From the NCBI GenBank assembly GCA_026120035.1, contig JALRME010000024.1, forward strand, positions 372,001-436,000: a stretch of 64,000 nucleotides of DNA. The letters are read 5' to 3'. The stretch comes from Coleophoma eucalyptorum (lineage: Eukaryota; Ascomycota; Leotiomycetes; Helotiales; Dermateaceae). Made by a program: the position numbers and the translations under genes. Shown one piece after another: positions 1 to 64,000 of this stretch. The notes below the pieces were generated by a model. The model made no database searches. It was given only the letters and a program-made list of their open reading frames with translations, and was not told the origin of the DNA. How positions within the stretch are numbered: position 1 is the first letter of the stretch; each line of letters opens with the position of its first letter.

Positions 1-664
1 ACAGGGGATTATTGGCCGCATGACTTCGGACCCCGAAGAATTAAATACTTACACTGCTCACGCCCAAGAACTAGAGAAGTTTAGTTTGCAAGACAAGATA
101 CGGCGCTTAGTCAATCCCAGAACATTTCGTCCTTTTGTCCATGCTGAAATTCTGCTCTTGGACTCCCTCGAGAGGGATGGTGGCACTGCCTCCTCTCGGT
201 TCTTCAACAGCTATAGTTATATCGGCTGCAGCAAACCTACATGTCGCCTATGCTGTTACTTCTTCTCATTCCATGCAAGTAGTGTGGAAGTTCGGTCGGG
301 ACATCGAAATCTATACCTCAACTGGAGATTGCCAGACGTCTACCCTGATCATCCTCGGGGGGCTAAGAAGCGGAGAGAGGATATCTTGAACAGAATCTTA
401 TCTCAGACCAGGAAAGACACCTTCAAGACTATGACTGAAAAAGTGCCTGAGATAAAGATACATGATTCCAATACGGAACCAACTTGTCTGAATGATATCT
501 CTGATGCTCTGCGGCATTTGAAGATAGCAGGCCCCGAATCTGATTTGGATAACCCATGGGATGATACAATACCCCAATTTGGCCTACGTACATTGTCTCG
601 AACGAAATGCTTGTTAGTGGAGAGTGATGAAGAAGATGACGAGGATGGTGGCGTACGACTTTGA
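1..664 (+). CDS. OTT_1508-like deaminase family protein, 3' part
   Basis: The reading frame is open from the left edge, so the 5' part of the gene lies outside the window. The first ATG in view is at 20 and gives 214 aa. That stretch holds a zinc-dependent deaminase signature: HAE at residues 41-43, then CSKPTCRLC with the CxxC pair at C75 and C78, followed by YLNWRLP. This spacing matches the fungal OTT_1508-type branch of the nucleic-acid/nucleotide deaminase superfamily, in which His and two Cys bind zinc and the Glu shuttles protons. Family members are usually longer, with the catalytic domain towards the C-terminus, which fits a truncated view. The tail is acidic (EEDDEDGG). The substrate is unknown. 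The family call is fairly firm; the 5' structure is not visible. Confidence 0.75.
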   Translation, partial: QGIIGRMTSDPEELNTYTAHAQELEKFSLQDKIRRLVNPRTFRPFVHAEILLLDSLERDGGTASSRFFNSYSYIGCSKPTCRLCCYFFSFHASSVEVRSGHRNLYLNWRLPDVYPDHPRGAKKRREDILNRILSQTRKDTFKTMTEKVPEIKIHDSNTEPTCLNDISDALRHLKIAGPESDLDNPWDDTIPQFGLRTLSRTKCLLVESDEEDDEDGGVRL

Positions 665-1107
665 TAGATAATGCAGACCTCAGCCGTGACAACGAAGACG
701 ATTGAATGATTTGAATGACCTGTGAGGTAAAGATCGATTGCTCATAATCAGTATTTTATCTTCTACTCTGATTCTAATTCCGAATGTGTCCGTTGAGTTC
801 TCGTCACCCCTAGACCACCATAATAAAGAACATGTAGTGGAATCCAAGAAGATGAAGGCTGAGCAAGTTGCCTCTATGCCCTTGTGTAATAACCCTTCCC
901 TAATGTTCGTAAGTAGGTAAGCCTTTGGACTGAGTTTCATCTTGATGATTCACAATAAAGCCTCCAGTGTCGTGCATGGGCATAACATAGTATCTTGCTT
1001 TCGCTTAACTCAGAGGCTTTGAAGGACTTTTTCGATTTAGCCGACGACAACAGAGGAACGGAATTGAGGTACGTGTACCTTATGCAACAAAGTAGGAGGA
1101 AACATGG
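665..1107. other. Intergenic, no gene seen
   Basis: This AT-rich spacer follows the deaminase gene. Only short reading frames without coding character are present. A TCC/CTC microsatellite begins just beyond it, at about 1134-1154. Confidence 0.5.
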
Positions 1108-1488
1108 TCACATTGTGATATTAACCCAATCATTCTCCTCCTCCTCCTCCTCCCCATCCCCCTCGATTTTATCCTCTTGTAACTCCCCCTCGTTGTGTCC
1201 CCGCGTCCTTTTCTGCTCCTGCTCCTGCGCCTTGAATGTATCTTCTTCCTCCTTGATCTCCTCCTTCAATATACCAGAACCCCCTTCCATGGCTGTCTCC
1301 CTCTCAGATCCGTTTACACAGTCTTTATCCACCATTCCATCACCAACCCTCTCTCCATCGCTTCCCCCATTTCCAGACCCCTCCGTCCCAATGACAATAA
1401 AGGGCAAAGTCGCAACAATGATAGGAAGGCTGAGAACTCCAATAAAAAACAAGAGAGGCAGTAGCTTCCCCCTTTGTGTGGCGGACAT
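1108..1488 (-). CDS. Possible small single-pass membrane protein, 126 aa
   Basis: This is a single-exon reading frame from an ATG at 1488. Residues about 8-33 are strongly hydrophobic and read as a signal anchor or transmembrane helix. A Gly/Asp/Ser linker follows, then a highly acidic, lysine-containing tail. Part of the acidic tail is encoded by a CTC/TCC-type microsatellite, so the frame could be partly accidental. The opposite strand also has an open frame here (995-1645) that is Ser/Pro-rich and looks like the shadow. No family is recognised. The hydrophobic N-terminus next to an ATG is the only positive evidence. Confidence 0.35.
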   Translation of the reverse strand: MSATQRGKLLPLLFFIGVLSLPIIVATLPFIVIGTEGSGNGGSDGERVGDGMVDKDCVNGSERETAMEGGSGILKEEIKEEEDTFKAQEQEQKRTRGHNEGELQEDKIEGDGEEEEEENDWVNITM

Positions 1489-2028
1489 GGGTTCTTCAAT
1501 TGAGCAAGGTGTTGCAAAGGGAGTAAGTTATCTGTCGATTTGTCAGTTCTATCTGTTAGACGGGCTTGTTACTTGTGGCGTGGTTTGGTATGCTGGCATC
1601 AACGCTTACAGAAGTGATGAAAGGAGGAAGAGGAAGCTCTGTTAGATGACAGTTTATGTCTGATGATAAGAATCGGCCGTTTAGTACGGCGTGGAGTTTC
1701 AACTGTCTTTTACTGATGAATGAAAATGGCGCATGTAAGAGACAAACTTTTCATGACTCGATCAGACGTCAATGTGATTGTGGCGCAAGCGTGCAATTGC
1801 TCGTTATGATTGATAAAAAGTTAACAAAAAGCGAGCAGACATCCTTCATGTATGCGGCTAGTTATAAGAACTTGACACTTGACGGCCCGCATGCTGCTTG
1901 TAGAAATCTATACTGGTATTCTACCCATCCAAACGCCACAAAAATATAACTTGTAATAATGAAATGCAGACAGGAATTATTACTCTAAAATAACTATAGC
2001 CAACTCTGCCAATGATATGTACATCAAT

Positions 2029-5011
2029 TCAGGCCCAGACCATCTTCTTCAAACTGTGACCCAGTTGCTCGAAGACAGTTGTACTCCTTCTAGCCTCGGC
2101 TAACGAGATAATGTCCCCCTCTTCAACAATGTTCATCTTCTTGTCTGATCCTGCCTCAACAGCTCGTCCTGACATCACCATCCGTTCAATGTCAAAACAA
2201 ATTGTCATGACCTGCTCAATCTCACTAATCTTGGCAGCGGTAGCATCGTCGGCAAGTGCTGATCGAGATGAGAGAGCCTTGAATGCTAGTATCTTTGTTG
2301 GGACACCAGCTGGTTGCAGTGGCTGGAATAGACTTGTCAGAGCCTTCAATGGTGGCGTAGCATGAGCCGGTTCTGGTACGTCTGAAAGCTCGGGCGTGGG
2401 TTGTAGGGTGGATAATGAGCGAGTGTTTACACGCGCAACATCATCTGCCCCGGCTGTGTAGGTAAGTACGAAACCAACATTTCGCTTTTCATCCGCTTGG
2501 GCAGCAGATAGAGTCGATGTGACATAGGTACCATACTTGATGGCCAAGATGTGTTGCAGATTGATTCTCTCAAACGAAGACACTTTCTCCGTATCCCACG
2601 AAAAGCGACAGGCATAAAGAGCACTGTCTGTGAGCAGCAGAACAGATTCCTCGAATGGCAAAGTCTTGATGGTGTTGGAGTCCGATGGAGTCAAGAGAGT
2701 CCATCCTGAAATGAATTCTTCATGGTCGTCTGCTATCACAAGCTTTTGCGAAATCTCAATAGCCTGCTGCCGCATCTTTTGCATTGACACAGCTGGGTCG
2801 CCGCTCATCATATTGGCTTCAAAATCTTCGAAAACCATGGATGTTACATTTCCAACGAGGAAATCAATCGCTGCTTGGCTGAAGTAGTCGTTGACAATTC
2901 CACTGTAAAAGCGACTTATGCTTAATCCCATATCAGTAAGGGCACCTTTATAGTTCCTCTGTCGAGTTCGTGTGAAATCTCCTTTCAAAGCTGCAGTGGA
3001 TGCATATTGCTTCGAGATAGCATCGCCATTATCGGCCCAGAGAGTATTGAACCATGAAGTAGCTTGATCGGGCTGTTTGCTCAGGTCAATTCCCTCGCAC
3101 TTCAACTGTATCTCCAGGGCTCGTCTTCCACAGGCACTTTGAACCACGTTGGTACGGTCTAGACAATCCATACAATTGGTACGCAACACTCCACTTTGCT
3201 TTACTAGAAGCTTGCCATCAACCTCGACGCTATTTCCGAAGGCGTCGAGCTGTTTTTCAAGCGAGTCCATCAATAAACTGACGTTTTCAAAGTGCATGCC
3301 CTTACAGACTGCGTGGAAATCAAACCAATTCATCCCTAATTTGTGTCCATTAACCCCGCCCGATTCATTCAATCGTGTCATGTTTTTCTCGTAGGCATCT
3401 CCGACGATAGCCTCGTTTCCATGTTTCTCCACAAGCGAGGCCACTTGGACTGAGCCATAACGTTCGGAAAGATTGTTGAAGTGCGTCTTGAAAGCTTTGA
3501 AATTGAAGTCCTCGGAATGTAAGAGCTGGGGAACTGGTTTGAAAGAATAGGGTGACTGAGAGAAGAATATAGGGATACTGCCCCGGATCTGGACGAAAGA
3601 ATATATCTTGTTTGAAGCGGTCCAATCTGGGTCGGATAGGATTTGCTCCGTTTCAACGCAATTAGCCGTGTGGCCTTCTTCATCAACTCCACGCCTTAAG
3701 TATCTGAGACCAGCACGCTTAATAGATCTCCTAGAGATCAACGTTAACATAAAAGACTTCTCTGACTTGGTATCACTGGCTTCCGTGGCATTTTCAGGGC
3801 CCGAATGTGCTCCTTCGGTTGGCTTGACCTTATGACCATCTTGTGATAATTCAGTCAACTCCAGAGTGGATTTTCCAGCTCCATCAAGGGTCATAATTGG
3901 CTCAGGTGGATGAGGATCCACGGTAAATGACTTCTGTCCAATGAAGCCTTGCATCAGCGGTAAAACCAGAGACGCATGGCCAGCATCTATAAAAGGTTGG
4001 GTCAAGCTCCTGTTCCAGAAAAATAGAGGATCTACTTCTTTATGAAGTGGTAATTCGGAGCCCGTTGTTCGCCGATTTGCAAAACTCCTCGTGATATCAT
4101 AATCGTAGGAAAAGAAGAAACTTCGGGAAGAACCAAAGAGTATTTGGGTTGTCCGCAACAGTTTAGGCAACATATTTTGTGCTACATCGTTTGCATTTTG
4201 GGCCTTGACGTCCTCGAGGCTTGGTTCACTAACTGTAGACTCTTCTCCTGAAGGCGTTGGCGCTTCGGCAGGTGGTTTTGGTGTATCTGCTCCAGATTCA
4301 GTCACACTCATACCGAGGTTTCTTCTTTGATCAACAGTCCATCCTTTTTTGGAGAACCATTTTTGAGCAAACCGTCCATAACTTCCCTTTCTTGTAATGA
4401 CGTCTTGTGCGACACTGGTTGATTTCTTGTGATGTCCAGTGCCATGCTCCTTGTTTGGAGATGCCGAACCAGCAGCACCAGAGTGTATATGATCTTCATC
4501 ATCATCTACATCGTCACTTGCGCCAGCAGAAAGGCCACCCTCATCGTCAGATGAGTCGCTGTCGTCTGAGCCTGAACCATCAATTGTCCTTCTCAACAGC
4601 GAGGCAGATGTTTGGCCAATGGACAGCTCTGCCTCAGCCCGGGAAGCTAGAGGTGTCAAGGCGACCTCAGTAATAACATATATCGGCTTTCCTTGTATTT
4701 GTGCTATTTGTTGTCGGCGTGTAATTGACACCAAGAAGGACGACTTTGAGACGGTGAGCAGGCCTATCAATACCATCAGCGTATGTAATGTTGCACCTGG
4801 ATTTAAAGAACAAACCAACTATTCCAAATGCCTCAAAGCTGCGCCCTACTCCATCGGTTTCAACTCCATCTTGTACCACCAGCGCAATGCTCTTGTCTTT
4901 GTATGCGATTTTAGAGGCTGGTGCGGGGCGCTGGCCTCTTTGCGCCAACGGCTGCAGGACAAGGCCATCTATAGCAGCAAAGATGAGGATCTTTCGCGCA
5001 AGACCAGGCAT
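2029..5011 (-). CDS. Sac-domain phosphoinositide phosphatase with hSac2 domain
   Basis: The gene has two exons, complement(2029..4763, 4816..5011), giving 976 aa. The 52-nt intron at 4764-4815 has a GTTTGT donor, a GCTGAT branch and a TAG acceptor; splicing joins FGIVG to LLTVSKS. The start at 5011 (MPGLARKILIF) is the conserved N-terminus of this fungal group. The Sac domain spans roughly residues 50-730, with the catalytic CX5R motif CMDCLDRT near residue 595 and the typical IRGSIPIFFSQ upstream. After it comes an hSac2-type domain, as in INPP5F/Sac2 proteins. An acidic Ser/Asp-rich insert sits around residue 130. The enzyme should remove phosphates from phosphatidylinositol phosphates on membranes; the exact isomer cannot be told. 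A frame that starts at 4818 is an artefact of reading through the intron. Confidence 0.9.
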
Positions 5012-7056
5012 AATAGCTTGTGTTATGACGGAGGCATCGACGTTAGAAATGGCGCGTTGGTGGTTCTCAAGATCATGATGAAGGTTCAGAGCGGGTGGGT
5101 TCCCCATTTAGTTTCAATGACATCCTGACATCAGCGATGCGCGGACCCTGGTGAATGCCGGAAGGAATGATTTTAGGGTTAGTTCCAATGGAAATCGCAA
5201 CCGTGAGCATATAAAATGAGCATTCCGATTGCAAAAGCCTCGCAAGAATTACAGATGTTTCAAACGGTTTGAATGTGCTGCATTGCATGATCGTTCAACA
5301 TGATTGGGTTCAGCTGACTTGGTCAACACTGGACTTAGCCGTGTGACCGGGCAGAATGCAGCAAGTCCTGGTAACAAGCCCATTTCTCAGTTCCCTTGTA
5401 AGGAGAAGTTAGCTAGTCAGGTTAAGAAGAGTTCAATACGAGGCTGCAAAAAAAAAGAATTCCAACCATGCACGTAAATAAATAGCAATAAATCTTCGAG
5501 ACGGCAATAGGACAAGTAATGCCTGCTGCCGCCCAAAGAAAACGAAGATCTTAAGAAGGCGCTAGCGGCCGCGGTTGAAATGCCGAGCGAACAAGTTTGC
5601 CCCGGCTCGCTTTTATTCCCTTCAGTTCCCAATTCCCAACTTCACTGCTGGTATTACGAGCCTCAGGTTTGACCGGTTCGGAACTCTTTCAAGTGACGAA
5701 CTCATCGCCCGTATTTTAGGCTCGGAAGTCCAGGCCTGATAGTGTCGCTTGTTATCGAGCTCGCTTGCCTTACGATAACGAACGGGGACGCAGAACAATA
5801 ATACTATAGTCAGTTCTGATGTTTTGCGTACGAGATGAAGTTGCAAACATTCTCGTAGGGCAGTGACTTGGAAGTCCGATGCTGCCAGCAGTCTGTATAA
5901 TTTACACGATCCTTATTTTGCTTTTGGGGACTACTTGAATGACTTCGTGTTCATATTGATTTGGAAAACGGCACACAGCTCGACCGGTCGACGAGCACAG
6001 ATTTTGCTGTTTGCTACTCCACCCCCCCCCCCCAAAGGATCGACTTGTTCCTGTAAGCCTACAAATACTGTACAGCAAGTGCTATGCACAGGCTCTCTCG
6101 GAAATTCCATAGAACTCGGTGTTGTATCCGACAATGGAGTCCAACTTGGGCGATGCAACGTCGGTATGAGCCTTCTAGTCATAGTCTGAATCCTACCATC
6201 ACTACAATCGCAGTGATTGGTACACTCAGCTGCGGGTAATGGTGAGCAAGGTGGATATACAAGCAAGGATCGAGAAGGCGTCAACGCCTGCCTGGTCTCA
6301 GGTTGCGGACACCGGCTGTATTGTTAGAGGATGGATCAACCGCCTCATCTCTGCCTTATGAGCAGACTGAAATAGAGGAGGCTACAAGTGCTTGGTCTCG
6401 CGGACAACTGCTCCACCTATCGAGCATACTCACGGTTGCAGCAAATGCCTTGCAGATATCACGGCCTGCAGCCTAGATCCGCCAGAGTATCTACCAGGAC
6501 AGTATCAGGACCACCACCTCCTCCGAAACGCTACCTTCAGCGAATCAGCATTCTGCTTAATACATCCATGGCTCTCTTCTTTTCGGCCAATATGACATCT
6601 TCCATGAGTCACTGTATATCTAGGCAAGGCATGGCATGTGACTCGAAGGACAACGGTACTATTTGAGACACCTGTCAGCCAATACAACGCTCTTCCCCTC
6701 TCCGTACAGTCATTGTATAAGTACCCAGCCGGCCTGTCACAGTATAAGAAGTCCCCAAGTCAATGCACCGGGACAATGGTCAGGAAAGTTCAGAAAGCTG
6801 GTAGTCTCTGCCTATTACGAAGACTCTCGGTCGGCAACGGAAGATCTCGCTTAGGCCACGCTACTTTCACGCTAATGCGCTTATGAGTCAGCTCAGCCAC
6901 CAAGTGGCGCGCCCAGTTTTGAACAACATTTTGCTTCCATCCAACGCGCAACGACCTCAGACCTCAGGCAACAATTTCATCTATCTAACTGCCTGTCGCG
7001 ACAAGGACATCCAATCTCTCTCTCCTCCTCGTACACCCCACGCTATTCATACAAAC
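5012..7056. other. Intergenic, divergent promoter region
   Basis: Two kilobases separate the Sac phosphatase (-) from the zinc-finger gene (+). I see no convincing gene in it. A TTAGGGTTAG telo-box-like unit lies at 5173-5182, about 160 bp upstream of the phosphatase start. A C-rich homopolymer run sits at about 6020-6034. Confidence 0.5.
5173..5182 (-). promoter_or_regulatory. Telo-box-like motif (TTAGGGTTAG)
   Basis: The motif is one and a half telomere-repeat units, about 160 bp upstream of the Sac phosphatase ATG. Teloboxes bind Tbf1/TRF-type factors in ascomycetes. That this one is used is an inference from its position only. Confidence 0.3.
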
Positions 7057-8023
7057 ATGTCGCTCTCCTACGAGAACCGTGGGTTCATGCAGGAACCAGC
7101 AAACTACCCTACTATGCAAGATCCAGAGGATTTCAAGCACGACCAAACTCGATATCCAAGTCCATCCGCGCCGGTCATGTCTGAGAATCCATATCAAACT
7201 CATACCCACACGCATGGCTTGGACACCACTGAGGGCGATGTGCGAGCAGCTATGGGGATGTCGGACTTGCCCTTGAGAGAACTCAGCGACGCGCCATCCC
7301 CAGGTCGATCAAAGCCTATCCAGAAGCCAGACCGAGGTAACCCTCCAAAGGATAACAACGGCCGTTTCATTTGCAACTGGATGGGCTGCACCGAGGAGAT
7401 CAAGGATTTTGGGTAAGTTTTTGTCCTTTCACTTTGAAGACCAAAATGCTGACAAAGTCTTCCGCAGACGCAAGTGCGAATGGAGTAAACATATGGATAA
7501 ACACGATAGACCCTACAAATGCCCTGCCGAAGGATGTGAGAAACTTCCGGGGTTCACCTATAGTGGTGGACTTCTCAGACACGAGCGTGAAGTACACAAC
7601 AAGCATGGCGGCCCAAGAAAGCAATTAAACTGCCCTCACATTAACTGCAAGCGTCATACTGGGAAGGGATTCTCCCGCCAGGAGAATCTCAACGAGCATC
7701 TACGTCGGGTACATACAGATGGTGTTCCAGGTCCTGCAGTTGAGGAGTCGGAGGAGGATGGCAGTGAACCAAAGATTGGACAGAAGCGCAAGCGAGTTTT
7801 CACAGACGAGAATGAGATGATGAAGGACGAGTTGAAGAGACTGAAGCAAGAGAACGAAGATCTCCGCCGAACTACAGAGTTGCAGAGAGAACAAACCAAC
7901 CAACTGATGATGCAGATGCAGCAACTCCGCCAGACTATGGGACAAAGCCTTGGTCAGAGTCTGGGACAGAGCTTGGTACAACATGCACAACACATGCAGG
8001 CACCACAGGCCCAAATGATGTGA
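7057..8023 (+). CDS. C2H2 zinc-finger protein with glutamine-rich tail
   Basis: The gene has two exons, 7057..7412 and 7468..8023, giving 303 aa. The 55-nt intron has GTAAGT, a GCTGAC branch and CAG, and interrupts the first finger, joining KDFG to RKCEWSKH. Three C2H2 fingers lie between residues about 105 and 205. The first is CNWMGC with paired histidines after EWSKH. The second is CPAEGC with LLRHEREVH. The third is CPHINC with NLNEHLRRVH. A basic KRKR stretch and a likely coiled coil follow (DELKRLKQENEDLRR), then a Gln/Met-rich tail with three GQSL copies. It is probably a DNA-binding nuclear regulator. The N-terminal 100 residues are low complexity with a THTHTH run. An upstream in-frame ATG at 6883 would add 58 residues but they look non-coding. 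Confidence 0.85.
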
Positions 8024-11000
8024 AATCTAAAACAGACTTCTACGACAGTATGGGTGTTTACGCAGTCCATTTCTTTCATGGTTGGGCGGGCTTTTACTTG
8101 GCTTGGGGCATCAGTAGGAGTTTGGGGACGGCACTTTATGGTTCTTCTGGCGCAGGTTGACGGACGTATACCACTTTTTTATTTTTCAGCGGGCGCTCAT
8201 TAGCATTTGGTCACAAACCATACACTCATAAGCTTCTACTCAGAATGTGATGATATGAACAGTAAATGATATGTAGAATAATAAACCTGTATAATACTTC
8301 AATGGAATACCTGCTCGCTTTCTAATCTTTGCACAAGCGACGGTCAAAAAGATGCATCTAGTGCCTGAGGCGGCAATTCCAGTAAGATTCCTGTTGCACG
8401 CGAGGATCGTCAGGCCCGAATATCTACTTTCAGGTATTCATATGCCTCAATCGCTCGAATATTCTGCTCTAACTTGAAAACATCAACAACGTCAATGCTA
8501 TCAACAGCGCCAAACGGCAGCAGACGAGCTTCGCCATGCTTTTACCCAGCCACGCCAATAACAAACCCCGAAGATACCGACTAACTGCGACCCGCAGAAT
8601 GCGTCGTCATGCCCACCGAAGCATTCATCCTTCGCCTCTCAAAGGAAGCAGGCTTCGGCGATGACTTGTCACCGGATGCACCGCAAGAGCGACTGCGTAA
8701 ACGTGCACTCTGTTTCTATTTCCATCGCCCTTTCTATTCGCTCTTTGCTTTGCATTCGGTTCTTGGGCTCAACAGACTGCTTTGATTTGTGCCAACGGTT
8801 TCCCTTCAAGCTTGGGGCGTCTGTACGTGTCACAAGTGGCCACGCAGTCTAAAGTCTTGTTCATTGGACTTGGCCGTAGCATAACGCTCCAAGGTTGCGG
8901 CAGTGCATCAACATCTTGTTGCCTAGAAATTGAGGCAAAGGACTGGTGCCCTAATATCCAGATTGTCCTATCATGAGCTTGTCCCTTCTAGACTCTTTTT
9001 GACCACATGTGAAGCCATATAGCAGTGTGGGAAGCCTGGTTCATCCCCCAGATTTCGTAGGTAGCTTTAGGCATCAGAAAGAGTACCTGACCCTTGCCTG
9101 CTGTAGATCGGCCTCGCCTCGTTTATCGGGCCAATTTTGCGGAAGTTCGGGGCGTTGCACCTCCCAGAAACTTAGACGTCTGCCGCTTGCAACTACCATC
9201 GATCCCCCTTCTACATTCCATATACAATCCCCAACCATCCTCTCCATAAGACAGCCAATATCATAACGCCGTGATTTTGTTGCACGTCGCTCGGTTCTCG
9301 TCTTAATGCCGAAGTCCGAGCTTTACGTTTATACTGCATGCTATCATTAAAGCCGATGAGATCTGTTTGCTTGGAAGATGCGAAGCCCATGTACAGAAGC
9401 GAAATACTCGAAGATCATAGGTTGGGCCGTAATTTCTTACGTTCTTCTGCCCCTCACTTTGCTCTTTTTGGTGTCAAGTGCGTCTCTTCCTCCTCGTATC
9501 GGCGATCGGGTGAGTAACTGGGCCGAATGCTGCTACGGAATCGAAGATCTATCGGTGTTAAGGGATTTGATATATCATCCTTCCGGTGTATCACAATTGC
9601 TGCCTCTGAGATTGGTCAAGCCGAGTAAGGGTGAAATAATATATAATCAAATCCGGCTAAGCGTTCCATTTGCTGGGGTCTTTACCTCCAGGTATACATA
9701 CCAAGATGCTCTCTAACAAACTCGATATACGCGCCTGCACCCCATCCCCAAAAGTCTTCGACAGGAACATCTCCAGCCATTAATCAACCAGTCTCTGCGT
9801 ATCTTTCCGAACACACGTTTTCCACCCTGTCTATTCACTTCCTATTTCTTCGCGAAACCTTTGTGGCAAAATGACAAAGGAAAAGCATTTTGTCGTGATG
9901 CCTTCGTGATTGGATTTCTAGGCTGCTAGTTCTCGTAGAGATCTTCTGACAGTGGTCACGCTGAACTTTTTGTGATGCCTACTTCGCCTAGGAAATCGCC
10001 ATGCAAGGACTGCTGGATCTGGATGGATGAGTAATGTCCATGTAGTAAAGTTAACTTCCAAGCATCTTGCCTTAATAAATGTGTGCTGCAGTCACATAAT
10101 CAAAGTTGAGAGGCGTGACTATCAGATTTCTAGGCATAACAAAGACTATATGCTGAGATATTTGAAATTAATTCGATACTGGACATACCTTTGTAGTGAT
10201 CTTCCTCATCACAAGACTAATTTGTGGTATTTACACGTGACCGGTCCAGATTAGTATGTAGGCATTCATGCCACACAACGGCAGCTATAAGAAAAGAAGC
10301 TCATGGTGAAGATCATCGTACATGAATGCTGTAAGACGACGCAGGGACGAGCAGCCCTGCCAGCGAAATATTATGCTTAAGGTCATGTGACTATATTCGA
10401 TGCTACTTAATGACACACTTTAAGATAACAACAAAGTAAAAGGCGACACCTAGAAGCATATCTTGAGCTTGCAAAGTGTACTTTAAGAATCCAAGTAACA
10501 TCTCATGACTTTTTTGATCCAACTTTCGACAATAGATTCTGAATTTACTTGAATATTTGAGTACCTGGTATCTCTGGGAGATGTGTCTACGACTACCAGA
10601 CTGAAATTTGATGCGTAACAATACTGGATTTATACTATGAATTGGAAGATAAGAAGTGGGTAATGGTGTATAGAATTATTCCTGGTAGGTTGCACATTGG
10701 CTGGCTTGGGGTATGTATAACTTTGAGATGGTGAATACTATGTACTTAGAGCTTGCTAAAATACTCATCAAGCCATCAATAGCAAGAAAAGCAATGGTAA
10801 AGGATATCTAGAGCTTCACTTTTTTATACCGATAACTCAAATCAGATTTCTGCCCACATGCAATAGAAGTTCATTAACGATTTCTCCGTATTCAAGGTGG
10901 TTAGCCACAAGGCTGGTAATGGTAAGGCTGCTGAATTACTCGGGAGTACGCTTGGATCGCTTTGAATATGCACCAAGCCAAGCAGAACTGACTAGGGAGG

Positions 11001-11365
11001 AGGCGAGATGGCTCCACAGTGTATAGTATATATCTTTCTGCCCTTGACATGTCATTTCAAGCGCTCGAACGTCCTTATATATGAAACCATATTTATGAAG
11101 TTATGTTCGACTCCAAAATATTGAGACAATGCAGAGCGGAAAGTACCACCGCTGATTGGGCGAAGTAGAAGCACAAAGGTGGGGCGCTGCACCTGAATAT
11201 CGACCTATCTCACAGCTACACATACGTTCATTCTTGCTGTTTCACGAAGCAACCTCGAGAACAGTTCAAGCCTCACAAGTTCCCAGAGTCTTATGTCTTG
11301 ACAGGCATGCACATGGAGAAGGGGTTCATTGTTCGGGCGCCTCTCTCCACGACAAGCCACCGCCG
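8024..11365. other. 3.3-kb gene-poor region
   Basis: No gene can be supported here. Part of it (about 10030-11150) is visibly AT-rich. On the minus strand at 8410-8541 a 43-codon open stretch ends in a protein-like sequence (see findings), with no visible start. A 112-codon frame at 9378-9716 has an ATG and a hydrophobic stretch but no recognisable domain, and I do not call it a gene. Confidence 0.45.
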
Positions 11366-13103
11366 ATGCGCATCTCTACTGCGTGCTCGAATTGCAGGTC
11401 ATGACCTACTCACTCCCAGTGTCAAGAGAGAATTTATCTGACATAATAGCAGGTCCCGTCGCAGAAAATGTGTGATATCCACCGGCAGCAGCAGTTGCAC
11501 GTTCTGTGTAAGCCGTGGAGTTGCCTGCACGAATGGAACTCTGGCGCTGTCGCCCAAAAGCGGCAGTAGTCCTCGCGGGCATGGGCCTGTAGTCTCGACA
11601 CCAACCACACCAAGCGAACAGGTTACTGACAGGTATGCCCTCTTACCGCCGATGTCTCTTCGTTTGGAGCTGGTAGAGCTGTATTTCGATTTCATCCATG
11701 ACCAATTCCATCATCTGTTCCATCGACCCACTTTCCTGGATGATGCCCTGCACCAGAGAGTTCCGCCCATACTTATATATGCGATATCAGCATTGTCGGC
11801 ACGGTATGGTGCTAAATCCTTGATTATGGGCTTGAAGCTAAACTTTCAAAGATTCTCTAAAAACCAAGCCTTTGCAGGCATCAAAGTCTGGGAGCGCAGC
11901 ACTGGCTTCGCAAAAGAGGCAGCTCAGCTACTAGACGTCTGTGATCTCTCGCTTGCAACCATCCAAGCATGCATACTCCTGGGGACGCTCAACCGCACTG
12001 AAGGCCAGAGTGCCTTGGAGACTATACACTATTCCGTAGCATGCCGGATGGGCCAGCTTCTGGACCTTCCAAATCGACCTGCTGAGAATGCCATTGAGCG
12101 AGAGGTAAACCTCCGAGGTAGGAACAATATTTCCCCCGATCTCCGAAATTGTGTGCTGATCTATAAAGTATGGTGGACATTAAGCAAAGTGGATGTTTGG
12201 TCTTCGGCGGGAGTAGGCCTACCTCGTCAAATGCCAGCTAGAGATGATCTTCCTCTGCCTATCGACGAAGACACATTTCGATCATGGGGTCGAGATGTTC
12301 CCATATCAGTGATGGACAGGAAGACGGATCACAAGTCCTCGCTGTTCGCCCAAATGCTCATACTAACTCGTATACTGGTGAGAATCATTGATTTCCACAA
12401 GGCCATTGTCTCGGGAAATACACCACCCAGTGACTTCTCTGCAAATACCACAGAACTATCTAAATCACTAGATAGCTGGCATAGCACTTTACCAACACAG
12501 CTCCAAGATACGGTCGAAAACATGGATGCACATGGCGCAAAGGGACTTGGACGGATCTTCGTGGCACTGCATATAGGCTATTACCATTGCGGACAATTAC
12601 TCTTCTATCAATTCCTGCAAGAAGACTGCCACGGCTCGTTGCAAGATGCCCAAGCCTATGCGTCAAAATGCCGCTTCTACGCCACCTCTCTCTGCGATCT
12701 CCTCGATCGCTCATCCCAAGCACCAGACTGCTCAGTGCTCTACACTATGGTAGGCCACGATCTCGTAATCGCGTCAACCGTACAAGTCCATACGCTCCTG
12801 TTCTCCTCTTCCGACAGCGAGATCAGCAATGCAAACAAACGACTCACGCGCAATTTCGAGATCCTTAGCAATCTCAAGGAGTACTGGCCAGTTCTAGAAA
12901 CTAGCTTCATGCGGCTCCGCACTTTTCAGGAAGCGTGTACGGGGAAAGGGATGGAGACGAGCTTTGCTATGAATCGGTGGATGGTGAGATTTCTGTATGA
13001 GTTTGCGCGACCGGTTGGGGAGAGAGAGGAGCTGGATTCGAAAGGGAGGCCTTGGACTGATTCACAGCTTTGGAGTGTGGAGAATATTGGCATCAATAGC
13101 TGA
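11366..13103 (+). CDS. Zn2Cys6 fungal transcription factor
   Basis: The gene has two exons, 11366..11397 and 11453..13103, giving 560 aa. The 55-nt intron (GTCATG donor, CTGAC branch, CAG acceptor) splits the zinc cluster. The cluster reads C-SN-C-X6-C-X8-C-TF-C-X6-C over residues 7-37, the classic binuclear fungal DNA-binding motif. A fungal-specific regulatory domain follows, with the usual FHRPTFLDDAL and CILLGTLNRTEG segments around residues 110-260. The ATG at 11366, directly before the first Cys, gives a compact N-terminus. An in-frame ATG at 11156 exists but adds 70 residues with no domain. The target genes are unknown, and no metabolic cluster lies next to it. Confidence 0.87.
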
Positions 13104-14064
13104 TGGCTAGTGTAGAAGTGTCTTCAGATCTTCTGAAGTTAAAGTGCCTGAGGCAAGAGACGTCGATTTCTTTGTATCAGAGTGCAAGTATTTCGGCATT
13201 TACCTAACTAAAATATGATTCATCTAGTTCTGCATCACCACATGATTTGGACCCGATAAACATGATAATGTATGATGTCTTGCTGTTTTATATAAACGAA
13301 ACATTTATCATCTAAATAGAAAATACTGGCAAAAGTGAAAGTGAAGTAAAGAAGTAAAAGTAAAGCAAAAGTAGAACGACGTGGATTGCAGTACAGGGGG
13401 TATCTCGTGAATGAAACATCAAAATCCATCCAAAAGCCAACAAAAAACAAGGAGCCTAAGAAGTCGTCATCATCCGTCAAAATAAAAACTCCAACTATGC
13501 TTCGCATCAGATTCTCGCATCAGCTTCTGAGTATGGACTATATCTTCTTCCATGGTCTGATCATAAGCATCGGTACTTTCGTGGGTATCGTTGAGGTAAA
13601 TGAACGGATATCTGGTCTGGTAGCTAGTAATATCAATCGTGCGGGTTGTTGTGTAGGTGTAGGTAGGACAAGAGGGTTGACTGGTTCATGATTTTGTATG
13701 GTGAGTTGGGTAATTGTGCTTTTGGTGATGTTGAAGGGATAATTGTGCAGGGGATTTTGTGCATGTGTAGGTGTGTGGATTGAGGTGTAGACAAGGGTGT
13801 TTAAGATGGGTCGGTGTGAAAGATAAGTAGTTAGTGCTGGGTGTGTTGCAGGTATCAAGTGCTGATACGAAATGGTGTAGGGCAACAGGATCTGTTGCGT
13901 AGGAGACTTTGCTGCCTTGTCCAAATGTTCCTGACTCGGCGGTCGTTCAATAGCGGTAGGTGCCAGTTGTCTGTGAGTCAGATCATGGTCCGTTGGCACC
14001 ATGTACTCATGGTATCTGAGCTTCAGGCTTCGGTACAATCAGGTCACTGTCAGTCTATCGATGA
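13104..14064. other. Intergenic with a GT-rich, strand-biased stretch
   Basis: No gene is supported. From about 13637 to 13870 the plus strand is very rich in G and T with few C. This creates a long Pro/Thr/His-rich open frame on the minus strand (13538-14038) that starts at a TTG, and I reject it as coding. Confidence 0.5.
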
Positions 14065-14751
14065 CTATTCACCAAACGAGGCGTGTCTCTTGTGCAAAGG
14101 CGACATCCGGAGTTCATCAATAACACTTGCCCAACCGTGCTTCGTTTCGCCTGCATCAGTATTGTGTCCAATTGCTTGCGTGGTGAGCCTCCTCATCGGA
14201 GGCTTCCTCTTGATCCCTTCTGCAAGTCCTACGGGCAAAGAAGGGCGTAAAGTCATCTTAGGTATGTTTTGTTTCTCAAGATCCTTCGCTGGGACAGGCT
14301 CTGGGCGTGTGCTATTTGCTGCGACAAGGCCCATATAGAGCACCAGGAATCGCATTCGCAGCATATCCAGCCTGCGAACTCTCTCTTCCAATCTTGTCCT
14401 TTTAGCCGCCCACAGAAGCCGCGTGCTTGAGCGCAATCTTGTCTCGCCTTCGGCAATCATGAGTCCATTTAGATCCTCCCTTAGATCATCACCACATTTC
14501 TGGATCTCCCTCAACAGCTTGCCCATCCTCAGCTTGTCCTCGAGCTTCTGCACTTTGGTTACATCTCGGTCATAGGACTCGTTCTCCTGTATCGAGAAAT
14601 CCACGGCATCGAGGAAGGTCGTAACCTCATTGGGAGCAGCTAAATAGGCTCGCGTGTACGTCGTGATAAGCTGGCCCACGACGAACGCTGCCACGCAACA
14701 GGCGGTGAAGAGGAGCAGAAGCGTGAGGAGGGGCAGTTGGCTGTCTGCCAT
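14065..14751 (-). CDS. Unknown membrane-anchored coiled-coil protein, 228 aa
   Basis: This is a single-exon frame from an ATG at 14751 to a TAG at 14065. Residues about 7-32 form a hydrophobic helix, probably a signal anchor. A charged helical region follows at about 55-150, with heptad-like spacing (VQKLEDKLRMGKLLREI and RLEERVRRLDMLRMRF), then a hydrophobic patch LVLYMGLVAA. The C-terminal third is basic. No domain is recognised. The even amino-acid composition over the whole length supports it as a real gene. It lies tail to tail with the Zn2Cys6 gene and head to head with BUD32, about 390 bp apart, so the two may share a promoter. Confidence 0.6.
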   Translation of the reverse strand: MADSQLPLLTLLLLFTACCVAAFVVGQLITTYTRAYLAAPNEVTTFLDAVDFSIQENESYDRDVTKVQKLEDKLRMGKLLREIQKCGDDLREDLNGLMIAEGETRLRSSTRLLWAAKRTRLEERVRRLDMLRMRFLVLYMGLVAANSTRPEPVPAKDLEKQNIPKMTLRPSLPVGLAEGIKRKPPMRRLTTQAIGHNTDAGETKHGWASVIDELRMSPLHKRHASFGE

Positions 14752-15141
14752 GATTTATGCCAGAGCTCAGTACGTATAGCTGCAATTGTTATTTTCGTCG
14801 CATGGTCTTCGTTATCATAGTGCAAAGTGAATAAGAAAAGCGGTTGTGAACGTGAGAGGCAAGCAATGACGGAGACCTGCTGGCAGCAAGAAGTCCAAGA
14901 AGATGTACGCCAATAGATTCACCGCCACCTTCTGCGAGCCCTTGCAGGCGCATACGGAGGGCAAGTGCTGCAGGGCAATTTTCCCAGCCCTCAAACGTCG
15001 GGAATCAAAAGTCCAACTACATGCTGGTGAACGCCGAGATACTTCACTCAACCCACCGTTGAAGTATTTTATACCTGTGTTGACTTCAGAGATTCGAAAC
15101 TAGCTGGGGGAGGAAGAAGAAGAAGTAGAAGAACTTAGAAG

Positions 15142-16092
15142 ATGACTGAGACTGGTTCAGCCCCGCCGTCAAAAAAGAGAACGTGTTTGACAAGAATGCA
15201 AACAGCACCCCTCATTCGATCATTTGTGAGCATAATTTCCAGAGCCTTTTTACAGACCAACACAATGGATGTACCCACAGCAACACCGGCAATAGAGCCT
15301 GTTGCAGAACAGCCTACAGAGAATGTACCACGACCATCAATATTTAAACATCCATCAGCCTCTCCACCACAGCTCATTACGCAAGGCGCCGAGGCTCTGC
15401 TCTATCGCAGCACCTACCTCCTGCCCACGCTTCCATGCGCTTTGAAATATAGACCCTCAAAGCCATACCGACATCCAATACTTGATGCACGACTGACCAA
15501 GCATCGTATACTTTCAGAAGCGCGTGTACTTGCCAAGTGTAGAAGAGAAGGCGTGCCAGTTCCCGGAGTGTATGCGCTTGACGAGACAACGGGATGGCTG
15601 ATGATTGAGTGGATAGAAGGAGAGGTGGTAAGGATACGATTGAACGAATGGTTGAAGCGGAGGAAAGATGCGGGGATCGAGGAAGGGGTTGATGATGCTG
15701 AGTTAGTAGGCTTGATGGGAAGAGTAGGCGCAGCTGTTGGAAGAATGCACGCTGTCGGAGTCGTCCACGGAGATTTGACCACAAGCAATCTGATGCTGCG
15801 ACCTTACTCGAAGAAAGCCATAAATGGTGATACTCCTGCCGAAGACAATATCTTGGACGGCCAGATTATACTCATTGACTTTGGCCTAGCAAGTCAGAGC
15901 ATGCAAGACGAAGACCGCGCGGTAGACCTCTACGTTTTAGAGAGAGCATTCGGAAGCACACATCCAAGAGCGGAAAAGCTGTTTAAAGAGGTCTTGGTGG
16001 CGTACGGGAAGAGCTTCAAAGGTGCTGCTGTAGTTCTCAAAAAGTTAGAGGATGTGCGGATGCGAGGAAGGAAAAGAAGCATGTTGGGTTAA
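15142..16092 (+). CDS. BUD32: Bud32/PRPK kinase of the KEOPS/EKC complex
   Basis: This is a single-exon frame of 316 aa; starting at the in-frame ATG at 15265 would give 275 aa, closer to the usual size (about 260). It has the compact Bud32 kinase fold: QGAEA in place of a Gly-rich loop, the lysine in ALKYRPSKPYRHP, RILSEARVLAKCRREG, catalytic HGDLTTSNLML, IDFGLAS metal-binding motif, and the family-typical basic C-terminal tail RGRKRSMLG. Bud32 acts in the KEOPS/EKC complex with Kae1, in threonylcarbamoyl (t6A) modification of tRNA, and has been linked to transcription and telomeres. The 41 extra N-terminal residues are of unclear origin and may be 5' leader. Confidence 0.93.
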   Translation: MTETGSAPPSKKRTCLTRMQTAPLIRSFVSIISRAFLQTNTMDVPTATPAIEPVAEQPTENVPRPSIFKHPSASPPQLITQGAEALLYRSTYLLPTLPCALKYRPSKPYRHPILDARLTKHRILSEARVLAKCRREGVPVPGVYALDETTGWLMIEWIEGEVVRIRLNEWLKRRKDAGIEEGVDDAELVGLMGRVGAAVGRMHAVGVVHGDLTTSNLMLRPYSKKAINGDTPAEDNILDGQIILIDFGLASQSMQDEDRAVDLYVLERAFGSTHPRAEKLFKEVLVAYGKSFKGAAVVLKKLEDVRMRGRKRSMLG

Positions 16093-16385
16093 GCATAAAT
16101 CAAGCTCGACGTCACTACATCAATTGATATACAAACAGCGAATGCCACGATTCAGGCACAAGAAAGATGGTATGCGATTTTGAATTCTAAATGCAAAACT
16201 GAGAACGCATTTAGCCAAATATCCAAATATATAGGGCCAGGGTAGCGAGCAAGAAGAAAACCAGAATCTACTGCGAGCTATATAGCCTTTCTATTTTCAA
16301 CGCCTCTTCAAATGCCTGAAATTCCAAGTAGGAAGGCCACCCATTAGATGCTTAACTCCAACGCCAACGCTCACAGACTAAGGAT

Positions 16386-17312
16386 CTATTCCTTCAACTC
16401 AGCAACAGCAAAATAACCCTTGTTCTCTACGACGCCTCGATCCGTGATAACTGCCGTATATTTGGCTACCCAGTTTGGTGTGATATCTCCCTTCATCCCA
16501 TTCAAGCCTCTCTTGGACTCGGAGAGAACACCAGCACCTCTGACTCCTTGACCTAACAATTCTCTCAAAGTTCCACTAGGCAGAATATCTGTGCAATCAT
16601 TATGAGTCAAAAGTTCGATATTCTCCTTCTTGGCAAGCTGAACCAAAGGTGGAGGGACATTGCAACAGTCCTTAACGTTGATCTGATCAACTTGTGGCCG
16701 TACTTGAACCTTGTTTAAGAATCGGCTGAGCTTCTCGCTACCAAATTCGGCCAAACCTAGCCTCTTTACAATCCCTTGATTGTATAGTTCTTCTAGAGCA
16801 GGCCAGGTTGCAATCTCTTCCTCGTCATTTCCTTGTTCGGAGTTCTTCTTGTCTGCCTCCCATTCGCAATCACCTTCGAAGGACATGCCAGGGAACGACA
16901 CAATAAGTAGGTCAATACTGCTCACGCCCAGCTCCTTCAAGACCAGCTCAATGGCATCTTTCGTATATTGTACTCTGTCCTTGACTGCTGTGCCTGGCAA
17001 GTAGAATAATTTCACCGTAATTTCATACTGGCTGCGCTCTTCGGCCAGGCCGGACAAGGACCAGTCTATAGTGGGGATATAATAGTCGGAACCGTCTCTA
17101 GTTGTCCAGATAGACACCTGGGGGCGACTTGATAGTTGATCTTCATCTAGAGATTCTTTAAAATCGCCATTCGTCATGGACTGGGGGGTTGCAGCCTGTG
17201 GGGGGGAGTAGTCTTGTTGCGCCGCAAGAAAGTTACTTCGAAGTGAATTTGTAAGCTCGAGGTTCGATCTGTCTGCGCCGGGTTTTCTGATGATGGAAGG
17301 ACCACCAGTCAT
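16386..17312 (-). CDS. Glutamate-cysteine ligase regulatory (modifier) subunit
   Basis: The protein has 308 aa from the ATG at 17312 and shows a reduced aldo-keto-reductase-like fold. Typical stretches are KELGVSSIDLLIVSFPG, LEELYNQGIVKRLGLAEFG and LLTHNDCTDILP. This is the pattern of GCLM, the modifier subunit that lowers feedback inhibition of glutamate-cysteine ligase, the first step of glutathione synthesis in the cytosol. A longer in-frame ATG exists at 17384. However, the DNA between holds an intron-like element at 17320-17359 (GTAAAA donor, CTAAC branch, CAG acceptor), and removing it destroys that longer frame. I therefore place the start at 17312 with a probable 5'-UTR intron. The catalytic aldo-keto reductase tetrad is not evident, as expected for a regulatory subunit. 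Confidence 0.85.
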   Translation of the reverse strand: MTGGPSIIRKPGADRSNLELTNSLRSNFLAAQQDYSPPQAATPQSMTNGDFKESLDEDQLSSRPQVSIWTTRDGSDYYIPTIDWSLSGLAEERSQYEITVKLFYLPGTAVKDRVQYTKDAIELVLKELGVSSIDLLIVSFPGMSFEGDCEWEADKKNSEQGNDEEEIATWPALEELYNQGIVKRLGLAEFGSEKLSRFLNKVQVRPQVDQINVKDCCNVPPPLVQLAKKENIELLTHNDCTDILPSGTLRELLGQGVRGAGVLSESKRGLNGMKGDITPNWVAKYTAVITDRGVVENKGYFAVAELKE

Positions 17313-17813
17313 AATATTCCTGAACGTAGATTCGGTTAGTAAAGCGCAGAATCTTTTACATAGAATTGTAGTTTTGTTTTGCATACGACGTGGAGAGTAT
17401 TAGCCTTGTCATTTTTTCCGCCTGATTGGTAATGGGAGAGGAAAGGTGAACAAGATGCGCCAATGTCTCGAATCGTCGACTTCAATGCGCGAAACCGTGG
17501 CCTGCTTGGGTGAGGATTCGGCAGAGGAAAAAAATAAAGCCTTAGGATCTAGGTAACTGCAAAAGTGGCGGGGTAAGAGGAATAATACTTCATGCCAAGT
17601 GAGAAAGTGAAAGGACCGTGAAATTTCCATGATGCGATTGCTTTAAGGACAGCCGGGCCCCTCACTAAGATAGATAGCACGAGCACATCATCGCTCCGAG
17701 ATCCCACTCTAATCCCGAAAGGTGGCCACCCCTGCTCCCCTGCAAGGCCACTTCAAATCATTGATTCCACACACAAGCTCCATCAACAGCCTCACCTCTT
17801 GCACACGACAGCA
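17313..17813. other. Shared 5' region of GCLM and AP-1 sigma genes
   Basis: This 500-bp divergent promoter region lies between the glutamate-cysteine ligase modifier gene (-) and the AP-1 sigma gene (+). It includes the probable 40-nt leader intron of the former. No other gene is seen. Confidence 0.5.
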
Positions 17814-18605
17814 ATGGCTATCCAGTGAGTCCTGAGATCTGCATCCTGCAAGCTGCAACTCTAACACATTATTGTAGCTACTTGATTCTGTTGTCGCGGC
17901 AGGGCAAAGTCGTACGTGCCCATGACTCGAGAAGCCTACCAGAACTGACGTTCCAGCCAGCGCCTCGCAAAATGGTTTACCACGCTGTCTCCCAAGGAGA
18001 AGGCCAAGATCATTAAGGATGTTTCCCAGCTTGTGCTGGCACGGCGGACCAGAATGTGCAATTTCTTAGAATACAAAGGTCCAGCGAAACTCGGTTGGGT
18101 GCTATTATTTTTCTAACAGGTTGCCAGATTCCAAGATTGTATATCGTCGTTACGCCTCTCTGTTCTTCATCGCTGGCTGCTCCTCCACTGATAATGAGCT
18201 CATTACTCTTGAGATTGTCCACCGATATGTCGAGCAGATGGACAAGTATTATGGCAATGTGTGCGAGTTGGACATTATCGTATGGCTTACAGGAGGATCT
18301 CCAGTCCCCAAACGGACGCTGACCGAGGACAGTTTAACTTCCAAAAAGCCTACTTTATCTTAGATGAGTTACTACTGGCCGGTGAGATGCAGGAGAGTAG
18401 TAAGAAGAATGTGCTGCGGGTGATATCAGCGCAGGATTCGATAGAGGATACAGAGGTAAGTGATACACGTTCTCCTCTCAGCATGGAGCTACTTGCAGAA
18501 GAATGACACCGTTCTTCTGCACTGTACCAGTAGTCTGTATTTTTCTTTACCACTGACACCTACCCCCTCTACCAGGTCGACGAAGAAGTTACGAAAATCA
18601 TGTGA
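17814..18605 (+). CDS. APS1: AP-1 clathrin adaptor complex sigma subunit
   Basis: The gene has six exons: 17814..17824, 17878..17911, 17961..18078, 18128..18279, 18333..18455 and 18576..18605, giving 155 aa, the usual sigma-adaptin length. No exon is long enough to stand out as a reading frame. Joined, it begins [15 protein letters not shown] and contains [47 protein letters not shown] and [19 protein letters not shown], and ends VDEEVTKIM. These are near-invariant sigma1 segments. The subunit sits in the AP-1 core, which recruits clathrin at the trans-Golgi and endosomes. Introns are 49-120 nt. The first exon carries only 11 coding nt, and intron 3 has a weak GTCCAG donor. Confidence 0.93.
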
Positions 18606-19962
18606 AATAGACATCTTTATCTGTACTCAGCGGGACGGTGGAGTTTGGCGCACGAATCACATCTATTGTCACAGCCTCAAGCTTGCTGTCCTATCTGCAT
18701 TTGACTAATTTGGATGTGATCTGTTTACAGGAAACTGAAGACATTTTGAACGGCCTGAAGGATGTCGGGATAGTATGAGCGTTGCCATACCTGGAACAAA
18801 AGTTCACCGGTTCTTTTAGAGCCGCTGGCACAGGTTTCTGCGTTTCTTCTACCATAACAGGTGGACTTGGAGGGGATTGACATGGGGAGGATCGGAAGGC
18901 GTTATGGTAACGGTGAAGGCCATGATAAGCTGCTCCCATCTTGGACTCATTCAAGACGATGAAAGAAATGATACCCATGACCGAGCTTGGAAGTTAGTCC
19001 TTTGAAGGTATTTGTCCTCCGTCCTTTGTCTTCAGCAATTATGAACTTCATTCGGCGCTTGGTTCGCTCTTGCTCCCAAATTACTTGCTCAGTCTTGCCT
19101 TCCTCGTTAAGTGCTGCAGTATATCCCAGATCTTTACCTAGAGCTTCAAACGTCAATTGCCGCCATTCCCTGGTCCAACAAACACTTCCACCATCCCGAT
19201 CTGACGTTTCAGAATGTAGTGAAGCAGCACACATGCGAACGACTGGCTGCACGAACTTGAATACCAGCAGCTAGTGGTCGGCGTAGCTGGTTCTGTACGA
19301 AACCTATAAAGTCTTGGTTGTTCAGCTATTGCCTCTGAGCCTCTATTTCAAGGCTCGTGGACTCTGTCCTTGCTTGCGGTTGGCTGGTTGGATTCCCAGT
19401 GTCGTTTTCGCCGTACTGGGTCTAGCGTCATAGCGCATCGCAATCGGCTACTCCACCTTTCATCATCATCCCCCTCGACTCCCGACTCACCCCATCCATC
19501 ATCACCTCACAACAATACTTCTATAGAATCCATCCTCAAGTACTTCAATGCATTCCTCCTGCTAGACAGTTGTCTAGCTTGAGCGCAACTTGATTCTTTC
19601 TCCGCAAGCCAGCGCAGGAAGACTTAAACACTGCTCTCAGCCTCAGCAGGTCTCCACCTATATCGTCATAACCTGAACTCGAAGCTGCGCAACAGCAACA
19701 GCAGCAAGTAAACGCGTCAGATAGGTTATTCTTCTACTCAGCGATAGTCCGAGGCATCAAGTTCCTGGCGCCGTTCAACGAGTCTGAAGAGTACCCCTTA
19801 TAAGGTCGTTATCTCCTACCAGAACACTCGGGTTCGATCGTCACACGCTTGTACCTATCACGACACGCATTTTCATCCTCTCTTCATTTCACACCGATCA
19901 CTCCATCGAGATCGTATTGATAATCCTAAATTTACATTAGGGATTTGTCTGGAACTGCAACC
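18606..19962. other. Intergenic; weak minus-strand coding signal at 18750-19250
   Basis: Between AP-1 sigma and MAF1 there are protein-like minus-strand stretches (about 18947-19252 and 18760-18978) that might be exons of a small gene. No convincing start, splice set or family could be fixed. The CT-rich DNA from about 19430 onward looks like promoter or leader of MAF1. Confidence 0.4.
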
Positions 19963-20979
19963 ATGAAGTTCTTACCACTTCGCGACTTCGATGACGTTAC
20001 GAGCGCGTTGAATTTCAGTACTCCTGATTGCCAAGTCATCGGCGGATGCGATCTGTATACTACAAAAGCTGCGGGCTCTGATAAGAAGTTGTACAAGGAT
20101 ATTGAGAACTCTCTAGAGTCACAATACTCGTCGCTTCTTCGTTTATCAGCATCCGTTTCGCCGCCTGATGATTTATCATCTGCAGCTTCCTCCCTGAACC
20201 TTTCCAGATCAAGTCCTTTTGGGCCTATGACACAGGTTTCAAGCCGACGTACCTTCGCATACCTGATCGCTACCTTGAATGCTAGCCATCCGGACTATGA
20301 CTTCTCACATATCCTCAGGCCTGCCGATTTTCGGAGGGAGCGAAGCTTGAAGAGTGTCATCAACACTATCGACACAACATTGCTTAACTTACGACCTAGC
20401 TCAGGTATGACACTTCAGGTTCCAGCCCAGATCAGTTATGCTACGACTGCATCTGCGACGACCACAAGTCAGGCATGGGGACCCCAAATGTGGACCTTGA
20501 TAGATAAAGAGATGACTCTGAAAGAGTGCACTGTCTATTGTTGGGCCCCTCCTGATGAACCGTTTGATGGTGAGGAGGGCTCCATCTGGAGTCTGAACTA
20601 TTTCTTTTTCAACAAAGAGAGAAAGCGTGTTGCGTACATATATGTCCGAGGCATCGCAGTTATGAGTCACAGTCCAAGACTTGGACATGGAATGACAAAA
20701 AGAGGTGCCGGCGGATACGATTCAGGCGCTAATAAGCGTGCTAAGTACTGGCTGGGTGATAGGGCTGCGAATGTCACTAATGGACAAGACGCAGATCTAG
20801 ACGGTTCCGAGATGTGGAGCAACGGCGATGAAGTGGATGTAGATGACGGCATGTTCTACCAAGACGACTTCTGCGATGATTATGATGATGAAGCCGATGA
20901 TGAGGATGAACTGGAGTTCAGGAGCTCGGTACGTGGCGTTAGTGAAGACATCGCGGCGCGGATGGAAATCGATTACTGA
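19963..20979 (+). CDS. MAF1: Maf1, repressor of RNA polymerase III
   Basis: This is a single-exon gene of 338 aa from the ATG at 19963. The start segment MKFLPLRDFDDV is the conserved Maf1 N-terminus, followed by VIGGCDLYTTKAAGSDKKL (box A). Box B/C segments are RTFAYLIATLNASHPDYDF, LRPADFRRERSL, WTLIDKEMTLKECTVYCW and WSLNYFFFNKERKRVAYIY. A Ser-rich linker at residues about 50-90 separates the two halves and is where Maf1 proteins are phosphorylated. The C-terminal tail is long and very acidic. Under nutrient or stress signals dephosphorylated Maf1 enters the nucleus and blocks Pol III initiation. A run of Asp/Glu codons at about 20830-20920 encodes the acidic tail. Confidence 0.95.
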   Translation: MKFLPLRDFDDVTSALNFSTPDCQVIGGCDLYTTKAAGSDKKLYKDIENSLESQYSSLLRLSASVSPPDDLSSAASSLNLSRSSPFGPMTQVSSRRTFAYLIATLNASHPDYDFSHILRPADFRRERSLKSVINTIDTTLLNLRPSSGMTLQVPAQISYATTASATTTSQAWGPQMWTLIDKEMTLKECTVYCWAPPDEPFDGEEGSIWSLNYFFFNKERKRVAYIYVRGIAVMSHSPRLGHGMTKRGAGGYDSGANKRAKYWLGDRAANVTNGQDADLDGSEMWSNGDEVDVDDGMFYQDDFCDDYDDEADDEDELEFRSSVRGVSEDIAARMEIDY

Positions 20980-21999
20980 TCTTTTGATTCTACTCATTTA
21001 TTGGCCTTGCAGCAAGAAAGCAGGCGTTTTGGTGTTTGTGTAGACCCATGGCAATGGTCAGCAAACACATCTCTTTCCGTGTTGCATAGCTCGTTTTTGC
21101 TTGTTTTGAGTATTTGATTAAACAGGAGTTGCAGGAGTATAGCATCGGAGTTTGGTCGGTGAGAGCGACTTGGACTGGCGATTGGCGTTCTTTTTGTGTT
21201 ATAGTATTGTGATACCGGACCAGGGCAGAACCTGCAGGCCGGGGACAAATGACTTCTTGTTCATCGTAGTTTTATCAGCTTAAAAAAAAATACTTGACAC
21301 AGTCGAGCTGAAGCCCTGTTCTTGTCGTCATGAATGCAAACTATAATGTCTTTTGGAATTGAGTATCACTTCGAAATTTCAACGAGCAAATACAACAGTT
21401 TGGGACCAAAATTCAAAATTGTATTTCAGCCTCTGAACAATAGCGAAAGCAAGAGACAGTCAAATTAGCTATCTCAAAGCTTCACCTCTCCTAAAAAACC
21501 AAGTTCCCACGAGACACCTTCAACGATAGCGCAAAACATTGTCGTCGAAAAGGTGCTCATTTAGTTCCAATACGCCGTTCCCAGAGATGGCGTAACAGCA
21601 CTGTCTCGGTCGAGTTTTTCAATCAGGTTCCGCCCTTTTTTCCAAAATAATAGAAGAGGGAGGATTCCTTTTCCTCGAATGAATAGCATATAATCAACGC
21701 TTTATGGGGTATCTCATGTTCTTCGTCAAACGCTCCTTCGCTGTACCAAAACAAAACTCAAAAATAGAAATCAAAAAACAAAGCAAAATTGAGAAGGAAA
21801 TCATTGAAAATGGATGCCTTGTGCAATGCATCATCGTGTGGAGAAGTGAATGCAGTAGAAGGTTGAACTTCTCCGAGGGACAAGGTGATTATGGTGTGTG
21901 CCGTTAAGGAATGATGTTGTGTCCGCTCGTAGTTGTCTAGATCATGTTGAATCGTCTCAGGCCCTCTCCCCTCCGTATCTTATATAGACTTGAGAAAGA
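20980..21999. other. Intergenic, no gene seen
   Basis: The spacer between the convergent MAF1 and MFS genes is one kilobase of AT-rich sequence. Only short frames without coding character are present. Confidence 0.5.
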
Positions 22000-23814
22000 T
22001 TACTTTCTCCAGCCTATACGACCAAATCCACGCTGAGCAAGTTCCCGTTTGGCAGCGCCGTCCTGAAACTCTGCAGCGCCATCAATAGCAGAAGAACCGG
22101 ATGATTGAAGCTTGCTGCTCGGATTGTTGCCGATAAACTTCAATAATAATGTCATGACGATACTGCTGAGGATACTGAGGCACAATATACCAATCATGGT
22201 TAAGTTACTCTTCCGGTATTGGAGAGGTCCTTTCTTCGCATCTTCAGGCCAGCCGGTATATAGAGCGTAAGTCGTTGTGACACTTCCCAGATTTCCTAGG
22301 CCGGAAACCAGAGCTGCCGCTGCTGCGACACCGACTTCGCCATGACGACGTTGGAAGATCTCGTTCGCCCATGTCATGCAGATTGGTACCGTGGGACCGA
22401 GACCGAAACCAACCATGAGAAGTCCTCCGTAGCGTGCCCAAGGAAGGGAGTGTGGTGCGAAAGTGGTGGTGAGGAGACCTGCGATCTGAATGCATACAGC
22501 TGCAGAGAAGAAGACTGCTCGATGGTGGTGGAAGCGATCAGAGATGGGCGTTACGATTAAAATGGCGATTAGATCCATCTGGTTATATTAGCTTGATTGT
22601 CTATGGTCGGCTTGTCAACTTACAATCCAGATTGGTGCGAACAGCAGACTGAGCGTCACGCCGGAAAAGCTCGAATCGATACCTTGGATGATCACAGTTC
22701 CGTACAACTGGGTACCAATGCCTACACCGACGACTCCAAAGTACATGAGCGTCAAAGGCCACAAACGCCAATCGAGCAAGACTGCTACAAGGTCCTTCAT
22801 TCCCCAAGGTCTGGGGTGATAAACCCTGGTCAAGTCTTGGTAATGAATCTCGGCATCTTCGCCCTCGAGTACCGGTGGAGTAGATGGAAGCCATTTCATG
22901 AAACCGTTTTTGACTCTAGCCTCTCCAGGTGGAAGGGGACGATCTGGTAACCACCAAAGGAGAATGAAACCGAGCACAATAGCGCAGAGGCCATACAGCA
23001 GGAACATCCATTGGAAACCCACCAGGCCGCTTAAGCCGTCCATCTTCTGAAAACCAGCAGAGACCAGGCCAACAACCGCAGCAGAGACTTGCGCTGCAGT
23101 GAAATAATAGCCAATTCTTTTCCCCGTGCGAGAAGGTGGGTAAAAGAGGGTAAGGTAGTAAGACATTCCCGGCCACATGCCAGCAATCACGACTCCAAGG
23201 AGGAAACGCAAGAAGCTGGATTCTTGTCAGAGGCAACTCGCCAAAATGTCTAGTCCATGACTTACAGAAGACTCCATGCAGCCTTCACAGCAGCAAAACA
23301 AGCACCGATGATTCCAACAGCGATTACAATTCTGGACATCCACACTCTAGGGCTCAATCGCGTCATGACCAAGTTCGAGGGAAGATCGAAGAGCACATAT
23401 GCGACATAGAATAGTGCCAAGGCCGTAGAGGTCTGCTTAGATGACAGATGCAAAACCTGCATGAGGTCGTGACCAGAGGACGCATTCATCGTCTGCGCAA
23501 GACCAACATTGGATCGAATCGCGGAGCAAAGGAAGTATAGGACCCAAAAGGCTACATGCTAGATTAGAGCTAGGTTTCAAGGCACTTGGACGACAGACAT
23601 ACCTGGAATGATTCGGCGATCGATTTTCCTGGATAGTGTGAGCAATAGGATCAACTGCAAAACTCTTACATATAAAAGTCCCATACCTATAGACTTTCTC
23701 AATCCGTTGAAGTTCCATGTCGTTCTGCTCAATATCCTGCGCGTGCAGTTCATTGCAGCTCTCCGCGGCGGGGTGATCATCGCGAATGCCCTTAGCTCCA
23801 TGAACATCTTCCAT
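22000..23814 (-). CDS. MFS transporter, anion:cation symporter (DAL5-like) family
   Basis: The gene has five exons, complement(22000..22578, 22624..23215, 23266..23551, 23603..23628, 23687..23814), giving 536 aa. The ATG is at 23814; a GTG further upstream is not used. It includes a 26-nt exon. The protein has about 12 transmembrane helices, opening with RKIDRRIIPAFWVLYFLCSA, typical of the ACS family of allantoate, vitamin and carboxylate permeases. FLLGVVIAGMWPGMSYYL and WWLPDRP are also typical. The central loop lies after WLPDRPLPPGEARV. The usual DR pair of helix 1 is changed (SAIRSN). It should be a proton-coupled uptake carrier at the plasma membrane; the substrate cannot be inferred. 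All four introns are 45-58 nt. Confidence 0.88.
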
Positions 23815-24699
23815 CTTGACTGAGTTGCAATGGGAGCGCGTGCTACCAGCTTTTGATGCAATGTCCACGAAGCAGATATACCTGGAGCAATATATATATG
23901 GGGGCTGTCCCTGAGAAGGAACTTGTAGATGACAAGAGAGAAGAAAGCTGGAGGCCGGAGAGAAATATTTTAGCCAAGGAGCTGTGGTAGCGCCTAAGCT
24001 CGGCCTGCGACCCCACTAAGGAGCTCTCTGATTCAGTCTAGCTTGCTCAACAAAGCCTAGACACGTTCTTGTGCAGCTTGGAAGACGTCGAACTGCAGAT
24101 TCGCAGCTTTCCTGTCGCCATTTCATCCTCGTGGGTTTTGCATGTATTTCACACGTATTTCGCACAAGTCCATTTGCTGTTGTGAGAAAAATCCCTACTC
24201 TTGAGCAGGCCGAATCGGTAGCTGAATGGCATCATCAATTCTGTGACATCTGCTACTCCAGGTCATCGCTACCCCACTACAGCGTAACTCAAGCTCTCAT
24301 CCTTGTATCAAAATCTGGCCACCCTCGGACCAGACCTAGATTCCTGGCAAACCGACCTCTTTGTGCCAACCACGTAAGGCTATTACGCTCTCACTTGCTC
24401 ACCGCTCAGGACTCAATCTTTTGCGCAGTCTTGGTATTTTACAGCATTTATCAACGGATCGTTCTTGGGTATTTTATGGCTTATATGGCAGCCAGTAAGC
24501 AGCCGGGTGTGGGTCCGAGATAGGATCAATGTATATCTACATAAGCTACACTGTTCGCGACTCGCGCACTACTGTTTCGTTATTAACAGCCAAGAGAAGC
24601 TGAACCATAATGGTTAAAGCTGGCCATACTAGAAACTTTACAAACTCCACAGCGCTTCAACAAAAATAGAAAATCAGCGCACTGATTCGTGTTACTACC
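23815..24699. other. Intergenic, promoter of the DAL5-like transporter
   Basis: This 0.9-kb spacer lies between two minus-strand transporter genes. A 150-codon open frame at 24071-24523 begins with GTG and shows no domain. No gene is called. Confidence 0.5.
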
Positions 24700-27074
24700 T
24701 CAATCCCTCTTCGCGGCAGCTACCACCTGTTCTCTCTCGTCAAAAGTATTCACATTCGTGTCAGCGAAGTGCCTTGCTTTGATGCCTTTCGCAAAGAGGA
24801 GATCGATCTCGTCAAAAGTCCTGTCCTTGGTCTCTGGCAAGCGGAAGTAAGCCCAGATGAAAGTCAGGAGTCCCGTAGATCCCCAGACGAAGCCAGTAAA
24901 CCCTTTGATATTCCACTTTAATGGGTTTAAGAAGTATGGCTCAAGCGTACGTGCTATTACAGAAGCGAGGTAGTATGCGTTCCGTGCAAGAACAATTGTC
25001 TTTTGTCGCAATCGAGTAGAGCCAATTTCAGCTGGCAATGCCCATCCTAGTTGGCCTACTGATAGCTGGAAGCAAAATGTCCACAGCATTGTAAATGCGC
25101 CTTGTGCATGAAGAAGTGATCCAGACCTTTCTCGATGTGCATTTGCACCTATTTGGAGGAATCCGATAATAAACAGAAAGGTTGTCATTGTTGCTGTTCC
25201 AATGAGGTAAATCTTTCGGCGACCGAATCGTGGAAGTAAGATGAACCAATTACCTAGTTGAAATGTTAGGAAGAGCTCCTATCTTGTTCGTGAAAAGTAC
25301 TCACAGAGAGTGCCAAAAAGAGCCATACCAGTTGAGCCGACGTTGAGCTACAGCATTATTAGCCAGTATCATACATGGAAAAGAAAACATACTCGGTAGG
25401 TCTGGGTTGAATCAAAGCCAATTTGTTGAAAGAAATAGGTCGAATTATAGGCAAAAAGGCTTCCTACGAAGACCTGTCCCGCAAAGCACATGCAACTGAT
25501 CTCGGTACGTCGGCGTTCCACGCCTCTGAAGCAGTCAAGATAGGAAGTACCAGCGGTCAGCTCTTGTTCAATATTATTGGTATGCACGATCACAGCAAGA
25601 GCTTGCTTTGGGTCAAGGCCAGCGGACGATCTCTGAAGTCTTCGGATTGACTTCTCGGCTTCGTCTAGGCGGCCTTTGCGAACCTGTGTTCTCTTTTAGC
25701 CGGGTTTTCGAAGAAGCAAGAGACACTCACTAAATGCCATGGCGACTCAGGACTGAAGATCAGGATTGGAATCAAGACCAAGGGCCAGGCCCATTGTATA
25801 GCAAAAGGAATGCGGTATGCCCATTGCCAGGTTTTTTTATCAACAAATGCACTGAGTACGCCAGCTGCTATAAGTTGTCCCATGATAAAGCACCTGATTT
25901 AGGGGTCAGCCAGAAATCTATGATAGCAGTTTGCGCCCGTACATATTTGTGTATGAAGTAAGATACACTCGCAATGGTAAGGGAAGAACTTCAGAGGCAT
26001 ATGCTGGAGCAGTGGTAGCAAAAATGCCCTGAAATCCATATGTTAGTACTTAGTAAAGTTATAGCAGTTTCTGCTCCCGTTTGTTGAATGGAAAACACTT
26101 ACCCAAGGCAAACCGCACATAATCTCTCCTACCAAGAGGACAACGAGGTTCTCAGCAAAAACTGTCATGAAGATGAATGCTGTTAGCACAACGAGTGCGC
26201 CGAGTAATACGCGCTTTTGTCCAAACATCGAAACAAGGTAGCCGTTTAAAAGTGCGCCTTTATTTGTTAGTTATGCACTTGCTCTGGAAACTTGACATAC
26301 CAAAGAAAGCTCCAATTCCTCCCGAATTACCCAATGCAGATTGCCATTCCTGTCGCAGAATAACTCAGCATGTGATCATGGATACATGTAGGCATGGTAG
26401 TTGTGCAAGTCTGTATGACTTAGAATGTTTTGGTGACCTAGGGAATATTTTGTCTTCATCAAGAGTATCCAGTGATCAAGTATTATGTATTTACAAAACC
26501 AATTCATAGAGTCTTTTGAACATGGCTTCTGGAGGTCATATCAAGAGGAAGGATACAGAACACCCTGACAAATGTGGAGAGTGGCTTACTGCAGTAATCT
26601 GATAATTTTTCGTAGTTGAAACATAAACACCATAATTCCGAGCAAATGCTGGATCTATGACGCATCAGGCGGATTATCCCAGATATTTGAGAAATGAAAA
26701 GATACATACATGCATAAAAATTGCCGATTAGGATAGTCTATGTTTAGTCAGTCTTGATTGTCTCGTACACTTTAAGTACTGCAATGCTGTGAATTCTTGA
26801 AATACGACAAGCAACATGGTCATCTGGTAAAATGAGATTCACGAACATCATATCCTTCCATCACAACACACATTGACACCATAAGACACCAGAAAACGGC
26901 CATAGGATGGGTTTTGATAGCTTCAAGAGGGGTCATGTCATGCTCGTTCTTCACACCATCTTGAGCATACTCATCGAGAACGTCGCCTCTCAACTTTTCA
27001 TCAAGGGTGGTCGTCGGTACAATCTCCAGGTTTTCACCCATCTCAGTAGATTTAGGCGGCACGGTCATTGCCAT
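24700..27074 (-). CDS. MFS sugar porter, alpha-glucoside/maltose permease type
   Basis: The gene has ten exons: complement(24700..25253, 25305..25347, 25393..25683, 25731..25893, 25943..26028, 26103..26257, 26301..26349, 26590..26654, 26710..26737, 26847..27074), giving 553 aa. All junctions keep frame and rebuild sugar-porter motifs. These are VVMEGYD/TILIGNFYAYPAF in helix 1, GAFFGALLNGYLVSMFGQKR, PAYASEVLPLPLRVYL, FSPESPWHLVRKGR, PRFGRRKIYL and the C-terminal LPETKDRTFDEID. This set is typical of fungal maltose and alpha-glucoside permeases. Intron 3 is unusually long (240 nt); the rest are 44-108 nt. It is divergent from the alpha-galactosidase gene, so an alpha-galactoside such as melibiose or raffinose is a plausible but unproven substrate. 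Confidence 0.9.
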
Positions 27075-27862
27075 AGTGAAGATAAGTCTCGAGGAGCAGG
27101 TGGGAAGTGCGGTGTAGCGAGCTTCGAGAGAGGAGCGTATGGTTGGGAGTTCGCATCTTTATAGAAACAAAGTAGTTGTGTACTTAGTCTCCTGACTTGG
27201 CTTATCTTACAAGCGGAATCCAACATGCAAAGATAATGAGAATAATCCTCGGTTCTCACCTACTCCTCCCCATCTTCGGTGCTGCTTACCCCGTGGGGAA
27301 CACTTGCCTCCATATCGCGCCTAATGCATGAGAGGATCTGGGTTGATTGGACAAACGGTCCATCGTACCCCGAGGGGGATCTTGGAGGTCTTGGAGGTCA
27401 TTATTTCTGACACCGACCGAGACCTTGCACACCTACAAGACAATTTCCATTGGTTGCTGCTGAAATCTTTCACGGTCTCGAAGAACAGGGTCAAGAAGAG
27501 AACGGGTCTCGGCATCGCAAAAGCTTCGACTCGGCAATTGCCAGCCTTGCCCCCGCAGCGGCGGCTTTGACTGCGCTTTTCATTGCTCTTCATTCGCTCG
27601 TCTCCTCTGGTACCTTGGTACCATCAAGGGAGAGTTGCAGCCTTGTAAGTGCGGCGAATGGACATCGTCATAGCTGGGCCCTGAGTTCCACAGCCTTGTG
27701 TTGTTGCATATTCGCAGGTGGGGTTTGGTTGAGCTCAACCTCCCATTCTCTCTCCTTTTCCCTTTATCTTTCCACCGCGTTTCTTAACTTTGTAATCCGG
27801 TTAACATGGACCGACAATCTGGACATCAATTGAGGTCGATTAGTACTTGCAGCAGCGTCAAG
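27075..27862. promoter_or_regulatory. Divergent promoter of sugar porter and alpha-galactosidase
   Basis: This 788-bp region serves both genes. Visible elements are two GTGGGG sites at 27293-27298 and 27719-27724, matching the CreA/Mig1 consensus SYGGRG. There is a perfect 14-bp palindrome at 27727-27740 and two GGTACC hexamers close together near 27609-27622. Carbon-catabolite control is inferred from motif and context. Confidence 0.5.
27727..27740. promoter_or_regulatory. 14-bp perfect palindrome GGTTGAGCTCAACC
   Basis: The sequence equals its own reverse complement. It lies 123 bp upstream of the preferred alpha-galactosidase ATG and directly after a GTGGGG site. It may be a dimeric factor site or chance; position is the main argument. 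Confidence 0.35.
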
Positions 27863-29675
27863 ATGCCATCTTTGAACCCATTGATGACAAGCCGCCCAAC
27901 ACGGCTGAGCCGCTTTACTGGGCCGGGTCTTCTCTTCTCTGCCATTGTTTTGCTCTCAATGTTCGCAGGAAGTGTATCAGCCATTAACAATGGGCTTGCT
28001 AGAGTTCCCCAGATGGGATGGGTATGATCTTTCGTCGTAGAGACGACCAAATTATATTAAGTTGTTGGCAGAATTCTTGGAATGCTTTCGCGTGCAACGT
28101 CTACGAATCGCTGGTGCTCGATCATGCCAAACTCATCGTTGAAACCGGACTGAGAGACGTCGGATACGAGTATCTTGTGTTAGATGACTGCTGGAGCGGT
28201 GGACGGGATGAGAAGGGATTCCTATACCCGAATGCTAAAAAGTTCCCCCGAGGCATGCAGTTTCTGGCAGACGATCTTCACGACAAAGGCATGCTATTTG
28301 GGATGTACTCTAGTGCCGTACGTATTTGTTTACCTTCCTGCTTTGGAGGCTGGTAGAAGTCGTCTCCTTCGGATGCAACCAATTCTTGCTCTTTTCACCA
28401 TAACAAGCTACTTGTAATCAATAACTGACTAGCTTTCTGATTGTGTAGGGTGCAATGACTTGTGCTCGTGATGAAGGTTCACTGGATCATGAAACTGAAG
28501 ATGCTCAAGTATGGGCGAGTTGGGGTGTTGATTACCTGAAATACGATAACTGCTTTAATCAGGGAAGATTCGGAACACCCTTGATTACCTTTCAACGATT
28601 TGAGGCAATGTGGAAAGCGATAAATGCTACAGGAAGACCAATGCTTTATAGTTTGTGCAATTGGGGCGAGGATTCTACCCATGCGGTAAGTATGGAAACC
28701 TGCCTGCTGAAATTTAACTGACGTAGGTTAGTGGGCCAATGGCATATCAAACTCATGGAGAATGTCCGGCGACATCTATGACTACTTCACAAGACCGGAT
28801 GATCTCTGTAGTTGTGAAAATGCTCAAGATCCAATGTGCATCGCACCTGGGAAGCACTGTTCGGTGTTGAATATCATCAACAAACTCGCACCGTATGCAG
28901 ATCGAACAAAGCCTGGAAGTTGGGCAGACCTCGATATGCTAGAGGTCGGCAATGGTGGAATGACAGATGATGAGGTATGTCTTTACTTTATGTATGCGAA
29001 TAGTAGCTTACGATGTAGTACGTTGCCCATTTCTCACTATGGGCGGCATTGAACTCCCCTCTTCTCATGGGTAATGATTTACGCACTCTCACCGCTCCAG
29101 CACTTTCAATTCTCAATAATCCAGCTGTGATTGCAATTAACCAAGATCCTCTCGCAAAATCAGCCATTCGAATAAAGCGAGATGTAAATGTAAAGAAGGA
29201 TGAATACGGAGTTGGAGAAGCCCAGATCTGGAGCGGAAAACTCTTCGGCGGAGATCAAGTTGTTATCTTCTTGAATGCTGCAGATGAAGACCTAGAGATG
29301 AAGGCTTCACTAGAAGAGATCTTCATTCGAGAAACAGGAAAGGCTCCGCAGGCGCAGGAAGATTGGGATATATATGATCTGTGGGCAAATCGTATGAGTG
29401 ATACTGTAGCACAGAAAATCATCGACTCTCCGGAGAAATCCGCCACAATCTTGTCGGAGATTGATTGGTATAACTCGACGACCATGCCCTACAAAGAAGG
29501 TATTGAGAAAGGAGATGAGAGGTTATTCGGAAAGAAGATAGAGACACTCAAAGCGAGAACGATGTTTGTGAAGACTGTTAAGAGACACTCGGCGCAGATG
29601 TATAGGTTACGAAGTCCAAACCGTGGGGCTAGGAAGGACAATCTTCCAAGCGATGATAACCACGATGAGCTGTAA
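27863..29675 (+). CDS. Secreted alpha-galactosidase, glycoside hydrolase family 27
   Basis: The gene has five exons, 27863..28021, 28072..28317, 28449..28685, 28732..28974 and 29019..29675, giving 513 aa. The start at 27863 leaves a signal peptide (hydrophobic core LLFSAIVLLSMFAGSVSA) before INNGLARVPQMGWNSWN. An in-frame ATG at 27806 would add 19 residues. GH27 landmarks are MGWNSWNAF, YLVLDDCW, GMLFGMYSSAG, the nucleophile motif YLKYDNC, SLCNWGED/WANGISNSWRM, and WADLDMLEVGNGG, which holds the acid/base Asp. The C-terminal beta domain includes ALNSPLLMGNDLR and NQDPLAK. The enzyme removes terminal alpha-1,6-galactose from melibiose, raffinose-type sugars or galactomannan outside the cell. 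The last about 25 residues are polar and basic. It shares its promoter with a sugar porter. Confidence 0.95.
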
Positions 29676-29954
29676 ACATGTTGCAGTCGATGGAATATTG
29701 GGATTTGGAATCATATATAAATGTCTGTATCTAGAAACCAGTACATATAAACTCCGTAGGAGCTCGGCCGTTGAGCGTCGGCCTCAATTTATTCCGCCGT
29801 GGACCTTTCACGGACTAAAGTGACCAAATTGAGTAATACATTACCGCCTCAATCCCGTTATGAATCATTCACGAATTAAAAAGAGCAGTATATAACCTCA
29901 GTATCCAGAATAAAGAGAAATTAAGACAAGACCACTCACAATCACAACAAGAAG

Positions 29955-30356
29955 ATGTCTCAATCTACAGTCAAACACAGCAATCCGTCCAGCGTCGCCG
30001 CCTCACCTTACTACCACCACGTAAGCACCATCACAACACCATCCAAGATAATCTATACCGCAGGCCAAATCGGGCGCGACATAAATGGTACACTCGCAGC
30101 AACTTACGTCGAGCAAGTGAAACTCGCCCTCCAGAATCTTAAAGCATGTCTCGAATCTCAAGGTGCTGGACCTAAGGACATAGTCAAACTCACTTATTTC
30201 ATCGTCGGCTACGATTCGGCCACGAGAGATCACGCCGGTCCGATCTATGAGTTTCTCGGCGATAGCAGGCCGCCTACCACGTTGATTCCGGTTGTGGCTC
30301 TGGCGTTGCCCGGCTTGCTGTTCGAGATCGAGGCGGTTGCTAGTATGCCATTGTAG
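29955..30356 (+). CDS. Rid (YjgF/YER057c/UK114) family protein
   Basis: This is a single-exon gene of 133 aa from the ATG at 29955. Family segments are IIYTAGQIGRDINGT, YVEQVKLALQNLKACLESQGAG, DIVKLTYFIV and the C-terminal LALPGLLFEIEAVASMPL. Rid proteins form trimers, and the RidA branch hydrolyses reactive enamine/imine intermediates from amino-acid metabolism. By eye the position of the RidA catalytic arginine appears to be Thr (RPPTTLIPVV), so this is probably a non-RidA subgroup whose substrate is unknown. It sits 280 bp downstream of the alpha-galactosidase on the same strand and is followed by the U2 gene. Confidence 0.85.
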   Translation: MSQSTVKHSNPSSVAASPYYHHVSTITTPSKIIYTAGQIGRDINGTLAATYVEQVKLALQNLKACLESQGAGPKDIVKLTYFIVGYDSATRDHAGPIYEFLGDSRPPTTLIPVVALALPGLLFEIEAVASMPL

Positions 30357-30813
30357 GCTGGCTCTTGGGGAGAACCTGTAGAATTATTGCGTTGTAGTTG
30401 CATGGGTGGGGGATCTGGAAGGAACCCTTTATCAGTTTCAAGACACAGGATATTAAGTCCTCATTCTACAAAATTGTGGCGATTTAAACTTTACTATATA
30501 TGTAAACTACAGTAGAAAAGATAAGATGGAATTGCATGATGTCTAGTGACTCTGGGTATGACAATAAGACCTTTCCCGGATAGAGCAGATGTATTCTGAT
30601 ACCACATTAAATAATATTCTCCGGTCTCTCCTGAGAGTCTAAATCATCATCTTATTAGAGATTCATCCAGACGTAGGTTTGAATATTGCCCAGACGTTTC
30701 GATGTTGTTAGAACCTAGCAACGATGACTCTAATTACCAGGTCAGCTGATTCACTTTGATCAACCATCAAACATTCCCCGTGCTAGCAAGCGCACTAGCG
30801 CACCTCCAAAATC

Positions 30814-30820
30814 TATATAA
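30814..30820 (+). promoter_or_regulatory. TATA box of the U2 snRNA gene
   Basis: TATATAA lies about 50 bp upstream of the inferred U2 5' end, followed by a C/T-rich stretch at about 30830-30866. There is no protein frame here to explain such a strong core promoter. Confidence 0.5.
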
Positions 30821-30866
30821 GCGGAAGGTTTTCCCATCCTTTCCTCTTCTTTTTTCTTTTCTCTTT

Positions 30867-31050
30867 AGCTCTCTTTGCCTATTGGCTTAGATCAAGTGTA
30901 GTATCTGTTCTTTTCAGTTTAATCTCTGAAATGTTTCTAAGGAAACAATCAATGATTATACTTATTTTTGTTCCTCGAGATCAGTCCTCTGTGCTTGCGC
31001 ATGATTGTTCTCACTGTGTCCTCAGTATTACACTGCCTCTGAGAGACGCG
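30867..31050 (+). ncRNA. U2 spliceosomal snRNA
   Basis: The sequence from about 30867 matches the universally conserved U2 5' domain: CTCTTTGCCTATTGGCTTAG, then ATCAAGTGTAGTATCTGTTC and TTTTCAGTTTAATCTCTGA. GTAGTA at 30898-30903 is the branch-site pairing element; introns in this window carry matching CTRAY branch sites. A perfect hairpin GTTTC-TAAG-GAAAC at 30933-30946 fits stem IIb. The Sm site ATTTTTG is at 30964-30970. Stem-loop IV is CTCAGTATTACACTGCC plus the closing TCTGAG at about 31021-31043, mirroring the metazoan loop. Length is about 184 nt, close to human U2 (187) and far from the long yeast form. The ends are estimated by alignment from memory to within about 10 nt. It is transcribed by Pol II and acts in the U2 snRNP at pre-mRNA branch points. 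Confidence 0.93.
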
Positions 31051-31502
31051 ACCATTTTCATTGCGGGTTCTTGACTTTGTCAGAACTGTGAAGAAATTGG
31101 GAAATGTGACCTAGCAATATAATGTTTTGATTCGATGTTAATTGAGAGCATGGAAGCTGATATTGAGCTTAAGTGATTGTTTGCGCAAACTTTAAAAAGG
31201 AGCTCCAAGCTTTGACTCGATGCTGGAAGGTGGAAGCATCACGACGTGTATGTCAAAAAACGCGTTTGCACGTATGACCTAGAAACCATGATCTATTTAC
31301 CATCCATCATGCATGCCTAGCCAGCGCATGCGCAAGTATATGCTGTTGACTACACTGATATGCTAGTTTACTTTAAATCCCCTTGCGCATGTATCGATAG
31401 TTTATCAAATTCCAGAAAATTGACCTTTTTTTGACCACTCGTTCGTGCGCGTCGTGATATCACAAAGTGACGGCCAGACTCGCTCCACGCAACAATTAAA
31501 AA
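31051..31502. other. Intergenic between U2 and translin genes
   Basis: No gene is seen. A perfect palindrome GCGCATGCGC lies at 31324-31333, and TTGCGCATG recurs at about 31383 and inside U2 near 30995. Confidence 0.4.
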
Positions 31503-32378
31503 ATGGCAGACGCAACACCCATAGGAATGGTCGATCCTAGGATCTTCGAGGACCTTCAGACCAAGATCGATGAAGATGCCGAAGTGAGAGAGCAGATCAG
31601 AGTCATCCTGACGGCCTTGGAGCGTCAAGGTCGCAGCACCCAGTCGATTCTCTCCAGAGCGCATTCCACCCCCTCCGCACAACGTAGATTTCTCCCCAGC
31701 CTATGCTCAGCTGCAGCGCTGATTCTTCATAGTCAAGCCGGTCATCGAGTCTGCAGAGAACAGCATCCGACTCGAGATCGAGAGTGTTAGCAAGCTATCC
31801 GAAGTAGCATCCAAGCACCCATATTACAAGTACGCAGCCTAGCACGCCGTCGAGCAAGCTCTGACAGTTCCAGATACAATGGCATGTGGAGTCGAGATGT
31901 CCAAAATGCCATTACATCGATCCTCCTGTGCGGATGGCTCGGTGGCATGGCGATGACTGGCAAGCCAGCTGAGGCCGGAAAACTTCTCACGATCGAGGAG
32001 GTGGGAGAGGTCATGAATGGTAGCTATGGCATTCCCCTCTTCACTTGGGCATCTACTGATGCATGTATAGTTCCTGTCAACCTCAAGGACCGCGATGCCT
32101 TCCACATCTCCATCGAAGAGTACCTTCAATCTTTAATCTCCGTCATTGACGAGCTTGCGCGACTGGCCATCAACTCCGTCACTCTTGGAGACTACCAGCG
32201 CCCTCTTCAAATCAGCCAGTTCGTCAAGGATATACATGCTGGTTTCCAGATCCTGAACCTCAAGAACGATTCTTTGAGAAGACGAAGTGATAGCATCAAG
32301 TACAGCGTCAAGAAGATTGAGGATATCGTATACGATCTTTCACTCCGTAACCTAGTACCAAAAGCTGGTGCTTCATAA
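31503..32378 (+). CDS. Translin
   Basis: The gene has four exons, 31503..31683, 31733..31829, 31874..32019 and 32071..32378, giving 243 aa (human translin 228). All introns are 44-51 nt with CTGAY branch sites. Helical translin segments are LERQGRSTQSILSRAH, IESVSKLSEVASKHPYYK, WSRDVQNAITSILLCGW, FHISIEEYLQSLISVIDELA and RLAINSVTLGDYQRPLQIS, then the very typical FQILNLKNDSLRRRSD and IKYSVKKIEDIVYDLSLR. Translin binds single-stranded nucleic acid as an octamer and with TRAX forms C3PO. Intron 3 (51 nt) has no stop and keeps frame, so an intron-retained form with 17 extra residues (260 aa) is possible. The spliced form aligns better with the family. Confidence 0.92.
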
Positions 32379-32788
32379 GGCCTGGGGCACGAATGACACG
32401 GAGAGCAGTAGTGATAACCACACTGTACGGGTATAGGTATAGGTCACTATTATGGACTTACTAAAGGAGTTTTGGAGGGAATAAAAAGTATATATCAAAA
32501 ATCAGAATCAAAATCTGATCGGTATTGTCAGAAAGGTTATCACAACGACAAAAGTTGATGTCAAGCTATCAAAAAGTACCAATAAGCTTCGCATAAGGGA
32601 AGCATACTCATAGCTCTTCAGACTCAAGAAAGACAATACTACCTAGTAGTCTATGTCTCCCCAATTTCATCATACAGTGACGCATTTGCCATCTCGAAAA
32701 GTCCCAAAATAGCTAGCGCGCAAGCGGCCGCCCATGAACCCCAAACCCCATGAACTTTCTTGAACAGCGCGCGTCACAGCAACGAACC

Positions 32789-33583
32789 ATGCCACTCATT
32801 GATCCCGTCACCATGTCCAGCTCTGGAGCCAAAGCTCAGAGCTCCTCTTCAAAACTCATCCTGCCCGTCGAGCTCCTCCCTTCAGAAGTTGCGCGAATCT
32901 TCACGCATGTCCATCCGGTCCTCCTGCTTTCAGCTTACTATGCACGATTCCAGTCCCTGGTTGCGGATCCAGTCCACACCCTCCTTTCTGGACTCCTGCC
33001 ATTGGCAATCACCCAGATCCTCTATGCAGTGCTCTGCCTGCCAGCCACAAAATCGGACAAGAAACCAGCCTCGAAGAAGAAGTTGAACGCGCCCAAGAAA
33101 TCGAGCAATGACAGTCTTCTATCCAAGGCATATGTAAGTCTGGAAGCATGCGGGAGAGTGACCAAGCTAATGGATTTTCAGACTATCTTCTTCGCCCTTG
33201 TGCTTTCACTCCTGTCTGTCCCCGTCCTAGCCGCTGTACAGGTCCTCTTCGGAGCGCCCATAACGACACATATCTTCCACACGCTCCTGGGATCTGCCCA
33301 CATTGCTCTCCTGGCAGCCTTCCCGCTCATCTATGTGCATGGAGCGGACAGCGCGAAGTGGATGGAAATTGCCTCGGCGTACAGCCCTGCGGACGAGATC
33401 TTTGGGGGGTCAGTAGGATGCTTGGTTGGAGCTTGGTTGGGAGCTGTCCCCATACCCTTGGACTGGGACCGGGAATGGCAGAAGTGGCCTGTGACTATTG
33501 TCACGGGTGCTTATATGGGATACGTTGTGGGCAAGCTGGTTGGTGGACGGTTGCTGAAAGGGAAACGGATTGAATTCGATTGA
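32789..33583 (+). CDS. GPI11: GPI-anchor synthesis protein Gpi11 (PIG-F)
   Basis: The gene has two exons, 32789..33133 and 33182..33583, giving 248 aa. The start MPLIDPVTM (Kozak ACC ATG) is preferred; in-frame ATGs at 32750 and 32813 are alternatives. About six membrane segments are seen. A Lys/Ser-rich cytosolic loop at residues about 90-115 precedes the intron. The C-terminal signature is GGSVGCLVGAWLGAVPIPLD, WDREWQKWPVTIVTGAYMG and YVVGKLVGG. Gpi11 is the ER membrane partner of the Gpi7 and Gpi13 ethanolamine-phosphate transferases in late GPI assembly. The 48-nt intron is in frame and stop-free (GTAAGT, GCTAAT, CAG). Reading through would insert 16 residues that do not fit the family. 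Confidence 0.9.
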   Translation: MPLIDPVTMSSSGAKAQSSSSKLILPVELLPSEVARIFTHVHPVLLLSAYYARFQSLVADPVHTLLSGLLPLAITQILYAVLCLPATKSDKKPASKKKLNAPKKSSNDSLLSKAYVSLEACGRVTKLMDFQTIFFALVLSLLSVPVLAAVQVLFGAPITTHIFHTLLGSAHIALLAAFPLIYVHGADSAKWMEIASAYSPADEIFGGSVGCLVGAWLGAVPIPLDWDREWQKWPVTIVTGAYMGYVVGKLVGGRLLKGKRIEFD

Positions 33584-36500
33584 ATGTTGAGCATTGCTGC
33601 CGTTTTAGATGGAACTTACAACAACAAACTCGAGCCACAAGTCACTTGCAGAGAATTGGAAGGCGGGTGAACTCACAACCAAAGTGTAAGACTGGTTCAA
33701 CTGGTTCGTGAGACCCAATATATCGGTATTGATCCAGCCTTCTGCATTCGGACGTTGGTAGCAGGTTTTGATGGGTTGTAGTTGACCATCCGACTACAAG
33801 GAGTAGATTGTAGCCGAGGAATCAACCACAATTGTCCTCCCACATGTCTTCAGAACCAAGTTCAAAGAAAGCCCTGAATGGAGGAGAACAAATTTGAATT
33901 TTCTACCCAGCTCTTAACAAGAACTAAATATATCTTGTTGTCGTGAGCTCAAGTGTCCAATTACCTTCCTAGAATAGGCACACTACAGCCTACTGAATAA
34001 CTGCACTCGAGCAAATGACCGACAACCCACCCCTAAGTATATGTATGTAACAGCGTTGTTCAAATCCTATTTGTAAGTATGAGAGAGACAGTGGTCAAGG
34101 ATAATACACATCGAAGGGGATATGACTGAAGGGTACGAATCCCCCAATGCCACTAAATGTTCATGAACTTTACACTATGTTTAATTGCATGCATAACTTA
34201 CGACAAGCCTCCGCGGCAGTGATATGCAGGATTTGCAGGCACTTTTACAGCACCTCGTTGGGAGAGAGACTAGTGGATAAGAAATGGTTGTCTCAATATT
34301 TGCGGGCAACAGGTGATGAGAACATACTACTTCTTTAACGCATTGTTTTGAACCGCAAGGACAAGTCTACTGCAGCCCAGAATAAGGAAGGGGAGGGGAT
34401 GGATGTGCTGGCTTGCAGCGAGAAATCGGATCTCTTCCATGCTCTACCCGAGCGTCAAGAATACATATTGTGGTTACAAATGATGAGAGCAGAAGGTTGC
34501 ATTATAGAATTTCCCTCGACGTCAGCTTATGCAGCCCCGGATGCATATTGCATGCAGACTGCATTCATGTCTCCACTGTGTAGGACGATTAACTGCTAGT
34601 TGACACCGAGCAGCTCTTTTTAAATCGAGCATGCGAGCGTCAGGATTACGGAGGGCTCCACAACCATGGTAACTCAATGTAGAATCAATTCCCGCGTGGT
34701 TTAAACATGATGTTAGAATTGCCCTGCGCCCCACGCTTCACGTACTTCACAGGCGCATTTCTTCGATATGCTCGCGTAACTGGCCTGAAGCATTGAAATC
34801 GAAAGCCTAATGATTCTGCCCAGAGTAGGCAATTGCACAGCCTGCCACTGCATCCAGCGGACATTAAACATAACGATTCTATTAACAGACATGATGCGAT
34901 GCACATCCTGACATATTTTGCAGCATGAAACTTTTTCCTTCGTGCCATTAGTCTCGCAAGTTTTCAGATATATCAACAAACAGACCACGAGGAGGTCCAA
35001 TGAGAAAAGGGTTTATCTGGTAGCCTTGTGCGTAAACTTCCGCCAAGGTGATCGGTTGCTGCAGGGGCCGATAAAAAAGCAAAGAGCCTGCGGACGTCCA
35101 ATGTAATAGAAAAAAAAAAAGAATATAGAATTCTCAAATGATTCTTGGCTTTCAACATAATAAGCATGCCAAGTACCCTTCCAAGAACCCCGCATTGTAT
35201 AGCCGCTCCAAGAATGCTAAGTATCCAACATTCTTGGACACAAGAAATCCAAGATGTTTTCATTGGACCAAAAGTAAGCCCCAAAGTGCAAGAGAGCTTG
35301 GTAAGGCTTGATCTGACTTCGAGTTCTGTTCTCGATCAAAAGTCTTCGAAGTCTACGAATGGAAAAATAAAAAGAGAAAACGAACAAAGTTGAAATCGTA
35401 TACCCATCAATCAACTGATCTCGAGGCGGAAGTATAGTATGCGCTCACTAGAATATGGGTTTTTGCCGCGATCCCTGACTTTCCCGTATATTCGTATCGC
35501 ATATACTAGGAGGATTTCGGGCTCGAGATGATTTCAGCATCTCAACCAAGACCATGCCTAGTTAAGTTTGAAAACACCATCAACCGAAAGTCTGATAAGA
35601 GGTCTCGCAATCTATGTGGATCAAAAACGAGTTAGATTCGGTGTCCTCTTGGGGTCTCCAGTATCTAAAATAGATAGATAGCTCAGCAATGAAGTAAGTG
35701 CCAAAATACACTGACAATAGCTCGTCTGCTCTCTCTCATCCGCAAGTATTACAAGCACGAGATTCGGCCGGACCATGACTTCAGGTCTAACCAAGTCGGA
35801 CATTCTCTCCGAGGATGGCGTTGTATGGTCGGTCTACGAGCTGAACAAAGGCGGCACCCGGGAGAAGTGGTTGAGCATACGACCTCTTTCCATTTGTGCG
35901 AGAGACTACCGATACTCTGCCACTAAGTGTATCCAACGGGTGCTCGACATTGTGGATTATGAGTTGCTGGCTCACACGACGAAAGTCAAACAGCACTAGG
36001 TCTGATGAAAGTCGAGAGAGTTTTGGCCACGTTATGAAGATCCATATCCGCATCCGTTAGAAACAAGGTTGGAAATTTGGAATGCCGAGACAATCTTCTT
36101 CACTCCGGAGCGAAGAGTCTGCAGATAGCAGCGGGGAATGTCCCTCGTAATGAAGATGACAGGAGGACAGCGCCTCGGGCGACTGAGCCAAGCTCCAGCC
36201 TTAAGCCCCATTCCAAAGAGCCGTCAATTTGTAGGGCAGCTGAGAATCCCACCACTACCATGACTTCTCGTGGCGGCACCTAACCTAGCCCCAACACCAC
36301 GCTAAAGGCACCAAAGCTTGCTTCTTTTGCACTTGGCATGCAACGAACCTGCCCGTTCCATCGATGCGAACAGTTACAGCAAGCCTTCACTGATAAGGTG
36401 TCGGAAGGATCATTGCAGGTGGGAATGAAAGGCACAATATGTGCGCGTAATTCGCAACTCGGTTAGCTTGGATAGGTGAAGCTCGAGTCGTGGGTGATTG

Positions 36501-37320
36501 ATTAATGGTTGGAGGATGAAATGAACATGCGTGGAAGGAAGAAGGATGCTGGGAACTAGGCTTATCATGGTATCTGCCAAGAAAAGGGTGAGGGGGACAT
36601 TGCGCAACTGATAGCAACGGTCATGGCACGAGCTGTGAATAATTACCATTATAGTATGCGCAGATCTTATCAATTTATCTTCATCAATCATTTCAAGATT
36701 GCAAGATGTAGCATCATTAGCAGCACTAGCAGCAATAAGCAGTCCCACTCTATCTGAATCGCCCAATATGATCCCGTTGGTTGTGAACCATGATGCTGTC
36801 TTGTGACCAATCCTGGCCAGGAAGGATTGGGGAGTGAGGGTATTCTGAACACCCTGGTCGGGCCAGAAATCTTATTCCAGAGAGGAGTTCTAGAAATCTG
36901 CCTTCTTCGGTCCTGGGATGGGGTTAGGCCAAAGACGAAGGGAGGCTGACGGCGTGGTCACAGCCACAACGACCTCACTAAAGTCGTACGTCGTCCAACC
37001 CGAGGGGAAAGATGTGTGCTGGGTTCAGGTGATACCAGACCATAGTCTGAAGCATATTGTTCTCGTTGCCCAGCTTTGCGTCCATTGGAGCGTCCACCGA
37101 GCACAGGCAAGGCAAGTTGTTGATTGATTGGACCCGGGTCAGGTTTGATGTTTTGCAACTGAAGCTTTTTTCTCGTCTTGGCAACGACACAACCGGCGAC
37201 CCTGCTCAAGTTGCTTCATTTCCAGCAATTCTCCTATCGGGGAGTCCCTTTTGGACTCGGTCCGATACAGCAATTAGCATAGCTATGGCGAAGATGTACC
37301 GACCACCACACACCGAGATC

Positions 37321-37362
37321 GAGTCGAGTTGAGTCGAGTCGAGTCGGGTCGGGCTGGGTCGA
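37321..37362 (+). repeat. GAGTC/GGGTC tandem pentamer stretch
   Basis: About eight imperfect copies of GAGTC, GAGTT, GGGTC or GGCTG occur in a row about 1.15 kb upstream of the permease ATG. TGACTC-like cores on the minus strand resemble part of a Gcn4/CpcA site (TGACTCA) only loosely. Confidence 0.5.
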
Positions 37363-37470
37363 GACCGGCCTTAGCGTGCAAGCAGCACGCCTCGCCTGGC
37401 ACTTGCTTGGATTGCAGACGGGCAGACGCGAGCCACAACCACAACGAGAGCACAAGCGGCCGTCGTCTCC

Positions 37471-37505
37471 CCACACGCACACACGCACACGCACTCGCAC
37501 ACGCG
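37471..37505 (+). repeat. CA-rich microsatellite (CACACG units)
   Basis: Alternating CA/CG dinucleotides run for about 35 bp. The stretch is purine-pyrimidine alternating, so it could adopt Z-DNA. It lies in the upstream region of the amino-acid permease. Confidence 0.55.
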
Positions 37506-38513
37506 AGCGAACCGACCTCCATCTCCATCGCTCGGCCCCAGTGCAGGGTCCAATAGCCGAGAGGGATCAGCCTCCTTGCTTCGACTGGAGTCCAGCGCCC
37601 AGTGCGGCTCTTCTATTGGTCCCCGGGGGCTCATCGTTCCCTTTCTTATCGGCTTGGCTCACTAGTCCTTCCAGAGTCGCACTGGTGGTGATTGGTTGCA
37701 CGATTCCCCGGTATCAGCTGAATTGTCTTTCCTGCCTGTCATGCTTTTCTACGTGAAGTGTACATTGTACCACCAGCTGTCTCAAGTTACGGCCTCGCCG
37801 ATGTTGGCTGCCCGTGGCTCGAGGGTGGCCGTGCTGGTCTTCACTGAGCCATGAGTCGCTGTCGATTTTCTAGAACGGAAGTAAGTAAGAGACTGGCCTT
37901 GAGGATAGGATCGACGTCGAGGGGTAGGTTGGTTGGAGTGTGCCTAATGCCCATATGCTGCATGTAAGAACCCCTCGCGGCTGGAACACCAGAAGATCTG
38001 CCTTGTTTGCCGTTGACGGGCTGAATGCAATGGAGCGTGTTCAGCGTCCCCAGACATGTCCGACTGGTGTTAGAGAAGGCTGTCGACTTCGAGCTGGTAG
38101 GACCAGATCCCGTGTGGCTGCATGGGAAAGCCCCAGAATCCCGCTGCTAACCTGGTCCGGACAACTCAGGATATTTCGATAGGTTGGGCAGACCACATTC
38201 CTTCCTTCCGATGAAGAACATCTAGGCGCTTTTAGGACTGGTCTTGGTGCATATCGGACAAGGTTTGACGCAAGATACACGGCCTGCCTGCGGACTCAAC
38301 CCTGCCACGGATTAACCTCAGGCTACTCCAGCTTAGATCCACCCAGGGCCAGCGTGGGAAGTTTGGATGTGGAGGAGAACGAGGCGGATGGTTGTAACAA
38401 TCTCGGTCACCTAGGCGAGCAGCTCCCAAGTATAAGTACACTTTGTCCTCGCACCACATTCCTAGGTCATTTTCCTCTGTATCCACAACTTCTTCCTTCA
38501 CCTTGTCGTCATA

Positions 38514-40480
38514 ATGGAATCGAAAGAGAAATACAATGTCGATGAGACGCAGATGCCGCACGAACATGCCGGCTCCGAGGGTAGCGACGTCAAGAATGAT
38601 CGCATCGGTGAGGCTGCTGACCTCTACGGCGATATTGCAACTGCCGAGGAGATGGGCTATGTTACCAGAGGATTGAAGTCCAGACATATCCAGTTTATTG
38701 CTCTTGGTGGAACCATTGGTATGCTTCCCTCACCTAGACATCAACCCGCCGGATCTTCCTCGACCCTGAACTCTCTCCCTTTCTCGACCATATTCTGACA
38801 ACTTTCTCTTTGCAGGTACCGGTCTTTTCTTGGGCATCGGTTCTGCCTTCACTCGCGCTGGACCATTATCCGTCCTCCTCGGCTACAGCTTCACTGGTGT
38901 AGCTGTCTTTGGAATGATGCAGTGCCTGGGAGAGATGGCCACCTGGCTCCCTCTTCCTGGATCTATTCCCCAATTCGCAGCTCGCTACGCCGATGACGCT
39001 CTTGGATTTGCTGTGGGATGGAATAACTGGTACTCTGCTGCCATCACTCTCTGCGCCGAGATTTCTGCTGCGTCCATCGTCATCAATTATTGGGAAGGCG
39101 CAAACCACATCAATGTGAGTAGAACCCTAGCAACTACTTTTCTGTCCTCAGGATTTTTCTGGGGGTGGGCTCTCCCGAAAATTTCAAACTTAGCAGCCAT
39201 TTGCAAAGACAAAATGCTAACGCAAACGCTAGGTTGGTGTATGGATTGCGATCATCATCGTTCTTGTCCTTTGCTTGAACATCTTTGCTGTTTCGATCTA
39301 CGGTGAAGCAGAGTTTGTCTTCGCCAGTGTCAAGATCATCACTATCATCGGTCTCTTGATCATGGCCTTCATCGTCGATCTTGGTGGAAACCCAAGACAT
39401 GATCGTCTTGGTTTCAGGTTCTGGAAGAATGGACTTGCTATGCACGAATACGACGGAAAGGGAGACACTGGTCGATTCCTTGGGCTCTTCTCTGTGTTAG
39501 TCAATGCTGCATTCTCGTACGGAGGTGTGGAAATGGTTGCCGTTGCCGCTGGTGAAGCCGAGAACCCCCGCAAGAACATTCCTAAGGCCGTCCGAAGGGT
39601 TTTCTGGCGTATTCTTTTCTTCTATGTCCTTGGTACCCTTGCTATCGGCGTCCTCGTTTCCTCCAAGGACGAGCACTTGCTGGCTGCGCAGGCAGCTGAC
39701 GCTGCTGGCGCTGCTCGCTCTCCATGGGTTATTGGCATTGTCAATGCAGGCATTCCAGTTCTGCCTAGCATTATCAACGCCGTCATCTTGACTTCTGCCT
39801 CGTCATCAGCAAACGCCTTCTTGTACAGTGGTTCCCGTTACCTCTTCGCTCTCGCTCAGAACAAGCAAGCTCCACGCTTCTTGCTCAAGTGCAGTAAGGC
39901 AGGTGTCCCAATTTATTGCGTCTTGATCACCGCCTCCATCTCTCTTTTGACCTTCCTCTCTCTTGGAAAGGGTGGTGCATCCACAGCCTTTACCTGGTTC
40001 CAGAACTTGACAACCATCGCCAATCTCTTCACCTGGTGCGTTATCTGCGTCTCGTACATCAAGTTCCACGCCGCTTTGAAGGCCCAAGGTGTCGACAGAA
40101 ACACCCTGGTATTCAGAAGTCGCTTCCAGCCATACACTGCCTGGGCGTCCTTGATCTTCTTTTCCTTGATCATTCTGTTCAACAACTTCAACGTCTTCGT
40201 GCACGGCCAATGGAGCATTGACGACTTCCTAGCTGCGTAAGTACCACCTTTCGCCCCTTACAGTAACCCGAGCTGTGCTAACTTACTTCCTAGCTATATT
40301 GGTATTCCAATCTTCTTCGGACTCTACCTCTTCTGGAAGGTCTTCAAGCGCACTTCCTTCAGAGATCCAAGTGAGGCCGACATTACTAGTGGCAAAGCAG
40401 CGCTTGATCTTGAGGATGGGACCTGGCCCGATCAGACTCCACGCAACGCCCTTGAGAAATTCTGGTTCTGGCTGTGCTAG
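38514..40480 (+). CDS. Amino-acid permease, AAT/YAT family (Dip5-like)
   Basis: The gene has four exons, 38514..38718, 38816..39114, 39233..40236 and 40294..40480, giving 564 aa. The hydrophilic N-terminus of about 55 residues ends in RGLKSRHIQFIALGGTIGTG, the family signature at helix 1. About 12 transmembrane helices follow. Further landmarks are GEMATWLPLPGSIPQFAARY, VGWNNWYSAAITLCAEISAA, FWKNGLAMHEYDGKGDTGRF, YGGVEMVAVAAGEAENPRKN and SASSSANAFLYSGSRYL. The C-terminus is cytosolic and ends FWFWLC. It is a proton-coupled amino-acid importer of the plasma membrane. Similarity by eye is nearest to dicarboxylic amino-acid permeases, but specificity is not secure. Introns 1 and 2 are long for this window (97 and 118 nt). 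The large empty upstream region suggests complex nitrogen regulation. Confidence 0.93.
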
Positions 40481-42564
40481 TTAGTTAAATATGTATGTTG
40501 TGTCGAACATGGATTATGTAATGTGTTAGATAGATAGATGGCTATGTGATATCCAATTTGAGTTTTGTCATCATACTTGCCCTGTTCCGCTTTACTTACA
40601 TGATCAATAACTTCGATGACTTGCCAGCTAATTCGTGATTGACTACGAACACTGCCCAAGCATTTGTGCCAGTGGTATGTCAACCTTAATTTTGATGTTT
40701 TTTCTTTATTTTTACGTGACATATATTTCCCTCGCTTGATGCCACGGGAAACCTAAGCGACGAAGATGGGTCGAAGATGTCGAGCATGACCACCCGGGCT
40801 CGTGAGTTGACCATTCGCTCGTGCTTTCAACTAGATGTTGCCAGGGTAGTGCACTCACTCCCCTATCTTCCAGCATCGAAAGGTTCCAACAGTTGGGCCA
40901 TAATTGCCCTTGAAGTTTGGTGTCGCGCCTTGTCCTACGTCCAGATGTATGTAACAGGGATTAGGTTGACCAAATCGCCAAAGCCAACTTCGCTGGCTCA
41001 GAGGCTGTGATTTCTATCGCGGTTGGTCCCTACGTTTGTAATGGTAGTCTTGAGATGAATATACCGTGGTCAAAGTGCATTTGCCTGCTGCTAGTATACC
41101 AGCAAAGGTTCGTTGTGGTGAGGAGTCCGCGCCGCCCGGGAGTGTCTGCATGCTTGTGGACTTCGTAGACCCGATCTTCGGATCGTGAACTTCAGCGACT
41201 GGGGTCTGGGGATGGTTACAGTACTTGACAGAATGATAGCTTTGGCGTTCAGAGCTGGTAACAATAGTAGAACTTTTTTTGGAGGGGGAGAATTGGGGGT
41301 GTTGATCTAGCTTAAGAGAAAGGTCGCCGCTCCTACCGCTCGCTCGCTTCGTCTGCGCCCTTTCACAATGACATGCCGTAAGCACTACTGGCTGAACTAA
41401 CCTCACCACACAATTCTCCCAACAAATAAAGTCACAGCGATGTGTGACAACGGCTATTTTGGCTAAATAAACCCATGTCCTGCAGTCATCCACTTATTGG
41501 GCACTACTACTTTCTTGAGGCGAACGCCCGTGGAGTTGATTTATCTTAGAGATTACTGCACATCGCTGTGGTGTTGTCTAATGAGCCCCTCGGTATTTTG
41601 TAGTTGTTGACAGCACGAAGTTCCTATGGTTGCTTATTCATTAATTAAGGGCTTAGTTCAAGGAGCTTTGAGTCAGTTTTACTCCTTCGTGTTAACCTCC
41701 GAGATTCCATGTTTAATCATCGTCCATCGCACTTGCTCTGTTGCACAGTTTTCTCACCTACTTGCATAGTCATGCCATAGGAATGTTGGGCCCCAAATTG
41801 TTTATTCACCATGTTCCATTTCTTAGCTCAGAATCATCCTCCTTTTCCGCTTCGGATTAATGGCTTCTTAAATCACAAATTGTTCTAGCAGTCATTACTA
41901 AATTGTACGCCCCAGAACTTATATAAACAGGTACAGCTTCATCATCACTTATTTCTTCATGACAAAATATTATTGAAGTACCCAAGTCAAAGCCAAACAT
42001 GAATCTGTTACCATACATTCTTACTACCACTACCATGGTGGTGGCAGCATCGACCACCAATAATACATCTCAATGCTACACCTCAAACTTACCATCCCTC
42101 ACACCACCCACAGAAAGCCAAGTAATCTCATGGGGGTAACCAAGCTTCACGTTAGCCAACGGTGCCTTGTGCTGTTCCTCGCTCTCTGAAAACTGAGTGG
42201 GACTCAACGACATTGATAGAAAGGTCCTCGAGCTTCTCGCGCAATGAGCCGCTTATGTATGAGAAGCGACTCGCTTTGAAGCGACTCTCGATGCTGTTAA
42301 TGTGCCATCAGGAAATGCTGCAGTTATTGATAGAGCTGCTGCTGCTGCGGATTCCACAAAGTCTCCGCTGCCGCGGATGACTGTGCGAGGAGTGTTGAGG
42401 ATACATTCGAGATTGGACGGCACAATATGGCGCCGGATTCCTTCCTGACGACGACGTGAAGAGTTGGTAGGCTGGAATAGTCAGAACAGATGCGATTGCT
42501 CCGCATCTGAGGCAAAGAAAACCATATATTCTACCAAACAACATGGGTTTTCAAACCTTCTAAT
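40481..42564. other. Intergenic, no gene seen
   Basis: The spacer is 2.1 kb between the convergent permease and Zn2Cys6 genes. A 159-codon minus-strand frame at 41014-41493 shows scattered Cys, Ser and Lys but no domain, and I do not call it. Confidence 0.5.
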
Positions 42565-43876
42565 TCATGAATCATCGAGCTTCACCTCTCCTCGAATGAG
42601 TCTGAGAGGGAAGTCCATCGTCCAGAGCCATTCACTAGGCATTATACCCGCGATACCATTTATGGCCACTTCTGCAACCATACGGTCGCCTGTACCGTGA
42701 AACCACCACGCTTTATCGTCCTCAAAGATCTTCAGCAAAGAGAAACCTCTCGCCAATAACGCCATGGCAATTGGGTCCTTCGCTTGTAGCATCTCCACGA
42801 ACCTGGGTGGCAATCTATGAAGTACCGCAGCTATCTCCTGCTCAATAAAAGAGACGTCCATAAGTCCACTTGCAACTAAGTTATATGTCGTAGTGAAGTC
42901 TTCGGAGGCTAGCTCATATATCTCAATATCCTCAGCCGTTGCAAAACTGTTGTAAAAATGCGCTGATAGAACTGCTAGGTCCTGCTTAGCAATGTCCCGG
43001 AATAACGGGTACTTGCATTCATCGATGGCAGGCCTCGGCGGCAACTGTGATTGAAGCTGGTTGCTAAACACATGGCTTTTTATCAGTTTCGGCGCCAGTT
43101 TTTCGGATAGTAATTTCAAGCCCTTGCAGAGATGAAAGGTTTGCAAATGCTTATCTATTGTGAAGGGATCGGAGACGTCATTAAAATGGCTGCTAAGCCA
43201 TGTGATATGAACCAGAAGAATAGCGGTTGCAAATATGACATCTACATGCTCCGTGTCATCCTGCGATATTGTTGCTCGATACAGCCGTAACGTTTTGTCA
43301 ATGTAGAATCTGGATGCTTGAGATATCTTCTGATCGTTGGGACTGTGGGCTGAGAGGTGTAAGGACGACACAGCCAATAAAGCACTTAACACGAGCTCGG
43401 ATGTAAAGGCAATTTGAGGTATATCAACTTCCCATAACGGATATGATGAACCTGGAAGATATGATGGAAGCGAATGCCGTTTTGGTAGAGAGCATGTGAC
43501 TCTAGTATAATGGTGCATGAGTTGAAGCTCCAGGAGATGAGAAGGTTGCCCAAGATTGACCGCATTAGGCCTTGGTACTATGGGCCGCGAGATGGACAGT
43601 TGCCCAGCAGGGAGTATGTGTCGGGGTTGCGAGACCCTCACTGTGTTGATCGGCTTCTCCTGACTCTCATACTCGCAGTGCTTTAGGTCTACAAAATGCT
43701 TGGAGCATGGACCACAGACTGGATGAATTTCATCACACTGCTCTTTGTCAGCACATGAGAACATAAGCAAGACGGATTCGCACCTTCACTCGGCGCCTCT
43801 TGCATGTTACGCAACCTTGTCTTGACTTCTTGTACTGCTTCTTTTTTCTCGAAGCGCGAACCGGCTGCTCTGCCAT
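42565..43876 (-). CDS. Zn2Cys6 transcription factor, Upc2-like type
   Basis: The gene has two exons, complement(42565..43737, 43784..43876), giving 421 aa. The 46-nt intron (GTGCGA donor, GCTGAC branch, CAG) splits the zinc cluster, so the long frame alone shows only half of it. The joined N-terminus has basic RKKKQYKKSRQGC, then C-VT-C-KRRRVK-C-DEIHPV-C-GP-C and a last Cys nine residues later (KHFVDLKHC). The KKSRxGCxxCKxRRVKCDE pattern is that of Upc2/sterol-type regulators. The rest resembles a fungal-specific factor-2 domain: LELQLMHHYTRVTC, VLSALLAVSSLHLSAHSP and a C-terminal helical region. It is a nuclear regulator with unknown targets. The ATG at 43876 is the first in this frame after upstream stops. 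Confidence 0.88.
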
Positions 43877-44610
43877 AGCGGCGATTCAGTTCAGGTAACT
43901 GATGTTGATAGATCCTTCTGTGGTCAGTATTGTGGAAGGTATTCTTGATGTTCAGGAGTATTGCTGATGTTTTGGTCTTTTTTGACATCAATATCGAGAC
44001 AGGGGTATACGTGAAATGTAGTTAGATCAGCTGTCAGCGTGGCGGATCCGGCAATTGATGAATATACTAAATCCGGATAAAAGGCCATCAAGTACGGGGG
44101 CGATAAGCGAGATCTCCTTTCCTACGACATCGTGAGGTTCAAGGACTCTGCGTCAAAGCGCTCTTCCTAATCAGAAAGCTGTGGAACTTCAACATGAGGT
44201 AGCTAGGCTGTTGGAATGGCACGTTTTGTGTTTGGGAGTTGTGCAAGTTCAGAATATGTTGGACATGGTCCACGTTCGGACTGCAAGACCATTTAATCAC
44301 TAAGTTCGCCACAACCATTCACAGCGAGAGAGTTGGAGTTTGAGATATAATCAACGGCAGCGTTCCATCCACCTTCCCATCCCGTCTGGCTTAGGCAACA
44401 GCATTGCCGCTGAAAAAAAAGATTACAAGCAGAGAGCTAATTCGTGGAAAGCCAAAAAAGCAAAGAAATGTTAGATTCGCTTGGTCATTAAGTGCCAAAG
44501 TGACCCACTAAATTCTAGCGTGTCGTCTCCGTCGCGTCTCCCCGCCTGTTCAAAATCGCGACTTTAGATCTTCCAGTTCTCAAGTAGCCAAACAATCAGG
44601 CTGCCTCAAT
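43877..44610. other. Divergent promoter region
   Basis: This 0.73-kb region lies between the Zn2Cys6 gene (-) and MGS1 (+). No further gene is seen. A poly-A run lies at 44413-44420. Confidence 0.5.
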
Positions 44611-46401
44611 ATGGTGGAATGCCCAATTTGTAGCAAATCGGTGAAATCACGAGATATCAATAATCACATTGATTCCGGATGTACTTCATTCATCGACGAC
44701 TCTCCACCAGCTATCCAGAATGGAACATCTCAACCCGCACCAACGCAGAAACCCTCGGTCTCGAGCTTCTTTCAAACTCCAGCAGCCAAACGTGGATCAG
44801 CATATCCTGCACCGAAAATCGAATCTAGCCCGAGCCTAAGCTTTCATCAGAAACCGCAGAGTAATGGAGTAGGCAGCATTACACCCACCCAACCACAGCG
44901 GAAGAGATCCTTTGAGGATGTGGCGAGCTCAGCAAACATCAAGGAGGAGGAAGGCAGTGTGTTAAGATCAGAGACTGGAGGTACTATCAAAGAAGAGATC
45001 GAGCCAGCAGCCAAAAAGCCTAAAACAAACGCTTTCCAGAAAGTAGCCCCGCTGGCAGAACGAATGCGACCACGGAAGCTGGATGACATATATGGCCAAG
45101 AGCTTGTTGGACAAGACGGAGTTCTGCGAGGCCTGATTGAACAAGATCGAGTGCCATCGATGATTCTTTGGGGAGGTCCTGGAACTGGTAAGACGACCAT
45201 AGCAAGATGTATTGCATCCATGGTTGGAAGCCGTTTTGTGGAGATCAATTCGACGAGCTCGGGAGTTGCTGAGTGCAAGAAGCTGTTTGCTGAAGCTCGA
45301 GGGGAGCTTTCACTTACAGGGAGGAAGACAATCATATTTTGTGACGAAATTCACAGGTTTTCAAAGTCGCAGCAGGATGTGTTCCTCGGACCAGTGGAGG
45401 CTGGACAAGTAACCCTAATTGGGGCAACCACCGAGAACCCTTCATTTAAGGTCCAAAATGCGCTGCTTTCGAGATGTCGGACGTTCACATTACAGAAATT
45501 GGCAGAGGAAGATATTCTCAAAATTCTCGAAAGGGCACTGGAGATGGAGGGCCCTAGATATGGAATACCGGTGAAAGCGCTAGAGATTGTAAAACCAGAA
45601 TCTCCAACACCTGGGAATGACATGGACATCGAGGGCGCCGAGTTACTAGCACCCGCAAGGATAGTAAAGGCTGAGGATGCATCGGCACCATTGGTAGACG
45701 GAGAATTACTATCTTACCTGTCTGCTTTTGCAGATTCTGACGCGAGGACTGCCTTGAACCTTCTCGAACTGGCAATGAGTCTATCCACCAGACCATCCAT
45801 GACCAAAGATGGAATTAAGTCTGCCTTGACCAAAACCTTGGTGTATGATAGAGCAGGTGACCAACACTATGATACAATATCAGCTTTTCACAAGTCGGTA
45901 CGGGGCAGTGATCCAGACGCTGCACTGTATTATCTTGCAAGAATGCTTCAAAGTGGCGAAGATCCGCTCTATATTGCCCGACGTATGGTTGTCATTGCGT
46001 CCGAGGATGTTGGGCTAGCCGACAACAGTATGCTCACGTTAGCAACAAGCACCTATAGCGCAGCTGCTACGATAGGGATGCCAGAGTGCCGAATAAATCT
46101 GGCCCACTGCACAGTCGCGTTATGTCTATCTCCAAAATCTACAAGAACGTATCGAGCATTGAATAATGCGTACGCTGCATTACGCGAGCCAGGGGTAGCG
46201 AGCTTGAGCATACCAATTCATCTTCGAAATGCTCCTACGAAACTTATGAAAGAGCTTGGATATGGCGACGAATATAAATATAACCCTAATTATAAGGAAG
46301 GAAAGGTAGTTCAAGAGTATCTACCAGAACAGTTGAAGGGGAGACGGTTCTTGGAAGATAGAGATCTAGGGACGGAAATTGACCCTGGAGCTTGGATGTG
46401 A
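44611..46401 (+). CDS. MGS1: Mgs1/WRNIP1 AAA+ ATPase
   Basis: This is a single-exon gene of 596 aa. A Rad18-type ubiquitin-binding zinc finger (UBZ4) opens the protein: CPICSKSV then HIDSGC at residues 4-24. A disordered linker holds FFQT-type text (VSSFFQTP), which resembles a PCNA-interaction motif but is not a full consensus. The AAA+ core starts at LAERMRPRKLDDIYGQ, with Walker A GGPGTGKTT at about 187, Walker B CDEIHRF at about 243, sensor 1 GATTENPSF at about 270 and the arginine-finger segment NALLSRCR. The C-terminal MgsA-type oligomerisation region includes HKSVRGSDPDAALYYLARML and RRMVVIASEDVGLAD. The protein acts at stalled replication forks with ubiquitinated PCNA and polymerase delta. 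Length is close to yeast Mgs1 (587). Confidence 0.95.
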   Translation: MVECPICSKSVKSRDINNHIDSGCTSFIDDSPPAIQNGTSQPAPTQKPSVSSFFQTPAAKRGSAYPAPKIESSPSLSFHQKPQSNGVGSITPTQPQRKRSFEDVASSANIKEEEGSVLRSETGGTIKEEIEPAAKKPKTNAFQKVAPLAERMRPRKLDDIYGQELVGQDGVLRGLIEQDRVPSMILWGGPGTGKTTIARCIASMVGSRFVEINSTSSGVAECKKLFAEARGELSLTGRKTIIFCDEIHRFSKSQQDVFLGPVEAGQVTLIGATTENPSFKVQNALLSRCRTFTLQKLAEEDILKILERALEMEGPRYGIPVKALEIVKPESPTPGNDMDIEGAELLAPARIVKAEDASAPLVDGELLSYLSAFADSDARTALNLLELAMSLSTRPSMTKDGIKSALTKTLVYDRAGDQHYDTISAFHKSVRGSDPDAALYYLARMLQSGEDPLYIARRMVVIASEDVGLADNSMLTLATSTYSAAATIGMPECRINLAHCTVALCLSPKSTRTYRALNNAYAALREPGVASLSIPIHLRNAPTKLMKELGYGDEYKYNPNYKEGKVVQEYLPEQLKGRRFLEDRDLGTEIDPGAWM

Positions 46402-46544
46402 CGAATTCAATATATATGTGGAAGATCTTACATTTGGATAGTGTTCATGAGCGAGGCGTTCATAGCAAGCATTGCATTGGATAGTGGAACAATGATGATT
46501 AACACTTGTTCATAAATTATTCTGAAGTCCTAACTACAACATTC

Positions 46545-47252
46545 TCATGCCTCAATCTCACTCAGGGCACGATACTCATTGCCGCCTACACCATTTGTTG
46601 AAGCAGGAATACCAGCAGTGTTATCAGTTGCGGCATTAATCTTCTGGAAGTTGTGCTCAGCCAACCTTCCTGGATCATTCTTCCCACCAATATCGCCGTT
46701 AAAGCTTGCATTCTTGCGGTCGTTTGCCGTGAAGCCGCCTTCAGTCAAGTTCTTGCCTTTTGGTCCGCCGGCATCAATGTACTGGCTGTTAACATAAGAA
46801 GGCGCCTCATCCGGCTCTCCAGCCTGCCTACGCTTTCCCTCACCACCGAGATTTGGGTCAGATGCAGACGTCGTATTTGTAACTGCCAATCCTTTCGATT
46901 GACCACCTAGAGCACTTGGGTATGTAGCATTGATGTCATCCTGACGGGACTCTGCGTCGCGTGCAGGATCGAGCTTCACAGCCCCAGAAGTGTTGGTGTT
47001 TGCAAATGTCGAGTTGCCTCCCCTGACGCCTGATGCTTCGCTGTTGCGGTTCTCTGAGAACGCTCCGCCTGCTCGGTCACTCTCAGCAGCGAGCGAGTCT
47101 GCTGCTACTCCGCCAGCAGATTCTACTCTGGGGTTGTTGAAACTGGCTGGGTCGGTGGTAACCTATTGATGGAGTTGTTATTTTTAAGTTCCATGTTTCG
47201 TGGTGAAATGGACGCTTACCTTGGTTCCGTGGGTTGGGTTTGCGGTCGACAT
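46545..47252 (-). CDS. Conserved disordered hypothetical protein, 216 aa
   Basis: The gene has two exons, complement(46545..47162, 47220..47252). The first exon encodes MSTANPTHGTK, and the 57-nt intron has a GTAAGC donor and a TAG acceptor. The protein is hydrophilic throughout, rich in Gly, Ala, Asn, Asp and Ser, with no hydrophobic core, and is expected to be intrinsically disordered. Recognisable segments include DPARDAESRQDDINATYPS and GGKNDPGRLAEHNFQKINAA. The look is that of fungal LEA-like or stress-induced small proteins, but no family can be named with confidence. Together with the similar small protein at 48048-48341 it makes a pair on the same strand. Confidence 0.75.
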
Positions 47253-48047
47253 ATTCGTTGATATTGTTCTGAAATGAATTTTTTGATAGACTAAGTGACT
47301 AGATATGATGGTTATGAAAGAGGAGTTAAATGTACAACTTGAGAATAATGGAATTGATCTGATTGAGAACAGATTTGAAAAGAATAGTACTTATACCAAT
47401 AGAGGACCATCCATCGAAACTCCTGTTTGTACCTACAAGCTATTCTACCAGCTAGTGAGATCATAGCGGCAGTGAACCCCTCGCACAGAGGCCGAAAAGT
47501 GCATTACATCACACCTTTCAAGCAAACCTCAACTCAAACAGTCCCACAGGTCAAGCTCGCCACCTACCTCTGCTGATCTGACGCAGATCCGAACGGGATT
47601 AATTCTCAAACATGTGATAAGACAGCATCTGTCGTGATCACGACTTTCTGATCTGCGGGTATGCTCAGGAGCTCTCTCCGGATAATTGTGGAACTGCATT
47701 TTTAAGGTAGAAGATTTTGGCATGGGTGGCCGAGTTAGGTAGAGGGACACACGAGGGGCCATTGACGTCACGTCTAAAGAACCCCTTCACGGACCTCATT
47801 TTGCTCCAGGAATTTCACCACACTGCAGAAATCTGGATGGGAATTGAAATGGGATTTTGAATTTGATCCTTTTTATTGTGATTTCTAATTTGAATCACTG
47901 CACGAGTTAAATTGAAAAAATAATCTCGTCGCCAATTCCTGACCTCAAAAACTCCCAGGTGGGCAACGAGCTCTTAGGCTCTCTCGTGCCATACTTTTCA
48001 GCGCAAATCCTGTCCAAATCCCTAGTAAAGAAACGACAAATCTACAT
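47253..48047. other. Intergenic between two small disordered-protein genes
   Basis: No gene is seen. An 80-codon minus-strand frame at 47529-47771 is not supported. The sequence is A/T-rich near 47840-47930. Confidence 0.5.
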
Positions 48048-48341
48048 TTACTTTGACAAGGCGTCCTTGGGAAGACCATCTAGGCCCTCCTTTCCTTGAC
48101 GTCCAACGCCGCTCATATCGGCACCTCCTGCTTCACGAACTGAGCTGCCCCCTGTGGCTGGCTCTCTAAGTCCTGTTGATGCTGCATCCCCTGTCGAGAT
48201 ATCGCTTCCTTGTCCTCCAGCTCCAACGTTGACTTTGCTTGCGTCGGCTGAGTTCCAGTCTGAAGCTACGGGTGGTTGGTCGGGAAGTGGAAGGTTGGAT
48301 TGACGCTCAGAGATGAGATCGGCTTTGCTTTGAGGAGACAT
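48048..48341 (-). CDS. Small disordered hypothetical protein, 97 aa
   Basis: This is a single-exon gene from the ATG at 48341 to the TAA at 48048. The sequence is polar and Gly/Ser/Ala/Asp-rich: MSPQSKADLISERQSNLP at the start, GAGGQGSDISTGDAASTG in the middle, and GRQGKEGLDGLPKDALSK at the end. No hydrophobic segment and no Cys are present. The composition suggests an intrinsically disordered stress or conidial protein, but function is unknown. Its promoter side (48342-48883) holds no other gene. It resembles its neighbour at 46545-47252 in composition, not clearly in sequence. Confidence 0.72.
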   Translation of the reverse strand: MSPQSKADLISERQSNLPLPDQPPVASDWNSADASKVNVGAGGQGSDISTGDAASTGLREPATGGSSVREAGGADMSGVGRQGKEGLDGLPKDALSK

Positions 48342-48883
48342 ATTGATGGGCTGGATTCTACTGTAAGCCTCAGAACTTCAGCAGATGATGGCAAATATAC
48401 ATACTTGTTATGGAGTTGTATTTAGTTGAAGATGTATGCTTTGGGTGTTGTTGTAAGTCTAGTTGATGTTGTGTGAGTGAGAGAAAAGATGTAATATGTG
48501 TTGGTGAAGAAGGAATAGAGCCAGTTTTGTATCAATCGAAGGCGGGAATGACGACCAAGGAAGTTATGTCTTATGACATCTTACTGCAGTACCTGACGTA
48601 CAAGTCTGCATTCAAGCAAGGTTTCTACGTATGTAATAAAGATCCCTAGGAGTCTTTCTTCCGTGCCTTAAAATGAATGACGAAATTATGTGGATCTTGA
48701 TGACTGAGAATTATGGCATCTAGGTCGATGAGTACTTCGATCCAAAGCACTGTCAGGAACCAGGCACTAGTACGTGAAAAGTTTCTAGAATGATTGAGCT
48801 TGCAAGTGGTATCATTATTCATCCTGTGACGCCAAGTTCGATGCCTCCCTCTACTCCGTTATTCCATCCCATTTTCTTGTCGC
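48342..48883. other. Intergenic, no gene seen
   Basis: This is 0.54 kb between the small protein's start and the end of the gamma-tubulin gene. It includes an intron-like T/G-rich leader next to 48341. Nothing else is recognised. Confidence 0.5.
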
Positions 48884-50593
48884 TTAGCCTATCCTCCTGT
48901 CGCTTGCCTCGCCTGTAGGTACTTCATCAGGATTGAGGTAGTTCGCATCTTCTGCCGCCTCGTACTCTGCAATAAGATCTGTAACTACTTGCTTTGCCTC
49001 GTCAAATTCGCTCAGGTTTTCTGCAAATGGAGCAGTTTTCTTATAGCCCTCCATGAAAGCGTTTCTCTTCCGCATACCGTCATATTGCCGCACAATTCGT
49101 TTGAAGAGCTAAGCAAAATATTAGCCAAATTCCGCCCACAATATCAATAAACTTACTGTCGCAATGCTAGTATGATTTGCCAACATGAGACCGCTAACTC
49201 TGTGGTTCATCGGCATGTACGGGCTTTTCTTGGTCAATGCAACCTGGATACTGGCTGGTCCCCAAGGAATGAAGGTTGCCAGTCGACGCTCTCTTATTCG
49301 CAAAAGACTCTTGTGCACATCTGTTGGATCTACATCTCCTTGGATAACATTTAGAATAGAGATGTAGCAGCTCTTTTTGCCTGGAATCGTTGACACCATT
49401 CTATTCTTGGGCTGTAGAAGTCGTCGCATAACATCCAATACAGTTGTTTTACGAACAGTCTTGGCCTGCTCAACACTGTCTCCAGTAAATGGCGTATAAG
49501 CTGTCATAAGGAAATGGCATCGTGGTGTTGGAATAAGTGATGCAATAATGCTAACAAGATCATTATGCATGTACCCAGGATATCGAAGTGTGGTAGTACT
49601 GGCTGACATTACTGTAGACACCTATTCATTGTTAGTGAGGCTCAACTTTTACAAAGCATGAATCTTACTAGCTGATTTGTCTGTTGGAATGATGGTTCTT
49701 GAACATGCAACCGGTCTGCTGCAATTCTTGAAAGTGCCCCATTGTCAAGAACGACCACCGAGTCCGCATTTTGCGTCAATCTTCGCATGGAAAGCAAGCT
49801 GTTGTATGGATGAACCACTACGTCGCCTGAATTTGTTGTGTCTGGAAAGACTGAGTAGGTTTGGATAATCTTCTTCGGAAACCGATCGTTCAGTCGCTCC
49901 AACATGAAAGATCCAAGACCAGAGCCAGTGCCACCAGCTATTGAATGCAGCATCATAAACCCCTGTGGTAATCAGCACCAGAGTTACTACAAGTATTCGC
50001 CTGCTTACCTCAAGGGAATCACTCCCATCCGCCTCCCTGTCAATCATCTCCATTATATCTTCATGAACCGTCTCACCAGTCTGGTATCCGTCACCCCAAT
50101 TATTTGCTGCACCGACTCCATTCTTTCCCACAAAGAAATTCTCTGGGTTGTAGATGTTCTTGTATGGACCAGTTTGAATTCCATTGATAACCTGACCAAG
50201 CTGTTAGCTGGATCTACGTGGCGCCACCAACTTAGCATCGCATTAAAGAAACGTACTCGTGGCTCTAAATCGATGAGGATAGCTCGGGGGATATATCGTG
50301 TATCGTCTGATTGATAGAAGAAGACATCCTTTCGGTCACCGCCTTCTGTCGCAAATTCCTCAAGGTTCCCATCTTGACTGATACCGTGCTCCTGGCAGAG
50401 CTGCTGCCAGAATTGACTACCAACTACAAGCTCCCATCAGAATCTGTTCAATGAAGAATGTATGTGTATGCGGGTCGAGTGTGGACTGACTGCTATTGCC
50501 GCATTGGCCGGCTTGGACCGTGATGATTTCTCTGCGAATAAGTCAACAACAGAGATATATAAATAAACATGGCAGTATGACTGACCTTGGCAT
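48884..50593 (-). CDS. Gamma-tubulin
   Basis: The gene has seven exons, complement(48884..49108, 49157..49621, 49669..49962, 50009..50191, 50257..50423, 50491..50531, 50586..50593), giving 460 aa. The first exon has only 8 coding nt (ATG CCA AG). The joined sequence begins [20 protein letters not shown] and contains the nucleotide-binding loop [28 protein letters not shown] and [20 protein letters not shown]. The gamma-specific [20 protein letters not shown] also occurs, and the tail ends EASDRRIG. Gamma-tubulin nucleates microtubules at spindle pole bodies (mipA in Aspergillus). Six introns of 46-67 nt. It is head to head with NUP85; only 311 bp separate the two ATGs. Confidence 0.97.
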
Positions 50594-50904
50594 TCTCACG
50601 GCATCGATCGTTATCCGAGTGTAAATCTGTTGGAGTTGAAGTTACGAATCTGGAGCGGGGGACCAGGACCAGAGGTCGAAAGGGGACGCGTCTGGTTTGG
50701 GGGGGGGTCGCGTTTTTAAGGTTTCTAGCGCCTCTGCGATTTTGACGATCTGCACCGCCTGTAAATAGAAGCAAGCAGCCTTGAGAGCTACCAGAATCTA
50801 CGACGACGTCAGCTCAGGAACTGCGTTAGTTCCAAATCACGATTTTGGACTCAATAATAAACACCATCCGCGATTCATCCTTTGATTGAGCTTCTCTCTC
50901 CACA
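50594..50904. promoter_or_regulatory. Bidirectional promoter of gamma-tubulin and NUP85
   Basis: The 311 bp serve both genes. An MCB-type element ACGCGT at 50686-50691 sits inside the palindrome GACGCGTC. MCB sites bind MBF/SBF-type factors at G1/S in fungi. A G-run lies at about 50699-50706. Confidence 0.5.
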
Positions 50905-53900
50905 ATGTCTGGCTTTCAGGTTCCTCTCTCGTCCAGTCCTGCTCCATCAACACCAGACAGAAGATCGCGAAATAGCAACCAGTTTTTATTTGGCCAATCG
51001 AACCCCTCAACAACACCTGCAGGGCCTCCCCCTCCTTCATCAGCAGGCTCATTTACACCAGCAGATCCACCGCCTTCCTCAGTCTTTGGGAGCTCAGTCT
51101 TGACCTCAGCTGCGCCGGTCAGACCTTTGTCCTTTGCACAACAAAGCTCATTCAATTCTTCTCCGCTCAAATTTGACAGCCCGAAGCAATCCACTGCGAG
51201 CTTTTCGCGACCGCAAGGCAGATTCCAACGACAGAGCTCTAACCTGAGCCAAGAAATTCAAAGCTCTCCCCAGCGCGGCTTTCAGGACCCTACTTATGGC
51301 AGCGACGAAGACGAAGACGAAAATGAAGAAGAGGAATATTCTGATGAGGAATATGATGAACAGGACTCACGCCAGGAGGATTACACAGACGAAGATGCGG
51401 ATGCGATGACAGACGAGGAAGGCCCGTATGAACAAGATGAAGATATGGAAGAATCTCCGGAAGGGACCCCAGTACCAAGGACGAGGGGACACCAAAAGAG
51501 CACGTCCGACCTTCAGCTTTCTTCACCAGCTAGGAGCAACGGTCAAGAGAGTCTGGACCTTCAAGGATCTCTGAGCAATTCTCAGTCAGGACCCAAATCT
51601 TTTGCATTTTCAAGAGTTGCAAAGGATTTATATGGGCAGATGGGAAGCCCTATGGTAGCTGAATCAGACGACCTAGTGATCAGTACAGAATCTGTCGTTA
51701 CGAAGCTATATGAGAATCCAAATATAGAAACCTCCTTAATTATGGTACCTAAGGATCTCGCGAGAATGTGGGCAATGTACGACAGAAATACTGGACATTA
51801 CAACACCGAAGAGTATACAGCAGTCATTGGCCCAGGACCACGGGCCTCTGCTTTTACAAAAGCCAACTTTCTTGCTGGCCTCACACTGAAAATACACCAC
51901 TCCACGGAACAAGACCCCAGAGGCTTTGGTCTGATCAACAAACCACTTCCACAGATTATGCTTGAATGGATGGACGAGTACCATAATCCATATCCGTCCC
52001 AATTCCAGGAGATCCAAACCCACAGACCAAGTCCTGCACATCATAATCTTTTTTGGGATACCATTCTCAATGGTCTTCTCCGTGGCAAGGTCGTGGCAGT
52101 GGTGGAGTTACTCAAAGATGCTGGATGGAGGTATGCAGATACAGGATCAAATGATCTCCGAGACAAGTCAGGGCAGACAGGGTTCTCAGGGTTGGCATTG
52201 ACCAACGTTGAGAAAGTCATTGGTGCAGCATGTAGAGTTTTGCAACAGTGCCCGGCTGTACATGGAGACTGGGATATTCGTGGAAGTGATTGGACTCTCT
52301 TTCGATTACAAGTTTCGCAAGCTATAGAGGATCTTAAGCGTTTTGCGGAGGGCCGAGATGGTAGTCATCAAGAGTTATTGACACAAGGAGATGATTTTGG
52401 ACTGTCTTCTGCTGGGTTGTCAGGAACCTTTAGCAAAACTGCCAGAAAGGCTGAAAGCAGGGTTCCATGGAATATTTATCAAAATCTATTGACCCTGTAT
52501 GGCCTCGTATCAGGCGAAGCCACACCAATTATTGAGAATGCGCAAGATTGGTGCGAAGCTACTATTGGTTTAGTTGTATGGTGGGATGAAGGCAAGAACG
52601 ATAGGCGGCTAGCTCTTGGGAGATCTCATACAGGATATCGCGCATCATCGAGGGAATCTGAGGCTGACGGATATATGCGAAAGTTGCGACGGTCATTTGA
52701 GACCGCAATAGCGAAGTCGACTGATTTCCAAGTCAATACGATGAGCCCTATTGAGGTCTCATTGGCTTCTCTGTTCGAAGGGGATAATGAGGCCGTGATT
52801 GGATTCCTGAGAGCTTGGTCAGGCCCGATCTCCTCTGCAGTAGCAGAGGTGGCATCACTTGCTGGCTGGTTACCTCCAGCTGAGCCGGGAAACCTGATTA
52901 CTATGGATAGTCTGGACCAGGATGATTTGGATCTTCTAGGAATCGACCCGTCGCCTTCAAAGGTCGACGGAGTCAAAGACCTTACTCTCATCACTTATGC
53001 TAAGGCGCTATCCCAACGCGAACAGATCACCACCCTGGCTGGCGGGGGAGTGCCGATAATCAAAGAGGGCTGGGAGTTGGCGATTTCAGTTCTTGGAAGG
53101 TTGGATTCTGCTGCTCGATCAGAAGAAGTAGTGGGCGATTTCCTGAGCCGGTTCCAGCTTCAGTCAGGGGCAACCGTGGAGAAGCTCTGGAGATTGCTCA
53201 ACGACTTGGATATGATCCAGCACGCCGAAGCCACGGCTGAGGTAAATAAAGGTTTCTTCATTCTAGATATGCAGCTAATTATTTGACAGTCATATGCCGA
53301 TTCACTTGCAGAAGAGTCTCATAAATACGGCGAGGCTTTATGGTACTATGCTCTTTCTCACAAGCCAGAAAAGGTCAAGGACATCCTAGATCTACTTATC
53401 TCAATCTCATTGATACAATCCACGGCATATCCTCCACAAGATGAAATGGATTCTTACTTGGCAGATCTGATCTCGTCTCCAAGGAAGACTCTCTTAAAAA
53501 TGGCTAATATGGACGTCGATGCAGCAGAGCTTATCCATAAGCTGCTCAGTGGCTACGCTACTTTGCGCAGATTCTTTAGCCTTCGCGACGACACAGCTCC
53601 CATGATCGGAGACCGACCTATGGGAGTAATTGCTCGCAAAAGAGAAGCTCTCAAGTGTCTTCTGGCTGTTATCTCCAGCTCAGGAGATAACATCCAAGGT
53701 GGCCTTTATGACGAAGGGCGAGGCGCAGTAGTCAGTGTAGACTTCTTATTGGCCTTGCTAGGCGAAGCAATGGTGTTTTTCAATCAGCCAAACTCTTCTC
53801 TTTCGACAGCTCAAGTCGATATCCTACTGAAGACGATCGAAGATCTGCAGACCGTGGGCTCTCGAGTTTATACTGCCTGTGATGAATTCTTTAAGACAGC

Positions 53901-54201
53901 ACTGGCGTCCGCGCAGGGACTGAAGGGATCAACCCCTATGGATATGCTCAGGAAATCAACATCCAATCTTAGTGCTTCCAGCAACTTTTCACTCGTTGGC
54001 AGCTCCATGCTGGCATCACAGTTCCAGAAATCCATCGGAAACAGTGGTGTTTTAGTGAAGGGCAATATCAAGCGCGGTTGGGATTGGCGCCAAGGCCTTA
54101 CATCCAACACGACTGGTGCAGAGATCTTGAGAATCCTACGTCTGGGATTGGCAAAGGACCTTGCGAGAGCATGGCTGGTGGAGGCTGATAGCAGGATGTA
54201 A
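50905..54201 (+). CDS. NUP85: Nucleoporin Nup85
   Basis: The gene has two exons, 50905..53241 and 53290..54201, giving 1082 aa. The 48-nt intron has a GTAAAT donor, a GCTAAT branch and CAG. Residues 1-130 are Ser/Pro-rich and disordered with a few F/G-like sites (FGQS, FGSS). Residues about 130-190 are extremely acidic. The rest is a helical scaffold with Nup85-family segments: SESVVTKLYENPNIETSLIM by type, HHNLFWDTILNGLLRGKVVA, VELLKDAGWRY, GDWDIRGSDWTLFRLQVSQA and HKYGEALWYYALSHKP. Nup85 belongs to the Y-shaped Nup84/Nup107 complex of the nuclear pore coat. The filamentous-fungal version is longer than yeast Nup85 (744) owing to the N-terminal extension. Confidence 0.88.
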
Positions 54202-54762
54202 GAATAGTCATTTAGTCAAGTATTGGTCGGATATTAGGGATGGATGGATGTTTTCGTGCATGCGAAACTGCATCTGCATTGGTGTTGGTATATCGGGTCT
54301 AAGATCAGTAAGATAGGAAGCGCACGCAGAGCAAGAGTGCCGCCGTGCATGGGAATGAATAGACATGTAATGATACCCTTGTCACGACGCCCGTCTCATA
54401 TTTCTGAAAGATTGAATTCGTCTGCTTATCCACTAGTAGGGGGCATAACTCGATGATTCACCATCTTTTACTCTGTCAGCCAATCATTGAAATTGCTTCA
54501 GTCATCGTGAATTTAGCGACCTGGGACTTGGAGTTGCTTCGGAAGTTACATATCTCGCGCTTCCCAGAGTATCAGAGGCTTTGTGGGCCTCCGAATAAGC
54601 TCTGAGGTGCGTAATAATCACCGAGTTCAGTACGAGTAGTACTTCTTTTACGCGTTGAGGCAGTCACTTTTTATTACTTTCCCTTACACTGCACGGAGCA
54701 CGCGGCCGTGTCTCCCAAAGATCCGACGACTCGAAGGCCTGTCGACAAAGACAAACCCGACC
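54202..54762. other. Intergenic, no gene seen
   Basis: This is 0.56 kb between NUP85 and the mitochondrial carrier gene, probably terminator plus promoter. No repeats or RNA genes are recognised. Confidence 0.5.
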
Positions 54763-55848
54763 ATGGCGACGGAGAAGAAGGAGACCAGCAAGAACTATAA
54801 GGGATTCGTTGCGGGTATCTTCTCTGGGGTCTCAAAACTTACCGGTAAGTCCTTGTTGCTCCGATTTCAAAGTGGAAGGCTTGCATATCGGGTGCTCAGA
54901 AATTATATCGTCCCGTTCTTATCTCTATGATGCGAGTGAGGAGATTCCAAATTGACCAAACTTGTAGTCGGCCATCCCTTCGACACGATCAAAGTACGCC
55001 TTCAAACGTCCAATTCGTCCCAGTTCAGCGGCCCGTTACAATGCCTCCTCCAGACCGTACGCAACGAAGGGGTACGAGGGCTTTACAAGGGAGCAACACC
55101 TCCTCTGGTGGGATGGATGTTCATGGATAGCTTGATGCTAGGCTCCTTAACATATTACCGTAAAATGCTACATCGCACACTCTTCAATCCTGCGCGCATG
55201 TCAGCCACGCCCTCAGGGTTCGCCAGCTACGACTTCGCACTCCCAGATGGCAAGACACACAAACTGCCCACCATTGGGCATGCGATGGCAGGCGTGATGG
55301 CAGGAGCAACAGTATCATTCATTGCAGCACCAGTTGAGCATATCAAAGCACGTCTACAAATCCAATATTCGGCGAAGAAGTCCGAACGGCTCTACAGCGG
55401 GCCCATTGACTGTGGACGCAAGATCTTCCGCGCGCATGGCATTCGAGGCATCTACCACGGGCTGAGTGCAACCCTGCTCTTCCGCTCCTTCTTCTTCTTC
55501 TGGTGGGGCTCCTACGATGTCTTTACGCGCCTCCTCACTGAGAGGACGTCGCTCAGCACCCCCGCTATCAATTTCTGGGCTGGTGGGCTCAGCGCCCAGA
55601 TCTTTTGGATCACATCCTATCCATCTGATGTAGTGAAGCAGCGGATCATGACCGACCCACTCGCTGGGGGTCTAAATGATGGGGTAAGGAGGTTTCCGAA
55701 TTGGAGGGCTGCAGCAAAGACAGTGTATAGGGAGAATGGATGGAGAGGTTATTGGCGCGGGTTTGTGCCCTGCTTCCTGAGGGCCTTCCCAGCCAATGCA
55801 GTTGCGTTGGTGGCCTTCGAGGCGGTCATGAGAGCGTTGCCCGAGTGA
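54763..55848 (+). CDS. Mitochondrial carrier family protein
   Basis: The gene has two exons, 54763..54844 and 54968..55848, giving 320 aa. The ATG at 54763 has an ideal ACC context; a longer frame upstream begins with TTG and is not used. The three carrier repeats each show the signature: HPFDTIKVRLQT, APVEHIKARLQI and YPSDVVKQRIMT. Matching second motifs are GVRGLYKGATPPL, GIRGIYHGLSATL and GWRGYWRGFVPC. The protein spans the inner mitochondrial membrane six times. The second-repeat PVEHIK with FRSFFFFWWGSYD is reminiscent of the Ymc1/ornithine/acylcarnitine branch, but the substrate cannot be fixed. The 123-nt intron is long for this window. Confidence 0.9.
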
Positions 55849-57737
55849 AGAGACGATGAAACAGGTGGGACGTTTCTGCGATCGTCGTCGTATTAGCATT
55901 TCGGAATGGGACATGGATTCTTTCATGGCAGCATTTGGCATCGCATGGCATAGGCGTTTTCTATGGAAAGACCCCATGGAGTTTGGGTATGTATGGGATA
56001 TAGATAGATGGCTGGAAGGTTCACCAAACCCCTCTCGATAGATAGACTATACCCTAACAGATATAGATGTACGATTCACTTGGAGCTTGTCAAGGGTTCA
56101 TGGATGTTCGAGTTTTGTCCCAGTGCAGCAAGCAACACATGCAATTCCTCCCTGAGCAAATCCAGGTACCAGGTCGCTAAAGTTCATGATGACTGAAGCA
56201 ATTTTAGTGATTGGCTGACATAGTAGGTAGTGAATTGAGCCTAGTGAGTAAGGCAACGCCTCCCGTTGCACAGGCAGGTGAAGTTTATCCCATAATATGT
56301 CGAAATGAAAATAGCATTCGAAGTGCTGAGATTCAATCCAGAGTCTAGTTACAGTGTTTTATTTCAAATTCTAATCAAATCGAAAAGACCTTGCTGTTAA
56401 TATCATATTTATATCCTCAGGCTGATCTACGAACTCGTTTGTATCTACCTTGGAAATAAGGCTATCTTCGCCTATAAGACCTATATGAGCATGTTGCTGA
56501 TCTTTCTTATGCAGTTGGCAGTTGACCTATTTGAAGACAACCAGTGGAGGCTCTACTTCCAGTAGCACTACGTATTGAGCCTCTAGCTCAGGCAAGCCAT
56601 TTCGTAATCTTTATAAGCATGAACATAAGGTTAGTAGCGCCAGAGCGGTGTGTTCTCGAGGTTAAATTCAATGCCAGAATTCAGGTATGGCGATGGTAAA
56701 CCAGGAAAGAAAACTAGATAGAGAGTGACAGGTAGATGATCGTATAAGCCACTGCTTGAAGAGTTACCTACAACGTACGTAACCTTACTTCATAAGTAGG
56801 TAGTTGTAGCCGGGCACATGGCAGTATCGGCAAGATCTGCCACCTAACATCTACCGGAGCATTCCCGGTGAGATAGGCAGGCTTTCATTACTCAGGGTAC
56901 TACAGAACCTATGATTAGCCGTTCGAGAGTCCAAGCGTATCTTCTGCAGAGTTATCTGCCAAACGCGGTTTGAGGAAAGGATTTAATTCCGTCATAGAGA
57001 ACAATACAGATCTTATTTGTAAGTATTATGCTTGGTTCTCGCCGAGGCTCCATGAGTTTGACATTCGGAGGGCATTGCTACTGTTTTCTAAGCATTGAGG
57101 CAATTACTCCCTATACGTCTGAAGTGGCTCCGCTTCGGTCCACCGACCGGCCAGTGCGGTTCTTAAACATCCTCACGTTCTCATATAAAAGGATGCTGAT
57201 ACTGACTCGAAAGGCCAAGCTAATAGAATCGGGTACATACGAAGCTTTGTTTTCATCCCAAGGTTAAGCAGTACTCAAATAGAAACACGGTGCAAGGGTA
57301 TGGCCGATCAAGTCAAACAGGCCCCTGGTGCAGATCAAGAGGATGAGGTGGGAAGCATACAATAGTAGCTTGTTTGAGAATGTTATAGATGAGTGGACTT
57401 GAAGTTGATTCGAAGCAAGGAGATGTTTCGTGCGATGTGCAGACGATAGAGGGAGGGGCGGCTTCACATCAGACACAAGAATACGCGTTCATCCCACCTC
57501 GATGTTTTGGCATGGCCCGAAGTCGTGCAGCAAGACGTACCCCACTGACGATAATGTCCACCACCGTACCTTACATATATGCACCATTCGCACCTTGCTC
57601 CCTTCCTTCCATATCTCCTCATCACCAACACCTCCCCTCTTCACACATAAGTAATATACAATCGCGTTGAAATCCAGCCGGTCTGATATTTCTTATCTAT
57701 TATTCTATTCCTATTCCAGAATCCACAAACCGCAAAG
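55849..57737. other. 1.9-kb intergenic region with a possible gene relic
   Basis: No intact gene is seen. At about 57140-57267 the plus strand reads through a short stretch that recalls two separated parts of an ABC-transporter nucleotide-binding domain (see findings). The rest is AT-rich without coding signal. Confidence 0.4.
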
Positions 57738-58800
57738 ATGGTTGACCAAAAGCCAGAGTCCAAGAAAGGTATGATTGCAATTTTGCGACACAACTGCTGA
57801 GGACAACAACTAACATCTTGCGACATCACAGTCTGGACCACTCTAATCACCAACACAAAATACCTGTCTGGTCTCCTTACGCTGGACTACAGTTTGAAGA
57901 AGCACAACTCCAAATACCCCTTGGTCGCATTATACACCGACACTTTCCCAGCTGAGGGGCACGCCGCTTTGGAGGCGCGGGGTATCCCCAAGCAGCGCAT
58001 CGAGTATCTGCTACCAAGCTCGAGCAAGGACTACTCGGCCGACCCACGATTCTACGACTGCTGGTCTAAGCTACAACCCTTCAGCTTGACCGAGTATGAT
58101 CGCGTTGTTCAATTGGACAGCGATATGTTGGTCATGCAGAACATGGATGAGTTGATGGAGATGGAGCTCGACTCCCCAAGCCTGGCTGGCAAGGGCAAGA
58201 AGGTCTTCGCTGCTGGCCACGCTTGTGTGTGCAACCCATTGAAGAAAGCGCACTATCCTAAGGACTGGTAAGTCTCTCCCACCCTGATCTGCTCAGTCAC
58301 GTAAAAGCAATTCTGACCGTCTCCTCAGGGTCCCAGAGTCTTGCGCTTTCACCTCCCAACACTCCACTCCTGAAATCGCCCAAACCACCGGACCAGACCC
58401 TGCTGTCGGTCCCTTGGGCTTCATGAATGGCGGACTTCAAGTTGTCAACCCTTCCAAAGAGGTGTACGACCAGATTGTAGGCCACATGGAAGCAGATGCA
58501 GTGAACATGGATTTCGCCGATCAGTCTTTACTCTCGGATCTCTACAAGGGATGCTGGGTACCACTCCCATACATCTACAACGCACTCAAGACATTGCGAT
58601 GGGAGGGTGTTCACAAGGAGATCTGGCGCGATGATAAGGTTAAGAACATCCACTATATCCTGGCACCTAAGCCTTGGGATGAGATGGATGCTGAAGGTAA
58701 ATTCATCGGCTCCGATCCTACGCATGCTTGGTGGGTGGATTCCAATAACGAGCGCTTGGGTTTGGAGAAGGAGAAGGGTATTGCCAAGGATGGCTTCTAA
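57738..58800 (+). CDS. Glycosyltransferase family 8 protein (glycogenin/galactinol-synthase-like)
   Basis: The gene has three exons, 57738..57768, 57832..58267 and 58329..58800, giving 312 aa. The first exon encodes only MVDQKPESKK. The GT8 fold begins with VWTTLITNTKYLSGLLTLDY and SLKKHNSKYPLVALYT. The metal- and donor-binding DxD motif is in VVQLDSDMLVMQNMDEL at residues about 98-114. HACVCNPLKKAHYP, GPLGFMNGGLQVVNPSKEVYD, DQSLLSDLYKGCW and KTLRWEGVHKEIW follow. No signal peptide or membrane helix is visible, so it is probably cytosolic. Family members transfer glucose or galactose from UDP-sugars (glycogenin, galactinol synthase); which reaction applies cannot be told. Confidence 0.88.
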
Positions 58801-59276
58801 ATTTATTATTTGGCTCTGGTGGTTGCTTGATGAGATTATGATTGCGCGGGCATAGGAACAGGATGCATTGGGAAGGGTATTTGGGTTGCTAGACTATAGA
58901 TGGATCTCACACGATAAATAAAGTAAAAGTTCGAATCACACATATTAGAATTTAACTCCGGCTCCAATGGTGAAACTATGATTGACATGTAGTATCATTG
59001 ATCAGCTATGGAAAAGACTGCCGGCCAACACCCAGAATCCCGAGCGCCATGCTATGCTATGCCACCAGACTAACTCATAGAACACAAATCCTCATACACA
59101 TCAAAATAGGACCGGAAGATTGGAGGGATAAAAGTAGCTAAGCATTCATTGGCTATTCAACGCTACAGTTATCAACTCTACCTTCTCAATCAAGAGAAGG
59201 TGTCGAATTTCCTCCCCTCATTCATTCTTGACGAACGAATGTTTCTACTTCGAATCCATGGCTTTTAACGGCCAAT
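58801..59276. other. Intergenic, convergent 3' ends
   Basis: This is 0.48 kb between the convergent GT8 and eL22 genes. No gene is seen; it should hold both transcription ends. Confidence 0.5.
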
Positions 59277-60012
59277 TTACTCGTCATCATCCTCAGCCTC
59301 GTCGTTGACGACGTTGAAGAATCGGAGCTCGTAAACACCCTTGGAGGTAGAGACGACACGGAGCCAGTCACGGAGTTGTTGCTTCTTGAGGAACTTCTTT
59401 GTCCTATATCATCAAACACCCGAACGTTAGCGAAATTTCCTTTTTCGGAAAATCTCTCGCTGCTCGCGCCTAGGTGTAACTCACAAGTACTTCAAGTAAC
59501 GACCAGAGAATTGGGTGTGTGCGACAACCTCAATCTTTCCGTCACCTTGTTGAGAGATCTGGACGGTCTCGCCGAGGTTTCCAACACGGCCATCGACCTT
59601 GATCTTGTCCTGGAGGAACTTCTCGAAGGCGGAGACGTCGAAGATCTTGTCGCTGGCTGGCTGAGAAGCGTTGATGATGAACTAGGGGGTATAATTAGCA
59701 TTTGTAAAGCCTGGTGGAGGTGTGTACTATGTCTGTCGGAAATGGAACGACGGCTTCGTGTCAAGTTATTTACACCCATACGCCGCCCCGTCCATTCTCC
59801 CAGACCACAGATACAGTATCAATCGTAGCTGAACGGATGTGAACATACCTTCTTGGTGACCTTGGCCTGCTTGCCCTTGGAAGTCTTCTACACAGTTGAA
59901 AAATACATGATCAGCCTACTGTTTTACGCCACGAAATAATAAGGGCCAACAGCAAAGCGTCTCTTGCTCCGTCCCCCTCTCTTCAGGTGTCACATACAGT
60001 TGATGGTGCCAT
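59277..60012 (-). CDS. RPL22: 60S ribosomal protein eL22
   Basis: The gene has four exons, complement(59277..59403, 59485..59681, 59849..59887, 59998..60012), giving 125 aa. Exons 1 and 2 encode only MAPST and [13 protein letters not shown]. The core is [56 protein letters not shown] and [21 protein letters not shown], ending in the acidic tail DEAEDDDE. This is a full-length eL22, a large-subunit protein near the exit tunnel. Intron 2 is 167 nt and I saw no clear box C/D motif in it. A telo-box lies about 130 bp upstream. Confidence 0.95.
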
Positions 60013-60886
60013 TTTGAGTGATGGATGTCGTGGTCGCAAAGAAGTTGGAATATCCTGCGCCGTGGTCTTCGGGTTGTCGTGGGGTTTTAAATGGGAAGAA
60101 AAAGTTCTCGACTAAATTCAATGGACCCGTTGTGTGTCGCTTAGGGTTGATGTCACGGGACGTAAATTTTATGTTTATGTCAGCATGATCGCAATAGCCT
60201 CAGAGCATTGAACGTTGGTGATCGCCTGGAATTGTTGATCCATTTTGAGATCTTACAGCGTTAGTGATTCACTCATATCAAGTAATATAAAAAATTAAAT
60301 ATTGGGATCTTGGGATCTACCACTCGATATTCATGTCTCATACCTTCTGTCATTGCTTCTACTTTGCCAATTAAGTCTAGCCTCATATCATAATCAATCT
60401 AACACAAAACGTCTATTTAAAATCTTGGGACTTATTTTCATGGGTATCGTTAAGAATTCAATTAGAGTAGTTGTCTACTTTATCTACCATCTCGAACGAC
60501 ACAGAACCATAGCCCGTGGGCATACTGGCAACCCTCGCAGACGTCCAAAAGCAAATAAAGCAAACCATCGCAAATAAAAAAAAATGTGCTCCCGCACATA
60601 TGCAATTAATCAATCAATCCATGCTCTCGTGGGTATTCAGGTGTGGTATCGCCGCCAGAGTGTCATTCATTATTAAAGCCAGCCAGCCTTATCCATAAGA
60701 TTTGATGATGCGCCAAGCCTTGTGGTAGGGATAGCCGGAAGGTTCGGAACATGGATCAACCAAACGCCGTTGTCAGATGGGTAATCCGAAGTGGTGTCAT
60801 GAAACAAAAGTCGGGGCTTCATGAGGTAGTGGTAGGAAAGTCGGTTATGAAGAAGTGAGGTCATATTGTTCGTTGCGATGCGTCGA
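60013..60886. other. Intergenic between eL22 and PMP3
   Basis: The eL22 promoter occupies the first few hundred bp. The rest (to 60886) is AT-rich and holds the PMP3 3' end; no other gene is seen. Confidence 0.5.
60141..60148 (-). promoter_or_regulatory. Telo-box (AACCCTAA on the gene strand) of eL22
   Basis: TTAGGGTT on the plus strand, AACCCTAA relative to eL22, lies about 130 bp upstream of its ATG. Telo-boxes are known in ascomycete ribosomal-protein promoters, where Tbf1-type factors bind. Confidence 0.5.
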
Positions 60887-61201
60887 TCAATACTTCAGAA
60901 TAATGTACCTATTTCGCGGTCAGATTGCTGCGGTAACAGAAGAGAAATTATGATTAACGTACAAGGCGTGAATGATTCCAGGAATGTAACCCAAGATGGT
61001 CAACAGAATGTTGATCAAGAAATCAGCTCCACATCCGCGCTCGAGGAAGACACCAAGAGGTGGGAGAATGATGGCAAGAATAATCTTGCAGATATCGCTG
61101 ATAGCAAAGTCAGTACAACGAATGGGAATAAAAGAGTGCGCAACAGCGCCCAGCTGAACGCAGCGCATTCCGAATCTGGCTTACCTTGCGGTGAAAGGCA
61201 T
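60887..61201 (-). CDS. PMP3: Plasma membrane proteolipid 3 (PMP3/UPF0057)
   Basis: The gene has three exons, complement(60887..60908, 60963..61097, 61185..61201), giving 57 aa. The joined protein is MPFTASDICKIILAIILPPL for residues 1-20, then GVFLERGCGADFLINILLTI, and it ends LGYIPGIIHALYIILKY. Two transmembrane helices with the LPPxGVFxERGC hairpin between them define the family. PMP3 modulates plasma-membrane potential and salt/cation tolerance. Exon 2 ends inside a Leu codon (TT then a GTACGT donor); a donor three bases later would lose the C-terminus. Introns are 54 and 87 nt. The small exons make the gene easy to miss. Confidence 0.95.
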
Positions 61202-62876
61202 GATGTTAAGTTTATGGGGATAAACTACTGAAGCGGAAGATGTATAAGTTGGAGATTGGTAGGCAAGACTGTAAGTGATGCGATGTGGAAGATGGTGTAT
61301 GGAGGGAGAGGAGAAGAAAAACAAGCAGGATTCAACAGTATTTGTATCGCCAGGCGCCCGGCCAGAGCAGAGCGGAGCGCGGCAGGACTTGGCCCAGGTG
61401 TGGCCAGGAAACAGCAAACAACCAACCCTCCCCTGTCATCACCACCCGCCACAGGTTGCTATGACGCACGCCTGCTAAGTATGACGTTGCTGCCCTATTC
61501 TAGCTCTAGGCGCGACAACATAATGGACAGTGTTGCCCGAATATGCAGGCACAATTTGAGCCATCATGTAACCGCCGGCCGGCGGTCCCTCAGCGCTATT
61601 GCTATTTTCTGTACTCATTTGTCAGAAACCGATGCGAAGCCAGTAGTCATTGGCCCGCTCGCTCCTCTCAGATCGATCGGAAGTCTCTCAACAAGAGAGC
61701 AGTTGAGAGAGACTGTGGCTGTGGCTGTGGCGCAGTCGTACAGCATCAGCCACGCCTCTCGCCCTAAATCTCCCCAAAGCTCCCAAGCTTTCTAGACTCC
61801 CACTGCCACTTCTACAAAGCGTGGTGCCAATTACAAGATTCCTCAAAATCGCGTAGAACAGAATAAACTGGTTTTGGCTTCGTCATCTCCGAGTTTGCCC
61901 AGCCGCGGTTTCGGATGCGCAGGTCAAATGCCCAGACAAAGTGCTGCCGTAACTACCGTGTTGGGATATTCTTGGACAAGTCCTGTAAGTAGGGCTGTGA
62001 TGCGTGACCAGCAAAAAGGTGGGGATGTGGAGGATAGCCATGCACGCCACACCTTGCCACTGTGAGAGGGTCGGATATTACCATAGCAATGCGATTCTAT
62101 TTGGGCTGTTACGGTTGGTTCCTGGTCGGATTTGATACTATCTCAATGCGAAAATGACTGCTGACAGCACTGTGAAAAGTCCCTGATTTTATCTTGAGGT
62201 CATAGATTGCAGGCATCCGTCAGTTCCATTGCTAGTTCTCGATGGTTTGCGCTAAGGGTATCAAGGTGCACCTGTCCAACGTTCAACTCTCGGTCTTCTC
62301 AGCCCTGAAGCTTATTGCGTCTTGACTTGAATTTCTACAATGATATACTGCCATCTAAGATACGTTCTTTTAATAATCTAGACTTTGTATACTAAGTAAG
62401 CCACACATATACATACTCACTTTAGCTACCAATTTACAGGTAAAGTAAGTTGTAAGAAAAGCTTCTTGGCGCTGCAGGCATAATAGCCAATCTCCAACCA
62501 TCGTCCTTTTTATAGCCATGTTTCTATCAAATCTGAGCAAAGTTTTGGAGTGCAATAGATAAGGTACCTTGTGACCCGGGCGAATAGTATAGGCGCAATT
62601 CCGTTGGGACTCAAACATCTCATCCATTAGTATGGAGTCACGCGTAGTATTGAAGTAAAAACTTACACAGAGTACAGGATCGTGAACAGGAGCACTACAG
62701 TGTCAAAAACCATTCGCTGATACATAGTTAAATTCCCGTACCATATAATATCACGTGTTTACCATTATCGGCGAGGTCGGCAAGGTGATTGAATAACTTT
62801 ATGCACAGTTTGTATCCCATTTTTTTATTCTGCCCCTCCATCAACACTACAAATCTACCCCTCAGAGACCGCCAGT
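61202..62876. other. Intergenic, no gene seen
   Basis: This is 1.7 kb between the divergent PMP3 and Obg-like genes. A 179-codon plus-strand frame at 61256-61795 overlaps the PMP3 promoter and has no domain. The part from about 62330 is AT-rich. Confidence 0.5.
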
Positions 62877-64000
62877 ATGCCACGCGACCCCTTGATTGGA
62901 CTTGTAGGCAAGCCCTCGTCAGGCAAGAGTACAACATTAAACAGCTTGACAGATGCCTCCTCGAAGGTCGGTAAGTGACAGGCAATCTCTACACTTCCCA
63001 CTGCAGCGCTGAAAAAGACCAGGCAACTTTCCGTAGGCCTCCATGAACCCACTGAGCACTTGAGCTATACTGAGATCCTTATAGCTTCACAACGATCGAT
63101 CCGCAGCGTGCGATAGGCTATCTTCAGATTTCTTGCGCTTGCTCCCGATACAATCTCTCAGAAAGATGCAAACCCAACTATGGCGCGTGTATTGAAGGCC
63201 GCCGTTCTGTCCCCATTGAGCTCCTCGATGTGGCTGGTCTTGTTCCCGGTGCTCACGAGGGCAAGGGACTCGGTAATAAGTTCTTGGATGATTTGCGACA
63301 TGCCGACGCCTTGGTACATGTGGTTGATGTGAGCGGGACAACGGACGCCGAGGGAAAGGCTACAAGAGGATATGATCCGAGTCAAGACATAGTGTGGTTG
63401 AGGTCTGAGATTGTGCAATGGATTCGAGGAAACCTAATGCAGAAATGGGGCAGTATAAAGAGGAGGCATGTGGCCATTAAGGCTACGGCTGTGGAGACTC
63501 TGCAGGGTCAATTCTCCGGTTATGGAAGTACGGCGAGTGTTGTCGCAAGGACATTGGACAAACTCGCCCTGAAGGAACCTTTGGAGCATTGGAGTGATGA
63601 GACTATTGACAAGGTTGTCAATGCATTCACCGTATGGGCTCCTTCCCATGTCTTGAGAGCAACTCCTAACAACCAGGATAGGACGAGAAGTTCCCTACCG
63701 TCATCGCGCTGAACAAGATAGACCACGCAGATGCGGACAAGAATATCAGCAAGATTGCGAAGATGCAGGATCCTCAAAGCATAGTTTTATGCTCGGCTAT
63801 TTCAGAAGTATTTCTACGCAAACTTGCAAAGCAAGGGTTCATAAAATATACAGAGGGTAGTGAATTTGTGGATACGCGGGAAGATCTCATTGCCGACGGT
63901 GATCCTGAAGGTGGTGGGCTAAAAGAAATGGATGACAAGCTTAAGGGTAGGATTGAAAATCTGAAGGATATGGTCCTCTACCGATTTGGTTCGACTGGCG
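62877..64000 (+). CDS. Obg/OLA1-like P-loop GTPase, YGR210C type, 5' part
   Basis: Visible exons are 62877..62970, 63023..63032, 63085..63631 and 63682..beyond 64000; the gene runs off the window. Exon 2 is only 10 nt (GCAACTTTCC). The joined protein starts [20 protein letters not shown] with the P-loop GKPSSGKST. Next are [20 protein letters not shown] (switch region), [20 protein letters not shown] (G3) and [14 protein letters not shown] (G4 NKID). The YchF/OLA1-type Obg fold with a long insert before G4 fits the fungal YGR210C subgroup, which is close to archaeal Obg-like proteins. A C-terminal TGS domain is expected but lies outside the window. Its cellular role is poorly known, probably ribosome-linked. 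Confidence 0.92.

Follow-up and report, generated by a model that had tools for sequence, protein, structure and literature searches.

The question raised by positions 30867-31050 of the window, by which the whole 64-kb stretch of DNA analysed is meant, is whether they hold a complete U2 snRNA gene and, if so, which signals would govern its transcription and the formation of its 3′ end. The search with the Rfam U2 model (RF00004) that the first-pass annotation had proposed as a check returned a full-length match at 30865-31057 (+), which covers model positions 1-192 of 192 and scores 157.7 bits against a gathering cut-off of 46 (E 8.8e-33; cmscan). Nothing else in the 64-kb window reaches an Rfam gathering score. 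The predicted mature RNA (30867..31050, +), whose ends are predicted from the sequence, starts with an A at 30867 and closes with the final base of stem IV at 31050, and no ATG-started ORF of at least 100 aa lies over it, as had been claimed. The parts of the architecture described for the locus are located where that description placed them: stems I, IIa, IIb, III and IV are all present in the Rfam match; the branch-site pairing element GTAGTA (30898..30903, +) sits in the conserved context AGATCAAGTGTAGTATCTGTTCT and is conserved in the three U2 copies discussed below; stem-loop IIb occupies 30932..30947 (+) in the cmscan structure; and an Sm-type site, ATTTTTG (30964..30970, +), so called by what we take to be the Sm consensus and predicted to be bound, lies between stem IIb and stem III. 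U2 binds Sm proteins and pairs with branch sites via GUAGUA and with U6 via its 5′ end. The 5′ end of the window U2 (GCTCTCTTTG) can pair, at -11.5 kcal/mol and with one mismatch, with CAAAGTGAGC in the sole U6 gene found, and this pairing with the 3′ part of U6 is consistent with the U2/U6 helix II. The RNA 30867-31057 folds more stably than 200 of 200 shuffles (z -3.76), its minimum-energy fold departing in places from the textbook U2 fold. The window locus is a real, ordinary U2 snRNA gene, a member of a known family, and such a gene is expected in any fungus with introns.

The length of about 184 nt, which had been singled out as metazoan-like, is that of eukaryotic U2 RNAs in general, the Rfam model itself spanning 192 positions; for a Leotiomycete there is nothing unusual about a U2 of ~185 nt, and the length is no surprise. 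The exception is the Saccharomyces lineage, the only one known for a much longer U2, in which a lineage-specific expansion has brought the RNA to about 1.1 kb. Elsewhere in the window, a sub-threshold Rfam match at 4946-4988 (+; 21.4 bits against 38.3), the only extra one at E up to 1, was taken as chance.

The wording "metazoan-like" is also the sole support for a foreign origin of the gene, be it contamination of the assembly or the acquisition of an animal-like U2 from another source, and such an origin is contradicted by the gene's setting. The gene lies on a 690-kb contig surrounded by fungal genes, flanked on one side by an ORF of the RidA/L-PSP family (29955-30356) and on the other by a translin gene with its first ATG at 31503 (Pfam match on the ORF 31884-32378). 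The window also encodes a 596-aa protein of the MGS1/WRNIP1 type that has 92% identity to one of Coleophoma cylindrospora (Helotiales, Dermateaceae), the other 119 proteins among the matches listed being at most 78% identical; judged by this protein, the host is a Leotiomycete close to C. cylindrospora. In addition, the promoter and the downstream hairpin of the window U2 are held in common with other loci of the genome. We regard foreign origin as next to impossible.

The first-pass annotation had implied a single U2 gene. Gene counts here refer to loci found, those of large families being lower bounds. At least three U2 loci of the 45.3-Mb genome exceed the RF00004 cut-off: U2a, which is the copy in the window (contig C18, 157.7 bits), U2b (C6:267617-267810, 151.6 bits) and U2c (C7:626018-626218, equivalent to L003:1501-1701, -; 114.5 bits). 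The copies were compared within this one fungal genome. The three loci have the RNA structure, the promoter block and the 3′ hairpin in common. Between U2a and U2b, 184 of 185 aligned positions of the RNA agree, with one gap column, and their far flanks are unrelated (41% identical upstream, 35% downstream); U2a and U2c are identical at 129 of 185 positions (~70%), with 10 gap columns. As their sequences indicate, the three are dispersed copies and not a recent segmental duplication, and we infer that selection or gene conversion keeps U2a and U2b alike. The first-pass annotation had named, as a finding that would refute it, a second intact and expressed U2 locus beside a silent one here; of this, the second intact locus exists in the form of U2b, known by its sequence. 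It could be supposed that U2b does the work and that the window copy is a silent gene or pseudogene, given so similar a second copy and a G of the 3′ strand of stem III that U2b has kept and the window copy has lost. The window copy nevertheless outscores U2b in Rfam, has kept its own CTAGCG box, TATA box and 3′ hairpin, and carries a compensatory change in that hairpin (GTTCT/AGAAC against GCTCT/AGAGC), all of which makes its silence highly improbable. The window U2 gene is very likely functional, as far as its sequence allows this to be judged.

The divergent copy, U2c, appears from its sequence to have diverged without decay of its helices. In all three U2 copies, the 34 alignable pairs, which come from stems I, IIa and IIb, the upper part of stem III and stem IV, are standard (102/102 cells), a count that leaves out the lower stem III, which is unalignable, and a U.U pair of stem I. 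Six of the 34 pairs are changed on both sides in U2c and two on one side, and none is broken, while sliding the pair partners as a control gave at most one two-sided change; in stem IIb, two of six pairs show two-sided changes with pairing kept throughout. None of 200000 random placements left every pair unbroken, a null that assumes unbiased substitutions and is a rough guide. In U2c the base after GTAGTA is A, not T, and the Sm-type site reads ATTTTTC against ATTTTTG in the window copy; its 5′ end pairs with U6 at -9.9 kcal/mol, and it has its own promoter boxes and 3′ hairpin. A nucleoporin encoded next to it on its contig has 95% identity to its C. cylindrospora counterpart, indicating the same kind of fungus. 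Seen in a single genome, the compensatory changes and the conservation of the flanking signals raise the idea that U2c is a working, specialised U2 variant with a preference for another subset of branch sites or for certain stages; the fungus would then possess U2 snRNPs of two kinds. The fold of U2c barely beats shuffles (z -1.02, 34 of 200 being as good), which counts against reading much into this copy, and such specialisation seems doubtful; this divergent paralog would nonetheless be worth testing for a separate splicing role.

Other small-RNA genes of the genome provide the comparison for the flanking signals. Three U1 loci were found whose Rfam scores of 58.8, 47 and 46.6 bits (E 2.6e-9 or better) fall short of the cut-off of 69.5, and standard annotation may therefore miss this fungal U1. 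All three start with ATACTTACCT. Two of the U1 genes (L005, L006 and L007; contigs C33, C57 and C79) are nearly identical to each other and one is clearly different. Two U3 genes match RF01846 above its cut-off of 95 bits, with scores of 119.8 and 120.7. Introns are known in the U6 genes of fungi. The U6 gene found here (contig C33) is split within its ACAGAGA box by a 54-nt mRNA-type intron (L004:1479-1532, +; GTAAGT...TTCTAAC...CAG), and its spliced form matches the U6 consensus far better (90.5 against 60.0). Both U3 genes contain a predicted intron of 56-57 nt (L050:1236-1291 and L051:1208-1264, +; GTGTGT...CTGAC...TAG), with U3 consensus scores of 30.5 spliced against 10.5 and 23.5. The U4 gene possibly carries a 56-nt intron near its 5′ end (L008:1631-1686, -, contig C101; GTAAGT...CTAAT...TTTTAG). 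TATA spacing is in favour of the U4 intron, the consensus scores are about equal (spliced 15.5, unspliced 14.5), and the U4/U6 pairing is slightly better unspliced (-20.2) than spliced (-19.1). For U5, this genome gave no match with RF00020, as was the case for the control genomes, nor with a loop-plus-Sm pattern; U12 of the minor spliceosome was matched neither in this genome nor in the control genomes. Beyond fungi, one scan of viral contigs for U2 relatives gave 0 matches, and a scan of prokaryote genome contigs gave four stretches on three contigs (L016, L018 and L019) that are assigned to bacterial metagenome bins. These contigs carry U2, two of them also U1, and one also 5S rRNA and histone stem-loops; judged by the U1, U2 and histone stem-loops aboard, they were rejected as prokaryotic relatives and taken as eukaryotic contamination, and are thus of no use for the fungal comparison.

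Upstream of the window U2, the TATA box that had been noted about 50 bp before the gene is present as TATATAA (30814..30820, +), 53 bp before the predicted start. It is preceded by a CTAGCG box (30795..30800, +), which is common to the U1, U2, U4 and U3 genes found and for which a PSE-like role may be envisaged, and by a block CAGCTGAT...CAAACA (30743..30773, +) that is common to all three U2 loci in their alignment. CTAGC or TAGCG occurs upstream of a TATA-like box in 9/9 genes (three U1, three U2, one U4 and two U3). The background frequency of the box, counted over 46.5 kb of loci with some of these promoters among them, is 0.0012 per base and strand; because the nine genes amount to four families, the independent evidence is less than nine-fold. 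In these nine genes, the box lies ~16-28 bp before the TATA-like box, and a further 39-56 bp separate the latter from the predicted start, which for U4 and U3 is taken as that of the predicted first exon. The CTAGC/TAGCG box is absent from the 110 bp upstream of U6, which has a TATA-like stretch ~30 bp before its start and ends in a T run. A TATA-like stretch at about this distance, together with a terminal T run, is expected of a Pol III gene.

Directly downstream of the predicted RNA, a hairpin at 31051..31098 (+) is a putative processing and termination signal for an RNase III of the Pac1/Rnt1 type, delimited by a covariance-model match, covariation and folding. It is common to seven genes found by family search (three U2, three U1 and one U4), in which it lies near the end of the Rfam match or overlaps it. 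In the seven hairpins the lower stem is almost constant (TTTCATT...GAAGAA) and the upper stem variable; a 19-pair structure has 91.5% of cells paired and nine pairs with two-sided changes, against 42-57% of cells and 0-3 two-sided changes for slid partners. As paralogs have a common descent, it is the comparison between the U1, U2 and U4 families that counts as independent. Folded singly, the hairpins range in z from -1.28 (U1a) to -3.74 (U2c), with -2.05 for the window copy. The sequence pattern alone is near chance, with 114 matches against 102 in a reversed control. Among 38 of these matches that were folded, chosen by eye from 100 listed of the 114, the five lowest energies belonged to U2c, U2b, U1b, C57:147796 and C5:1114225, the window copy and U1a standing 8th and 9th behind two decoys. 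The stretches C57:147796 and C5:1114225 are the 3′ flanks of the U3 snoRNA genes (RF01846), which thus surfaced through the hairpin probe without U3 being sought. A covariance model, R1, built from the seven U1, U2 and U4 hairpins was run on 36 sources (195 kb) and gave 40.8 and 28.5 bits for the U3 hairpins, which are outside its training set, and 54.6 bits for the window hairpin, itself a training sequence; the best other match in the 36 sources (19.8 bits, E 0.11; window 36093-36160, -) was taken as chance. At U6, no hairpin of this kind was recognised. Literature titles, a weak test at that level, included none that suggests a common CTAGCG box or a hairpin of this kind for filamentous fungi. 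The hairpin and the CTAGC/TAGCG-TATA promoter may help to locate small-RNA genes transcribed by Pol II in related fungi.

The genome, to judge by its encoded sequence, contains a candidate enzyme for this hairpin, an RNase III of the Pac1/Rnt1 type. The 356-aa ORF at C101:967805 matches Ribonuclease_3 with 54 bits and a dsrm domain with 20.6 bits, just under the cut-off of 23. Its best solved chain is 5t16_A ("Ribonuclease 3", E 3.5e-26), from a structure that we take to be yeast Rnt1. In fission yeast, the U1, U2, U4 and U5 genes are each followed directly by a predicted stable hairpin (PMC8421224); Pac1 is bound at these genes and not at U6, U3 is an earlier known Pac1 target, and when Pac1 is out of the nucleus RNA polymerase II piles up downstream of the U1, U2, U4 and U5 genes. 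Pac1 is described there as requiring a helix of at least 20 nt with bulges tolerated, the fission yeast stems being predicted at 23-32 nt (PMC8421224); the hairpin model here has 19 pairs, slightly fewer than either figure, over 22 columns, with an A.A mismatch. A hairpin that served as a protein-binding or Integrator-like 3′ box, its pairing incidental and the 3′ ends made by another route, would be expected to be constant in sequence, as its most conserved parts (TTTCATT, GAAGAA) are, and cutting by RNase III is what we infer from the fission yeast case. Such a box would not account for nine pairs that vary on both sides with pairing kept, nor for the Pac1-controlled hairpins reported downstream of the same gene set (PMC8421224), and it is an unlikely explanation. 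On this comparison, the downstream hairpin is probably a processing signal cut by RNase III.

RNA polymerase II would then be recruited via the TATA box ~53 bp upstream and the CTAGCG box, as their conservation suggests, and transcription would pass through U2 into the hairpin just past stem IV. The Pac1/Rnt1-type RNase III would cut the hairpin, and the cut would free the 3′ end of U2 for trimming and aid termination, both by analogy with fission yeast; the RNA would subsequently bind Sm proteins and base-pair with intron branch sites, by means of GUAGUA, and with U6, by means of its 5′ end. To the account as a whole, that of a Leotiomycete U2 gene transcribed by Pol II from a TATA/CTAGCG promoter, with a hairpin cut by RNase III and an RNA used in splicing, we assign a probability of about 0.93.

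Among known systems, the window copy lies within the normal variation of the RF00004 family throughout, its stem III being somewhat irregular. The RNA and its role are alike in Saccharomyces cerevisiae, where U2 is ~1.1 kb long against ~185 nt in the window. Neurospora crassa has three U3 genes that are transcribed independently and contain one small intron apiece (PMC2780460); several intron-bearing U3 genes are thus present in both fungi, with two found here against three and splicing predicted here. Compared with fission yeast (PMC8421224), the lower stem here is near-constant across RNA families and the helix a little shorter, cleavage is putative and U5 was not found. Both fungi have in common a hairpin after the U1, U2, U4 and U3 genes, none recognised at the Pol III gene U6, and an encoded RNase III.
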